Below, piece by piece: positions 1-64,000 of a stretch of DNA of 64,000 nucleotides. Location of the stretch: assembly GCA_943736015.1 (NCBI GenBank), contig OX031060.1, positions 18,987,231 through 19,051,230 of the forward strand, read 5' to 3'. Position 1 is the first letter of the stretch; the number at the start of each line of letters is the position of its first letter. The translations under genes and the position numbers were made by a program. Source of the stretch: Tridacna crocea (lineage: Eukaryota; Mollusca; Bivalvia; Cardiida; Cardiidae). The notes beneath the pieces are model-generated. The model did not search any database, had not been told where the DNA came from, and was given only the letters and a program-made list of their open reading frames with translations.

Positions 1-430
1 TTTTTTTTAAGTTATATAGCAATAGCACGTTATAAGGGTAAAAAAGGCAGTGTTACATACAATACAGCCAAAAATGAACACCATAAGAGTTCAAAATACG
101 GTACTGTTACAGCAACATGATATCCTTGTATTAGAAATGATTTCAAAAGATAAGAAATCTGATCATCGCTCAACTTTTACCAAACGATCAAGCAGTTGTT
201 AAACCCAAGGTGAGAGGGCTTTGTGAAACATTGCGAGAAAAAGAGGAAAAATAAGTCGATAGTTGTATTTTTCCTTTCACAAGCTGCTTTTCTGCTCTTT
301 GTCATTTAAGCTTCATTGCAATTTTACATCTGCAAATGGAGTCTTGAAATTTTGTACTCTATTATACAGTTACAAACATGTTCAGGGGCAAAATTGGGCG
401 GTTTTCGTGGAAGGTAGAATGAAAAAAGGT

Positions 431-646
431 TTAACCCTTTCCCACGCGTCGAAGTTTGGACTATTTATTTTTCAGAAGCATCTGCAGACAATAGATTCAT
501 GAACTTGAGCTCTCTGATAGGGTAGAAAACATTGTGGGAAAAGGAGAAAATGCTGGTTACCAGCATTTTCTCCTTGTCCCACAATGTTTTCAAAAGCCTT
601 CTTTCCCAGGGTCGTAAAAACCAGGGATTGTTCGGTAAAGGGTTAA
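431..646. mobile_element. family A palindromic MITE (TTAA target)
   Basis: Starts TTAACCCTTTCC and ends GGTAAAGGGTTAA. The central palindrome is ACATTGTGGGAAAAGGAGAA / TTCTCCTTGTCCCACAATGT around AATGCTGGTTACCAGCATT. Confidence 0.8.
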
Positions 647-727
647 ATCATGTAGGCCATTGTGGATTCAAAAGCATATGACAGGTTGCTTGGCGTAATG
701 GACTACGGCAGGGCACTGAGCTGTATC

Positions 728-1010
728 AGGACAATTGCCCCCTGGACAATTGCCCCGGATAATTGCCCCCCGGACTATATCCCCTGAGGACAATTCCCCC
801 GTACCATTGCCCCCTAGGATAACCCCCCCCACCCCGGATATCATATAGTCTGGGGCAGATTGTCCTCGGGGGGCAATAGTTCCAGGGGGAATTATCCTCG
901 GGGTGGCAAAAGTCCGGGGGAATTTTCCTCGGGGGCAATGGTCCGGGGGGGGATTGTCCTCAGGGGGGCAATAGCCCGGGGGGGCAATTGTCCGGGGGCA
1001 ACTGTCCTAG
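728..1010 (+). repeat. G-rich CAATTGTCC minisatellite
   Basis: Irregular 15-25-bp units such as GGGGGCAATTGTCC and GGGGGGATTGTCCTC, with the complementary form (GGACAATTGCCCCC) on the left, so the block is partly palindromic. ORFs here are Pro/Gly-rich shadows of the repeat. Confidence 0.85.
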
Positions 1011-1621
1011 AACCCATTGAGCACGTTTTTGCCGGAAAATGTCTCATATATATTTTTTTGTATATTTTTATAAGAAAATGTTTGGGTTTCTTTCCTCATG
1101 AAGTTATTGTTAATACGTTTAAATGTTGGTAAATACGTTTAAATGTTTAAAAATGAAACTAACACTGTCTACTAACAGCTTATGTAAGGTATGCTGGGGG
1201 ATGATCACGACCTCCGCGTACCTATTGACGTGGTAAAAGAAAGCTAAAAAGAAATCTAAAAAGAAATGTAGGCGCTAAAATCGATCTAACATACTTCCTC
1301 CCTCTTCCATGTTGACCGCCTAAATCAAAATTGGGTACGTAACTTCTGACCAAGCTGCCCCCTTCTCGCTCCCCACGCTTATGCTCAATTGCGCATAAAA
1401 ACGTTTAACTAAACTATGTATGGAGATGGGTATTTTATGACAAATTTCACCTGATCCGGAACTTGATCTGGGGGTATTGGGGACATTTATCCTTTTTTGT
1501 ATCTCTTTGCCTCACGACAACACTTAGCTCTAGTCCGATTCGAAAGCATTTGCGTGCCTCAAAATAACTGTTTCTCAGAAATTGAAATTTCTTTTAAGGT
1601 CTACGACCCCTAAATCTCATA
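1011..1621. other. intergenic, nothing recognised
   Basis: No repeat shared with the rest of the window, no frame with protein-like composition and no splice-site pattern was found. Confidence 0.5.
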
Positions 1622-1850
1622 TTAACCCTTCACCAAACAACAAAATTTTAGACTTGTCCAAATTGAAAAAACCTATAGACAACAAAATAAATGTAACTCA
1701 AAAATTTAATTTTGTTTCCACCAGGGTAGAAAACATTGTGGAAAAAGGAGAAAATGCTGGTTACCAGCATTTTCTCCTTTTTCCACAATGTTTTCAAAGG
1801 GCTTCTATCTCGGGGTCGTAAAAAACATGGCTTGTTTGATAAAGGGTTAA
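1622..1850. mobile_element. family A MITE, full length
   Basis: TTAACCCTTCACC to GATAAAGGGTTAA, with the full central palindrome and AGACTTGTCCAAATTGAAA subterminal block. Confidence 0.85.
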
Positions 1851-2019
1851 AAGACGGAAGGTGACGAGATTGGCCGAATAGCCTTTACGAAAACGTCGAT
1901 GTTACACGATATTTACCGACGAGTTAGAGAGTCGACATCCCCTTTCTCTCATATTAAAAGACGAAAGTTGCCGAGATTGTTCGAAAAGGTCGATGTTCAC
2001 CGATTAGTTCCCAGCCGTG

Positions 2020-2565
2020 GACCTTAAAGGTGGCCCTTCAGATTTTGGGACAAAACATGTCAAATTTACAAAAAATAATAATCTTAATACTCTCAAACCC
2101 TTATAGTCTTCATTCATAAAACACCAGTAGTCGAAACCATCCAACAGCAAGAGAAATTAGAGACTTACTACAGCCCAGGTCGACGCCGACGGGAAACACC
2201 GTCTATTTTTACATGTGCAACTTGCTCATCTATGTACTGGAAGTATACAGACAAAGCTTCAAACATAGCGTCCGAAGAAGACATTATGGAAAATAATTAC
2301 ATATTTTTTATTTTATGGAATTTAAGCGTCATTTGTCACGTGCCAGTCAATTAACATTCCCACAATGCTTGTTTTGAATTTTGGTTTGAAATCTAAAAAT
2401 AGCTTCAGGAGCTACGTAACCTTTTAAGGGAATACCACCCCAAAAAATGATTGTAATATTATGATTCTTTATTATTGATGATTTGTATAGTTTTTTCATA
2501 TAAAATTCAATAATACATATTTTAATTTGGCGTGATTTGAAACACCTAAATACCCAACTTTACGA
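2020..2565 (+). repeat. repeat K, copy 1
   Basis: Starts near AAAGGTGGCCCTTCAGATTT. Shared blocks with 13567-14130 include GACGCCGACGGGAAACAC, CAGACAAAGCTTCAAACATA, AGCTACGTAACCTTTTAAGG and GGAATACCACCC. An interspersed repeat about 0.5 kb long, function unknown. Confidence 0.65.
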
Positions 2566-3022
2566 CAGGTTCTAGAAACATTGTGAAAAAAAGAAAATGC
2601 TGGCCATTCGCTCGGGGTTGTTATTGTTGTTTGGTAAAAAGTTGAGCCTTATGATCATAACCCCCTTGTCATCATGACGCGTATATAAAGATGGCCTTTG
2701 ACAAAATTGTGGATAAAAGAAGAAATTAATTATAACTATCATGTTCTCATTTCCACCTACTTTTCTATCCTTTTCAAACAAATCCTATGTTAAGTGCCGT
2801 ATTTTATTTGTTATGTGGAAAAAACTTTCAAAATGGGCGAATCTAAATTCTTTCATTGGGGTCAGTAGTCATCTACCATTCTTAAGAACAATACGCAGTC
2901 GTATTTTTAAAGAATTTTCTAAATCTCAAAATAAGACAAGTTGTGTTACTTTCTGATATAGAATTTGACTTAGAACGAAGTTGAAAATGGTTGTGGAATA
3001 CGGATCTGGTTAAAAGCGTTTT

Positions 3023-3248
3023 TATCCCTTTACAGAACAATGCCGATTTTAATGACCCTCGGAAAGAAGCCGTTTGAAAACATTGTTGGAAAAGGAGAAA
3101 ATGCTGGTAACCAGGATTTTCTCCTTTTCAACAGTGTTTTCTATCCTATCAAAAAGAATGCAATATTCGAAGAACATTGAAAGTGTCGTCTGCAAATGCT
3201 TTCAATTTGGAATAGGCTCAATTTTTTGTCGTTTGGTGAAGAGTTTAA
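3023..3248. mobile_element. family A MITE, diverged
   Basis: The central hairpin and the GTCGTCTGCAAATGCTTTCA block are present; the ends are degenerate. Confidence 0.7.
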
Positions 3249-3439
3249 ATAGCATGTTGTGGTTTTTAGTTGTTTAAAAGTTGAGTCGAATATCAGCTAT
3301 ATAAACCCACTGTCACTGGTTAATCTTTTTCGAATACTGGTGTCAAAATCCCCATGGCCCGTTATTTGATACTATACGCTTTGAATAAGTAACATTGCAC
3401 GGCCCTTTACAGTTGGCAACAAAAAAAGCATTGGTCTCC

Positions 3440-3730
3440 TCCGCATTGAAGGCATTTGGCCTGCAACACGCGAAAAGGGCCATTCGGGACATTTGCGTAA
3501 AATGTCGTCTCGGATCAGCCTGCGCAGTCCGCGCAGGCTAATCCGAGACGGCACTTTCCGTTTATATGTAATTTTCTGTTTTGCACAAGTCTACTGTAGC
3601 ACAAAATCTAATGTAGTCGTAAAGTGCTGTCTCGGATTAGCCTGCGCGGACTGCGCAGGCTGATCCGAGACGACACTTTACGCTTTTGTCCAGATGCCCG
3701 TTTTCACTTGATGCCAGCCATTTACAGATG
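3440..3730. repeat. two-hairpin CCTGCGCAG repeat
   Basis: Termini ACACGCGAAAAGGGCCATTC and GCCCGTTTTCAC(T). Two GC-rich hairpins (GATCAGCCTGCGCAGTCCGC and ATTAGCCTGCGCGGACTGCG) are separated by a spacer TGCACAAGTCTACTGTAGC. A similar two-hairpin copy is at 53462-53730 and a half copy at 56105-56262. Confidence 0.75.
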
Positions 3731-4140
3731 ACGAACCCATTTCACGTGGTACAAATATTTAGCTTTGATTTCGACTGAATACAAAATACCTCGGAAAAGG
3801 GGAAGAATCAGGTTACAAGCAAATTGTCCTTTACCCAACATGCTCTATCAAGCCATTTTCTGAAAAGATATATCATGAATGAATGGTTGTATAGTTCTTT
3901 ACGCCACTTTCAACATTATCACAGTCATATCACGGCCACAGCTCGGATATTTGTGTATTCCCTAGGTTTTACCAGTACAGAACTAGGGCTCTGAAGTGTT
4001 TTGTCCATGGGCACTCTTACGAGAAACCCGGTGTTTCCAGTGCGGCTCGAGCCAGGTAATGCGGTCCACATTTTTTACCTGGCCACGAAAGATTTCAAAG
4101 AGATTGGATTCAGATGAACAAAAAATAGTTACTTACTTGT

Positions 4141-4386
4141 TTATCAAACAATCTCGCAGTTTAAGGATTCCCTAGAAAAAAAAACTACAGCTTTTGAAAA
4201 AGAAATCATGAGAAAAGGAGAAAATGGAGATCTCCTGCTTTTTTTTTTTCCTTTTCGCACCATGTTTTCTACCCGTTCATCGAAAGAAAAAAAAAACCTT
4301 CTTTTTTCATAAATATTCAATTTGTTGTCTGCAAATGCTTTGAATTTGGGCGAAGCCGAAAGTATTGTCGTCTGGCCTCGAGTTAA
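4141..4386. mobile_element. family A MITE, diverged
   Basis: The hairpin is replaced by a short GGAGAAAATGGAGATCTCC variant; the TTGTCTGCAAATGCTTTGAA block and TTAA end are kept. Confidence 0.6.
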
Positions 4387-4493
4387 CAGAAAGTGTTCAA
4401 TCTCTAGTTACAAGCACTGGCAACAGCTCGAAAGTATCAAGATCCTGTTTGACTCTTGAACAATTTATCAAATTTTACACGCCCCCGTACTCC

Positions 4494-4714
4494 TTTGCCA
4501 AAAAAGCTAACTTTTAACGACCCTGAGAAATAAAGTTTTTTGAAAACATTGTGGGGAAAAGGAGAAAATGCTGATTCCAGCATTTTCTCATTTTTCCCAC
4601 AATGTTTTCCACCTTTTTCAAACCGAATTTCAATTATAGAATCATACTTATTTTGTCGTCTGCAAATGCTTTCACTTTGGACAAGTTCAAAATTTTGTCG
4701 TTTAGTAAAGAATG
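4494..4714. mobile_element. family A MITE
   Basis: GACCCTGAGAAATAAAG, central palindrome and TTTGTCGTCTGCAAATGC blocks in order. A second degenerate copy follows immediately at about 4716-4878. Confidence 0.7.
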
Positions 4715-4715
4715 A

Positions 4716-4878
4716 ATGAAAGCATTGGCAGACGACATAATCTGGTTCACAAATGGTACAGAGCATTCTGTGAAAAGAAGGAAATGCTGGTCACCAGCTT
4801 TATCTTCTTTTCCAACATTGTTTTCAAAAACCTTTCTTTTCCAGTTATTTAAACTTGGGGTTAATTGGTGAAGAGTCA
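4716..4878. mobile_element. family A MITE, degenerate
   Basis: GAAAGCATTGGCAGACGACA, a weakened hairpin (GAAATGCTGGTCACCAGC) and a mutated end. Confidence 0.5.
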
Positions 4879-4999
4879 AAGACGGGTCCTCCTTTACAAA
4901 AGAATTACGAAATAACGACTTCCGTTATGTCGTCTGCTTTGCAATTAACTTCGTATCAAACGACAAAAGTTTAGCGTCTGTTATTAGATCAAAGTATGT

Positions 5000-5970
5000 G
5001 TGGTTCAAATTATTCAATTACACTTTAAATGGGTAAAAAAAAACATAATGGTACATGGATGAAATGTTGATAACTACAATTCCCCCTTTGCTTAGAACGT
5101 TTTCCCAATATTATTCACAAAAGTTTGTACAAAACACGACTGGATTGGGTGAAGGGTTCAGTCTGTTTTATTTACGGGTATTTCCCAAACAAACCTTTTC
5201 AGTTTTGCTAAGTGTACTTGAAAACGAATACCCGGGGAATGTGTACGGTGTAAAAATTTTCGGATGGCTTTTCAAAGCATCACCTGTCTTTGCATTGGAA
5301 AGTAGTGCGTACTGATTTCCTGTCCTTTTTTTTTTAAGTTTTACACAGGATTATTTTCGATTCTTTTCCTTTTGGTTTTATTGTTTTTCGTCGTTTTAAA
5401 GTACGTTTAGTGAAAATCGAAAAGGAAGGAGTTTACAGATACTAAGGTAGGAATATTTTATATTTATTTATCTATTTCCATCTTGACTCTTTACAACAAG
5501 GTAGAATAACACTTTAGTTACAAACTAGTACATTGTACTAGTTCATAGGCGTTTGGTTTCCATGACAACTGACATTTTTTTTTTTTGTAAAACTGTATAT
5601 TATAAATACAAGTATCAAAAATATCTCGCATAAATAAATGTAAGTTGTGCAACTTAGTCATGGGAACCCAGTGTCTGTGGCCTTGTCCAGTGAGTTGGGA
5701 GGCATTTGGGCATAATACCGGTAACTTCCCACCCATATATCGCAAAAACCTATGAAATTCACATATATGCAAAGAAACTGCAATTTTATTTCAGATTCTT
5801 TCCGTGTGTACCATGTACAATATTGGTTAACGAAGCTCAAATTCTTACCATTTTACTCATAAAACACAGACGAGTATATACGTATGCTTAGACTTAGGTA
5901 TAATGGTCACTAGTGGTGGGGTGTTCCCGGACTTATGGCAGGCCAACATTTGCATGCGAAAAAAAATGAA
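5000..5970. other. intergenic, nothing recognised
   Basis: An 86-codon plus-strand frame at 5055-5315 lacks recognisable similarity. The rest is AT-rich with no shared repeats. Confidence 0.45.
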
Positions 5971-5974
5971 TAAG

Positions 5975-6124
5975 TCTCAAATGGTGGGGTTTGTCTGTGG
6001 GGTAGAAAGCGTTGCAGGAAAGGGAGAAAATGCTGGTAAAGACTTTTCTGCCTTTTCCGCTACGTTTTCAAAACCCTTCTTCCTAAATGCCGTTAACACT
6101 CGGGGATTGAACGGTAAAGGGATA
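5975..6124. mobile_element. family A MITE, 5'-truncated and diverged
   Basis: Only the central hairpin and right half (CGGTAAAGGGATAA) are recognisable. Confidence 0.55.
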
Positions 6125-6254
6125 ATTGTATTTCGTTAGGTCTTTTAAGTTTGTGCGGGGGGCCATGTCATAGCCAATCACTTTGTGTAAACTAACTTGG
6201 TCATCTGTTATGGATTCGATAAACTTTTATTTAGCTTGGTATTGTTGTGGATGA

Positions 6255-6440
6255 CTAGGTACATGCTCTTTGAAAAAGGGGGCTTAATGCATCTGGGAAA
6301 AGTTTCGACCCAGGTCAGCCTGCGCAGTCCGCGCAGGCTGACCTGGGCCGAAACTTTTCGCCATCAGTCATTTTTTCTGCATGTCAAAGGACATATCTAC
6401 CTCATGATTCAGTCAGTCCTTAGACAAGGAGGATTGTAAG
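6255..6440. repeat. single-hairpin CCTGCGCAG repeat
   Basis: GACCCAGGTCAGCCTGCGCA paired with its complement, flanked by GAAAAGTTTCG. Related to 35640-35705 and 53930-54060. Confidence 0.7.
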
Positions 6441-6597
6441 GATTCCAAATTTCTAGTTTATCTTAAACATATTTATTTTCCCTCAAGTTTACATGGAAAT
6501 GGGGTTGGGTCACAAGTTATAACAACTTGAGAGATCGACCCTCCCCCTACAATATAATAGATTTAAAAGTGCTCACACAACTAATTATAGTACACAA

Positions 6598-6664
6598 GAG
6601 CGAGCGAGCGAGAGAAAGAGAGAGAGAGAGAGATACGACAGACAGATAGACAGACAGACAGATT
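6598..6664 (+). repeat. microsatellite (GA)n/(GACA)n
   Basis: GAGCGAGCGAGAGAAAGAGA then GACAGATAGACAGACAGACA. Confidence 0.9.
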
Positions 6665-7339
6665 GACAGGGATTTTGTCCATTTACTCAGCATAATAAAA
6701 AGGCAAGATCAGAGCATTCTAAACTATGCTTATGTCAAGTAAAGCAAGTCAGAGTAAATGAATCTGTAATATTTTGATTGGGACAATAATTATATCACAG
6801 AAATACATTAAGCCTCTTTTTCACAGAGCATGGCTCGTTTGATTTTTAATCAAATATAAGGAATAGACAAAATTAATAGCAGAATAACGTTTGTACAGAG
6901 CAGAACGATGCCCGTATTCACCAGCCATTCTTAAAAAAGTATTAGGTGTTATTTTCCGTGGTTTTCTAACAGGGTAACATAACTTCTGATTGGCTAAACC
7001 AAATGGTTTTGCCATTTAGAAGTTGTGTTACTTTTTAAATCTAGAATAAGACTGGGATGAGATAAAGAATGCTAGGTGATTACAGACCAGATCAAATATG
7101 TACATGAAGTTGTGATATACAGTGAATAGACGCCAAAACAATTGCCTCACCCCCCCCCCGGCATCCCCTCCTTCCCCTCCCCTCCCCCCCATAAGGACTG
7201 AGCAATCTTAAAACCCGATTTGGAAAAATCTTTTGAACCTATATCGGGCATGTCTTCAATTTCACTGAAGGAGTGTCCCTGAAATAGGGTCACCTATAAA
7301 AACAACCAATCACTGGAAGAAAACCAATATTTATTTATA

Positions 7340-7366
7340 TTATAATATATATATATATATATATAA
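7340..7366 (+). repeat. microsatellite (AT)n
   Basis: About 24 bp of alternating AT. Confidence 0.9.
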
Positions 7367-7609
7367 CAAGAAAATATTGATGCGTAACATCAACGGGGCC
7401 GCAAATCAGTATTTTCTGAAATACGGCATATTACAGCCGAAAAATGAACTGAGAAGTCCTTGACAATCTGTGGATCTTAAACTCAAAAAGATTAAAAAAA
7501 AAAACAATAATGATAATACACAAACAGTTCGGCGAAAGATAATAGTTTCAACTGGAACTGTGTACAAAAGCAGTTGTCGAGCTTTGTAAAAAATTAGTTG
7601 TCATTCGAC

Positions 7610-7905
7610 AACAAACACAAGGAAATAGTATTAAAACTAGGGTCTTAATTACCGAAACGATATTTGAAAAAGGGGTATGAAATGACCAAAGTGGTTACGA
7701 ACTTATCAAAGTGAGTACAGAATGGTCAAAATAAAAAGTAAAGGTGAGTACGAAAAGGCTTAGGTACTAAATGACCCAGTTACGAAATGACTTGAAGCCG
7801 AATGAATGGAGGCTGCCTCCAAAGGTACTTTTCAGAACCGAATAAAAATATAGTGCCGCCGCTCATGCGGCGCCACAATGAAATGAACCTTTATCTGGCA
7901 AAAAG
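7610..7905 (-). repeat. host repeat with empty target site of the zinc-finger element
   Basis: This is the reverse complement of the sequence flanking the 3.8-kb element: 7610-7800 matches 21019 to about 21250, and 7791-7905 matches about 17125 to 17209. The single site CTTGAAGCCG at 7791-7800 corresponds to the duplicated CTGGAAGCCG. Much of it is a degenerate array of CATTTCGTACC-like words (for example GAAATGACCAAAGTG, GAGTACGAA). Confidence 0.75.
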
Positions 7906-7956
7906 TGATACAATTTCATGATGCATTATAACAAGTAAATCATCACATACAGTAAT

Positions 7957-8210
7957 TGTGACCCATCATGCAAAAAAGGACCATTCTGGGAATTCTGTAC
8001 ATCAATTAGATGAAAACAGATCAACGATAGTTGAAGATGATAATTCAAAAAATGAATGTATACAAGGCACAATGACCATGACATACAGAAAATGTCATTT
8101 AAGAGAAAAGTGTCAACCCTGGTCAGACTGCGCAGTTCGCGCAGTCTGACCAGTGTTGACACTTTTCACAGTTCCCAAAAAGTCCCTTTTTGCGTGAAGG
8201 GTCACAATTA
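7957..8210. repeat. hairpin element with GTGACCC termini, copy 1
   Basis: Ends TTGTGACCCATCATGCAAAA and TTTTTGCGTGAAGGGTCACA; inner hairpin around AGACTGCGCAGTTCGCGCAG. Confidence 0.75.
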
Positions 8211-8397
8211 TCATGAATACATAAAATTTCGTTTGTCTAATAACGATTGAATCTGAAGGTAGAAGTCCTTCAACATACAGAAAAGCCACATGTACCAATA
8301 AGTTTCTGCCCCGTGCAATGCAGGCTGACATGAGTCGATATTTTCTACAGATGCCTTAAGATCCCTTTTTTGATCGAGGATGACTCCTGAAAGTATA

Positions 8398-8670
8398 TGT
8401 GACCCGTCACGCGAAAAGGGACTTTCCGGAAATCCCGCTTATCAGTTACATAAAAACAAATCAAAGACAGAACATGTAAATTTAAAAAGTTGATAGTTCA
8501 AAAATGATTGTACAGTAAGATAGAATGACTAATTTTCATACAGAAAATATTGTGAAAGCGAAAAGTGTCGACCCTGGTCAGCCTGCGCTATCTGCGCAGG
8601 CTGACCAAGGTCGACACCTTTCGGAGTTCCCAGATGGCCCCTTTTTGCGTGACGGGTCACACATGAAACG
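8398..8670. repeat. hairpin element with GTGACCC termini, copy 2
   Basis: Ends TGTGACCCGTCACGCGAAAA and TTTTTGCGTGACGGGTCACA; inner hairpin around CAGCCTGCGCTATCTGCGCA. Confidence 0.8.
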
Positions 8671-9095
8671 TAAATATACACTAGGTCATAAATATTCAGA
8701 TATTTATTGTGATTATAGTGTGGTCTTCACTGTGATTTAATGGTTGTGACAATTCCGGTACAGATTGGTACCTTCTTCATAAAACTTTCAAAATCGTCAA
8801 ACTAAAGTAAAATATCAAAGTTTATCTGATTTAATCCTATGTAATACAAACATTAGTCTTATAAAAAAAAAAATTGAGCTGTCACTGAATGTGACTTAAT
8901 ACCCCCGCCAGCGCTTTGACAGAAACAGGCAGTTACTAGTTTTTGTACACAGACGGACACACGCACGCACAGACAGGCTGATTCCAGTATACCCCCGAAA
9001 ACATTCGTTTGCGGGGGTATAATCAAGATAAAATGTGTCATATGGGAAAAAAGAATGAATCAAGATCAGACTAAACAAAAATTTCAGACTGATAG

Positions 9096-9509
9096 CATCT
9101 TCGCAAGCCAAGGCTGACGATTCACTACGCTACTCTACCCTTGGCGGATCGAGCTTGATTTCTACATTCACCCGATACGCTTTTTCATTGGATGCAGCAA
9201 GCTCTAGCTGCAACGAATGAAATCACTTGTAGCATTAATTTTCATCTTTGATAAAAATAGAACAAGGTCTCTACCTTTCGAAAAGAAGGTAAACATGGAA
9301 ACCCACGTGGATCTCTGCCTATCGCTTCATGCGTATTCGTAAGTAAAACGATACTTCATTTGCCTTTAGAAATATGATGTAAAGGGGGGGGGGGGGGGGG
9401 GGGTAATAACCAACATCCAATAAAGGGCGCATCGCAGGAATCTCGAAATCGGGCTCAATCAGGCAAGGTAAGATCCACGTAGTGATCGTAAATTTGGCTC
9501 GCGAAGATG
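9096..9509 (+). mobile_element. family C MITE (Mutator-like, 9-bp target duplication)
   Basis: Ends CATCTTCGCAAGCCAAGG and GGCTCGCGAAGATG; flanks GACTGATAG and GTCTGATAG (9 bp, one mismatch). It contains a run of about 21 G at 9383-9403. Confidence 0.75.
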
Positions 9510-9599
9510 GTCTGATAGTGGATCTTTACCACCCGCTTGTTTAGAGAAGCCCAAAAGATAAAAGATAAAACTGAAGCACACCTGTCTTGGTTTTAGCCG

Positions 9600-9862
9600 C
9601 GCCATAGTAAGACACTTTGTAGCGTGCAGGATTTGATCTTGACTGCTGCTGGTTCGAATCCCAAAGTAGACCAAATTCTGTCTGAGAATTGATTGTCATT
9701 GCGGCAGGATTCATTTCTCTTTCATCGCTGACCGTTGCAGAGGTGTTGGTCATGTGAGAAAGTAGCTAATGGTATTGGTAGAATATTTTGCGGTGTGATG
9801 GCATAAGAAGCTCCAAGAAAGCACTATAAATGCACTGGCCGCCGCAATATGACTGAAATGAT
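9600..9862 (+). repeat. SINE-like element, diverged
   Basis: Box B GGTTCGAATCC, then GACAGGATTCAT-like body and GCACTGGCCGCCGCAATATG tail, shared with 19735-20005 and 32941-33150. Confidence 0.6.
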
Positions 9863-9903
9863 TCGGACACGTTGTGAAACATCATACCAGAGCTTCAAAT
9901 AGA

Positions 9904-10884
9904 TATCTTCGCAAGCCAAGGCTGAAAATTCACTACGCTACTCTACCCTTGGCACTCTCTTGCACTTCGGATCATTACATTCACCTCTGTAGTGGGCTCA
10001 GAAAGTAGTCCGTCATTACGTCATATTTTTGTCACATGACCATAACTCAAAATGGCTACACAAACGCCAGTGAAAGAAAGACCAATATCGATCGTTTCGT
10101 GTACTGTTCAAACAGCATGGGACCAATCAGACTTAGTGATAGGAAATGAACAAAAGAGAGATTTTCTGAAAAGCCTAAATATCTTTAAAGGACGATAACT
10201 TGACTTTTAATCGTACAAACTTAGATACAGCGGTGTGTCAAATCAGTTGTCATCATTCATGGGCGCAGCCATTTTTGTTAAAATCGGCGTAAGATTCTGA
10301 AAAGTGAAGAGGCTAAAAAAAAAAGTTCCATTTTATACAGGTAAATTCATCAGTTTGAGCGCACATATAATGTATCCAGAATCATAATTCCTTTGTCTAA
10401 CTTACAATTTTACATATGAAACAGCTAAACAGTAACAAAACATCTTTTCCTCGGTTTGACAAGATTCTTGTCATTTAGCCCATCGCAGAGATGTATGTGA
10501 GGTAACGAACGACAACTCTGCTCGGAGATTGTACCCTTGGCGGATCGAGCTTGATTTTTACATTCCCCCGATATGCTTTTTCATCGGATGCAGCCAGCAA
10601 CGAATGAAATCGCTCGTAGCATTTCATCTTTGATAAAAATAGAACAAAGTCGCTACCTTTCGAATAGAAGGTAAAGACAGAAACACGCGTGGATGTCTGC
10701 TTATCGCTTCATGTGTATTCTTAAGCGGTTTGTAAAACGATATTTCATTGGCTTTTAGAAATATGAAGTAAAGGGGGGTAATAACCAGCATCCAATAGAG
10801 GGCGCATTGCAGGAATCTCGAAATCGGACTCAATCAGCCAAGGTAAGATCAGCGTAGTGATCGTTACCTTGGCTCGCGAAGATG
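9904..10884 (+). mobile_element. family C, longer (about 980 bp) member
   Basis: Ends ATCTTCGCAAGCCAAGG and TTGGCTCGCGAAGATG, with CAAATAG on both sides. It carries about 570 bp of extra sequence (9960-10530) not in the 400-bp copies. No transposase frame is seen. Confidence 0.65.
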
Positions 10885-11324
10885 CAAATAGAGGGATCAG
10901 GGATTGATTTTGATTTCAAAAATGAAAATATTTATCAGTCTCAACTGAACTCTATGTTGTTGGTGCTCATTATAATCGTCTCATCGAGACGATTCTAATG
11001 AGTACCCACAGCATAGAGTTTCAAAGAGAAATAGTGGATTAAGAATATCATCACTCCCTCTTATCTGAAGCTCTGATCATACAATCACTTAATTTATTGG
11101 TTTTAGTGAACCGTGAAATGTATTTTCAGCGATCGAAAGAGGTCTGGTTTATCGATCTATAGATCTTTTATTTTGACATTTATAATATTACATGGCATGG
11201 TTTTGTTAAGTATAAACTTCACCATAATATGCTGTATTTGATAACAATTGGGGGCACAATGTTTACACACCCCACTTTTTATTTCCTTACGCTCTTACAT
11301 GGCCTTTTAACACTTTTAAAATTC

Positions 11325-11554
11325 TTAACCTTTTACCCCATAAGGCAATTCTATGGTACCTCTAATTGACGCTTAATAACAGCAGGGATGAAGCCGTTTC
11401 TTATGTGTATATGACATCTTTTCATAGCATAGAAAACATTGGGGAAAAAAGGTGAAATTGCTAGTGACGAGCAATTACACGTTTTGCCACAATGTTTTCC
11501 AAAGTCTCCTACAAGCAATGCATAGAAATGAGTATCTGTGGAGTAAAGGGTTAA
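11325..11554. mobile_element. family B TTAA MITE
   Basis: TTAACCTTTTACCCCATAAG to GGAGTAAAGGGTTAA. It has a hairpin AAACATTG(T)G...GGTGAAATTGC related in layout to family A but with different sequence. Confidence 0.75.
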
Positions 11555-11690
11555 ATCAAGTCCTTACCAATTCATTCCGTGTTTTCGAATATTCCGAGGG
11601 TCAAGGATTTTGAAAATGTTGTAGGAAAAGGAGAAAATGCAGGAATCCAGTCTTTTCTTCCTTTCCCCAATAATGTTTTCTACCCTTTCA

Positions 11691-12102
11691 CATCTTTGCA
11701 AGCCAAGGCTGACTATTCACTCCGCTACTCTACCCTTGGCGGATCGAGCTCGATTTTTACATTCCCCCGATACGCTTTTTCATTGGATGCAGCCAGCTCT
11801 AACTGCAACGAATGAAATCGCTCGTAGCATTTCATCATTGATAAAAATAGAACGAGATCTCTACCTTTCGAATAAAAGGTAAAACATGGAAACCCATGAG
11901 GATGTCTGCTTATCGCTTCATGTTGAATAATTTTATTCGTCAGCGATTTGTAAAACGGTATTTCATTGGCTCTCAGAAATATGATGTAAAGGGGGGTAAT
12001 AACCAGCATCCAATAGAGGGCGCATCGCAGGAATCTCGAAATCGGGCTCAATCAGCCAAGGTAAGATCCACATAGTGATCGTAACCTTGGCTCGCGAAGA
12101 TG
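11691..12102 (+). mobile_element. family C MITE inserted in a half family A MITE
   Basis: CATCTTTGCAAGCCAAGG to GGCTCGCGAAGATG. The left flank (about 11590-11690) is the left half of a family A element. No clear target duplication was found, so the site may be rearranged. Confidence 0.7.
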
Positions 12103-12273
12103 CGAAATTCACTTCGTCTAACGATCGGCTAAATTCTCTGGTAAAATCGTCCTTGGTGTCCACGGACCATTCTACCTCAGAATTCAACCATTTGTCGAAA
12201 ATTTACAAAAAAACACACAGTTTCGACTCAGAACTGCGCAGGGTGACCTAGGTCGGTACAAGTTGCAAATTCA

Positions 12274-12498
12274 TTAACCCATTACCACACAATCCCTATA
12301 CTTTTGATAACCCTGAGAAAGAAGCCTGTAGAAAACATTGTGGGCAAAGGAGAAAATGCTGGTAACCAGCATTTTCTCCTTTGCCCACAATGTTTTCTAC
12401 TCTTCACAAAACAAATTTCAAATTTTCAGACACTTTTATTATGTCATCTGCAAATGCTTTCAATTTGGACAAGCCTAAGATATTGCCGTTTGGTAACG
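12274..12498. mobile_element. family A MITE, full length
   Basis: TTAACCCATTACCACACAAT to TTTGGTAACGAG, with a perfect central palindrome (GGGCAAAGG variant matched on both arms, i.e. a compensated change). Confidence 0.85.
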
Positions 12499-12926
12499 AG
12501 ACCTCCTTATCACTTGGCTTATTGGATAATTCTCTAGATAAGTAAAATCGTCTAAGCAATGAATTATTACAGCAAGTTTATTTTTCCTTGTTTGTATCTT
12601 AGCATCTGAAGTATTCTGTACGCACTAAAAAGTTAAAGAGTCAGATGTTCATTTAATTTGAAAGCTGTATCATTTTTATGGGACAAGAAAATACCAAAAT
12701 CTGCTGCAATTGGCGCACGGTCCTTTACCAGACATTACCGATGACAAAGTTAAAAACTTCTCAAATCTACATATTGTCGCAGACGGCAAATTAGGTGTGC
12801 CTGACATCATAGAATTTATGTTCTAAATGACAAAAATATTGTAGGAAAAAGAGAAAATAGTGATTTACCAGTATTTTCTCCCTTCTTCCACAACTTTTTG
12901 AATGGACCGGTATTAATCAAGGTCGC

Positions 12927-13153
12927 TTAACCCTTTCACTACACAATCCCTACGTTTGACGACCCTGAGAAAGAAGCCTTTAGAAAACGCTGTGGGAAAA
13001 GGAGAAAATGCTGGTAACCAGCATTTTCTCCTTTTCCCACAATGCTTTCTACCCTTCACAAAACAAATTTCAAATTTTTAGACGCTTTTATTTTATCGCC
13101 TGCAAATGCTTTCAATTTGGACAAATCTAAAATATTATCGTTTGATAATAAGT
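12927..13153. mobile_element. family A MITE, full length
   Basis: TTAACCCTTTCACTACACAA start, full palindrome and GCAAATGCTTTCAATTTGGA block. Confidence 0.8.
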
Positions 13154-13566
13154 AAAACACGTCATTATTTGGTCAGGAGTATAAATACATAACCTGTCTG
13201 CGGGGCAAACCATGACAAAAAATAGTTCAATATTTGGACAGCGTGTGTGTTTTTATTTAATCCTTAACGTGCTAAATAAATTTGATGAAACGTTCAAGCC
13301 GATAGCAAAAAAAAAACCGAATCATGCAACGCCAAACTAATTTTTAGAACAATAACTCCTAACCAGACAATGTAAAACCAAGATCAGTCTGCACTTTCTG
13401 TGCAATCTGATCTGATGTACAATGTATTTAAAAATTCAGTAAGTCGCGCTTTGCAGCCTAAGGGATAAGATCTCGAATTGGGTAAGAATTTTTTATGTTT
13501 GTGTATGACCTTCACCTGACCTTGATGAAGTTATTAATAAACCAATTAGCATTGATGTTTGGTATT

Positions 13567-14130
13567 TTTGACTTTAAAGGTGGTCCTTCAGACTTTGGGA
13601 CAAAAACTTTACAAAAATACAAAAAAAAAATAATTTTAATACTCCGAAAGCTTATAATTTTCATTTATAAAACCCTAGTAGTCGAAAACCATCCGACAAC
13701 AACAGAAATAAGAGATTTAGTATAGCCCAGGTTGACGCCGACGGGAAACACGGTCTATTTTTCCATGAACATCTTGCTCATTTACATACTGGAAATACAC
13801 AGACGAAGCTTCAAACATAGCATCTGAAGAAGACGTTATGGAAAATAATTACATTTTTGTTATGTTATGGAATTTAAGCGCCATTAGTCACGAGCCAGTC
13901 ACTTAACATTCCCACAATGCTTTTTTTTTTATTTTTGGCGGGAAATCTAAAAATAGCTTAAGGGGCTACTTAGCCTTTTAAGGGAATACCACCCAAAACA
14001 ATTTTTTTGTAATATTATGAATCTAAATTGTTGATGATTTGTATTGTGTTTTCATCTTAATTTCTGTGATATGTATATTTTTCAATTTGATGCGATATGA
14101 AAAACTTAAATACTCACCCATAAAGGCTGT
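13567..14130 (+). repeat. repeat K, copy 2
   Basis: Diverged copy of 2020-2565 starting AAAGGTGGTCCTTCAGAC. Related reverse-complement copies lie at about 37380-38060 and 50130-50800, and a partial one at about 53045-53215. Confidence 0.65.
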
Positions 14131-14452
14131 TACTAGAGATATGAGTGCTTACGCGATATTGCGTCACTTGAATTTAAACAAAGGTCCAGTGTAGATACTA
14201 TATGTCAGATTGTTCGAAATATTTTTGTATGAATATTTTAGAATACAAAATTCTTTTAACTATATTTCATTTGTTTTATTCAAGATAATACTGCGTAAAT
14301 ACATTTTTTACGAAAATCCGCCCGTTTTATCCTGAAAATCTAGCCATACTATTGGCTAGACCAAGTTCCAAGCACTAGTCAGTGTAATCCGGTCCTACAC
14401 GCTACGAAATCGTACGAAGTAGAAGGACCGTAAACACGTGATGGTTCCGGGG

Positions 14453-14770
14453 TAATGCAAAGAAATGACCCTCCCTTACAAAATGACGCATGGGCCATTT
14501 CTCTACGTAGAAGAATGACTCATGGGTCATTTCTCTACGTAGAGGCATGATCCGTGTCATTATTCTACACAGAGAAATGACCCCAGAGGGTCATTTCTCT
14601 ACGTAGGGTCATATTCCTCTACGTAGTGAAATAACTTCTGGGGTCGTTTCTCTACGTAGAATAATGACCCGGGTCATTCCTCTACGTAGTGAAATAACTT
14701 CTGGGGTCATTTCTCTACGTAGAATAATGACCCGAGTCATTTTGTAGGTGAGGGTCATTTCTCTGCATTA
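14453..14770. repeat. family J foldback, expanded form
   Basis: Ends TAATGCAAAGAAATGACCCT and AGGGTCATTTCTCTGCATTA. The inside is a tandem array of TTTCTCTACGTAGA and AATGACCC units, each palindromic at TCTACGTAGA. Confidence 0.8.
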
Positions 14771-14774
14771 ACAC

Positions 14775-15290
14775 CGGCTTGGATTAGTTAATCTTAAACA
14801 TGTCATAACAAAAATGTAGCCAGGACATGATCAAGGAAGAATGAAAAGCCCAATAAGGGCGTTAGACACAGTCCAATACAAAAAGACGGAACTGTGGTTA
14901 AAGAATTCTGAATCATGACAGAGTTTATTGGTTGTTTTTTTTTTCGATGCTTTCATAGCTATTTTAAACATTTTGTTTGGCCAACCAGATTTCTTGTTAT
15001 TTTCAGATATAGAAAATTCTCTCTATATTTGAAAATATATATATATCACCAGTGATAATATCAAAATTTATTACACTGGGAAATTCCAGGATTTCACTGC
15101 TACGTATATAATAAAACCAATTAATTCATTGTACATTGTAAAAGATTATACATTGTGTGAGGGCTGTTTGATATTAAATAAGCATGTAAGGGTTTGATTT
15201 TGGGTGGACATCGTGCACTATTTTTTTTTTCACCAATAATCAGTTCGGTAGCTATTGGAGAACTCTCTGTATAGTCAAGAAAACATTTGA
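14775..15290. other. intergenic, nothing recognised
   Basis: AT-rich sequence between the family J array and the family H MITE; no coding or RNA signal. Confidence 0.45.
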
Positions 15291-15294
15291 CTTC

Positions 15295-15664
15295 TTTAAG
15301 GTTGTGGATCCGTAATAGAAAACAGCTATTTCCATTATAATAGTATCCTACAAAATTTGATGCAATTAAAACTTAGTATTATTATACTACTTCAACCGAG
15401 CCATTTGTTCCTTTTTGTCCTTCTAAGAAGTATCATTTATAAATCTAAAACCACTATATTCTCATTTCAAAGGGAGATAATAATTTCCTCCCTTTTCTGG
15501 AAACTAACAAAAGTATCAACAAATAATTTCAAGGTAGACATCAAAGGAACTTCTGGTCGATTAAAAATGTCCAAAAATATTATATCTCTATAAATCCGTA
15601 TTTTTAAGCTATCAAGAAATTCATGCAATGCTGCAGTATAAGTATTACGAGTCTACTGCCTTAA
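15295..15664 (+). mobile_element. family H MITE
   Basis: Terminal inverted repeat TTTAAGGTTGTGGATCCGTA / TACGAGTCTACTGCCTTAAA. The interior is AT-rich (ACCACTATATTCTCATTTCA, CCTCCCTTTTCTGGAAACTA). The 78-codon frame inside shows no protein similarity that I recognise. Confidence 0.7.
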
Positions 15665-15683
15665 AAGTGGCACTGGAGGTCTG

Positions 15684-15860
15684 CAGGGCCTGTATTCACC
15701 AATCATTCTTAAGAGCGTTCTTTGTCTTATTTTCCAGAATTTTCTACATTTGTAAGTAACATAACTTCTGATTGGCTAAACCATTCGGTTTAGCCAATCA
15801 GAAGTTATTTTACTTACAAATTTAGAATACCTTGAAGAAAAAGACCAAGAACATAGCTGG
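15684..15860. repeat. palindromic repeat E (GATTGGCTAAACC)
   Basis: GTATTCACCAATCATTCTTA start; perfect arms AACTTCTGATTGGCTAAACC / GGTTTAGCCAATCAGAAGTT. Other copies: 6900-7040 (one arm weak), 36505-36680 and its duplicate 49255-49440, 56487-56692, 59777-59960, 60760-60945. Confidence 0.8.
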
Positions 15861-15900
15861 TCAAAGAGTATTCGGTTTTGCCAGCGATGTCTGACGGACA

Positions 15901-16200
15901 AGCCGATATAGCCCAGTAGATAGAGCGTGGGACTAGTGAACACAGTGTTTCAGGTCACTACAGGTTGTTGGTTCGAATCCCTGGCTGCCCAACTAAAATT
16001 ACTAATGGTCTTTCGGATGAGACATTAAACCGAGGTCCCGTGTGACGGTGCTATACACCGAGCACGTTAAAGAACCAGGCGAAGCTCTCAGTAGCTTCGA
16101 CCTGTATCCTTGCACTATCCCCCGTAACAACTAACCGTCTTCTGGGGGCGTCGTTCAGATGGGCAACCGGTAGCGACGATGAATAAACGGAAATAACAAA
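15901..16200 (+). repeat. tRNA-derived SINE
   Basis: tRNA-like head with box A (TATAGCCCAGTAGATAG) and box B (GGTTCGAATCC), then a body shared with 21518-21838 (GATGAGACATTAAACCGAGG, GGCGAAGCTCTCAGTAG). Confidence 0.75.
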
Positions 16201-16235
16201 CCGACCGACGATGTCCTAAAGCCTAAGAGCCACTT

Positions 16236-16472
16236 TTAAAGAAGAAGTCCTTTCCTTGGCCACATACAAAAATCCTCCACTGCATATTTGAGATCATCAT
16301 CAACGTGAGTACCGGAAATGACCGTTTTCAATATCAGAAATAGATGAAAGTCTGGTAGAGCATTGTCAGGAGAATGAGGTGGATGCTCAGTCAATCTAAA
16401 ACCACAGGCCTTAAAGGCAGCCATGGTAATGACAGAATTGTGAAAAGAGGAATTTTCATGCTGAAACAACAC
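16236..16472 (-). pseudogene. mariner transposase C-terminal fragment (decayed)
   Basis: The 78-residue frame contains FQHENSSFH, HPPHSPDNALPDFHLF and a VDDDLKYAVEDF tail, the arrangement of mariner transposase around the second and third catalytic acidic residues. E6 sits where family members carry D, and D41 is exactly 34 residues further, matching the D34D spacing. Upstream frame (to about 16560) gives a loosely similar GQLEAARRV stretch. The N-terminal half, first catalytic D and terminal repeats are not found. It lies between a SINE and a family A MITE. A non-functional remnant. Confidence 0.75.
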
Positions 16473-16567
16473 GCCTTGCTGCCTCTAGCTGACCAAATGA
16501 CATCAAGTTTCGGATATGGAACCTGAAAAAGTCAGGGTAGAGAATGGCTGAAGAAGGACACTCCTGC

Positions 16568-16796
16568 TTAAATCAGTACCAAACGACAACATTTTAGGCT
16601 TGTCCAAATCGAAAGCATTTGCAGACAACAAAATAAAAGTGACTGAAAATTTGAAATTTGTTTCGTGAAGGGTAGAAAACATAGTGGGAAAAGGATAAAA
16701 TGCTGGTAACCAGCATTTTCTCCTTTTCCCACAATGTTTTCCAAAGGCTTCTTTCTCAGGGTCGTCAAAAGTAGGGATTGTGTGGTAATGGTTTAA
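16568..16796. mobile_element. family A MITE, full length
   Basis: TTAA at both ends, with palindrome (one arm AAGGATAAAATG). Adjacent to the mariner relic. Confidence 0.8.
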
Positions 16797-17368
16797 ATTT
16801 TTCTCTACAAGACTCGCAACTTATCAACCACCCCTTCCTCAGAGCGGTCTTGGTCGTCCATACAGAGCAGTACTCCACAAGAAAAAAGTGGTTACCTGTA
16901 TTTCCTTCTACATTTCTCATTATCAATCAGTTTCCACAATGACCGTTATCCGTTCCTACTGGGAGAATAAAAAGATTTAGTTTTATCAATTGACATATAG
17001 GCCTACAAGCAATATACATGTACATGTATCAGCGCAAAAATTTCTATATCAAATTCAGAACTAACTTCACAGAAATATGAAAGAAAGAAGATTATGGCTA
17101 TTGAGAGTGCAAATGACACATCTCGCACTGATTTCATTGTGGGGCCGCATATCTTTATTCGCTTTTGAGCGTTCTATGAAGGCAGCCATATTGTTTACTC
17201 GGCTTCCAGCATTATCTCCCGCTAGATGGCATTCTATAAATACTCATCTATCTGATATGGACATCCTGGGTACAGAACCGAACCACTTTCCTACGCGACA
17301 GCCGTTACTTTGAATTTCAAACTAAAATTTTAAGTAATTTTACTCAATAAAACCCTACCTCGTGCTGC

Positions 17369-18273
17369 TCACTCAGCTATGATCATCAGTTTAGACAGGG
17401 ATACTAGATAACAATTTGTAATGGCATCTACAATATAAAATTCAAATGGTCCTTTGAACAGTAGATTTGCGTAATATCTCACTGTAAAATTGTCCAAAAT
17501 ACTTTCTGTCAGTTGCAGCCTGTCAATCCCTGTGTGGTTTGCAATAGACACTTGTCTTGAACACATCTCCATTTCTTTAACAAGTTCGTAGAAACTGTTA
17601 CTGGGGATGGTCAGTCCACCACGGTTGACTTTATCCAGCCAGAGAGAATATTTATTCAGAGAGTCCTCTCTAGTACCACTGGCAATACTTTTTTCCATTG
17701 CCTCTAGGAGTGCCTTTTGCTTTGGGTGTGAGGATCCTCGTTCTGCCTTTTTCTTGATAGCACTTACTATGTATCCACTTATGTAATACAAAACACTTAG
17801 TTCGGTCTCGGTCATTGAAATGTCATGTGCCTCCTTGGTTGTTTCAAGTAGCTTGGATAAATTTACAATTAAATGTTCCATGAGTTCATGTAGCAGTACA
17901 CCTACAAACACTCTGTTTCCTTGCGTCAATTTTTGAAGGTGTAAGCAAAGTTCCTTTTTTACAGTAATGTTATAAAACTCAGTGTATAATGCTTCATTCA
18001 TACTTGAAGTCTTTTCACCTGCCTTTTTGAAAGCTATAGAAAAGTGTTGATAGAGATGAGCACATACTTTATCAAAAAGGTCCTTTTCAGAGAGTACTTT
18101 TTCAGCGACTTCGCCTATTTTTTTCCTTTTAGCAGAAAATGCTCTTTCTTTTGCTGTCAGTGACATTGAAGTCATGGTCGCTTCAAGGGCTGTACTAAAA
18201 AACTCTGTAAAGTCTGTTTCATGGGCAGCGTAAGGGTTTTTCTGTTTGTAAGTGCCCTTGATGTAGTTTGCCA
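17369..18273 (-). CDS. exon B: about 300-residue domain of unknown function
   Basis: This is the longest open frame with protein-like composition in the window. There is no ATG at its 5' end: the apparent start is a GTG formed by the splice junction. Charged amphipathic stretches (TAKERAFSAKRKKIGEVAEKV) and the C-terminal FEFYIVDAITNCYLVSLSKL suggest a helical domain. Its last codons are retained in the deleted derivative at about 55.1 kb. Confidence 0.65.
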
Positions 18274-20270
18274 CTGAAAAAATGTGTACATATTTATATT
18301 TACATCAATTTGTTTAGCTGCCTTAACCCTTTCCTGAACGACAAATTTTAGACTCTTCCAAGCTGAAAGGATTTGCAGACGACAATTTCAATTTTGATGA
18401 AAATGGCAGAAAGTTCACAAAATGCAAAGAAAAAACTGTGGGAAAAGAAGCAGTTGCACATTACGAACAATTTCTCCTTTTCCAACAGTATTTTCAAAAT
18501 ACTTGTATTGCAGACACGTAAAAACAAGGGCTTGTTTGGGAAAGGGTTAACACACTAGGTATAATGTGGATCTTTGCCTATACCACAAATTCCCAACTTT
18601 TAACAATCCTGAGAAAGAATGCTTTTTTGAAAACATTGTTGGAAAAGGAACAATGCTGGTAACTGGCATTTTCTCCAATTCCAAAATTTGTTGTCTGGTA
18701 ATGGGTTAATTACATTTGACAATGGCAAATGCTTTCAACTGTACAGGTCCAAATATGTTACCATACAGCAAAATTTTTTACTCTTCAAATTCCAAAACAT
18801 TCACAGAAAACAGATGTGGTACCAATTTTTGAGGTTGTCTGAGATAGAGTAGACAACAATGTGGGGAAAAAGAAGAAAAAGTCGGAATTTATGGCTTATG
18901 GAAGATGTACCCTGTGAACGACCTCCGGGTACATAAACACTAATTGATTTGTAATTGATTTAGTTGGTCAAAATACTGAGTAATCTCCATTTATTAGTAT
19001 ATTTTCTGGTATATTGTATTTATTGTTTTTACTTTCCCACATTTTTTGTATTGTACAAACATGTCAGTTACAGAGAGTAAGAAATGTTAAATATAGATTA
19101 TTAACCCATTACCACACGATCCCTACTTTTGACGCCCCTGAGAAAGAAGCCTTTTGAAAACACTGTGGGAAAAGGAGAAAATGCTGGTAACCAGCATTTT
19201 CTCCTTTTCCCACAGTGTTTTCTACCCTTCCCAGAACAAATTTCAATTTTTCAGTTACCTTTATTTTGTCGTCTGCAAATGCTTTCAATTTGGACCAGTC
19301 TAAAATTTTCTCGTGTGGTAAAGAGTTAAAGAAAAAACAAGTTTGTTTTCATTGTTGTGACCGACTCCCTTTTCTGTTCACTATCTTACCAGATTGAATA
19401 ACCATGCTGCTTTCCCCATTTCACAACCTTTTTCAGAGCAAATGACTTTTGGCAACTTTTGAAAAATTAAAGACTCTTCCAAATTGAAAGAGTTTGCAGT
19501 CGACAATTTTGCGATTCATCAAAATAGCGGACAGTTCTCCAAAAAGGTAGAAAACACTGGAAAGAGCAATTACTCATTATGATCAATTTCTCCTTTTCCC
19601 ACAATGTTTTCTAAAGGCTTGAAATTGCAGGTGCATAAAAACAAGGGATTGTTTAACAAAGGATTAAAAGGAAAGTGGGAAAAGAAAAAAAAATGGGAAC
19701 TACCTTTTGCCCATTTTCAAGCAACCACTTAACAGAAGTTTGCTGGTTCGATCCCTGGCTCGGCCAATATTCTTTCCGAGGATTGATGATAGTCAATGTG
19801 ACAGGATTCATTCCTCCCTAACCACTGTCCGTTGTTTCAACAAGGGTTATGTGGGAAAGCACCCAGTTGCTTTGAAAGAATATACTACAGAGTACTGGTT
19901 AAAAGAACTTAAGGAAAGCATGGATAGGTGCACTGGCCCCTGTGATATAACTGAAATACTGTTGAAAACGACACATAAAACCATACAATCAATGAATATT
20001 TATCACATTTTAAAGTAAGGTACCTTTAATGCCATTAATGCTGTGTTTAGTGCGTAAATGCCCACGCAATCCAGAAACTGTTGAATAGCCTTTTGCACAT
20101 TCACCACACTTGTACCTTTTCATCTCCGCACTCTGAGCAGGCCTCCCACATTTTTTCACATCAACACTGTCATCATCAGATAATTCTATTTCGCTATTTG
20201 TATATTCTCCAAGTAATTCATCTAAATCAAGCGCACTGAAATCAACAAAGTCATCCTTGCTGTAGGCCAT
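17369..20270 (-). CDS. two-exon C2H2 zinc-finger protein of unknown family inside a transposon-like element
   Basis: Exon A (20270-20024, minus strand) starts at ATG GCC and ends AAAG before GTACCT. Exon B (18273-17369) follows the acceptor ATTTTTTCAG and ends at TGA. The one leftover G plus TG restores a GTG (Val) codon, so the joined product is about 383 residues. Residues 1-45 are acidic (DDFVDFSALDLDELLGEY, then ELSDDDSVD). Residues 53-76 are one classic C2H2 finger, C55-x2-C58-x12-H71-x4-H76. The remaining roughly 300 residues are mostly helical-looking with a motif YYISGYIVSAIKKK and match no family I can name. The gene sits entirely inside a 3.8-kb unit with 10-bp flanking repeats. It may therefore be the transposase, a truncated or accessory element protein, or a captured gene. 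No DDE triad is evident. The intron carries four MITEs and a SINE fragment yet both exons are intact. Confidence 0.65.
18323..18550. mobile_element. family A MITE in the zinc-finger gene intron
   Basis: TTAACCCTTTCCTGAACGAC to GGGAAAGGGTTAA; diverged hairpin core. Confidence 0.75.
18576..18709. mobile_element. family A MITE, internally deleted, in the same intron
   Basis: AACAATCCTGAGAAAGAATG, short hairpin, then GTCTGGTAATGGGTTAA; the region between hairpin and right end is missing. Confidence 0.65.
19101..19329. mobile_element. family A MITE, full length, in the same intron
   Basis: TTAACCCATTACCACACGAT to GTGGTAAAGAGTTAA with perfect palindrome, so a young copy. Confidence 0.85.
19467..19667. 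mobile_element. family A MITE, diverged, in the same intron
   Basis: TTAA ends, CTTCCAAATTGAAAGAGTTT block and degenerate hairpin. Confidence 0.65.
19735..20005 (+). repeat. SINE-like element, in zinc-finger gene intron
   Basis: GCTGGTTCGATCCCTGGCTC box-B region, GTGACAGGATTCATTCCTCC body, ATAGGTGCACTGGCCCCTGT tail; inserted 20 bp from the exon A donor. Confidence 0.65.
20024..20270 (-). CDS. exon A: acidic N-terminus and C2H2 zinc finger
   Basis: This exon codes for 82 residues plus one base. A good acceptor (GTGATCTTCAG) lies about 11 nt upstream of the ATG on the minus strand, so the exon probably starts at about 20281 with a short 5' UTR. Matching this, a strong donor (CAGCTG then GTAAGT, minus strand, exon end at 20631) marks a likely untranslated first exon. 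The ORF is open further upstream, but that part is hydrophobic, AT-rich and looks like intron. Confidence 0.6.
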
Positions 20271-21018
20271 AATACATTTACTGAAGATCACGATGTATTT
20301 TCGGTTTACATAATTACTAAAAAAAAGAAAGATCTGTACATTAAGAAAGCTAATATATGAACAAACATCATAACGAAACATAGTACTTGCTGAAATTTAC
20401 ATCTAGATATTGATTAAATTGCGTCCTGTTAGAAATTCTGACAAATACACAAGTTGACATGACACCACTGCACTGCAGAGATCATGACAAGTACACATCG
20501 TCTTTGGGCTAGATTGACATGTTGACGTTTTTATCCTCGACGCTAGAGCTGTTGATGCTCGAAAATTATCATTTAACGAATAATACTTTGAGGAAACTTT
20601 ATTCGAAATAAGTAAAAAAAAAAGACTTACCAGCTGTAACGTATAATGAGCGACGATTGTTATGAACGGAAGTACTTAATAAGACAGGAAACGGCAAGAA
20701 ATTATACTGTCTGAAAGGAAGATAACAAATCGCAAGGAACAACAGCGGCTTAGCAGACGCCGTACAGGTAAGTCAGTGAAAAATCGATAATCGCTCTGAT
20801 TCCAGTTGCGTTGCCTATCCCTGTCTATATAGGATCCCTGGTTTAGAGAAATCTAGAACTAAAGCAGGTCTCATTTCACCTCAAACGTATTGATAAAAGC
20901 TATTTTCTACTTTGCTACTTTATAGATCGTGATATTACAGTCAGCCCGCTTTCGGGGCTAGTGATGCGTCATATAAGACAGGTTGAATCTTCGAAGAATA
21001 TGACATGCGCAGTCAACG

Positions 21019-21260
21019 CGGCTTCCAGTCATTTCGTAAAAAGATAATTTCGTACCTAGGCCAGTTCGTACATCTTTGATCATTTCCTACCCACCTACTT
21101 GTGTTTTTGGTCATTTTATACCCACTTTGATCATTTCGTATCAACTTTTGTCATTTCATACCCTGTTTTTTAAAATCAATTTTGTAATTTACAACCTAGT
21201 TTTAATACTATTTTTTGTGTTGTTTGCTGTGTGACAATTAACTGCTTCAGTTGTGCTTAG
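21019..21260 (+). repeat. right flank of the zinc-finger element: ATTTCGTACC-type repeat
   Basis: Repeated words TCATTTCGTA, TCATTTTATACCC and TCATTTCATACCC recur at about 30-bp spacing. This is a diverged copy of the family at 7.6-7.8 kb, interrupted at its left end by the transposon insertion. Confidence 0.65.
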
Positions 21261-21517
21261 CTCCAAATGAACTTATGTTCAATTTCGCCCTAGGAAAGGC
21301 TTTTATAGCGTTTTACCATTATTGCCTCTTTCTTTTTTAAGGTTTAGTTGGCTTTAAAGTTTGTTAAGGGCTTCCTAGTTCGTTGTTCTTCTTTCCCCAC
21401 TTTGTTTCCAAAAGCATACACCAGAGAGTTGTGAAAATATGCCATTTGTCGGCTAAACAATTGAGTGAAGGTGCTTAATATAAATTCGGGGGTGTCATCG
21501 AAAACAATGGAATTACC

Positions 21518-21838
21518 AGCTGATATAGCTCAGTAGGTAGAGCTTAGGACTCGTGAACATAATGTTTCGGGTCACTACAGGTTGTGGGTTCAAATCCCCG
21601 GCTGGCTAACTAAAATTTCTAATAGTCTTTCCGATGAGATACATGTATTAAACCGAGGTCCCGTGTGATGGTGCTGTACGCCGAGCACGTTTGAGAACCA
21701 GGCGAAGCTCTCAGTAGTTTCGACCTGTATCCTTGCACTATCGCCCGTAACAACTAATCGTCTTCTGGGGGCTTCGCTCAGATGGGCAACCGGTAGGGAC
21801 GATAAATAAACGGGATTAACCAACCAAAAAACGATGGA
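21518..21838 (+). repeat. tRNA-derived SINE
   Basis: Box A TATAGCTCAGTAGGTAG and box B GGTTCAAATCC; body as at 15901-16200, ending ACGATAAATAAACGGGATTA. Confidence 0.8.
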
Positions 21839-21847
21839 ATGTTTGCC

Positions 21848-22071
21848 GAGTTTTGTAGCTCAGTCCATCACTCACAAGGTTTGAAACCTAGGGGTACCTG
21901 GTTTGATTCTCGGCCGCTCGGTCACATCCTTTTCGAGGACTGAAGATAGTCGTAGCATTTACATACCTCTCACCCCTGAATATTGCTTTGAGCATGTAAT
22001 GCGGGAAAGCAGCCAGTGGCCTGTGGAGAATATTGAGCAACCATGTCTGTGTGGGAAAGCAGCTACTGTTC
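21848..22071 (+). repeat. second tRNA-derived SINE, containing the duplication breakpoint
   Basis: TTTTGTAGCTCAGTCCATCA (box A) and GGTTTGATTCTCGGCC (box B). The left end of the segmental duplication (21879) falls within its tRNA-like head, so the unit 2 copy (38707-38900) is headless. Confidence 0.7.
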
Positions 22072-22280
22072 CAATGACTTTTACGACCCAGAAGAAGTAG
22101 CCTTGTGAAAACATTGTGGGAAAAGGAGAAAATGCAGGTAACCAGCATTTTCTCCTTTTCCCACAACGTTTTCTACTCTTCTAAATTCAAGTTTGACTTT
22201 TTGATAACCTGTTTATTTTGTCGTCTGCAAATGCTTCCAATATGGACAAGTCTAAAATTGTTGTGTCTGGTAAAGTTTAA
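22072..22280. mobile_element. family A MITE, left end missing (unit 1)
   Basis: Begins directly after the SINE; ends CTGGTAAAGTTTAA. The duplicate is at 38903-39108 in unit 2, where the right hairpin arm has AAGTATTTTCTCC. Confidence 0.7.
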
Positions 22281-22373
22281 TTGATTTAGTTTATAGGCAT
22301 AATTTTGTTCATAGATACACTGCCCAGTGATATAAATAACGAAAAATAAAAACGTTTATACGAAAATGTTCTT

Positions 22374-22440
22374 TGTATATATACATGTATATATATGTGT
22401 GTTGTGTGTATATAAATATGTATACATGTATGTCTATAGG
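22374..22440 (+). repeat. AT/GT-rich simple sequence (unit 1)
   Basis: ATATATACATGTATATATAT then GTGTGTTGTGTGTATATAAA. The unit 2 copy (39206-39275) differs by a few bases (ATATTCAT inserted). Confidence 0.8.
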
Positions 22441-22911
22441 CCTATATGTACATAAACATACGTTGCTTCATATTTTATTGAATTATTTTTTCGCATTATT
22501 TATTGGCACCATTTATTGGGATAAAGTATGAGTGAAGGATAGGGAAATTCTGATCTCGTATATTGATGTTTTTTCATTGACCCAGTTTACCCCTTCCCTT
22601 GAATAATTTTGTTAAGAAATAAAGTATTTCATGGCTGAAGGCCAGCTTGATAATTGAGATCAGAATTTGCTTTAAAATAGCAAGCGGACTTTCACACATG
22701 CTCACAACGGCATCAAATACCGTGTAATTTATCAATCACTATTCTAATGTCATATGCAAGTTTGTGTTGCTTTGCAACATGATAAGATTCTATCTGTAAG
22801 GAACCTGTCAATAGCTCCGTTGATTATGTTCAGGCCACCTGCTGCTTGCTCGTTCGAGTCCCCAATCCGTCGCTCACTGCTGTAAATCGGTAGAATGACG
22901 CACACTATTAG

Positions 22912-23062
22912 TTGTACGGTCAGGTGGCAGGGGACTTGGAAACTTGTTCACGGCTGTGGTTAATCGTACAAAATGATCTAAGAATGGCCTTCGGGTCGGG
23001 GCGACATGATTAACCACAGCCGTGAACAAGTTTCCAAATCCCCTGCCACCTGACCGTACAAC
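22912..23062. repeat. hairpin repeat L (unit 1)
   Basis: GGTCAGGTGGCAGGGGACTT at the left, perfectly complemented at the right. An extra right-type arm follows at 23100-23165. The duplicate is at 39743-39893. Confidence 0.8.
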
Positions 23063-23520
23063 GAATTTATTATACTGCAAAGTTTTACCCTTTCAAAGCT
23101 GGGGGCGACATGATTCAGCACAGCCGTGAACAAGTTTCGAATTCCCCTGCCACCTGACACTACAACTATTAATGTACGTGCACGTACATGTACATTAAGG
23201 AAAGGCACATGTAGATTTCGGTACATGTGTCGTACTTTAATACACCTACATCTATAATTATTTATTTCATGTAAATTTCGTGTTTCATTGAATTAAATTG
23301 GCGCGATATTTATTGGCAACTTTTATTAAGATAAAATTATGACGAAGGAAGAGAATTTTTACATAGTATATTGACGAAAGTTTATTGACCCAGTTCACCC
23401 CTTCTTTTGAATAATTCTAGTCCCCCCCCCCCCCCACCCCACCCCCCCCCCCAAAAAAAAATAATAATAATAAAGAAGACAATCTTGTTTTTGATAATTT
23501 TAAGTTCATGACGCCTTGAT

Positions 23521-23710
23521 TTAACCTTTAAGCACACAACGACTAGTTTTAACAATCCTAAAAAAGTAGCCTTTATAAAACATTGTGGTGACCAGCATTT
23601 TCTCCCTTTTCCCACAATGTTTTCTAATCAATTTCTTGAGCTACGTTTATTTTGTCGCCTGTAAATGCTTTCGGTTGGGACAATTCTTTTATTGTGTGAT
23701 AAAGGGTTAA
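23521..23710. mobile_element. family A MITE with half-deleted hairpin (unit 1)
   Basis: One hairpin arm is lost (AAACATTGTGGTGACCAGC); TTAA ends are kept. The duplicate is at 40343-40533. Confidence 0.7.
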
Positions 23711-23884
23711 ACTTATTGGTGAAGAATTTACATTTATTTTTCCCGATTGACAGTTGTTCTTCTGATTGGCTGTCCAATAGGTATTTTAACACCTACTGTA
23801 TATATCTGATTAAAGAGTAATAAATAAATGACAAGCGGGGTGGCGTTTTATTTGTCACAAAGAATCTATTGTTAAAAACGTATA

Positions 23885-24148
23885 AACAAGCGTTTTGATA
23901 GGTTCCACCGCTTGGACGTAATCTCTTGAGAAAAAAAGTGAGAGCCGACAGCATTTTTCAGTGAAAATCTGTCTATTGCACTACGGATAACTTTCTATGT
24001 TTAACATCAAATTAAAGAAAGGAGGAAACGTCGTATAGATACCTCATTCTAGGTAAGAAATTTATTTCAGCCGTTACAGTGCCTTTCACAACTGTTCTTG
24101 CCTCTGCGGTCGATGTATATCATGATTAGACTATTCAGAACTTGCAGT
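23885..24148 (+). repeat. older internal duplicate, left copy
   Basis: This segment (CGCTTGGACGTAATCTCTT, AGCATTTTTCAGTGA, CATTCTAGGTAAGAAATTTA, AGTGCCTTTCACAACTGT, ATCATGATTAGACTAT) recurs diverged at about 27245-27640, with a family A MITE lodged in the right copy. Both also appear in unit 2 (about 40740-41010 and 41040-41405), so this duplication predates the large one. Confidence 0.6.
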
Positions 24149-24957
24149 CTTATTTATGAATGTCAGACGTTTCACTACCAAGACGTTTCACACTTGAGAC
24201 ATTTCACTATTGAGACGTTTCCTACCAAGACTTTTCACTACCTTTTTTCATTTGTTGAGACTTTTCACTACCCCTTTTTATATGCAGGTAGCTTTATTGT
24301 GTTACCACTAATTTCTTCTATTCTAAATAATAAAAAAAAAAAAAAAAAAGCTAATTTATGAAACTTATTTAGTAATGAAATTATCAAAATAAAAATGGAT
24401 ACTATACTGTATAGTATCCATTTTTATTTTGATAATTGCATAACTGGTTGTTTTATGTGAATTGGATGAGTACAGGTGGTTATTCAAAATGGGGATGGAA
24501 CACTGTACATGAATAGGCTGAGGTCGGTGGACCATTTTTTTTTTGTGTGTGTGGTGAGTGATATTATGAAGCCATTATGGAGAAAAGTTGGTGTAAAGTA
24601 TTTTATTCTTTTCATAAATTGTTTTCTTAACCTAATTCTAATTGACAATATTTTAGATTGGTCCAAATCAAAAGAGGTTGCAGATAATTTGACTAAAGCC
24701 TGAAAAATAAGTACACCTTTGGATTGAAAATATTGTTGTAAAAGAAAGAATAGGTTCTTACAAGCAGTTTCTTCTTTTACCACAATGTTTTCCTCGATAT
24801 AATATCTCAGGGTCTTAAAAATCAGGTTTACGGATTAAACTAGCTTTCTGAGGGTTATATTTTTAAGGTAAAAGGGTAGAATAAGGTATGCTTATATTTT
24901 GGATGCCAGCATATCATCTATTTTTGATGTTATTAAACATTATTGCACAAGATTGAT

Positions 24958-25506
24958 TAGTTGGGGCTTAACAATGATCTGAGAACTAATTTATTTTTAA
25001 AAGCAGTAGAAATTAAACCGAACTTTTCATTTCTAAGCAAACCAGATCAACTAAGTCTTTTATTATCCAATCAGTATCTGATAAAATTTTGTGCCAAAAC
25101 CTGCCTAGACATTCTTAAGCTAAGGTCATTTTCTGTCAGTAAATAACAATATTTCTTATCTCCATGTTTTTTTGTTTTTTTTTTACCTCTACAAGATTCA
25201 GCTGCTGATTTATAACAAATATCCCAGGACAGTATCCGAGCGATCCGAAGACTACAACACGAAACTAGCCATAAACTGTAGTTTTTAAATACGTTTTAAA
25301 AATTATGTTTTATGGTAAAATCCGCAACTGAATTTTACCACTTATGTAGAATATGTAGAATATTTTATGCATTGTTTTTATGATAGTCTCTTATAATTCT
25401 ATATAGAATGGTCATGTGCATGTACTTCCATGTCTTTTATATCAGTTGTAAATATTGTTGTACATGAATGAGACTTTAATAAAGATTATTATTATTATTA
25501 TTATTC
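24958..25506 (+). pseudogene. 5'-truncated LINE (non-LTR retrotransposon) 3' end
   Basis: A 61-residue frame ending at 25146 (NNDLRTNLF ... FLSKPDQLSLLLSNQYLIKF) resembles the C-terminal tail that follows reverse transcriptase in CR1/L2-like LINEs. It is followed by about 300 nt of non-coding sequence ending in TTTAATAAAG and an (ATT)n tail at 25486-25505, a typical LINE 3' terminus. No upstream reverse transcriptase is present, so this is a truncated copy within the unit-1-specific insertion. Confidence 0.5.
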
Positions 25507-25889
25507 CTTCAACACTAACATTGATTTGGCTTAAGGGTTAATTGGTTTACTGTAACCACAGACTGTACATGACACCCTTTTAATCTGCACCACACTTATT
25601 GACAGACAATATATACCTGGCCATTAACACCTTGTCTTATTATCCTGTTATCCTTCAAATCAATTACAAATACATAGATCTTTACAAAAAGTCTCTCTGA
25701 AATTTTCAAGTTTCCACAATGAACTGTATTGTTTTTTTAATATATTTTATTTTTTTTTTACTTATAGATCTATGTATGTTTTAAAAATTCATTTATACTA
25801 ATTAATTTTTTCTATTTTCTTTTTTTTTTTCTCATTTATTCCTGGTTATGTATTTATGCCTAGTAGTGCAAAAGGGACCATCTGGGAAC

Positions 25890-26104
25890 TCCATAAGACA
25901 AATTTTTCTAGTTCAAATTGAAAGCATTTGCAGACGACAAAATAAATGTGAATAAAAAAGTGAAATTTCATTTGGAAAGGGTAGAAAACACTGTGGGAAA
26001 AGGAGAAAATGCTGGTTACCATCATTTTCTCCTTTTCCTACTATGTTTTCAATAGGTGTCTTTCTCAGGGTCATTAAAAGTCGGGATTGTGTGGTAAAAG
26101 GGAA
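25890..26104. mobile_element. family A MITE inside the 3-kb insertion
   Basis: CAAATTGAAAGCATTTGCAG block and near-perfect hairpin; ends are diverged. Confidence 0.65.
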
Positions 26105-26440
26105 GTGTTGGCCCTGGTCAGCCTGTCCAGTCTACACAATCTGACCAGGTTTGGTACTTTTTGCATTCTCAAGGTGGTTTTTAATGGTTTTCAAATCATG
26201 CATTTCCAGTTTTGTGAATTGTACATGCTTTTTTTGCTTCTGACCAGAAAAAAATAAAATAAAATAAAGACTAGCTAAACATGAAATAGGTTGTAGATGA
26301 CAATTCAAAGTGGCTATACATTGACAAGAAGGCATGTGATATGGTAAAAATTAAGGTTATAAATAAATGAGTTATTGCATGTCACAAGTGATTCTTAGCT
26401 TAACACAATGTCTCACATTCTATTGTATTCCTAGAATGTT

Positions 26441-26648
26441 TTAACCCTATCCCAAGCAATAACTTGGTTTTAAGACCCTGAAATATTATATCTTTGATAA
26501 CACTGTGGGAAAAGCTCTTAATAAGTAATTTCCCAATGTAACTTCCATATAAGGTACTTAGTTTTCAATCAAGACTTATTTTGATACATTGTTTGTAACT
26601 TCCCCCAGTTTGGACCTGTCTAAAATTTTGTTGTCTGGTAATGGGTTA
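26441..26648. mobile_element. family A MITE, old copy inside the 3-kb insertion
   Basis: TTAACCCTATCCC to GGTAATGGGTTAA; hairpin decayed. Confidence 0.6.
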
Positions 26649-27244
26649 ACAAAGTATACAGGTAACAAAATTTTCAGTTGATATCTTGAAGTCAATATGA
26701 TGATAATAAAGGATGGGAAACATTATAGAAGAATTGGAAGTGTTGGCTTTTCAACAAGTATTAAGTTTGTGAAAAAAAAATCATATACATTTAGATGATA
26801 CATCAAAGGATCTTAATTGTTATTAATTATTGACTGATGTGTCTTAATTAAAATGATCGGTTGAAATGATGTAAAATTATCTTTGTCACACTTATTTTCA
26901 CAAAATATACTAGTAAATTATAAATTATCAAATAAAGTGTGTGATACCCTTAACTTTCTACAATCATACATGTATATGGAAATAACTTTGAAATTAGATT
27001 TAAAAAGTGTTTCGATATGACAAATTCTTCCACTTATTCATAGTTATATTCATGAAATAATAGAAAAAATACAGAAAACTACACAAGGAATCAACAAATA
27101 TATGCATATATAAAATTGAAATATACAAGACGTTTCACTACCTAAAAGTAGTGAAACGTCTTGGTAGGAAACGTCTTGGTAGGAAACGTCTAAATAGTGA
27201 AACGTCTGCCACCCCTTATTTATGAGGCATTCAGGATGAAAAAA

Positions 27245-27640
27245 TTCTTAGACCGCTTTCATAGGTTTCAACGCTTGGACGTATTCTCTTCAGGGAAAAA
27301 AAAGAGCCGATAGCATTTTTCAGTGACGACAAAATAAAAGTGACTGAAAATTTGAAATTTGTTTTGTGAAGGGAAGAAAATATTGTGGGAAAAGGAGAAA
27401 ATGCTGGTTACCAGCATTTTCTCCTTTTCCCACAATGTTTTCCAAAGGCTTCTTGTCTCAGGTCGTCAAAATTAGGGATTGTGTGGTAATGGGTTAAAGA
27501 AAGGAGAAAAGTCGCGCATTATGCTTCATTCTAGGTAGGAAATTTAGTTCAACCGTTACAGTGCCTTTCACAACTGTCAGTGTAGATCATGATTAGACTA
27601 TAGAAATCTTGCAGTCATATTTATGAGGCGTCAGGACGAA
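27245..27640 (+). repeat. older internal duplicate, right copy
   Basis: This is the paralogue of 23885-24148. It contains a 5'-truncated family A MITE at 27323-27497 that the left copy lacks. Confidence 0.6.
27323..27497. mobile_element. family A MITE, 5'-truncated (unit 1)
   Basis: Starts inside the element at GACGACAAAATAAAAGTGAC, directly fused to the GCATTTTTCAGT sequence; perfect palindrome. The duplicate is at 41110-41282. Confidence 0.75.
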
Positions 27641-27747
27641 ACAAATTCTTAGAAATTGGAACTGCTGTGGTCGTCTATCTAGACTTGTCTTGTCTGTGCA
27701 ATTTATTCGTATGCCGCTTCACCCACTATATAACGCAAATGAACTTT

Positions 27748-27975
27748 TTAACTCTTTACCAAACGACAAAATTTTAGACTGGTCCAAATTGAAGGCACTT
27801 GCAGACGACAAGATAAAGATAAGTCAAAAATTGAAATTTGTTTCCAGCAAGGTAGAAAACATTGTGGGAAAAGGAGAAAATGCTGGTTACCAGCATTTTC
27901 TCCTTTTCCCACAATGTTTTCCAAAGTCTTCTATCTCAGGTTGTAAAAGTTAAGGATTGTTTGGTAAAGGGTTAG
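27748..27975. mobile_element. family A MITE, full length (unit 1)
   Basis: TTAACTCTTTACCAAACGAC to TTTGGTAAAGGGTTAG. The duplicate is at 41526-41751. Confidence 0.85.
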
Positions 27976-28135
27976 GTCGATAGCAAAACCAAAATACACG
28001 TATTGCTATTTCAGTGTTGAGACAGAAATATACCTTCTCATCGGACAACGTAGATTAAAATCAGACGGCACGTTCTCTGCAGTCTGATCTTAATCCACAG
28101 TGTCCGCAAGAGGTCAGTGACACTCTCTTAGTAGC

Positions 28136-28357
28136 TTAACCATTTACCCCATGAGGCATTTCTATGGTATCTCTGATTGACCCTAAATAACAGTAAGGAT
28201 GAAGCCGTTTCTTATGTGCATATGACACCTTTTGATAGCATAGAAAACATTGTGACAAAAGGTGAAATTGCGAGCAATTTCACCTTTTGCCACAATGTTT
28301 TCCAAAGACTTCTGCAAGCAATGTGTAGAAATGAGTATCTATGGAGTAAAGAGTTAA
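28136..28357. mobile_element. family B MITE (unit 1)
   Basis: TTAACCATTTACCCCATGAG to AGTAAAGAGTTAA; hairpin TGACAAAAGGTGAAATTGC / GCAATTTCACCTTTTGCCA. The duplicate is at 41912-42133. Confidence 0.8.
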
Positions 28358-28499
28358 GGATTAAGTAAATTTTGTTTGTATCTTGTCATTTATGTCAGTG
28401 ATTCGTATTGTGCCTTTATATTTTGGTGCACATATGTGATATAAACTTGAAATGTAAACGGTTAAAATTCCTATCTCGGGTTTCATAAGTATTATTATT

Positions 28500-29072
28500 T
28501 ATTATTAATTAACTATTGGATATATAGAAGTTATACATGGAAACCGGTCCACGCAATACCAGTCACATTTCTGACTTCGTATACTATTCAGGTCGTGACC
28601 CCGGCTAAATACGACTTGACCTCCGATCAATACAGTTGACCTCGTATCAATATTGATGACCCGTGACAGAAATCGTTGAACGTGATTGGTAAAAAGTTCA
28701 GTTGCGTGAGCGTCTGCGCTTACTTTTAGCCAATCACGTTGAAGGAGGCGGCAAAGTAAACGTAACCCAAAAATTGATATTTGTTTCCAGCAGGGTAAAA
28801 AACATTGTGGGGAAAAAGGAGGAAATTTTCTCCTTTTCTCACATGTTTTCAGAAGGATTCTTTTTCAGGGTCGTAAAAACCAGAGATTGTTTGGTAAAGG
28901 GTTAATTAATAAAATTGTCATTAAACAAGTGATTTCGTATTGGCCCAGTTACAGGTCCTCAGTCAGCCGTATTGACCCTCGGCCTTCGGCCTCGGGGCCA
29001 ATACGGCTGACCTCGGACCTGTTACTGGGCCAATACGAAATCACCTGATTAATAACATTATATTAATAAGTA
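28500..29072. mobile_element. unit-1-specific foldback insertion
   Basis: Absent in unit 2, where ATTATTATTT runs straight into AAGTAATTAGAG (about 42276). It contains a long inverted repeat (28925-28985 with 28986-29045: GTGATTTCGTATTGGCCCAG and its complement around CCTCGGCCTTCGGCCTCGGG), several GACCTCGTATCAAT-like words and a 5'-truncated family A MITE at 28755-28905. Confidence 0.6.
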
Positions 29073-29227
29073 ATTAGAGGAATATTTGTATTGTTACGCT
29101 TCTTTGAAAATGTTATAAATGTCAGTGTAGACGCGCACTTGACGAATTTTATAACATGGATGTAACATCAAAATATGCATACTAGCAGTGTATATGGAAT
29201 TTTATGTATTACTTAACAAACGATTCT

Positions 29228-29456
29228 AGGACAATTCCCCCGGACCATTGTCCCCTGAGGACAATTCCCCCCCCCCCCGGACCATTGCCTCCCGATGACA
29301 AGGAATTGTCTTCCTTCGGAGGCAATAGTCCGGGGGGATTGTCCTCGGGGGGAAATAGTCCGGGGGGAATTGTCCGGGGGGGGAATGGTCCGGGGGGGAT
29401 TGTCCTCAGGGGGCAGTTTCCGGGGGGGGGGCAATTGTACGGGGGGCAATTGTCCT
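29228..29456 (+). repeat. G-rich CAATTGTCC minisatellite (unit 1)
   Basis: Same family as 728-1010; left part in the C-rich sense, right part in the G-rich sense. The duplicate is at 42442-42685 with different numbers of G. Confidence 0.85.
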
Positions 29457-30257
29457 GATACGCAACGAACTGACATGAAATAAATGACCTCTTTTACCAT
29501 ATATTTCATGCCTGAATTATTGTCGTAACTTAGCTTCGGCTAATGTTGTCTGCATGCGGAACTACGTGCACTATTTTTAACTATTATGCAACAAGTAGAT
29601 TTGTCGTTTCTTTAAAATATACTTAAAACACCTGAAATAAACAGGATTTTGCTGATGTAAATTGGCAATAGGTGGCGGGTGACATAGATCTAAGATGCAC
29701 CTTCTGTGCAGTCTCATCTTGAGCCATGTCATCCACCAAAGCTCTAATATTTTGACTATGGCACTGTAAGGTTCAAACCCGATATTTATAGTTAACAGAA
29801 TTTCCGTAATGTGCGATTATACACGATAATATAAATATTCACTCTTTATTTATTCTTTGCACAAAGGTCAATTTCAGGTGTTCAAGATAGCTAGATAGAT
29901 TTATTGAATACTTATGCATACACATGCATTTCGAACATACAAATACGTTCAAGTAATAACAGTCTGCATATCATTTGCATGGTCAGATCGTGTTGAATTG
30001 CGTGTGTAAAGAGGTGCGTATCGGCTGAGATCACAGTTGCGTGGGTGAAGAGAGAACCCACCTCCTTACACACGCAGAACTGCAAACACATTTATATTAC
30101 CAGGACATTTATCAAATGCACCTTTACAGTGGCAATGAAAATATTTCTCAATGCATCTGCGAAAGTATCTGAGCGATTTGGGGTGGCTGATCTGGGCTGA
30201 AATTTTTCGCTACCGGTCGATTTTCTTTATGGCCAAGGACGAATGTATATCTCGTAA

Positions 30258-31174
30258 TTAAGGTAGAAGACCTATAATACCTCTAGTGCTGCATGGCATA
30301 AAGTTTTCTTGATAGTTGATAAATACGGGTTTATGCCTATCTTGAAATTTTTTGTAGATACTTTTGTTAGTTTCCAGAAAAGGGAGGTAATTACTATCTC
30401 TCTTTGTAATGAAAATGTAGTGCACTGGTTGATAATTCTAAAAAGGAAAATCATAGCGGTGAGAAAGAAAAGTGGTATTTGTCAAGGAAACCCATTGTGT
30501 GGAATTAATAGTTTGAAAGAAAAAGAGACATATTGTTCAAATATTGGCTTAAAAGTCAACCCACTAAGCAAATGAATACCTTTTCGGTTGAGAGGAGAGT
30601 GCTCATGTAACTTAAAACTATAATTTTGAAATATCTTTAGCCTTTTACATTTAATTTCCAACATTACAATCAATTACTTCGATCTATAAATATTCATGAG
30701 CAATCACATGGAGAAGCGCGCAATCATAGGACGAATAAGCCATAGAACGAATTAGTTTAGAACGAAAAAGCAGGCAATTTTGTATCATTGCGCCAATAAA
30801 AGGCTATGAGAGATAAAATATTTTTTCAATAAAAAAATAAGTACATGTATCTCAACGATCGATGGCCTCGCCCAATGTATTTTAATACGCCATTTCAAAT
30901 TACATATCTGAGTGCCACCGAAAAACTCATTTGCCTGAGAAAAAAAATGAGATTTAATGGGTTTATTTCCTTCGGCTTTGCACAAAATAAGGTACATGGT
31001 TATCAAAATTAAATCTTGAGCTCATAGTGGTATTGTCTTCGACAAATACCACAAAAATGGAAAAGTGGATCGGATAAAGTATTACAATAATACACTTTTT
31101 CAATCATAGCAAATTTTGTAGGATAATATTATAGTGGAAATAGCTGTTTTCTGTTACGGGTCCAACACGTTAAG
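30258..31174 (-). mobile_element. family H, longer (about 915 bp) copy in unit 1
   Basis: Both ends match the reverse complement of the short family H copies, but about 600 bp of extra internal sequence lies between (30420-31040). The short copies look like internal-deletion derivatives. No transposase is seen. Confidence 0.6.
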
Positions 31175-31335
31175 TGGATTGCTACTGCTGATTCATTGCA
31201 TATATATTGCTTTGTATAATCCATTGTGGAGATACATTTAGCCCCTGTTTACCAGAGCGTGGCTCGAATGGTATGAAGTGAAAATTGTTTGCATTTTTTA
31301 TTCCGCATTGTTTACAATTTGCAGCCATTGTGCCT

Positions 31336-31519
31336 TTAACCCTTTACCGCACTATGACGACCTTTAACAACCATAGGAAAGAAGCCTTTTGGTAACCAAC
31401 ATTTTCTCCTTTTCCCATAATGTTTTCTGTTCTATAGATGAACAATTGCACAAGTTTTTGAAATTTTCATCTGCAAATGCTTTCAATTTGCACAAGGCTA
31501 AAATCTGGTAAAGGGTTAA
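31336..31519. mobile_element. family A MITE, one hairpin arm deleted (unit 1)
   Basis: TTAACCCTTTACCGCACTAT to GGTAAAGGGTTAA; goes from AAAGAAGCCTTTTGG directly to TAACCAACATTTTCTCC. The duplicate is at 44537-44720. Confidence 0.75.
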
Positions 31520-31547
31520 CCATATCACAGGGAGTTACTCAAACTTT

Positions 31548-31776
31548 TTAACCCTTTACCAGACGACAAAATTTTAGCTCTGTCTTAATTGAAAGCATTT
31601 GCAGACAACAAATTCACTGTGGCTAAAATGGTGCAATTGTTTATTGATTGGGTAGAAAACATTGTGGGAAAAGGAGAAAATGCTGGTTACCAGCATTTTC
31701 TCCTTTTCCCACAATGCTTTCAAAAGGCTTCTTTTCCAGGGGCGTCAAAAGTAGGGATTGAGTGGTGATGGGTTAA
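31548..31776. mobile_element. family A MITE, full length (unit 1)
   Basis: TTAACCCTTTACCAGACGAC to GGTGATGGGTTAA; perfect central palindrome. The duplicate is at 44749-44976. Confidence 0.85.
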
Positions 31777-32940
31777 TGACCAGCTATTACTCCCCTAGAT
31801 AGCACATGTAAACCTATATGATAGGAAGTTAAATCCGTATAGCTGAAGGCGAAAAGTCATTCAATATCTATTTCACGGACACAAACTTTTGATAAAAGGT
31901 CTTTTTATCCTTTTGTTAAACTATTACCATAGAAATAGTTTATTTCAAAGCCAAATGAAATGTTTGTGTTACCCAAGTAACCATATCATTTGCAAAGAAA
32001 TATTTCATAATGGAGTTTCGATTACACCTTTAAGTGTCCGAGGCACTTAAAAACATGGAGGGGGTGGTGGGAGTAGTGAGGGGGCGGGGAGCATCTGCGG
32101 ACGACATAGATCGAGATCAAACTACACGGGACGTGCAGTCTGATCGTGATCTTTGTCGTCCGCTTTTGAAAATAACCCTTTAAGATCCTGACCGCAGACT
32201 TGACATGTCGCCTGGCGTTTCTGAAATACGCTTAGTTGGTCCTTTAAAACAATGTCTTTTGCGGGCTGTATATATCAAGATCATACTGCACAAGACGTGC
32301 GGTCTGATCTTGGATCAATACCGCCCCTTTGCATAATCAAGAATAATAATCATATCAAGCTTCGTAAGTTTCAGCTGGTCGTGTTTTCATCCGTTGAAAT
32401 AAGTCTAGATCATGTTTTCGGCGCTGGAAGTGTTACCAATTACCTTGTAAATCAAAACGTTGAGAACGCTGAAGTGGTATTTGTCAAGGAAGCCGTTGTT
32501 TCAAGACCGAATGACAGCCATCAACGACAATTATTTTTTTCCCGACAGACTTTGATGTTTGATGACGGCTTTTTCTTATGGTTCGCCGCTTCAAATTTGG
32601 ATTGATTGCTTGTATGGTGTTTTTAACATTATTTCATATATATATGGCAGCGGCCAATACACCAATACATGCGTTTCTGGAGTCACTTTTACCAGTACTC
32701 CACACAATTTTCTTTTCAAGCCACGGGCTGCTTACCCACAACCATAGTCGAGAAGATGCTCAGCAGTGGGACAGGAATGAATTGTTCTCAAGTCCTGTAC
32801 GCTACTGACTGATCAAGCGGGAAATCTTTTATTGTGTTAGTACACAGTGTAGATTTAGATCAGGCAATGCAGAAAATACAGCCCTATATTTTAAATAAAG
32901 TCTTCAACTATCAAAGTTTTCCTTCACTGAGATAATAAAA

Positions 32941-33150
32941 TGGCCTTTCGAGGATTGTTGATAGATATTGCGACAGGATCCATTCCTCTCTCGCCACCGA
33001 CCATTGTTTCGACGATGGTTATGTGGGAAAGCAGCCAATGGCATAGAAAGAATATTGTGCAGAGTACTAGTAAAAGAGACTCACTGAAAGCATGGATAGG
33101 TGCACTGGCCGCTGTGATATAACTGAAATAAGGTTGAAAATGGCGTTCAG
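32941..33150 (+). repeat. SINE-like element, head missing (unit 1)
   Basis: GCGACAGGATCCATTCCTCT body and ATAGGTGCACTGGCCGCTGT tail. Unit 2 keeps only the tail part (about 46283-46400), with about 240 bp deleted. Confidence 0.6.
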
Positions 33151-33159
33151 TTAATCAAG

Positions 33160-33998
33160 AGTCTATACGGATAAATCTAGAATCCTTTCTTCTGGTGCTC
33201 AGTCACAGGTGCCTAATCAATTTAAACGTCCTATTTCATTTATTTAGCTGTCCTCTATCATAAAATAATCTTTATAGCAAAAATACAAACCAAACCATCA
33301 ATACGGTTTTAATACATCTTATTATTTATCAATAAATGGGTAATATTTTTCGAAAAAATAACACAACCTTGTGTAAAGACCGGTCAAAATTTAGGTAACT
33401 TTTACAGGAAAAAAATGGACACGAAAATGATTACAGTACATTATGATTAAGTATTGTTGTACAAGATAACAGATCCCTACTCGTAAAGTCACGGTCAAGT
33501 TCCTCGATGAAGCATATTAATTTCAAAAGTCGTCATTTAATTGTGATAAATTATGTAAATTCGTAAAATATTTAAGAAATTTATCTCTATTTCACAAGTA
33601 AACTTATTCAACCATTCATGCATATTAATGTTACTATTGCAAATAAAGCGTTGTCATTCTCATTTTCACTGCTAAATTTCGGGATTGTGAATTATAGGCT
33701 TATTGTTAACGTTTGTTCCTTATCTAAAAACAAGGAAGTCGGTTGCCCTGCAATAGGATTGGCTTTGTTTGCAAACTTATAACCCCATCACGCCTAACTC
33801 GTTCCCACTCCGTTCCGAAGATTGTTGCCGATTGGATTTTAAATATGTTCGGACGTAGTGGACGTATAGGCAACCTTTTACGATCTGTTTACGAACTTAA
33901 TGAACGGGTTAGTACGGGAAGGGTACCCCAGAACTTTGAGTTCGCTCATAATCTTATGCCGTCCAACCCGTCCTGTAATTTAACGGAGTGACGACCTA
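33160..33998. other. unit 1 intergenic, duplicated at about 46410-47270
   Basis: An 82-codon frame (33743-33991; duplicate 47034-47282) is open in both units, but its differences are mostly amino-acid changing, so I do not call it a gene. Confidence 0.45.
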
Positions 33999-33999
33999 C

Positions 34000-34354
34000 T
34001 AAACGTGGTGGACCCGTAATAGAAAACAACTGTTTCCACTATATCATTATCCTACAAAATTTGCTAAGATTAAAGATGAATATTATTGTACCACTCTCAC
34101 CCAGCCATTTTTTCCTTTTTGTCCTTCCTGGAATTATCATTTATAAATCTAAAACCACTATATTCTGATTACAAAGTGATAATTACCTCCCTTTTCTGGA
34201 AACTGACAAAAGTATCAACAAATAATTTGAAGATTGACATCAAAGGAATTTCTTTTCGGTTAAAAATATGCAAAAGTATAAATCTGTCTTTAAAAACTGT
34301 CAAGAAAATTTATGCCATGCTGCACTAGAAGTATTACGGGTCCACTACCTTAAA
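34000..34354 (+). mobile_element. family H MITE (about 350 bp), unit 1 only
   Basis: Termini GTGGACCCGTAATAG and TATTACGGGTCCACTACC are inverted repeats. Its interior matches 15295-15664. Unit 2 lacks it near 47285. Confidence 0.7.
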
Positions 34355-34649
34355 ACGAAATGGACGTACTACCGTACTTTAGATACAAATAGAGTAGTGC
34401 TACAGTCGGACATCAATTTGGTAGTGCGTTTGCATTTTACCCACCTAAATTACACGTCCTATCCAGACCGCAGCACGGTTTACGATTTCGTTGACTGGAG
34501 TAAGACTTCCGAAGAACAGGATTGGTGAAACATGGGCTTCAGGCATTTTTAGACAAAAAATTCACGTTCTAACTCGATCGCAACCCGTTTTCCGTTTGTG
34601 TCAGGATGGGGTAAGACGATATAAGAACTAGTTTGGTGTGACGGGACTT

Positions 34650-34839
34650 TTCCCCTTTACCAAACGACAAAATTTTGAACTAGTCCATATCGAAAGCATT
34701 TGCAGACAACGAAATAAAAGTGACTGAAAATTTGAAATTTGTTTTGTGAAGGGTAGAAAACATTGTGGGAAAAGGAGAAAATGCTGGTTACCTCTTTCTC
34801 AGGGTGGCCAAAAGTAGGGATTGTGTGGTAATGGGTTAA
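34650..34839. mobile_element. family A MITE, right hairpin arm deleted (unit 1)
   Basis: GAAAATGCTGGTTACC passes straight into TCTTTCTCAGGGTGG. The duplicate at 47606-47826 keeps a degenerate second arm, so the deletion in unit 1 followed the duplication. Confidence 0.75.
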
Positions 34840-34967
34840 GGGGGAAAAACTTTCTCTTTTTCCAATGTGCTTCTTACAATATTTAAACTGCCATATCGCG
34901 GCTACTGCTTACATATTTATGAGCTTTCAGGACATAAAAAAGATCACGTCGATTTTATCAGAATTTT

Positions 34968-35192
34968 TTAACCCTTTGGCTGCACCCTTTGGCTGCTTAT
35001 CGCAACTCACTGACCTTATGCGGACATTGTAGATCAAGATCAGACTGCACAGAACGTGCAGTTTGATCTTGGATCTACACTGCCCGGTAATGAGATATTA
35101 TTCCCAGAAACATAACTTTGAAATAACAATATGTTGGTTTTTACTATCGAATTGGAAATTTCATTTTAGTTATTTAGCAGGATAAGAGTTAA
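34968..35192. mobile_element. family I TTAA MITE (about 225 bp) with GATCAGACTGCAC hairpin
   Basis: TTAACCCTTTGGCTGC to GGATAAGAGTTAA. Centre: AGATCAAGATCAGACTGCAC paired with GTGCAGTTTGATCTTGGATC. Absent from unit 2, where only TTAA (47957-47960) remains. Confidence 0.75.
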
Positions 35193-35418
35193 CTCATTAC
35201 CAAAGGACAAAATTTTTGGACTTGTCCAAATCGAAAACATTTGCAGATGACAAAATAAAGGTGACTGAAAATATGAAGTTTGTTTTGTGAAGGGTAGAAA
35301 ACATTGTTGGAAAAGGAGAAAATGCTGGTTACCAGCATTTTCTCCTTTTCCTACACTGTTTTCTAAAAGCTTCTATTTCAGGGTCGTCAAAAGTAGGGAT
35401 TGTGTGGTAATGGGTTAA
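35189..35418. mobile_element. family A MITE, full length, unit 1 only
   Basis: Shares its left TTAA with the family I element; right end GGTAATGGGTTAA. Absent from unit 2. Confidence 0.85.
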
Positions 35419-35634
35419 ATGAACCTTGATTTAAGAGGACGGTACATTGCTGTTTTAGAGTTTGGGCTAGAATATATGAGCCATGCTCTGACAAAAGGGG
35501 GCTTAGTGCATCTCCGTGACCCATGGTACCTAGCAATCCATGACATACTTGTGGATCCGTAACATCTGCATTTTTGACCTAACAGCCTAATCATGATATA
35601 GACTGGTCCTTGGGTATACACACAATTAACCAAT

Positions 35635-35709
35635 ATCGAAAAGTTTCGGCTCAGGTCAGCCTGCGCGGACTGCGCAGGCTCACCTGGGTTGATACTTTTC
35701 GGAGATGCA
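35635..35709. repeat. CCTGCGCAG hairpin (unit 1, intact)
   Basis: CAGGTCAGCCTGCGCGGACT with its complement. The unit 2 counterpart at 48185-48233 has lost 18 bp (GCGCGGACTGCGCAGGCT), leaving GGTCAGCCTCACCTGGG. Confidence 0.8.
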
Positions 35710-35938
35710 TTAACTCTTTACCAAACGACAAAATTTTGGAACTATCCAAATTGAAAACATTTGCAGACGACAAAATCAATAAGAATCCAAAATTGAAATT
35801 TGATTTGGAAAGGGTACAAAACATTGTGGGAAAAGGAGAAAATGCTGGTTACCAGCATTTTCTCCTTTTCTCACAATGTTTTCAAAAGCACTCTTTCTCA
35901 GGGTCGTTATAAGTAGGGATTGTGTGGTAAAGAGTTAT
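35710..35938. mobile_element. family A MITE nested in a CCTGCGCAG hairpin repeat (unit 1)
   Basis: Inserted at TTAA of GATGCATTAA; splits the hairpin repeat from its other end (AAGCCCCCTTTTTACAGAGC). The duplicate is at 48234-48463. Confidence 0.8.
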
Positions 35939-36108
35939 AAGCCCCCTTTTTACAGAGCATGTTTCATATATCAATTAAAAAAGAAAAGAAAGGGAAAACG
36001 TACATCCAAAATTAGACTGCACAGTTCGTGCAGTCTGATCTATCTGGTGTCTGACAAAGCAACCAAAGACAGATTCATTACTGCACTATTTCATCGTTAT
36101 GCTCCGCT

Positions 36109-36337
36109 TCAACCCTTTGCCACAAAATCCCACTTTTAACGACACTGGGGAAAGAAGGGGTTTGAAAATATAGAGGAAAAAAAGAGAAAATGTTGGTCAA
36201 ACCAGCATTTTCTCCCTTTTCCTTAAATGTAGTCGTTCCTTAAAAAAACATGAATTTCATTTTTTTAGTCACATTTACTTTGTTGTATTGCTAAACATGC
36301 TTTCAGTCTGGACAAGTCAATTTTGTCGTTCAGTTAA
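36109..36337. mobile_element. family A MITE, diverged (unit 1)
   Basis: CAACCCTTTGCCACAAAATC to TCGTTCAGTTAA. The right TTAA (36334-36337) is the empty counterpart of the 48864 insertion. The duplicate is at 48636-48867. Confidence 0.7.
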
Positions 36338-37136
36338 AGGTTTCGATAATTATTTAATATCTGACCAAGTTTAAGCTGCGATAAAACTTCCCTGCCAAGC
36401 CACAGATGTTCTCGTCTGGACGAGCGGTTTTTTTTCGGTATGTCACAACAATGTCACAAATTCCATATCTCAAACAAAGAACAGGGTCAGTATGCACGGC
36501 GCATTCCCAAGAACCGTCTTAGTCTTATCCTCCAGAATTTTCTAATCTTGAAAGAAACACAACTTCTGATTTGTTAAACCATTTGGTTTAGCCAATCAGA
36601 AGTTGTGTAACTTTTAGATTATGAAAGTCTCAAAGTGTAAGACAAAAAAAAAAAAACTCTTAAAAATAGTTGGTGAATACGGATCTAATAGATTTTTCAA
36701 AATTTCTATGTCCCAAAATGATCGCTTCTCGTGACCTTTAGTTCTTTTTGCGGACAATGTAGATAAAGACCAGACTGTAAAAAGTTGCAGTATACTCTTT
36801 GATCTACGATCCACTACCCGGAAGCTAAAGTTAGACCCAAACCATCTTCAACACCACCGAATCTCTCTATTTTATAACCAGTGTCATAGTTCGGTGATTT
36901 CATAAAAGTTAAATGAAACAAATTTATGTAAGATAAAGGGTGTCAACCGTATCGACCGTAAATATTTTGATTAAAACACGTCACGATTTGTCATAAATCT
37001 AACCATAAATGGACAATTTCACGGACAGTTAAGTTACTATGTTACAGTACATCTCTTCAGTTTTTTTGTACATGAAGATCTACCTTTGTTTAGCCTGGTA
37101 TCTTTTGTTATACTAGGATTCTTTATCCTGTAACAC

Positions 37137-37360
37137 TTAACTCATTACCAAACGACAATTTCAGGTTTGTCCAAATCGATAGCATTTGCAGACGACAAAA
37201 TAAAAGTGACTGAAAATTTGAATTTTGCTTTGTGAAGGGTAGAAAACATTGTGGGAAAAGGAGAAAATGCCAGCATTTTCTCCTTTTCCTACAGTGTTTT
37301 CAAAAGGCTTCTTTCCCAGGGGCGTCAAAATTAGGGACTGTGTGGTAATGGGTTGGTTAA
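37137..37360. mobile_element. family A MITE (unit 1)
   Basis: TTAACTCATTACCAAACGAC to GTGGTAATGGGTTGG; hairpin loop shortened (AAATGCCAGCATT). The duplicate is at 49890-50113. Confidence 0.8.
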
Positions 37361-37379
37361 AGATGGGTATTTAGATATA

Positions 37380-38060
37380 ACACATCTCACCAAATTAAAA
37401 AGAATATATATCTCTGAAATTTATATAAAAAAAAAAAATAGAAATCATCAATAATTATTCGGGTATTTAGATATTACACATCTCACCAAATTAAATAGAA
37501 TATACATGTATATCACTGAAATTTATATGGAAAAACAATACAAATCATCAATAATTGAGAATCATAAAACGAAAAAAAAAATTTTTTTTTATGGTGTTCC
37601 CTTAAAAGGCTTTGAAGCCTCTTTTAGTCTTTACCACACAATCCCGACTTTTAATGACCATAAAGGAGAATTCTTTGGAAAACACTGTGGGAAAAAGGGA
37701 AAATACTGGTAATCAGCATTTTCTCCTTTTCCCTCAGTGATTTTTACCCAGTCAAAGAGAGAAATCATCATTTTATCAATGTTTAATTTGTCACCTGCAA
37801 ATGCTTTCAATTTGGTCACATACCAAATTTTTTCGTTTTGTAAAGGGTTAAGGTATATTTAGATTTCGCGCCAGAAATCAAAAAAGCATTGTGAGAATGT
37901 CAAGTGACTGACACGTGACTAATGACACATAAATTCCGTAAGATAACAAACATGTAATTATTTTCCATAATACGGTATCTTCTTCGGACGCTATGGTTGA
38001 AGCTTTGTCTGTGTATTTCCGGTATGTATATGAGCGAATTGCACATGTAATCAAAGTGCT
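37380..38060 (-). repeat. repeat K, reverse copy split by a family A MITE (unit 1)
   Basis: GGTGTTCCCTTAAAAGGCTT, then the MITE 37626-37851, then GCGCCAGAAATCAAAAAAGC and ACTGACACGTGACTAATGAC. Its unit-2 duplicate is at about 50130-50805. Confidence 0.65.
37626..37851. mobile_element. family A MITE nested in repeat K (unit 1)
   Basis: TTTACCACACAATCCCGACT to TTGTAAAGGGTTAA; splits repeat K between AAAAGGCTTTGAAGCC and TTTCGCGCCAGAAATC. The duplicate is at 50375-50600. Confidence 0.8.
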
Positions 38061-38902
38061 GATAGTACTGAAGGCCAGGAAATTGAGGATACAAAACAAC
38101 ACAAGAGGTCAATTTTAATTAATACAAACAGGTAGACGGACAGGGATACAAGCGGATTCCACTAAGCCCCTGGAATTCTTGGTTTTAAAAGGAAATTTTG
38201 AACTGATACTAGAAAGCACCAGCCAGAAACTAATTAAGCCAGAGCTAGGCACGTGCTCACAGTTATGGGGTGTTTGATAATGGCTTAGAATACTTAGAAA
38301 TTTGTCATGCTTGTAAACAATCCCAAGTCAAAATTGAACTATTCAATCGGTGCAATACCAACTTTGGTTACCTAAATTTTCTGAGACATGTGATGTCTTG
38401 TAGTCCTGAATGACGTTATTTTTTACATTTATGACGCAAGAACATTTTTATTTTTATTGATTTCAATGAAAATACATGTAAGATAGGTATCAATGTAAAA
38501 TGTAATGAATAATAAAGAATGGAGTGATACGGCAGTTGGTCATGTTGTCTCTACCTTCCACAAGTCGACGAAATTTCGAACTGGTCATATCTGAAGGAAG
38601 TTGTAGATCAAAATCCAAAGTAGTTCTTCGTGTATATTGAAAAGTAAGATTTTGGGGAAATTGGGAGGAATTGCTTGTTACAAGCAAATTCTCGTTTAGC
38701 CAAAATGTTTGAAACCTAGGGGTACCTGGTTTGATTCTCGGCCGCTCGGTCACATCCTTTTCGAGGACTGAAGATAGTCGTAGCATTTACATACCTCTCA
38801 CCCCTGAATATTGTTTTGAGCATGTAATGCGGGAAAGCAGCCAGTGGCCTGTGGAGAATATTGAGCAACCATGTCTGTGTGGGAAAGCAGCTACTGTTCC
38901 AA

Positions 38903-39108
38903 TGACTTTAACGACCCAGAAGAAGTAGCCTTGTGAAAACATTGTGGGAAAAGGAGAAAATGCTGGTAACAAGTATTTTCTCCTTTTCCCATAACGTTTT
39001 CTACTCTTCTAAATTCAAGTTTGACTTTTTGATAACCTGTTTATTTTGTCGTCTGCAAATGATTCCAATTTGGACAAGTCTAAAATTGTTGTGTCTGGTA
39101 AAGTTTAA
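38903..39108. mobile_element. family A MITE, duplicate in unit 2
   Basis: Copy of 22072-22280 carried by the segmental duplication. Confidence 0.7.
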
Positions 39109-39742
39109 TTGATTTAGTTTATAGGCATAATTTTGTTCATAGATAAACTGCCCAGTGATATAAATAACGAAAAATAAAAACGTTTATACGAAAATGTTCT
39201 TTGTATATATACATGTATGTATATGTGTGTTGTGTGTATATAATATTCATATGTATACATGTATGTCTATAGGCCTATATGTACATAAACATACGTTGCT
39301 TCATATTTTATTGAATTATTTTTTCGCATTATTTATTGGCACCATTTATTGGGATAAAGTATGAGTGAAGGATAGGGAAATTCTGATCTCGTATATTGAC
39401 GTTTTTTCATTGACCCAGTTTACCCCTTCCCTTGAATAATTTTGTTAAGAAATAGTATTTCATGGCTGAAGGCCAGCTTGATAATTGAGATCAGAATTTG
39501 CTTTAAAATAGCAAGCGGACTTTCACACATGCTCACAACGGCATCAAATACTGTGTAATTTATCAATCACTATTCTAATGTCATATGCAAGTTCGTGTTG
39601 CTTTGCAACATGATAAGATTCTATCTGTAAGGAACCTGTCAATAGCTCCGTTGATTATGTTCAGGCCACCTGCTGCTTGCTCGTTCGAGTCCCCAATCCG
39701 CCGCTCACTGCTGTAAATCGGTAGAATGACGCACACTATTAG

Positions 39743-39893
39743 TTGTACGGTCAGGTGGCAGGGGACTTGGAAACTTGTTCACGGCTGTGGTTAATCGTAC
39801 AAAATGATCTAAGAATGGCCTTCGGGTCTGGGCGACATGATTAACCACAGCCGTGAACAAGTTTCCAAATCCCCTGCCACCTGACCGTACAAC
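39743..39893. repeat. hairpin repeat L (unit 2)
   Basis: Duplicate of 22912-23062. Confidence 0.8.
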
Positions 39894-40342
39894 GAATTTA
39901 TTATACTGCAAAGTTTTACCCTTTCAAAGCTGGGGGTGACATGATTCAGCACAGCCGTGAACAAGTTTCGAATTCCCCTGCCACCTGACACTACAACTAT
40001 TAATGTACGTGCACGTACATGTACATTAAGGAAAGGCACATGTAGATTTCGGTACATGTGTCGTACATTAATAGACCTACATCTATAATTATTTATTTCA
40101 TGTAAATTTCGTGTTTCGTTGAATTAAATTGGCGCGATATTTATTGGCAACTTTTATTAAGATAAAATTAAGACGAAGGAAGAGAATTTTTACATAGTCT
40201 ATTGACGAAAGTTTATTGACCCAGTTCACCCCTTCTTTTGAATAATTCTAGTCCCCCACCCCACCCCACCCCCCAAAAAAAATAAATAATAATAAAGAAG
40301 GCAATCTTGTTTTTGATAATATTAAGTTCATGACGCCTTGAT

Positions 40343-40533
40343 TTAACCTTTAAGCACACAACGACTAGTTTTAACAATCCTAAAAAAGTAGCCTTTGTAA
40401 AACATTGTGGTGACCTGCATTTTCTCCCTTTTCCCACAATGTTTTCTAATCAATCTCTTGAGCTACGTTTATTTTGTCGCCTGTAAATGCTTTCGGTTGG
40501 GACAATTCTTTTATATGTGTGATAAAGGGTTAA
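40343..40533. mobile_element. family A MITE with half-deleted hairpin (unit 2)
   Basis: Duplicate of 23521-23710. Confidence 0.7.
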
Positions 40534-41109
40534 ACTTATTGGTGAAGAATTTACATTTATTTTTCCCGATTGACAGTTGTTCTTCTGATTGGCTGTCCGG
40601 TTTGAGACATTTTTTTCTTGATTATCAAACAATAGGTATTTTAACACCTACAGTATATTTCTGATTAAAGAGTAATAAATAAATGACAAGCGGGGTGGCG
40701 TTTTATTTGTCACAAAGAATCTATTGTTAAAAACATATAAACAAGCGTTTTGATAGGTTCTACCGCTTGGACGTAATCTCTTCAGAAAAAAAAAAGAGAG
40801 AAAGAGCCGATAGCATTTTTCAGTGAAAATCTGTCTATTGCACTACGGATAACTTCATATGTTTAACATCAAATTAAAGAAAGGAGGAAACGTCGTATAT
40901 TATACCTCATTCTAGGTAAGAAATTTATTTCAGCCGTTACAGTGCCTTTCACAACTGTTCTTGCCTCTGCGGTCGATGTATATCATGATTAGACTATTCA
41001 GAACTTGCAGGCATTCGGGATGAAAAAAATTCTTAGACCGCTTTGATAGGTTTCAACGCCTGGACGTATTCTCTTTAGGAAAAAAAAAGAGCCGATAGCA
41101 TTTTTCAGT

Positions 41110-41282
41110 GACGACAAAATAAAAGTGACTGAAAATTTGAAATTTGTTTTGTGAAGGGAAGAAAATATTGTGGGAAAAGGAGAAAATGCTGGTTACCAGC
41201 ATTTTCTCCTTTTCCCACAATGTTTTCCAAAGGCTTCTTGTCTCAGGTCGTCAAAATTAGGGACTGTGTGGTAATGGGTTAA
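41110..41282. mobile_element. family A MITE, 5'-truncated (unit 2)
   Basis: Duplicate of 27323-27497. Confidence 0.75.
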
Positions 41283-41525
41283 AGAAAGGAGAAAAGTCGC
41301 GCATTATGCTTCATTCTAGGTAGGAAATTTAGTTCAACCGTTACAGTGCCTTTCACAACTGTAGGTGTAGATCATGATTAGACTATACAAATCTTGCAGT
41401 CTTATCGGAGGCGTTCAGGACGAAACAATTTCTTAGAAACTGTTGTGGTCGTCTATCTAGACTTGTCTTGTCTGTGCAATTTATTCGTATGCCGCTTCAC
41501 CCACTATATAACGAAAATGAACTTT

Positions 41526-41751
41526 TTAACTCTACCAAACGACAAAATTTTAGACTGGTCCAAATTGAAAGCACTTGCAGACGACAAGATCAAGATAACT
41601 CAAAAATTGAAATTTGTTTCCAGCAAGGTAGAAAACATTGTGGGAAAAGGAGAAAATGCTGGTTACCAGCATTTTCTCCTTTTCCCACAATGTTTTCCAA
41701 AGTCTTCTATCTCAGGTTGTAAAAGTTAAGGATTGTTTGGTAAAGGGTTAG
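41526..41751. mobile_element. family A MITE, full length (unit 2)
   Basis: Duplicate of 27748-27975 with a short deletion in the left end (ACTCTACC). Confidence 0.85.
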
Positions 41752-41911
41752 GTCGATAGCAAAACCAAAATACACGTATTGCTATTTCAGTGTTGAGACA
41801 GAAATATACCTTCTCATCGGACAACGTAGATTAAAATCAGACGGCACGTTCTCTGCAGTCTGATCTTAATCCACAATGTCCGCAAGAGGTCAGTGACACT
41901 CTCTTAGTAGC

Positions 41912-42133
41912 TTAACCATTTACCCCATGAGGCATTTCTATGGTATCTCTGATTGACCCTAAATAACAGTAAGGATGAAGCCGTTTCTTATGTGCATATG
42001 ACACCTTTTGATAGCATAGAAAACATTGTGACAAAAGGTGAAATTGCGAGCAATTTCACCTTTTGCCACAATGTTTTCCAAAGACTTCTGCAAGCAATGT
42101 GTAGAAATGAGTATCTATGGAGTAAAGAGTTAA
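41912..42133. mobile_element. family B MITE (unit 2)
   Basis: Duplicate of 28136-28357. Confidence 0.8.
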
Positions 42134-42441
42134 GGATCAAGTAAATTTTGTTTGTACCTTGTCATTTATGTCAGTGATTCGTATTGTGCCTTTGTATTTT
42201 GGTGCACATATGTGATATAAACTTGAAATGTAAACGGTTAAAATTCCTATCTCGGGATTCATAAGTATTATTATTTTAAGTAATTAGAGACATATTTGTA
42301 TTGTTACGCTTCTTTGAAAATGTTATAAATGTCAGTGTAGACGCGCACTTGACGAATTTTATAACATGGATGTAACATCAAAATATGCATACTAGCATGC
42401 AGTGTATATGGAATTTTATGTATTACTCAACAAACGATTCT

Positions 42442-42685
42442 AGGACAATTCCCCCGGACCATTGCCCCATGAGGACAATTTCCCCCCCCCGGGACCATTG
42501 CCTGCCGAGGACAAGGAATTGTCTTCGGAGGCAATAGTCCGGGGGGGATTGTCCTCGGGGGGGAAATAGTCCGGGGGGGAATTGTCCTTGGGGGGGGAAT
42601 GGTGGGGGGAATTGTCCTCAGGGGGCAGTTTCCGGTTTCCGGGGGGGGGCAATTGTACGGGGGGCAATTGGGCAATTGTCCTGAT
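42442..42685 (+). repeat. G-rich CAATTGTCC minisatellite (unit 2)
   Basis: Duplicate of 29228-29456, with repeat-number changes (extra TTTCCGG and GGGCAATT). Confidence 0.85.
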
Positions 42686-43467
42686 ATGCAACAAAGTGAT
42701 TTTAAATAAATGACCTCTTTTACCATATATTTCATGCCTGAATTATTGTCGTAACTTAGCTTCGACTAATGTCGTCTGCATGCGGAACTACGTGCACGAT
42801 TTTTAACTCTTATGCCACAAGTAGATTTGTCGTTTCTTTAAAATATACTTAAAACACATGAAATAAACAAGATTTTGCTGATGTAAATGGGCAATAGGTG
42901 GCGGGTGATATAGATCTAAGATGCACCTTCTGTGCAGTCTCATCTTGAGCCATGTCATCCACCAAAGCTCTAATATTTTGACTGTGGCACTCTAAGGTTC
43001 AAACCAGACATTTATTGTTAAGAGAATTTCCGTACTTTGCGATTATACACGATAATATAAATATTCACTCTTTAATTATTCTTTGCACAAAGGTCAATTT
43101 CAGATGTTCAAGATAGCTAGATAGATTTATTGAATACTTATGCATACACATGCATTTCGTACATACAAATAGTAATAACAGTCTGCATATCATTTGCATC
43201 GTCAGATCATGTCGAATAGCGTGTGTAAAGAGGTGCGTATCGGCTGAGATCAAAGTTGCGTGGGTGAAGAGAGAACGCACCTCCTTACACACGCAGAACT
43301 GCAAAAACATTTATATCACCAGGACATTTATCAAATGCACTTTTACAGTGGCAATGAAAATATTGCTCAATGCATCTGCGAAAGTATCTGAGCGATCTGA
43401 GGTGGCCAAACTTTTCGCTACCGGTCGATTTTCTTTATGGCCAAGGACGAATGTATATCTCGTTATT

Positions 43468-44376
43468 AAGGTAGACGACCTACAATACCTCTAGTGCTGC
43501 ATGGCATAAAGTTTTCGTGATAGTTGATAAATACGGGTTTATGCTTATCTTGAAATTATTTGTAGATACTTTTGTTAGTTTCCAGAAAAGGGAGGTAATT
43601 ACTATCTCTCTTTGTAATGAAAATATAGTGGTTGATAATTCTAAAAAGGAAAATCAAAGCGTTGAGAACGAAAAGTGGTATTTGTCAAGGAAACCCATTG
43701 TGTGGAATTAATAGTTTGAAAGAAAAAGAGACATATTGTTCAAATATTGGCTTAAAAGTCGACCCACTAAGCAAACGAATACCTTTTTGGTTGAGAGGAG
43801 AGTGCTCATGTAACTTAAAAACTATAATTTTGAAATATCTTTAGCATTTTACATTTAATTTCCAACATTACAATCAATTACTTCGATCTATAAATATTCA
43901 TGAGCAATCACATGGAGAAGCGCGCAATCATAGGACGAATAAGCCATGGAACGAATTGGTTTAGAACGAAAAAGCAGGCAATTTTGTATCATTGCACCAA
44001 TAAAAGGCTATGAGAGATAGAAGCTTTTTTCAATAAAAAAATAAGTACATGTATCTCAACGATCGATGGCCTCGACTAATGTATTTTAATACGCCATTCC
44101 AAATTACATATCTGAGTGCCACCGAAAAACTCATTTGCCTGAGAAAAAATGAGATTTAATGGGTTTATTTCCTTCGGCTTTGCACAAAATAAGGTACATG
44201 GTTATCAAAATTAAATCTTGAGCTCATAGTGGTATTGTCTTCGACAAATACCACAAAAATGGAAAAGTGGATCGGATAAGTATTACAATATTACACTTTT
44301 TCAATTATAGCAAATTTTGTAGGATAATAGTATAGTGGAAATAGCTGTTTTCTGTTACGGGTCCACCACGTTAAGT
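43468..44376 (-). mobile_element. family H, longer copy in unit 2
   Basis: Duplicate of 30258-31174 with scattered substitutions and small indels. Confidence 0.6.
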
Positions 44377-44536
44377 GGATTGCTACTGCTGATTCATTGC
44401 ATATATATTGCTTTGTATAATCCATTGTGGAGGTACATTTAGCCCCTGTTTACCAGAGCGTGGCTCGAATGGTATGAAGTGAAAATTGTTTGCATTTTTT
44501 ATTCCGCATTGTTTACAATTTGCAGCCATTGTGCCT

Positions 44537-44720
44537 TTAACCCTTTACCGCACTATGACGACCTTTAACGACCATAGGAAAGAAGCCTTTTGGTAACCAA
44601 CATTTTCTCCTTTTCCCACAATGTTTTCTGTTTTTTAGATGAACAGTTGCACAAGTTTTTGAAATTTTCATCTGCAAATGCTTTCAATTTGCACAAGGCT
44701 AAAATCTGGTAAAGGGTTAA
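44537..44720. mobile_element. family A MITE, one hairpin arm deleted (unit 2)
   Basis: Duplicate of 31336-31519. Confidence 0.75.
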
Positions 44721-44748
44721 CCATATCACAGGGAGTTACTCAAACTTT

Positions 44749-44976
44749 TTAACCCTTTACCAGACGACAAAATTTTAGCTCTATCTAAATTGAAAGCATT
44801 TGCAGACAACAAATTCACTGTGGCTAAAATGGTGCAATTGTTTATTGATTGGGTAGAAAACATTGTGGGAAAAGGAGAAAATGCTGGTTACCAACATTTT
44901 CTCCTTTTCCCACAATGCTTTCAAAAGGCTTCTTTTCCAGGGGCGTCAAAAGTAGGGATTGAGTGGTGATGGGTAA
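44749..44976. mobile_element. family A MITE, full length (unit 2)
   Basis: Duplicate of 31548-31776 with one palindrome mismatch (CCAACATT) and a mutated right TTAA. Confidence 0.85.
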
Positions 44977-45471
44977 ATGACCAGCTATTACTCCCCTAGA
45001 TAGCACATGTAAACCTATATGGTAGGAAGTTAAATCCGTATAGCTGAAGGCGAAAAGTCATTCAATATCTATTTCACGGACACAAACTTTTGATAAAAGG
45101 TCTTTTTATCCTTTTGTTAAACTATTACCATAGAAATAGTTTATTTCAAAGCCAAATGAAATGTTTGTGTTACCCAAGTAACCATATCATTTGCAAAGAA
45201 ATATTTCATAATGGAGTTTCGGTTACACTTTTAAGTGTCCGAGGCAAAAACACGGAGAGGGTGGGGTTTGGGTGGGGGGGGGGGGGGGGTCGGGGGGGAA
45301 AGAGACATCTGCGGACGACATCGATCGAGATCAAACTACACAGGAAGTGCAGCCTGATCTTTGATCTTTGCTGTTCGGTTTTGAAAATAACCCTTTAAGA
45401 TCCTGACAGCAGACTTGCAGACTTAAGTAGTCGCCTGATGTTTATGAAATACGCTTAGTTGGTACTTTAAA

Positions 45472-45880
45472 ATAAAACATTCTATTTAATGCTTTCCGGT
45501 AGGATATCGAGAAACAGCAATGAAAATATTTGTCGATCTTACACTAGTACCACCATTGAAAATACCGATTTTTTAAGTTCTTGTTACCTAGGTAAATTGC
45601 GCGTGCCTAATAACCAGATGGGAAATATGACGTCATATACCTTACATTTCTCGCGCTTGACGTAACGTTGCTATGCGGGAGGGTTACGCCACTGGGAATA
45701 ACGGATTTTGATAAAGCTCCTTCCAAAAAGGGTTAAAAGCATGAAATAAATAGAATATTTGTTTTTTTTTTCGATGAAAGATCGAAAGTTATTTCATCTC
45801 GTGAAAATATTACCGATGGTCTCCACTCGATGAAATAAATTTCGATCTTTCACAAAAAAAAAAATATCCTCTATGTCTTT
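45472..45880. mobile_element. unit-2-specific insertion with inverted repeat
   Basis: Unit 1 reads CTTTAAAACAATGTCTTTTGC at about 32240, while unit 2 has about 400 extra bases before ATGTCTTTTGCGG. A hairpin (TTCGATGAAAGATCGAAAGT pairing with AATTTCGATCTTTCAC, 45770-45852) sits near its right end. No coding potential was seen. Confidence 0.55.
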
Positions 45881-47605
45881 TGCGGACGGTATATATCAAG
45901 ATCATACTGCACAGGACGTGCAGTCTGATCTTGGATCAATACCGTCCCTTTGCATAAACAGGAATAATATCATAGCAATCTTCCTAAGTTTCAGCTGATC
46001 GTGTTTTCGTCCGTCGAAATAAGTCTAGATCATGTTTTTGGCGCTGAAAGTGTTACCAATTCTTTAAAATAAAAGCGTTGAGAACGCTGAAGTGGTATTT
46101 TTCAAGGAAGCCGTTGTTCCAAGAGCGAATGACTGCCACCAACGATAATTCATTTTTCCCGACAGATTTTGTTGTTTGATGACAACTCTTTCTTATGGTT
46201 CGCCTGCTTCAAATTTGGATTGATTGATTGATTGCTTGATTGATAGTCGAGACGATGCTCAGCAGTGATAGAGGACATGAAGATGGTTATGTGGGAAAGC
46301 AGCCAGTGGCTTAGAAAGAATATTATGCAGAGTACTAGTAAAAGAGACTCCTTGAAAGCACTGGCCGCTGTGATATAACTGAAATAAGGTTGAAAATGGC
46401 GTTCAGTCAACAAATAGTCTATACGGATAAATCTAGAATCCTTTCTTCTGGTGGTCGGTCATGGGTGCCTAATCAATTTAAACGTCCTATTTCATTTATT
46501 TAGCTGTCCTCTATCATAAAATAATCTATAAATACCATCTGGACTTTGTGATAAAATCTTTATAGCAAAAATACAAAGCAAACCATCAATACGGTTTTAA
46601 TACATCTTTTTATTTATCAATAAATAGGTAATATTTTTTTAATAAATAACACAACGTTTTGTAAAGACCGGTCAAAATTTAGGTAACTTTTACAGGAAAA
46701 AATTGACACGAAACTGATTACAGTACGTTATGATTAAGTATTATTATACAAGATAACACATCCCTACTCGTAAAGTCACGGCCAAGTTCCTCGATGAAGC
46801 ATATTAATTTCAAAAGTCGCCATTTAATGGTGATAAATTATATAAATTCGTAAAATGTTTTGAGAAATTTATCTCTATTTATCTCTATTTCACAAGTAAA
46901 CTTATTCAAACATCCATGCATATTAATGTTACTACTGCAAATAAAGCGTTGTCATTCTCACTTTCATTGCTAAATATTCGGGATTATGTGTTATTGTTCA
47001 CGTTTGTTCCTTGTCTAAAAACGAGGAAGTCGGTTGCCCTGCCACAGGATTGGTTTTGTTTGCAAACTTATAACCCCATCACATCTTACTCGTTCCCACT
47101 CCGTTCCGAAAATTGTTGCCGATTGGACTTTAAATGTGTTCGGACGTAATGGACGTATAGGCAACCTTTTACGATTTGTTTACGAACTTAATGAACGGGT
47201 TAGGACGGGAAGGGTGTCTCAGAACTTGGAGCTTGCTCAAAACCTTATGCCGTCCAGCACGTCTCGTAATTTAACGGGATGATAACGTATTTTAAATGAA
47301 ATGGACGTACCACAAACGGAACTACCGTACTTCGACCTAAATAGAGTCGTGCTGCAGTCAGGCATCAATTTGGTAGTGCGTTTGCATTTTAGCGACCTAA
47401 ATTACACGTCCTATCCCGACCGCAGCCCGGTTTACGATTTCGTTGAATGGAGTAAGACTTCCTAAGAACAGGATTGGTATAACATGGGCTTCAGGCATTT
47501 TTAGAAAAAAAATCACGTTCTACCCGGACCGCAACCCGTTTTCCGTTTATGTCAGGATGGGGTAAAGCGGTATAAGAACTAGTTTGGTGTGACGGGGGCT
47601 TTTAC

Positions 47606-47826
47606 CCTTTTCCAAACGACAAAATTTTGAACTGGTCGATATCGAAAGCATTTGCAGACGACAAATTAATTGTGACTGAAAATTTGAAATTTGTTTTGTG
47701 AATGGTAAAAAACATTCTGGGAAAAGGAGATCATGCTGGTTACAAGCATTTTTTCCTTTCCCACAATGTTTTCTAAAGACCTCTTCCTGAGGTTGGCCAA
47801 AAGTAGGGATTGTGTGGTAATGGGTG
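47606..47826. mobile_element. family A MITE (unit 2)
   Basis: Counterpart of 34650-34839 retaining both hairpin arms with mismatches. Confidence 0.75.
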
Positions 47827-48233
47827 AAGGGAAAAAACTTTCACTTTTCCCAATGTGCTTCTTACAATATTTAAACTGCCATATCGCGGCAACCGCTTAC
47901 ATATTTATGAGCTTTCAGGACATAAAAAAAGATCACGTCGATTTTATAAGAATTTTTTAAATGAACCTTGATTAAAGAGGACGGCATATTGCTGTTTTAG
48001 AGTTTGGGCTAGAATATATGAGCCATGCTCTGACAAAAGGGGGCTTAGTGCATCTCCGTGACCCATGGTACCTAGCAATCCATGACATACTTGTGGATCC
48101 GTAACATCTGCATTTTTGACCTAACAGCCTAATCATGATATAGACTGGTCCTTGGGTATACACACAATTAACCAATATCGAAAAGTTTCGGCTCAGGTCA
48201 GCCTCACCTGGGTTGATACTTTTCGGAGATGCA

Positions 48234-48463
48234 TTAACTCTTTACCAAACGACAAAATTTTGGAACTATCCAAATTGAAAACATTTGCAGACGACAAAAT
48301 CAATAAGAATTGAAAATTGAAATTTGATTTGGAAAGGGTACGAAACATTGTGGGAAAAGGAGAAAATGCTGGTTACCAGCATTTTCTCCTTTTCTCACAA
48401 TGTTTTCAAAAGCACTCTTTCTCAGGGTCGTTAAAAGTAGGGATTGTGTGGTAAAGAGTTATA
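48234..48463. mobile_element. family A MITE (unit 2)
   Basis: Duplicate of 35710-35938. Confidence 0.8.
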
Positions 48464-48635
48464 AGCCCCCTTTTTACAGAGCATGTTTCATATATCAGTT
48501 AAAAAAGAAAAGAAAGGGAAAGTGTACATCCTAAAAAGGACTGCACATTCCGTGCAGTCTCACTTTTCTCTCTGGTATCCGAAAATGCAGCAAAAGATAG
48601 ATTCGTTACTGCACTATTTCATCATTCCGCTCTAC

Positions 48636-48867
48636 TTCAACCCTTTACCACAAAATCCCAATTTTAACGACACCAAGAAAGAAGAGTTTTGAAATATTGG
48701 GAGAAAAAGGAGAAAATGTTGGTCAAACCAGCATTTTCTCCCTTTTCCTTAAATGTAGTCGTGCCTTTAAAAATGTGAATTTCATTTCTATCGTCACATT
48801 TACTTTCTTGTTTTGCTAAACATGCTTTTCAGTCTGCATGGACAAGTCAATTTTGTCGTTTAGTTAA
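48636..48867. mobile_element. family A MITE, diverged (unit 2)
   Basis: Duplicate of 36109-36337; its right TTAA has received another family A copy. Confidence 0.7.
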
Positions 48868-49092
48868 CTCTTTACCACACGAGAAAATTTTAGACTTGTC
48901 CAAATTGAAAGCATTTGCAGACGACAATATAAAGGTGACTGAAAAATTAAAATTTGTTCTGGGAAGGGTAGAAAATACTGTGGGAAAAGGAGAAAATGCT
49001 GGTTACCAGCATTTTCTCCTTTTCCCACAGGGTTTTCAAAAGGCTTCTTTCTCAGGGGCGTCAAAAGTAGGGATTGTGTGGTAATGATTTAA
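48864..49092. mobile_element. family A MITE, unit 2 only (post-duplication insertion)
   Basis: TTAACTCTTTACCACACGAG to GGTAATGATTTAA, with near-perfect palindrome. Unit 1 has an uninterrupted single TTAA at 36334-36337. Confidence 0.9.
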
Positions 49093-49889
49093 AGGTTTCG
49101 ATAATTCTTTAATATCTGACAAAGTTTAAGCTGCGATAAAACTTCCCTGCCAAGCCACAGATGTTCTCGCCTGGACGAGCGGTTTTTTTTTCGGTATGTC
49201 ACAACAATGTCACAAATTCCATATCTCAAACAAAGAACTGGGTCTGTATGCACGGCGCATTCCCAAGAACCGTCTTAGTCTTATCCTCCAGAATTTTCTA
49301 ATCTTGAAAGAAACACAACTTCTGATTTGTTAAACCATTTGGTTTAGCCAATCAGAAGTTGTGTAACTTTTAGATTATGAAAGTCCCAAAGTGTAAGACA
49401 AAAAAAAAACTCTTAAAAATAGTTGGTGAATACGGATCTAATAGATTCTTCAAAATTTCTATGTCCCAAAATGATCGCTTCTCGTGACCTTTAGTTCTTT
49501 TTGCGGACAATGTAGATAAAGACCAGACTGTAAAAAGTTGCAGTATACTCTTTGATCTACGATCCACTACCCGGAAGCTAAAGTTAGACCCAAACCATCT
49601 TCAACACCACCGAATCTCTCTATTTTATAACCAGTGTCATAGTTCGGTGATTTCATAAAAGTTAAATGAAACAAATTTATGTAAGATAAAGGGTGTCAAC
49701 CGTATCGACCGTAAATATTTTGATTAAAACACGCCACGATTTGTCATAAATCTAACCATAAATGGACAATTTCACGGACAGTTAAGTTACTATGTTACAG
49801 TACATCTCTTCAGTTTTTTTGTACATGAAGATCTACCTTTGTTTAGCCTGGTATCTTTTGTTATACTAGGATTCTTTATCCTGTAACAC

Positions 49890-50113
49890 TTAACTCATTA
49901 CCAAACGACAATTTCAGGTTTGTCCAAATCGATAGCATTTGCAGACGACAAAATAAAAGTGACTGAAAATTTGAATTTTGCTTTGTGAAGGGTAGAAAAC
50001 ATTGTGGGAAAAGGAGAAAATGCCAGCATTTTCTCCTTTTCCTACAGTGTTTTCAAAAGGCTTCTTTCCCAGGGGCGTCAAAATTAGGGACTGTGTGGGA
50101 ATGGGTTGGTTAA
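49890..50113. mobile_element. family A MITE (unit 2)
   Basis: Duplicate of 37137-37360. Confidence 0.8.
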
Positions 50114-50374
50114 AGATGGGTATTTAGATATAACACATCTCACCAAATTAAAAAGAATATATATCTCTGAAATTTATATAAAAAAAAATAGAAATCATCA
50201 ATAATTATTCGGGTATTTAGATATTACACATCTCACCAAATTAAATAGAATATACATGTATATCACTGAAATTCATATGGAAAAACAATACAAATCATCA
50301 ATAATTGAGAATCATAAAACGAAAAAAAAGATTTTTTTTATGGTGTTCCCTTAAAAGGCTTTGAAGCCTCTTTT

Positions 50375-50600
50375 AGTCTTTACCACACAATCCCGACTTT
50401 TAATGACCATAAAGGAGAATTCTTTGGAAAACACTGTGGGAAAAAGGGAAAATACTGGTAATCAGCATTTTCTCCTTTTCCCTCAGTGATTTTTACCCAG
50501 TCAAAGAGAGAAATCATCATTTTATCAATGTTTAATTTGTCACCTGCAAATGCTTTCAATTTGGTCACATACCAAATTTTTTCGTTTTGTAAAGGGTTAA
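50375..50600. mobile_element. family A MITE nested in repeat K (unit 2)
   Basis: Duplicate of 37626-37851. Confidence 0.8.
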
Positions 50601-51509
50601 GGTATATTGAGATTTCGCGCCAGAAATCAAAAAAGCATTGTGAGAATGTCAAGTGACTGACACGTGACTAATGACACATAAATTCCGTAAGATAACAAAC
50701 ATGTAATTATTTTCTATAATACGGTATCTTCTTCGGACGCTATGGTTGAAGCTTTGTCTGTTTATTTCCGGTATGTATATGAGCGAATTGCACATGTAAT
50801 CAAAGTACTGATAGTACTGAAGGCCAGGAAATTGAGGATACAAAACAACACAAGAGGTCAATTTTAATTAATACAAACAGGTAGACGGACAGGGATACAA
50901 GCGGATTCCACTAAGCCCCTGGAATTCTTGGTTTTAAAAGGAAATTTTGAACTGATACTAGAAAGCACCAGCCAGAAACTAATTAAGCCAGAGCTAGGCA
51001 CGTGCTCACAGTTATGGGGTGTTTGATAATGGCTTAGAATACTTAGAAATTTGTCATGCTTGTAAACAATCCCAAGTCAAAATTGAACTATTCAATCGGT
51101 GCAATACCAACTTTGGTTACCTAAATTTTCTGAGACATGTGATGTTTTGTAGTCCTGAATGACGTTATTTTTTACATTTATGACGCAAGAACATTTTTAT
51201 TTTTATTGATTTCAATGAAAATACATGTAAGATAGGTATCAATGTAAAATGTAATGAATAATAAAGAATGGAGTGATACGGCAGTTGGTCATGTTGTCTC
51301 TACCTTCCACAAGTCGACGAAATTTCGAACTGGTCATATCTGAAGGAAGTTGTAGATCAAAATCCAAAGTAGTTCTTCGTGTATATTGAAAAGTAAGATT
51401 TTGGGGAAATTGGGAGGAATTGCTTGTTACAAGCAAATTCTCGTTTAGCCAAAATGTTTTCTCAATAAAATACTGTGAAAAGGTTGGATTGTTTTGGGAA
51501 AACGATTAG

Positions 51510-53040
51510 GCTCGGTTTACCTATTTTACTTGCCTATTTTACGGACAAGTCACAGTGACTTGAGCTTCGATACTTATATCTACATAATATAAAAAGACGT
51601 TAATCCTAATTCATAATCGTTGTTCAAGGACAACTTGTGTCAAGCCCGCGAACACTTGACTCTCAAGCTTGACTTAGACCCTGGACCTGAATAAATGTTT
51701 GAAAGGGAACTTCTGCTCATGATCGAGAACAATGCATTATGCTAATTTATAACGGAATCTATCCAAAAATGTAGGAGTTATGGTTCGGACGAAAAATTGG
51801 CCTTCAATGTGGCCTTGATTTTCAACCTACTTCAACAGATATTTCAAATGGCACAATTATTCGTGATGGAGGTCAATTGTGCCAAATTATTTTGAAATCC
51901 ATCCACAATTGTAGAAGTTATGGACCGGAAATATTCGGATGCACACAAGCTCTAGTGAACACTAGAAATATGTGTGTCAGAGACACCGATGCCCCTGCTA
52001 AATGGTATTGGTCACAGGTTTTTCATATGACACTTGTAGAGAGAGAGAGAGATAAAAAAAAAAAATACATTAAATGACAAGCGAACGACTACAGAAAAAA
52101 ATTATAAGCATTTATTTGGTTTCAAATCAAAGTCAATCAAAGACATTTTTAAGAATCACACAGGTGTAATCTATTTGTGACAGGTGTAAAAGGTGTGAAA
52201 TATATCCTATCAATTTGAAATAGGCAGTATAAACAATGACAAAACTACCAAATAACCCTTGGATAAAGGTAACTAATACACATAATGTACATACTAAAGA
52301 CAACGAACTTTCAAAAATATTTTTATAGACAACTTGATTAACGATAGGGATGAAATTTGATGTTGGGGTCGATTTTTCTAAAATTTTATTTGGGGACGAT
52401 TTCTCCGGAGTGATAAACATAACACGGGCCAAGCAGTTTGGTAACGATTTCTCCAGGGGCCGATTTCTCCAGCATTCCGCTGAAGTACCCTAGATTTAGT
52501 CGATATGCATAAGAAAAAGGGATAAACATAACACGGGCCAATATTCTATATGTACTTTGCTTTATTTACAATCGCGTTTGTGACACATATGTTCAAATGT
52601 CAACACAACGTTCTATACAAACTCCGAGCAGAATTGTCGTTCGTTACTCTCACCATACATGAATGTGAAAGATCCGGAGTGCAAGAGAGAGCGTTATAGA
52701 TATTAACCGTATACAGCGCGTAGGAATACACAACTGTCGGATAAAGCTAAGTTTATTAGGTTACGCCTTTATTAGGTCAGTGTAAATGACAAAAACGGGA
52801 TAAAAAACACATACTCGTCAGTTATTAAAGGGTCGTAATACCCTTGCAATTCCATGGCATTTTGCAGATGAAAGCTTTGAGGATCGGAAAACATTTACAC
52901 CGTGTGATAAGCAATCTCTGTATATACTTGGGAAACTAGTTGTTTTGGCGGACTCAGCGATATAGAGTGGACACACCGTCCAACATTTTTGTCTGAATAG
53001 GCAGCTTACGATCCCTATAGGCAAGGGAATCCCTTAAGAG
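51510..53040. other. intergenic after the duplication, nothing firm
   Basis: Only a short stretch (ACTCCGAGCAGAATTGTCGT, about 52620) shared in reverse with 10495-10530 inside the long family C copy. No gene-like frame. Confidence 0.45.
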
Positions 53041-53461
53041 GGATTCCCTGGCCTAAAAATAGAACTCGTTTCCCGTCGGTGTTGACCTGGGGTTTTATGA
53101 ATGAAAAAAAAGGCTTTGGCAGTATAAGGATGATTTCTTTTTGTATTTTTGTAAAAATTTCGTCCCAAAATCTGATGGGCACTCTCTAATGATTTCCATA
53201 TGATATCAATTATTTTTTCAAATTTAAAGCAAAATTAATATATATTGTGTTCATCGTTGAAGTTTTTGAAAAGTGGTCCTCTGTACAAAAAAAATATATG
53301 ATCGGTTCTCTCCAAAGAAATACATATCGTGTACTCTTTTTTCCTTCCGAGGTGCACAGTGGCTTCATACGAGAAGCTCAAATTTGAAGTCAAATAAACG
53401 AACAATGTTCATACAAAGAGGGATTTCATTCATCTCTTTGATGCATTATATGCATGGCTTG

Positions 53462-53730
53462 CAAGACGCAAAAGGGGCATTCGGACATTTGCGTAAAGTG
53501 CCGTCTCGGATCAGCCTGCGCAGTCTGCGCAAGCTGATTCGGGACGGCACTGTACGACTACATTAGATTTAGTTCTTCAGTAGACATATGTAAAACAGAA
53601 AATTACATAAAAACGGAGTGTCGTTTCGGATAAGCCTGCGTGAAGTGCGCGAACTGCTCAGGCTGATCTGAGACGACACTTTACGCAAATGTACGAATTC
53701 CCCTTTTCGCGTATTGCTGGCCATATTATG
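53462..53730. repeat. two-hairpin CCTGCGCAG repeat
   Basis: Same layout as 3440-3730: GACGCAAAAGGGGCATTCGG at the left, GAATTCCCCTTTTCGCGT at the right, spacer TTCAGTAGACATATG. Confidence 0.75.
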
Positions 53731-53924
53731 CAAGTAGTCATATAATTCAGGATCCATAAAGTGCCCCTGACATATCGGAAACAAAGCTGAATATAGTTTG
53801 CATATATACTCGTATATACCATATTTCATTTAGAATCATGTAATCAGATACGCCCCCACCTCCAAACATGTTTGGTTTTTTGGCATGCGACGCATTATTT
53901 TGGGTTGGAAAAATACATAAGTGA

Positions 53925-54060
53925 TGCTCAGCTCTGTGAAAAGGGAGCTTGGTATGTTTGCAAAAGGCCTCGACCCAAGTCAGTCTGCGCTGACTTCGCA
54001 GGCTGTCCTGGGCCCAAACGTTTTGCTATTTTGGTCAAGTTTTTGCATGTCTAAGGACCA
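53925..54060. repeat. CCTGCGCAG-type hairpin, diverged
   Basis: CTCGACCCAAGTCAGTCTGC ... GCAGGCTGTCCTGGGCC. Confidence 0.6.
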
Positions 54061-54101
54061 GTGTACTTCTAGATTTAGTCCGTTGTTATTCAAAACTGAT
54101 G

Positions 54102-54740
54102 TTAACTCTTTACCAAACGACAAAAATTTAGACTTGTCCAAGTTCAAAAAGTTTGCAGACGACAATTTAAATGTCACTGAACGGATGAGTTTTGGTTTAT
54201 GATAGGGAAGAAAACATTGTTGGAAAAGGAGAAAATGCTGGTTACCAGCATTTTCTCCTTTTCCCACAATGTTTTCAAAAGCCTTCTCCCACAGGGTCGT
54301 TAAAACTTCACCTTCGCGAGCCAAGGTTACGATCACTACATGGATCTTCCCTTGGTTGATTGAGCCTCATTCGAGATTCCTGCGATGTGCCCTCTATTGG
54401 ATGCTGGTTATTACCCCCCTTTACATCATATTTCTAAAAGCCAATGAAATATCGTTTTACAAACCGCTTACGAATACATATGAAGCGATAAGAAGACATC
54501 CACGTGGATTTCCATGTTTACCTTCTATTCGAAAGGTAGCGACCTTAATCTATTTTTATCAAAGATGAAATGCTACGAGCGATTTCATTCGTTGCAGTTA
54601 GAGCTGGCTGCATCCAATGAAAAAGCGTATGGGGGAATGTAAAAATCAAGCTCGATCCGCCAAGGGTAGAGTAGCGCAGTGAATCGTCAGCCTTGGCTTG
54701 CGAAGGCGTTAAAACTTGGGATTGTGTGGAAATAGGTTAA
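54102..54740. mobile_element. family A MITE split by a family C element
   Basis: The left part is 54102-54308 (TTAACTCTTTACCAAACGAC) and the right part 54709-54740 (ending AATAGGTTAA). A 400-bp family C MITE sits between them. Confidence 0.85.
54309..54708 (-). mobile_element. family C MITE nested in family A
   Basis: Flanked by the 9-bp duplication TTAAAACTT (54300-54308 and 54709-54717). Ends CACCTTCGCGAGCCAAGG and CTTGGCTTGCGAAGGCG. Confidence 0.9.
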
Positions 54741-54924
54741 GGACGTAAAATACTATGCTGACCTGCTTGGTACAATGTATTAATTGCGGAGATGCATTTC
54801 GCCTCCTTTTGCCAAGGCATGCTTATAGGAACACCGGAAAAATAGGAAATGCTACAAAACATCATTTTCTTCTTGTTTTTTTTTTGCTTACAGTATTTCG
54901 TTATAACCGTTTACAGACAAACAG

Positions 54925-55277
54925 CGTTGTCTGCGCATGTGATATTCTTCGAAGATTTGACCTGTCTTATATGACGCATCACTAGCCCCGAAAGCGGGCA
55001 GACTGTAATAGTACGCTCTATAAAGTAGCAATGTTGAAAATAGCTTTTAAAAATACATTTGAGGAGAAATGAGACCTGCTTTAGCTCCAGATTTCTCTAA
55101 ACTGCTGACTATAGCTGAGTGAATTGCACGAGGTAGCATTTTTTTTAAGTAAACGTTTACTTTAGTTTGAAATTCAAAATAACGGTTGTCGCGTAGGAAA
55201 GTGGTTCGGTTCTGTACCCAGGATGCCCAAATTAGATAGATGAGTATTTATATAATGCCATCTAGCAGGAGATAATG
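54925..55277 (+). mobile_element. internally deleted non-autonomous derivative of the zinc-finger element
   Basis: Positions 54925-55102 match the reverse complement of 20841-21018, and 55096-55277 match the reverse complement of 17210-17395. At the join sits TCTAAAC, present at both parental breakpoints. The predicted size after deletion (357 bp) agrees with the 353 bp seen. The last codons of the parental ORF (CTATAGCTGAGTGA versus CATAGCTGAGTGA) are retained. Flanks GACAAACAG (54916-54924) and GGCAAACAG (55278-55286) look like its own target duplication with one mismatch. Confidence 0.8.
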
Positions 55278-55532
55278 GGCAAACAGTTTCATCATTTGAG
55301 CCACATTTGATTCGTCGCTTACAAATCACGGGCCTGATGCAGAAGTCAAGTGACATTTTTACCAAAATTGAGTTAAATGCATTTTTTCTTGTTTGTTTTA
55401 ATGGCCACTACAAACCTGCAAAACAGCAGCTCCCAAGGTAGATGAATAAGAAAATTACTGACCAATGACTAGTGCTTTACCAGTTATGCAGGAGGGGATC
55501 AAGTGGCAGATGACTCCATTCTGCACAAACGT

Positions 55533-55943
55533 CATCTCCGCGAGCCAAGGTTACGATCACTACGTGGATCTTACCGTTGCTGATTGAGCCCGATTTCGAG
55601 ATTCCTGCAATGCGCCGTCTATTGGATGTTGGTTATTACCCCCCCTTTACATCATATTTCTGAAAGCCAATGAAATACCGTTTTACAAACCGCGTACGAA
55701 TACAATTACTCAACATGAAGCGATAAGCAGACATCCACATGGGTTTCCATGTTTACCTTCTATTCGAAAGGTCGCGACCTTATTCTAATTTAATCAAAGA
55801 TGAAATGCTACGAGCGAATTCATTCGTTGCATTTAGAGCTGGCTGCATCCAATGAAAAAGCGTATGGGGGAATGTAAAAATCAAGCTCGATCCGCCAAGG
55901 GTAGAGTAGCGTAGTGAAACGTCAGCCTTGGCTTGCGAAGATG
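55533..55943 (-). mobile_element. family C MITE with perfect 9-bp target duplication
   Basis: CACAAACGT at 55524-55532 and 55944-55952; ends CATCTCCGCGAGCCAAGG and CTTGGCTTGCGAAGATG. Confidence 0.9.
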
Positions 55944-56104
55944 CACAAACGTATACCAGTAGTCTTACCAATATTTTATGATTCATTAAGGGTACAAGTG
56001 AAGCACTACAAAACCAGATAATGCTATGTATATGAACGAGTCTAAGGGTTTTTCGTATTATAAAGAGTTATAATTAAAAAAAATGGCTTATATTCAACAC
56101 AATA

Positions 56105-56262
56105 GGACCTTGCTGGCAAAACGCGAAAAGGGATATTTGGACATCTGCGTAAATGGTCGTCTTGGATCAGCCTGCGCAGTTCCCGCAGGCAAATCCGAAA
56201 AGACTCTTTCCGTGTTTATGTAATATTCTGTTTGCACAAGTCTACTGTAGCAAAAACTCTAA
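56105..56262. repeat. half of a two-hairpin CCTGCGCAG repeat
   Basis: AAACGCGAAAAGGGATATTT, one hairpin, then TGCACAAGTCTACTGTAGC; the second hairpin is missing. Confidence 0.65.
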
Positions 56263-56486
56263 TATAGTGCACGTCCTTGCATTACACGAAACCATTTTGT
56301 TTGTCATTTTGGCTGATGATAAGGTGAAATTGTCTTCTGGCGTACATTTATCAATAGACTAACGTATTGACTCATACCAGCCCACACGGAATGCTCAGGA
56401 TGACATGGAGAGATATTTGTATAGATGTACTGATAAACTTTTATCACAAAAAGTTTTTGACTCGTTTCCTTTACATTAAAGAGTGC

Positions 56487-56692
56487 TGGGCCCGTATTCA
56501 CCAATCATTCTTGAGAATATTCTTAGTATTATCAGTTTTTCAAAATTTGTAAGTAACACAACTTCTGATTGGCTAAACCGAATGGTTTAGCCAATCAGAA
56601 GTTGTGTTACTTACAAATGTAGAAAATTCTGGAGAATAAGACAAAGAACATTCTTTAGAATAGTGGGGAATACGGGCATTGAACTACTACTG
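56487..56692. repeat. palindromic repeat E just upstream of EGF gene exon 1
   Basis: Arms TTGTAAGTAACACAACTTCT and complement around CCGAATGG; ends GCCCGTATTCACC and GGGGAATACGGGC. It ends about 40 bp before the putative 5' splice acceptor of exon 1. Confidence 0.8.
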
Positions 56693-56734
56693 AAGTTATT
56701 CATACCCTTACAGACCTTGTTTTATCATTTTCAG

Positions 56735-56835
56735 GACAAAATATCACCTCAGAGACATGTGACCACAGCGGAAAATGGAAATGCCAAAGCTGAGTATCTT
56801 TCTCTTATTGGGATGCTGTCGACTTATTGCTGGAC
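56735..56835 (+). CDS. exon 1 of EGF-domain gene: signal peptide
   Basis: The ATG at 56775 (a second, in-frame ATG is at 56781) gives 20 residues with a hydrophobic core SIFLLLGCC and a small-residue end LIAG. The coding part ends at 56835, one base into a codon, followed by GTAAGC. A good acceptor (TTATCATTTTCAG) ends at 56734, so this exon may begin at 56735 with 40 nt of 5' UTR, implying an untranslated exon further upstream that I could not place. Confidence 0.6.
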
Positions 56836-59800
56836 GTAAGCTATTGGTGTTACTGAACTCATTTTTTTTAATTAAGGCGTGGAAAGGGGTGTAATGCAGA
56901 GAAATGACCCTCCCCTACAAAATGACCAATGGGTCATTTCTCTACGTAGGGAAATGACCCATGGAACATTTTGTAGGGGAGGGGGGCATTTTTCTGCATT
57001 ATAGGGGCACACTTGCCAAAACCGACAATTTATCGTATAGATAGACTAATGAATGCACGGGTGGGTGAGTGAATGGATGTGTGGATGGATGGAGAAAAAC
57101 TGGCCTGTGAGAGCGGACGGACAGGTGGATTGATGAATTGATAAGAATTAAATGGAATTAAATTAGATTGATTCGGTCAATGGAGTTAGTGAGATTGATA
57201 TGCATGAATACGTGACATACATGGATTGAAACTGGAAGCAATGTATGAGGGTAAATGATATTGGTAGTATCAAAATGATGGAAAGAACTGAAGTATGTTG
57301 ATGGTATTTGAAGGATGGTAGTTTGGTAATATTAATATTTGAAGGATACAGTGAAGTAACTATGAAAGCTAATACTTGACGGATGGAGGGAGTTAATTTG
57401 ACTCATAGTACGAGTACTTGAAGAATGAAAGGGGTTATATTACATTTAGTATTTGAGGGATGCATGGGAGTAAATGTCATAGATAGTATTTGAAGGATGG
57501 AGGGAGTTAATGTGACAGGCAGCTATGGAAGGATGGAAGGGATTAATATTACGTGTAGTACATTGTATTTGAAAGATGCATGAAAGTAAATGTAACAGGT
57601 AGTATTTGAAGTATGAAAGAGAGTTAATGTGACAGGTAGCTAGGGAAGGATGGAAGGGGTTAATATTACAGGTAATACATTGTATTTGAAACATGCACGA
57701 AAGTATATTGACAATAAGTATTTTTTTGAAAGATGGGGTGGTAGAGAGTTAATTTGACACATAGCAATGGAAGGATGAAAGGGGGGGGGGGTAATACTAG
57801 TATAGTATTTGAGGGGTGCATAACAGTAAATGTGACACGTACTGTTTGAAGGATGAAGGGAGTTAATGTGACAGGTAGCAACGGAAGGATGGAAGGGGTT
57901 AATATTACATGTAGTATTTGAAAGATGCATGAAAGAAAATGTCATAGCTAGTATTCAGGGATGGAGGGAGTTATTGTGACTGGTAGCATTTAAAGGATGG
58001 AGGAGAGTAAATGTTACAGGTAGTATTTGGAGGATGGAAGAGTTAATGTGGCGGGAAGCATTCGATGGATGGAGGAGAGTAAATGTGACAGGTAGTTTTC
58101 GGAGAATGCGTGTAAGTTTATTGTTACAGGTAGTATTCAAAGGATGAAGGGAGTTATTGTGAAAAGTGGTATTGGAAGGATGGAAGGAGGTTCATGTGAC
58201 AGGACTGCTTGAAGGATTGAGGCATCCTCGGATCCTTCAAATACTACCAGTCACATTAACTCCCTCCATCCTTCAAAAACTACCTGACACTTTTTCTCTC
58301 CTCAATCCCATCCTCGGATACCCGGGGTCTCCCTATTTGCTACGCTACATCGACCCCTGGGACAATTAATTGAATTTCCCTCGCTTTACCGCTGGCCGAA
58401 TGCTGGCTTTTCATTGGTTCCATCATCATTTTGTGATGGGCGAGTGGACTGTACGCTATGACGTTTCGTATCGATTTTCGGCGGCTGATTCAAAGTTTTA
58501 TTAGTCAATTATCCCATGGGTCGATGTAGCGTAGCAAATGGGGAGACCCCGGGGTATCCGAGGATGGGATTGAGGAGAGAAAAAGTGTCAGGTAGTTTTT
58601 GAAGGATGAAGGGAGTTAATGTGCCTGGTAGTATTTGAAGGATGAAGGTGGTTCATAATACATGTAGTATTTGAAGGATTGAAGAGGGTTAATGTTACAT
58701 GTAGTAATTGAAGGATGCATGAAAGTTCATGTAACTTGTAGTATTTGAAGGATAGAAGCGAGTTAATGTGACGGACAGCATTTGAAGGATGGAAGGGGAT
58801 TAATATTACATGTAGTCTTTGAAAGATGCATGGGATTAAATTTGACAATTATCATTTTAAGGATGGAGGTAGTAAATGTGTCAGATATTTTTTGAAGACT
58901 GGAGGGACTTAATCTGACAGGTGGTATTTAAAGGATGGGAGGGGGTTAATATTACATGTAGTGTTTGAAGGATGGAAGGGGGTTAATATTACATGTAGTA
59001 TTTGAAGGAAGCATGGGAGTAAATGTGATATGTAGTATTTGAAGTATGGGAGGGAGTTAACGTGACAGTATTTGAAGGATGGAAGGAACTTAATGTGATA
59101 GTAGTATATGTAGGATGGAGGGGTTAATGTGACAGGCAGAATTCGTCCGATAGAAGGTAGTTAATGTGAGAGGTGGTATTTGAAATGATGGAAGGGATTA
59201 AAAGTGAAAAGTAGTTTATGAAGGATGGAGAGAGTTATTGTGATGGTAGTATTTGAAGGATGAAGGGGGTAAATATTTTATGTAGTGTTTGAAGGATGCA
59301 TGGGAGTAAATGTGACAAGTAGTACATGTATTTGAAGAATAGAAGATACTTAAAGTGACAGGTAGTATTTGAAGGACGGAAGAGAATTAATGTTACAGCC
59401 AGTCTTTGAAGGATGTATCGGAGTTAATGTGACAGGTAATATTCGAAGGATGGGGGGAGTTCATGTGATAGATGGTAGTTGAAGCATGGAAGGGGGTTAC
59501 TATTATATGTAGCATTTGAAAGATGCATAGGAGTAAATGTGACATGTTGAAGGATTGATGGGATTAGTGTGATTCAAAGGATGGAAGGGGGTTAATTTGA
59601 CATTTTGTATCTGAAGGATGGAGGGAGTAAATATGACAGGTAGTATTTGAAGGATGGAAGTATTAAAGAATGGAGAATGAGTTAATGTGATAGGTGGTAT
59701 TAAAAGGAAGAAGGGAGTTAGGAAAGGATGGATACCAGGCTTTGGCTTTGAGGTTTCCTGCTGTAGGATAATTCCCGGGTCCGTATTCACCAACCATTCT

Positions 59801-62019
59801 TAAGAACGTTCTTTGTCTTATTCTTCAAAATTTTCTGACAGTGAAAGTAACAGAACTTCTGATTGGCTAAACCATATGGTTTAGCCAATCAGAAGTTCTG
59901 TTACTTTCACACTGACGAAATTCTGAAGAATAAGACTAATAATGTTCTTGAGAATGCCAGGCGAATTCATACGAACCCAGGAAACGCCGAGCACTTCGAC
60001 CACTAAGGATCAAATACTGGACACATTACCGGCTGTTTGATGCTGTGTTGAAAGACAGTCTAAAATTGGACTGCCAGCTTTATCAAACAGGTTCGAAAAC
60101 ATCTTATACTTTACCATACATTTTTAGTGCGAAAAGTAAAAATAATCTACATGAAGAGGCTCGTAGCCCATTACGAAAAAGCTCTCTCTCATTGTCCCTC
60201 TTTTTGGGAGAATAATGTTTTTCGATCGCCTTACCTTATTTGTAGTGATGTTTTATCAGGATGGAGTGAACACTTCTCTTTATAGTAAATGACTTTATTC
60301 TCTAGTCATCAATTCATATTCCAGAAATAGGTACTGACTGTAGCGGGGACGTCACGGTATGCTACTACATCGGGGGCTCAGTTTGTACGAACGGAACGTG
60401 TGTCTGTGTGGGCGCTTTGGACTATGATTATTATACGGAGTCCTCCGAATGGATTTGTGACACGGGTAAGTCTCTTATGACTTATCTAAAACCCTTCCAA
60501 AACTCTAAACATCTGCACACAACACATTCGATAGCAATACAAATTCAATGACTTCTTTCACATCGTAAAAAATATTGTGGAAAAAGGAAAAATTGCTGGC
60601 TACCAACATTTTCTCCTTTAGTCACCAAGTTTTCAAAAGGATCCTTTCTGATAGTCAACAGATGCCTTGTATCAAAATACGTCGGCCGCTGGCGATGTAA
60701 TTGGAAAAATGGTATTGGATATTGGAACTATTACAGATTGAGAGAAATGCCAGAGTCTGTAAAGAACTATTTTTCATCTAATTCTGTAAGATTTTCTGAA
60801 TTTTTAAAGTAAAACAACTTTTGATTGGCTGAACCAAATGGTTTATTTGCCAATCAGAATCGGTGTTACGTTCAAGTTTGGAAAATTCCGGAGAGTAAGA
60901 CTTCAAATGTTTTTACGGGTGGTTGGTGAATACAGGTCTGGACAGACCACAAGATAACAATAAGGAGTTACATGCTGGAAAACAATTAAGTGCCTTGCAT
61001 ACGTAGAAACCACATAAGATAAATAAAAGATAGTTACTGGCACAAACGGTTTCGGTCAAATATTGTATCAACTAGGAAAGCACAGCATAAAACTTTAGAA
61101 TTTGCGGATGCATTTCAATAGGTGAGTACATTGTACAGGCACTTAGAATAGTGTTGCGCTCACCTATCGATTTACAAATCTGCATCTGGCTCAATAGCCA
61201 AAAACTTGACCGGTCAGTCATTTGTTAAATCAGTTTTTAAAGAATGGAATGCGAAATGATATTGTTTTTCAAAACGCAGTACTTTTAGCAGTTACGTGTA
61301 TGTTGTTATGGCTTGATGCAGTTTTAGTATACCGCAAAGAAATTTCTCATGATCTGATTGGTTAACATGCCGGGATCATATATATCATGTTCCCTGGCAA
61401 AAACCACGTAAAGCCAGTTTCCCTTTGGAGTGCCCCGTAAGCATCACTACACGTGCAACACAACATCCAAAATGGCGGCATCGATCGATCATCAGAGTCC
61501 ACATGCACCAAACTGCACGTTTCAGTGACGTCAGTTTCCAGTGATGTCAGATTTTATTGAATTAGGGCACTCAGAAGGGAATTTCTATTTCGTCAGTATA
61601 ATTGATTCGTGAGAGTATATTACAGGAAAATTTCGCTTAACGTGCTTTGAAAGGGTAAAACTATGCAGTGTTATAAATTCGTTGTACGGTGAGGTGGCAG
61701 GGGACTTGGAAACTTGTTCACGGCTGTGGTGAATCATTTCGCCCCATTCGGCTCGGGGCAACATGATTCACCACAGCTGTAAACAAGTTTCCAAGTCCCC
61801 TGCCACCTGACCATACAACTAATAATGTACAGTTATTGAAAGTTTTAGCCTTCTACCTCTCTCCCTCTGGTTTTCTTTGTTTAAGTTTACGCTTATTAGA
61901 ATTTTTGTCAACTTTGTCAGATTGTAGGTCACCAGATGTTTCCTGTTTAAATGGTGGGACATGTCTAAACGAAATATGTGAATGCTTACCTGGATATACA
62001 GGTGCACTGTGTGAAATAG
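56775..62019 (+). CDS. secreted cysteine-rich / EGF-domain protein, 5' exons (partial gene)
   Basis: Three exons can be joined in one frame: 56775-56835, 60325 (or 60331)-60465 and 61921-62019. All junctions are phase 1, as usual for extracellular module genes. The first exon codes for a signal peptide (MEMPKLSIFLLLGCCRLIAG). The second holds six cysteines spaced C-x6-C-x7-C-x4-C-x1-C-x16-C. The third is a canonical EGF module, C-x6-C-x5-C-x4-C-x1-C-x8-C, ending at a GTAATT donor. The product is inferred to be a secreted or cell-surface protein of the EGF-repeat type; no specific orthologue is recognised. No stop codon or further exon could be identified before the sulfatase ORF. The gene therefore either continues beyond the window, has exons I missed, or ends by read-through of the last donor (stop near 62099). 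The first intron (3.5 kb) contains a minisatellite. Confidence 0.65.
56892..57001. repeat. family J foldback, minimal form, in EGF gene intron 1
   Basis: Same ends (TAATGCAGAGAAATGACCCT / TTTTTCTGCATTA) around only one to two CTACGTAG units. Confidence 0.8.
57290..59720 (+). repeat. minisatellite, about 36-bp GGATGGAAGGGAGTTAATG units, in EGF gene intron 1
   Basis: Tens of degenerate units of the form GTATTTGAAGGATGGAAGG followed by GAGTTAATGTGACAGGTA. Units vary in length and alternate between ATTACATG and GTGACAGG subtypes. Many minus-strand frames (SNTTCHINSLHPS-like) are translation shadows of it. Interrupted at 58220-58650 by an inverted repeat. Confidence 0.9.
58220..58650. repeat. large near-perfect inverted repeat inside the minisatellite
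   Basis: The left arm at about 58225-58375 is the reverse complement of the right arm at about 58505-58650. It includes minisatellite units plus ATCCTCGGATACCCGGGG and CTACGCTACATCGACCC. The roughly 130-bp spacer holds unrelated sequence. Confidence 0.85.
59777..59960. repeat. palindromic repeat E in intron 1 of the EGF gene
   Basis: Arms GTAACAGAACTTCTGATTGG and complement. A further copy at about 60760-60945 lies in intron 2. Confidence 0.75.
60325..60465 (+). CDS. exon 2 of EGF-domain gene: six-cysteine module
   Basis: Two acceptors 6 nt apart (CATATTCCAG ending at 60324 and AAATAG ending at 60330) are both in frame with exon 1, giving either Q-I-G-T-D-C or R-T-D-C at the junction. The exon encodes six cysteines in about 45 residues and ends in ACGG followed by GTAAG, phase 1. 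The 16-residue loop before the last cysteine carries an acidic/tyrosine-rich run (LDYDYYTESSE), unusual for plain EGF and closer to EB-type or atypical EGF modules. Confidence 0.65.
60510..60670. mobile_element. family A MITE, degenerate, in intron 2 of the EGF gene
   Basis: AATATTGTGGAAAAAGG, AAATTGCTGGCTACCAAC and CATTTTCTCCTTTAG arms are recognisable; ends are lost. Confidence 0.55.
60946..61680. other. EGF gene intron 2, nothing recognised
   Basis: No repeat or extra exon could be supported here. Confidence 0.4.
61682..61819. repeat. hairpin repeat L, about 100 bp before EGF exon 3
   Basis: GAGGTGGCAGGGGACTTGGA and complement around CCATTCGGCTCGGGG; third copy in the window and the best preserved. 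Confidence 0.8.
61921..62019 (+). CDS. exon 3 of EGF-domain gene: EGF-like module
   Basis: The exon lies between the acceptor CAACTTTGTCAG and the donor GTAATT. It is 99 nt, phase 1 at both ends. Its core SCLNGGTCLNEICECLPGYT is a textbook EGF signature (C-LNGGTC ... C-x-C-x-PGYTG ... C). It lacks the D-x-N/D-E/Q calcium-binding start, so it is probably not a calcium-binding EGF. Confidence 0.75.
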
Positions 62020-62500
62020 GTAATTATTACAATAATTTTTGTTATAACATACAATCCACAGGCACTCTTTTTATGATATTTCTTTCGTTATCTATATAAA
62101 TGTGCATAGTAAGACTTACAAATCTTATAAATCGTTAAATACGTGGCGACCTACGTCACAAAACGGGTGCCTTTGGTAGTATACATGTAGTTTAGTTAAC
62201 TCTTACGTACATGTATATAGTGCCATGAAAGGGAGGTTATCAACAAGCTAAACTTCAGGTAGGCGTTGCAATTTTAAGCTGTATTTTTGTTAAAATAATT
62301 TGGCAAAGAATAGGACGGTGTATATCCAAGATCAAATTGCACATTTCGCACAGTCTGATCTTGATCTAAATCGTTCACATAAGCAATTAAACCTGAATTT
62401 AGCGCTTCAAAGATGATGCGCATTTAAATTTACTCTGACATATATGAATTTTACAGCATTACACTGCTGTTAATAGAGAAACGTTTGGAATTATAGGCCT

Positions 62501-62726
62501 TTAACCCATTGCCACACAATCCCTTCATTTGGCGACCCTGAGAAAGAACCTTTAGAAAACATCGTGGGAAAAGGAGAAAATGCTGGTAACAAGCATTTTC
62601 TCCTTTTCCCACAATGTTTTCTACCCTTCACAAAACAAATTTCGTATTTTCAGTCATTTTTATTTCGTCGTCTGCAAATGCTTTCGATTTCGACGAGCTT
62701 AATATTGTCGGTCGGTAAAGAGTTAA
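62501..62726. mobile_element. family A MITE, full length
   Basis: TTAACCCATTGCCACACAAT to TCGGTAAAGAGTTAA, perfect palindrome apart from the loop. Confidence 0.85.
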
Positions 62727-62756
62727 GGTACAACATTGGTTAATTACACAGTCTTT

Positions 62757-62983
62757 TCAACCCTTTCCCAAACAATCCCTGGTTTTCACGGGTCAGGAAT
62801 AGAAGCCTTTTGAAAACATTGTAGGAAAAGGAGAAAATGATGGTAACCAGCATTTTCTCCTTTTCCCACAATGTTTTCTACCCTGTCATAGAAAAATCAT
62901 ATTTTTAGCAACTGTTAATTTGTCACCTGCAAAATGCTTTCAATTTGGTCTGGTCCAAAATTTGCCGTTTGGGAAAGGGTTAA
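62757..62983. mobile_element. family A MITE, full length, upstream of the sulfatase ORF
   Basis: TCAACCCTTTCCCAAACAAT to TTGGGAAAGGGTTAA. It ends 167 bp before the sulfatase ATG, so it may lie in or near its promoter. Confidence 0.8.
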
Positions 62984-63149
62984 TTAACTTCCTTCTACGA
63001 GAGTAAGCACTAAATGATAGACGTACCTTGCAGACAAAAAGGTCAGTCTAAACATGTGATAATGATTCATTTTGATAAGTTGACCTAGTTAGGACTAAAC
63101 CTTGTAATACATGGAGATATACAGATGATACACAAGCAGGAAATATAAA

Positions 63150-64000
63150 ATGTGGCTTCTACGGAATTATTTATTCGTCGCAATTTTAGCGATTGTAGTA
63201 CGTGTATTCAGTTGTAAAAACGTGTTGTTCATTGTTGTGGACGATTTACGACCAGACCTAGGGTGTTACAAAGGTGACGATTTCCCTTCCTTCTCCGATC
63301 CGCCGATATTCTCGCCAAACATTGACAAGCTGGCAAGTCAAAGTCTCCTCCTCAAGAGAGCATATGTCCAGCAAGCTGTATGTTCACCAAGCCGCACGTC
63401 GTTCTTGACGAGCCGAAGACCGGATACAACATTAGTTTACGACCTAAAGACATACTTTAGAAATGTGTCTGGTAATTTCACAACATTACCGCAATATTTT
63501 AAGAACCATGGACATATTTCGGTAGGGTTTGGGAAAATTTTTCACACACCCTACTCCAGCGGAAATGATGATCCCGTATCATGGTCGGTACCGTTTCGTC
63601 GCCCGGCCTCGTCGCCATGGGAAAACTTTGATAAAAGCTGGGATTACATACCAGACAATCGGACTAAAACTGATCCGCTAGTGGACATGAAAATTGCAAA
63701 ATATGCTACACGGTCATTGCGAGATTTCGCGCACGGTGGGAAATTCCAGCATAAACCGTTCTTCCTTGCAGTCGGATTCATGAGACCGCATTTGCCATTC
63801 GTGTCTCCAAGTTCATTTAAAAGACATTATCCGGACAATGCTGTCTATCTTCCACACAACCCGTTTCCCCCAGTTAACATGCCTGCAGCAGCGTGGTTTC
63901 GGTACACAGAATTAACTGAAGGCTATAAGGACATGCAAAAACTGAACGCATCAGCTAATGCCAACACAACACTACCAGATAACGTAGTTCTTGATCTTCG
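63150..64000 (+). CDS. iduronate-2-sulfatase-like sulfatase, 5' part (runs off window)
   Basis: Open for 283 codons from the ATG at 63150 to the window end with no stop. Residues 1-21 are a hydrophobic signal peptide (MWLLRNYLFVAILAIVVRVFS), so the product should enter the secretory/lysosomal route. The sulfatase core is clear: the metal-binding pair D31-D32 in FIVVDDLRPDLG, the formylglycine motif CSPSR at 78-82 (C78 would be the converted cysteine), VGFGKIFH at 125-132 with the conserved lysine K129, and PFFLAVGFMRPHLPF at 203-217. These match the iduronate-2-sulfatase family, which removes 2-O-sulfate from iduronate in heparan and dermatan sulfate in lysosomes. Family members are about 550 residues, so roughly half is visible. 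Vertebrate IDS is split into many exons; here 851 nt are uninterrupted. No splice acceptor just upstream is in phase with the EGF gene, so I treat it as a separate gene. IDS itself versus an IDS-like paralogue cannot be decided from this half. Confidence 0.9.
   Translation, partial: MWLLRNYLFVAILAIVVRVFSCKNVLFIVVDDLRPDLGCYKGDDFPSFSDPPIFSPNIDKLASQSLLLKRAYVQQAVCSPSRTSFLTSRRPDTTLVYDLKTYFRNVSGNFTTLPQYFKNHGHISVGFGKIFHTPYSSGNDDPVSWSVPFRRPASSPWENFDKSWDYIPDNRTKTDPLVDMKIAKYATRSLRDFAHGGKFQHKPFFLAVGFMRPHLPFVSPSSFKRHYPDNAVYLPHNPFPPVNMPAAAWFRYTELTEGYKDMQKLNASANANTTLPDNVVLDL

Follow-up and report, generated by a model that had tools for sequence, protein, structure and literature searches.

The 3.8-kb unit at positions 17200 to 21028 of the window, the 64,000-nucleotide stretch of Tridacna crocea DNA analysed here, is by its sequence two nested elements, a P-type element inside an unrelated MITE. 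The order of events can be read from the sequence: a MITE of about 351 bp inserted first, making a 10-bp duplication, and a DNA transposon with CAGGGAT ends inserted later, making a 7-bp duplication (Table 1). Larger relatives of the inner transposon have two convergent genes, gene 1 for a C2H2 protein and gene 2 for a DDE transposase of the P superfamily. The window copy is probably an internally deleted derivative that retains only the gene for a protein resembling the C-terminal domain (CTD) of P transposase. This arrangement suggests that the cut-and-paste enzyme may consist of two separately encoded parts. We consider the account as a whole likely to be right, from the nested element, its two-gene relatives and the deleted window copy to a split transposase with the gene 1 protein as its presumed second subunit.

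Table 1. Features of the nested elements and of the uninterrupted MITE copy in the window.
Feature	Position	Strand	Support
Outer MITE, 10-bp target-site duplication, left copy, CGGCTTCCAG	17200..17209	+	exact; genome copies
Outer MITE, 10-bp target-site duplication, right copy, CGGCTTCCAG	21019..21028	+	exact; genome copies
Outer MITE (~351 bp), left part, begins CATTATCTCCCGC	17210..17395	+	86% to 55277-55096; genome matches
Outer MITE, right part, ends CAACG	20848..21018	+	20841-21019 is 91% to 55102-54924
Inner element, 7-bp target-site duplication GTTTAGA, left copy	17389..17395	+	uninterrupted GTTTAGA in other MITE copies
Inner element, 7-bp target-site duplication GTTTAGA, right copy	20841..20847	+	uninterrupted GTTTAGA in other MITE copies
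Inner element, putative non-autonomous P-type transposon, family A, 3,445 bp, carries gene 1	17396..20840	-	stops of C18 loci; termini
Inner element, distal terminal repeat CAGGGATACTAGATAACA, overlapping the codons of gene 1 residues 370-375	17396..17413	+	
Inner element, proximal terminal repeat CAGGGATCCTATATAGACAGGGAT, CAGGGAT doubled	20817..20840	-	family C counterpart CAGGGATCATATATAACAGGGAT
Gene 1 exon 1, coding part, with an acidic N-terminus and the C2H2 finger at residues 53-76	20024..20270	-	
Gene 1 intron, GT/AG, phase 1, 1,750 bp	18274..20023	-	
Gene 1 exon 2, containing the P-CTD-like blocks YISGYIV (246-252) and NRGGLTIPS (299-307)	17369..18273	-	
Uninterrupted (empty-site) outer MITE copy	54925..55277	-	homology to 17210-21018

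An earlier note on this DNA had proposed a transposon-borne spliced gene, and in this respect it was right: the exons at 20270-20024 and 18273-17369, both on the minus strand, keep the reading frame when joined at their GT-AG sites and give a protein of 383 amino acids, and the gene is carried by the inner P-type element. In each of the three gene families a phase-1 donor follows the finger directly, which backs the predicted splice. The C2H2 finger that the note had recognised can be located in exon 1, but it is a weak match, below the Pfam cut-off (18.9 versus 25.2 bits). Searches of Pfam and of PDB sequences gave no DDE transposase signature, in keeping with the note, which saw no obvious enzyme of this kind in the product. 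An NCBIfam search returned nothing useful, and no relatives of gene 1 or gene 2 on viral contigs were confirmed.

Gene 1 occurs at 13 genomic loci, the window included. Gene 2 lies within 10 kb at six of them, convergent with gene 1 each time, and no transposase match was found nearby at the other seven. The family C transposase matches the Pfam domains TNP-like_RNaseH_N (3.2e-25), GBD (1.9e-20) and RNaseH_C (6.5e-8) and aligns with chain A of PDB entry 6p5a (6.5e-17), including the D, D and E blocks; the gene 2 fragment of family B matches GBD (4.9e-20) and RNaseH_C (2e-6). By these matches, families B and C belong to the P superfamily, having an RNase H fold DDE transposase with a GTP-binding insertion domain. 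No THAP domain was matched at E up to 10 in the part of gene 2 that was read, the 844-aa frame. The window element may be assigned to the superfamily through gene 1 homology and its termini, the transposase being found in its relatives only. Gene 1 is its sole gene, and no transposase match was found within the window; lacking its own transposase, it is not an autonomous P element. An undescribed superfamily is unlikely, given the P-superfamily transposase beside nearly half of the gene 1 loci and the likeness of the protein to the P CTD.

That likeness, which concerns the C-terminal half of the gene 1 protein, comes from one alignment. With a profile of gene 1 (A1), the best of 177,635 PDB sequences was 6p5a_B, the C-terminal chain of P transposase, at E 0.018 and in two co-linear blocks. 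The alignment scored 18.7 bits against a maximum of 9.7 in shuffles, and none of 20,000 shuffles (16,859 scored) did as well. A2, a profile with added fragments, missed the CTD, and the AlphaFold models, all-helical with mean pLDDT of 36 and 41, were too poor to use and so give no fold evidence. The family B gene 1 protein as a lone query also gave no CTD match. In six fetched loci, CTD-like coding was confined to the gene 1 strand except for one match at E 0.56. In Drosophila P transposase the CTD continues in the same chain. It is described there as all-helical, flexibly linked and lying against another subunit (PMC7776569). The canonical P/THAP9 arrangement, with the CTD in the same polypeptide, is absent here: the gene 2 frames end soon after RNaseH_C, and the CTD-like coding is on the opposite strand.

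One alternative makes gene 1 a passenger in P-type elements, or a regulator of them (e.g., a repressor or a protein interacting with the host), with no more than a short motif in common with the P CTD, and gene 2 a complete, CTD-less transposase that acts alone. The CTD match does vary with the profile, and family C copies have spread despite a broken gene 1. Two stop codons in gene 1 are common to all four family C copies checked, and gene 2 is open at three of these loci (842-844 aa) and broken in the C2 copy; gene 1 is thus dispensable in cis and perhaps altogether. Against a passenger stand the correct order of the two CTD blocks, the strength of the match, which no shuffle equalled, and the gene 2 frames of families B, C and D, which stop soon past the RNaseH_C segment, near the expected start of a CTD. 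We regard this alternative as rather unlikely.

If the transposase is split, the gene 1 protein would be the CTD-bearing second subunit and the gene 2 product the DDE subunit. The finger may bind the element ends or keep the protein on DNA. As in Drosophila, where the CTD is fused, the helical CTD would lie docked between the RNase H body and the GTP-binding domain, touching both transposon and target DNA. A copy with gene 1 only might supply the subunit in trans to other copies; alternatively, its protein may compete and so repress, as the Drosophila KP and 66-kDa proteins do. Our tentative proposal, plausible though on balance doubtful, is a heteromeric P transposase in which catalysis and end-joining are divided between two convergent genes, with the zinc-finger/CTD subunit provided in trans. 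In this scheme the window gene, one of few open sources along with the C15 copy, could serve or restrain the amplified family C copies whose subunit gene is broken. Such a natural split would let the CTD be added or withheld, a direct test of its role, and would place a further convergent two-gene cut-and-paste element beside RAG1L/RAG2L. No paper among the matches listed describes a split P transposase; Repbase entries lay outside the search, and an earlier deposition there is possible.

The P superfamily (the Drosophila P element, Galileo and zebrafish Pdre2/THAP9) shares with these elements a split RNase H with a GTP-binding insertion, present here in the relatives, and terminal inverted repeats. 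Target-site duplications are reported as mostly 7 bp for Galileo and 8 bp for P and Pdre2 (PMC4168063, PMC7776569, PMC10983969), and GTTTAGA, known from one family A insertion, falls within this 7-8-bp range. Internally deleted copies, some encoding partial proteins, are also described (PMC7776569). Unlike in those elements, the CTD-like domain here is in a separate, convergent two-exon gene and is fused to a C2H2 finger. RAG-like transposons are described with two convergent genes, RAG1L and RAG2L, terminal inverted repeats and 5-bp target-site duplications (PMC7204232). They resemble the present elements in encoding two proteins convergently between such termini, but differ in transposase family and duplication length. 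To our knowledge, RAG2L is not a detached part of RAG1L. The Drosophila KP protein retains the N-terminal part of the transposase. So does the 66-kDa repressor, and the two are partial transposase proteins whose source elements are internally deleted or incompletely spliced (PMC7776569). The window copy would be comparable in encoding a putative partial transposase protein but, unlike these repressors, retains the CTD-like part and its own finger.

Another explanation is that the window copy is a host-adopted zinc-finger regulator that has lost its transposase. Exon 2 DNA has itself as its sole genome match, and the frame is open, versus stops within the matched stretch at 8 of the 12 other gene 1 loci. 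The exons are also free of repeats recurring elsewhere in the window, which cover 58% of the intron, but these repeats may have moved with the element. Moreover, the gene is truncated: it lacks the family B end and reads via the terminal repeat into the MITE, with its final eight residues and stop supplied by the GTTTAGA duplication plus the MITE. Adoption by the host is therefore quite improbable, and the capture of a host regulator, raised in the earlier note, is likewise unlikely because the gene adjoins a P-superfamily transposase in two other families and its product resembles the P CTD. Family B gene 1 has five synonymous and three amino-acid changes in exon 2, and none and seven, respectively, in exon 1, a pattern that gives no clear signal of selection.

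The gene had been placed inside the element with the 10-bp duplication, but it lies in the second element, whose terminal inverted repeats are CAGGGATACTAGATAACA and CAGGGATCCTATATAGACA. GTTTAGA is uninterrupted in 19 instances among 27 other MITE copies. Three C18 loci end exactly at 20840, though the query continued for 32 bases; no further DNA copies of the family A distal end were found in the genome search, and the termini of families B and C were read on the gene 1 side only. A single 3.8-kb transposon with a 10-bp duplication and a native zinc-finger protein, the short copy being its deletion derivative, is scarcely credible: the ends do agree to the base, and GTTTAGA might reflect microhomology at a deletion, but GTTTAGA is duplicated around CAGGGAT...CCCTG, independent inner-end copies terminate at 20840, the 27 measured MITE copies are all 343-361 bp, and gene 1 relatives lie in elements ending in CAGGGAT or CAGAGA. 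The family-C-like termini at 20840 also speak against one element with the MITE as its deletion product. Flanking repeats may thus, in a nested case, be credited to the wrong element of two.

The CGGCTTCCAG pair alone carries little weight: among 236 pairs of 1-kb blocks taken from this window at roughly that distance, 207 have one or more 10-mers in common. It is nevertheless a real target-site duplication, as the earlier note held, judging by other copies. Homology to the short copy starts at 17210 and ends at 21018 (one base longer by BLAST). Of 29 other genome loci, 27 were measurable, and the duplication (9 or 10 bp) is exact at 17, has one mismatch at seven and two mismatches at two; only L065 lacks a recognisable one. 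A chance 10-bp repeat is ruled out by these duplications. The genome search (40 scored matches at at least 90%, window included, from 1,717 first-look candidates) yielded copies that are gene-less MITEs of about 351 bp. The outer MITE, with 9-10-bp duplications and no genes, is not assigned to the MuDR/MULE-type MITEs, of which its duplication length is the one diagnostic trait that fits.

The zinc-finger gene (gene 1) lies in a 3,445-bp element at 17396-20840 that is inserted, with its own 7-bp duplication, inside a gene-less MITE, and not, as the earlier note had it, in a single 3.8-kb unit with a 10-bp duplication. The 10-bp repeats around the 3.8-kb stretch match exactly, but 10-mers are shared at about that spacing in 207 of 236 block pairs of this repeat-rich window, so such a repeat by itself proves nothing. 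A short copy at 55277-54925, one of the related copies claimed for the window, pairs in self-comparison with 17210-17395 and 20841-21018, and the match ends at the 10-bp repeats (BLAST extended it one base into the right repeat). A genome search with the MITE left end scored 40 matches among 1,717 first-look candidates, which makes the MITE counts lower bounds. Thirty loci were extracted, one being the window, and 27 of the other 29 could be measured end to end (the right end was not seen at loci L058 and L060). These copies are 343-361 bp long, begin with CATTATCTCCCGC..., finish with ...CAACG and in a few cases show single-base variants. The best duplication length is 10 bp in 21 and 9 bp in six; the duplication is exact in 17, has one mismatch in seven and two in two, and in copy L065 just 6 of 10 letters agree. 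Homology stops at the duplication, the flanks being unrelated (26-28% identity), and the repeats stand as a target duplication, that of the MITE family. The 9-10-bp duplications would presumably fit the MuDR superfamily. The MITE end also contains CCCGCTAGATGGCA (17218-17231), which resembles what we take to be the CTCF core motif; if this resemblance holds, many MITE copies could scatter CTCF-like sites.

The inner element, assigned to family A of related P-type elements, terminates in CAGGGATACTAGATAACA at 17396 and in CAGGGATCCTATATAGACAGGGAT, whose last base is 20840, and is flanked by two copies of GTTTAGA. This word was seen 19 times in the 27 other MITE copies, uninterrupted each time, and the remainder vary in or near it; the window MITE minus its insert is 88-94% identical to these copies. 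When a proximal-end query was extended 32 bases beyond 20840, three loci on contig C18 (83-84%) stopped at precisely that base. On C8 a fourth match, a short one, extended 3 bases past it, and five further matches were MITE pieces starting at 20830-20841. The nesting follows from the uninterrupted GTTTAGA and the C18 relatives. A distal-end query found no genome copy besides the window's. Gene-bearing relatives start CAGGGATCATATATAACAGGGAT in family C (four loci, differing flanks) and CAGAGACATACAATACACAGAGA in family B (three loci). When at most one mismatch is allowed, CAGGGATNNTANATAACA has 1,102 genome occurrences and a reversed control pattern has 59; such termini thus mark a large family. 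Given 35 transposase and 23 gene-1 matches, we infer that most CAGGGATNNTANATAACA-bounded copies must be non-autonomous. Back-to-back CAGGGAT pairs spanning just 36-40 bp are perhaps transposons reduced to their ends.

The in-frame GT-AG join of two minus-strand exons claimed for gene 1 was reproduced, giving 383 residues. The claimed C2H2 finger was located at residues 53-76, with a sub-threshold Pfam score (E 0.002); weaker sub-threshold matches, such as Imm26 (E 0.03), fall below it. A PDB sequence search returned zinc fingers and a single non-finger match (E 0.71). In families A, B and C, with splice sites chosen by eye, a phase-1 donor immediately follows the finger (AAAG|GTACC, AGAG|GTATC and AAAA|GTATG, respectively), and A and C have TTTCAG acceptors. 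The distal terminal repeat encodes CYLVSL within the window frame, the final eight residues (SKLMIIAE) are encoded by duplication plus MITE, and family-B gene 1 extends about 40 residues beyond the point where the window copy meets that repeat. These features fit an internal deletion that would have taken the whole of gene 2, the transposase gene, together with the last part of gene 1, as read from alignment since a full-length family-A copy was not found. Exon 2 DNA matched only itself in the genome.

A protein search of the 1.05-Gb genome gave 13 gene-1 loci, the window included, after its 23 matches were merged by place. One C2 locus has exon 1 only. A query with the family-B protein contributed just one further match, on C2 and very weak (E 0.27), and it was excluded. 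A transposase match lies within 10 kb at 6 of the 13, convergent in all six. By Pfam, the best transposase frame carries a TNP-like RNase H N domain, a GTP-binding domain and an RNase H C domain, and it aligns with chain A of 6p5a, the Drosophila P transposase (6.5e-17); its QDEIK, SDGASPN and NQDAIEQ blocks (D429, D531, E782) align to P motifs in that chain, and we take these residues to be the catalytic D, D and E. The last two of these three domains are also present in a family-B fragment. Elements with both genes are filed as a variant of the P superfamily.

Coordinates of features (bare numbers are window positions; C, contig; L, extracted locus)
Feature	Position	Strand	Detail
Gene 1, window	20270-20024, 18273-17369	minus	two exons
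Gene-1 loci	C5 (window), C4 x3, C11 x2, C1 x2, C2 x2, C17, C18, C15		protein search
Gene-1 loci with convergent transposase	C1:76806124, C1:59480595, C11:32240455, C2:30552255, C18:37097283, C15:30826069
Best transposase frame	L032:5486-8020	minus	844 aa
Back-to-back CAGGGAT pairs	C1:27588350, C2:55606010, C3:37541014, C4:34008136		among places listed
Palindromic repeat	16577-16797, 19101-19320, 12274-12495, 48864-49093, others		~220 bp
tRNA-like repeat	21515-21825, 15898-16202		87% identical
Tandem arrays	57420-59658		37-bp period
356-bp segment	21873-22228, 38701-39056		97.8% identity
Parallel matches	27308 / 41093, 35706 / 48230		offsets ~12.5-13.8 kb

According to the part of PMC7776569 consulted, Drosophila P transposase carries its RNase H domain, a flexible linker and an all-helical C-terminal domain (CTD) in one protein. 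Whereas that chain continues past RNase H into the CTD, the frames of families B, C and D stop: C at ...PLPKKPRL, 38 residues past the RNaseH_C match; B at ...LPRRQST; and D, a distant P-type family (C10:35520552 and C4:8575976; 26% identity to C), at ...TKKLRV, just past the end of its match to C. Gene-1 protein searches found no match near the family-D transposase. Among 177,635 PDB sequences, the top match of profile A1 (gene 1 of families A, B and C) was the P transposase C-terminal chain, 6p5a_B (E 0.018), with two co-linear blocks, YlsGYiisalk / YIAGYVIKKLR and wfdkvnrGGLtiPsesf / YVDEVSHGGLIKPSEKF. The displayed chain reached 18.7 bits in a local control, whereas 16,859 of 20,000 shuffles received a score and none exceeded 9.7. 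Counting against the likeness, a profile with fragments added did not recover 6p5a_B, and a search with the family-B protein by itself gave no match. In six-frame scans of six loci, CTD-like coding was confined to the gene-1 strand, except for one match at E 0.56.

Most likely, the gene 1 protein would be a CTD subunit that acts in trans and has a DNA-binding finger of its own. The window copy may be a non-autonomous supplier of this protein or, being truncated, a competitor. No earlier report of a split P transposase was found in the literature searched, with Repbase outside that search; the papers cited, each consulted in part, are PMC4455052, PMC7776569, PMC10983969, PMC4168063 and PMC7204232.

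The four family-C copies checked (L028, L029, L030 and L032; copies 97-99.7% alike) share the same two gene-1 stops. Three of these loci nevertheless keep gene 2 open, with a frame of 844 aa at C1:76807489 and frames of 842 aa on C11 and at C1:59485353; the frame at C2:30545775-30548304 is broken. The spread of these copies therefore did not depend on gene 1 in cis. Selection signals on family-B gene 1 are mixed, with no synonymous and seven amino-acid changes in exon 1 and five and three, respectively, in exon 2 from position 5880 of locus L035 on; exon 2 upstream of 5880 was excluded because the C18 frame breaks there.

Other repeats occupy the window. A palindromic MITE-like repeat (GTGGGAAAAGGAGAAAATGCTGG...) has at least 20 copies and is also present within the gene-1 intron. 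Another repeat is tRNA-like by eye and may be of SINE type; ARAGORN called no tRNA. The tandem arrays have a GC skew near 0.48. The two copies of a 356-bp segment, 16.8 kb apart, and the parallel offset matches are probably a local duplication.
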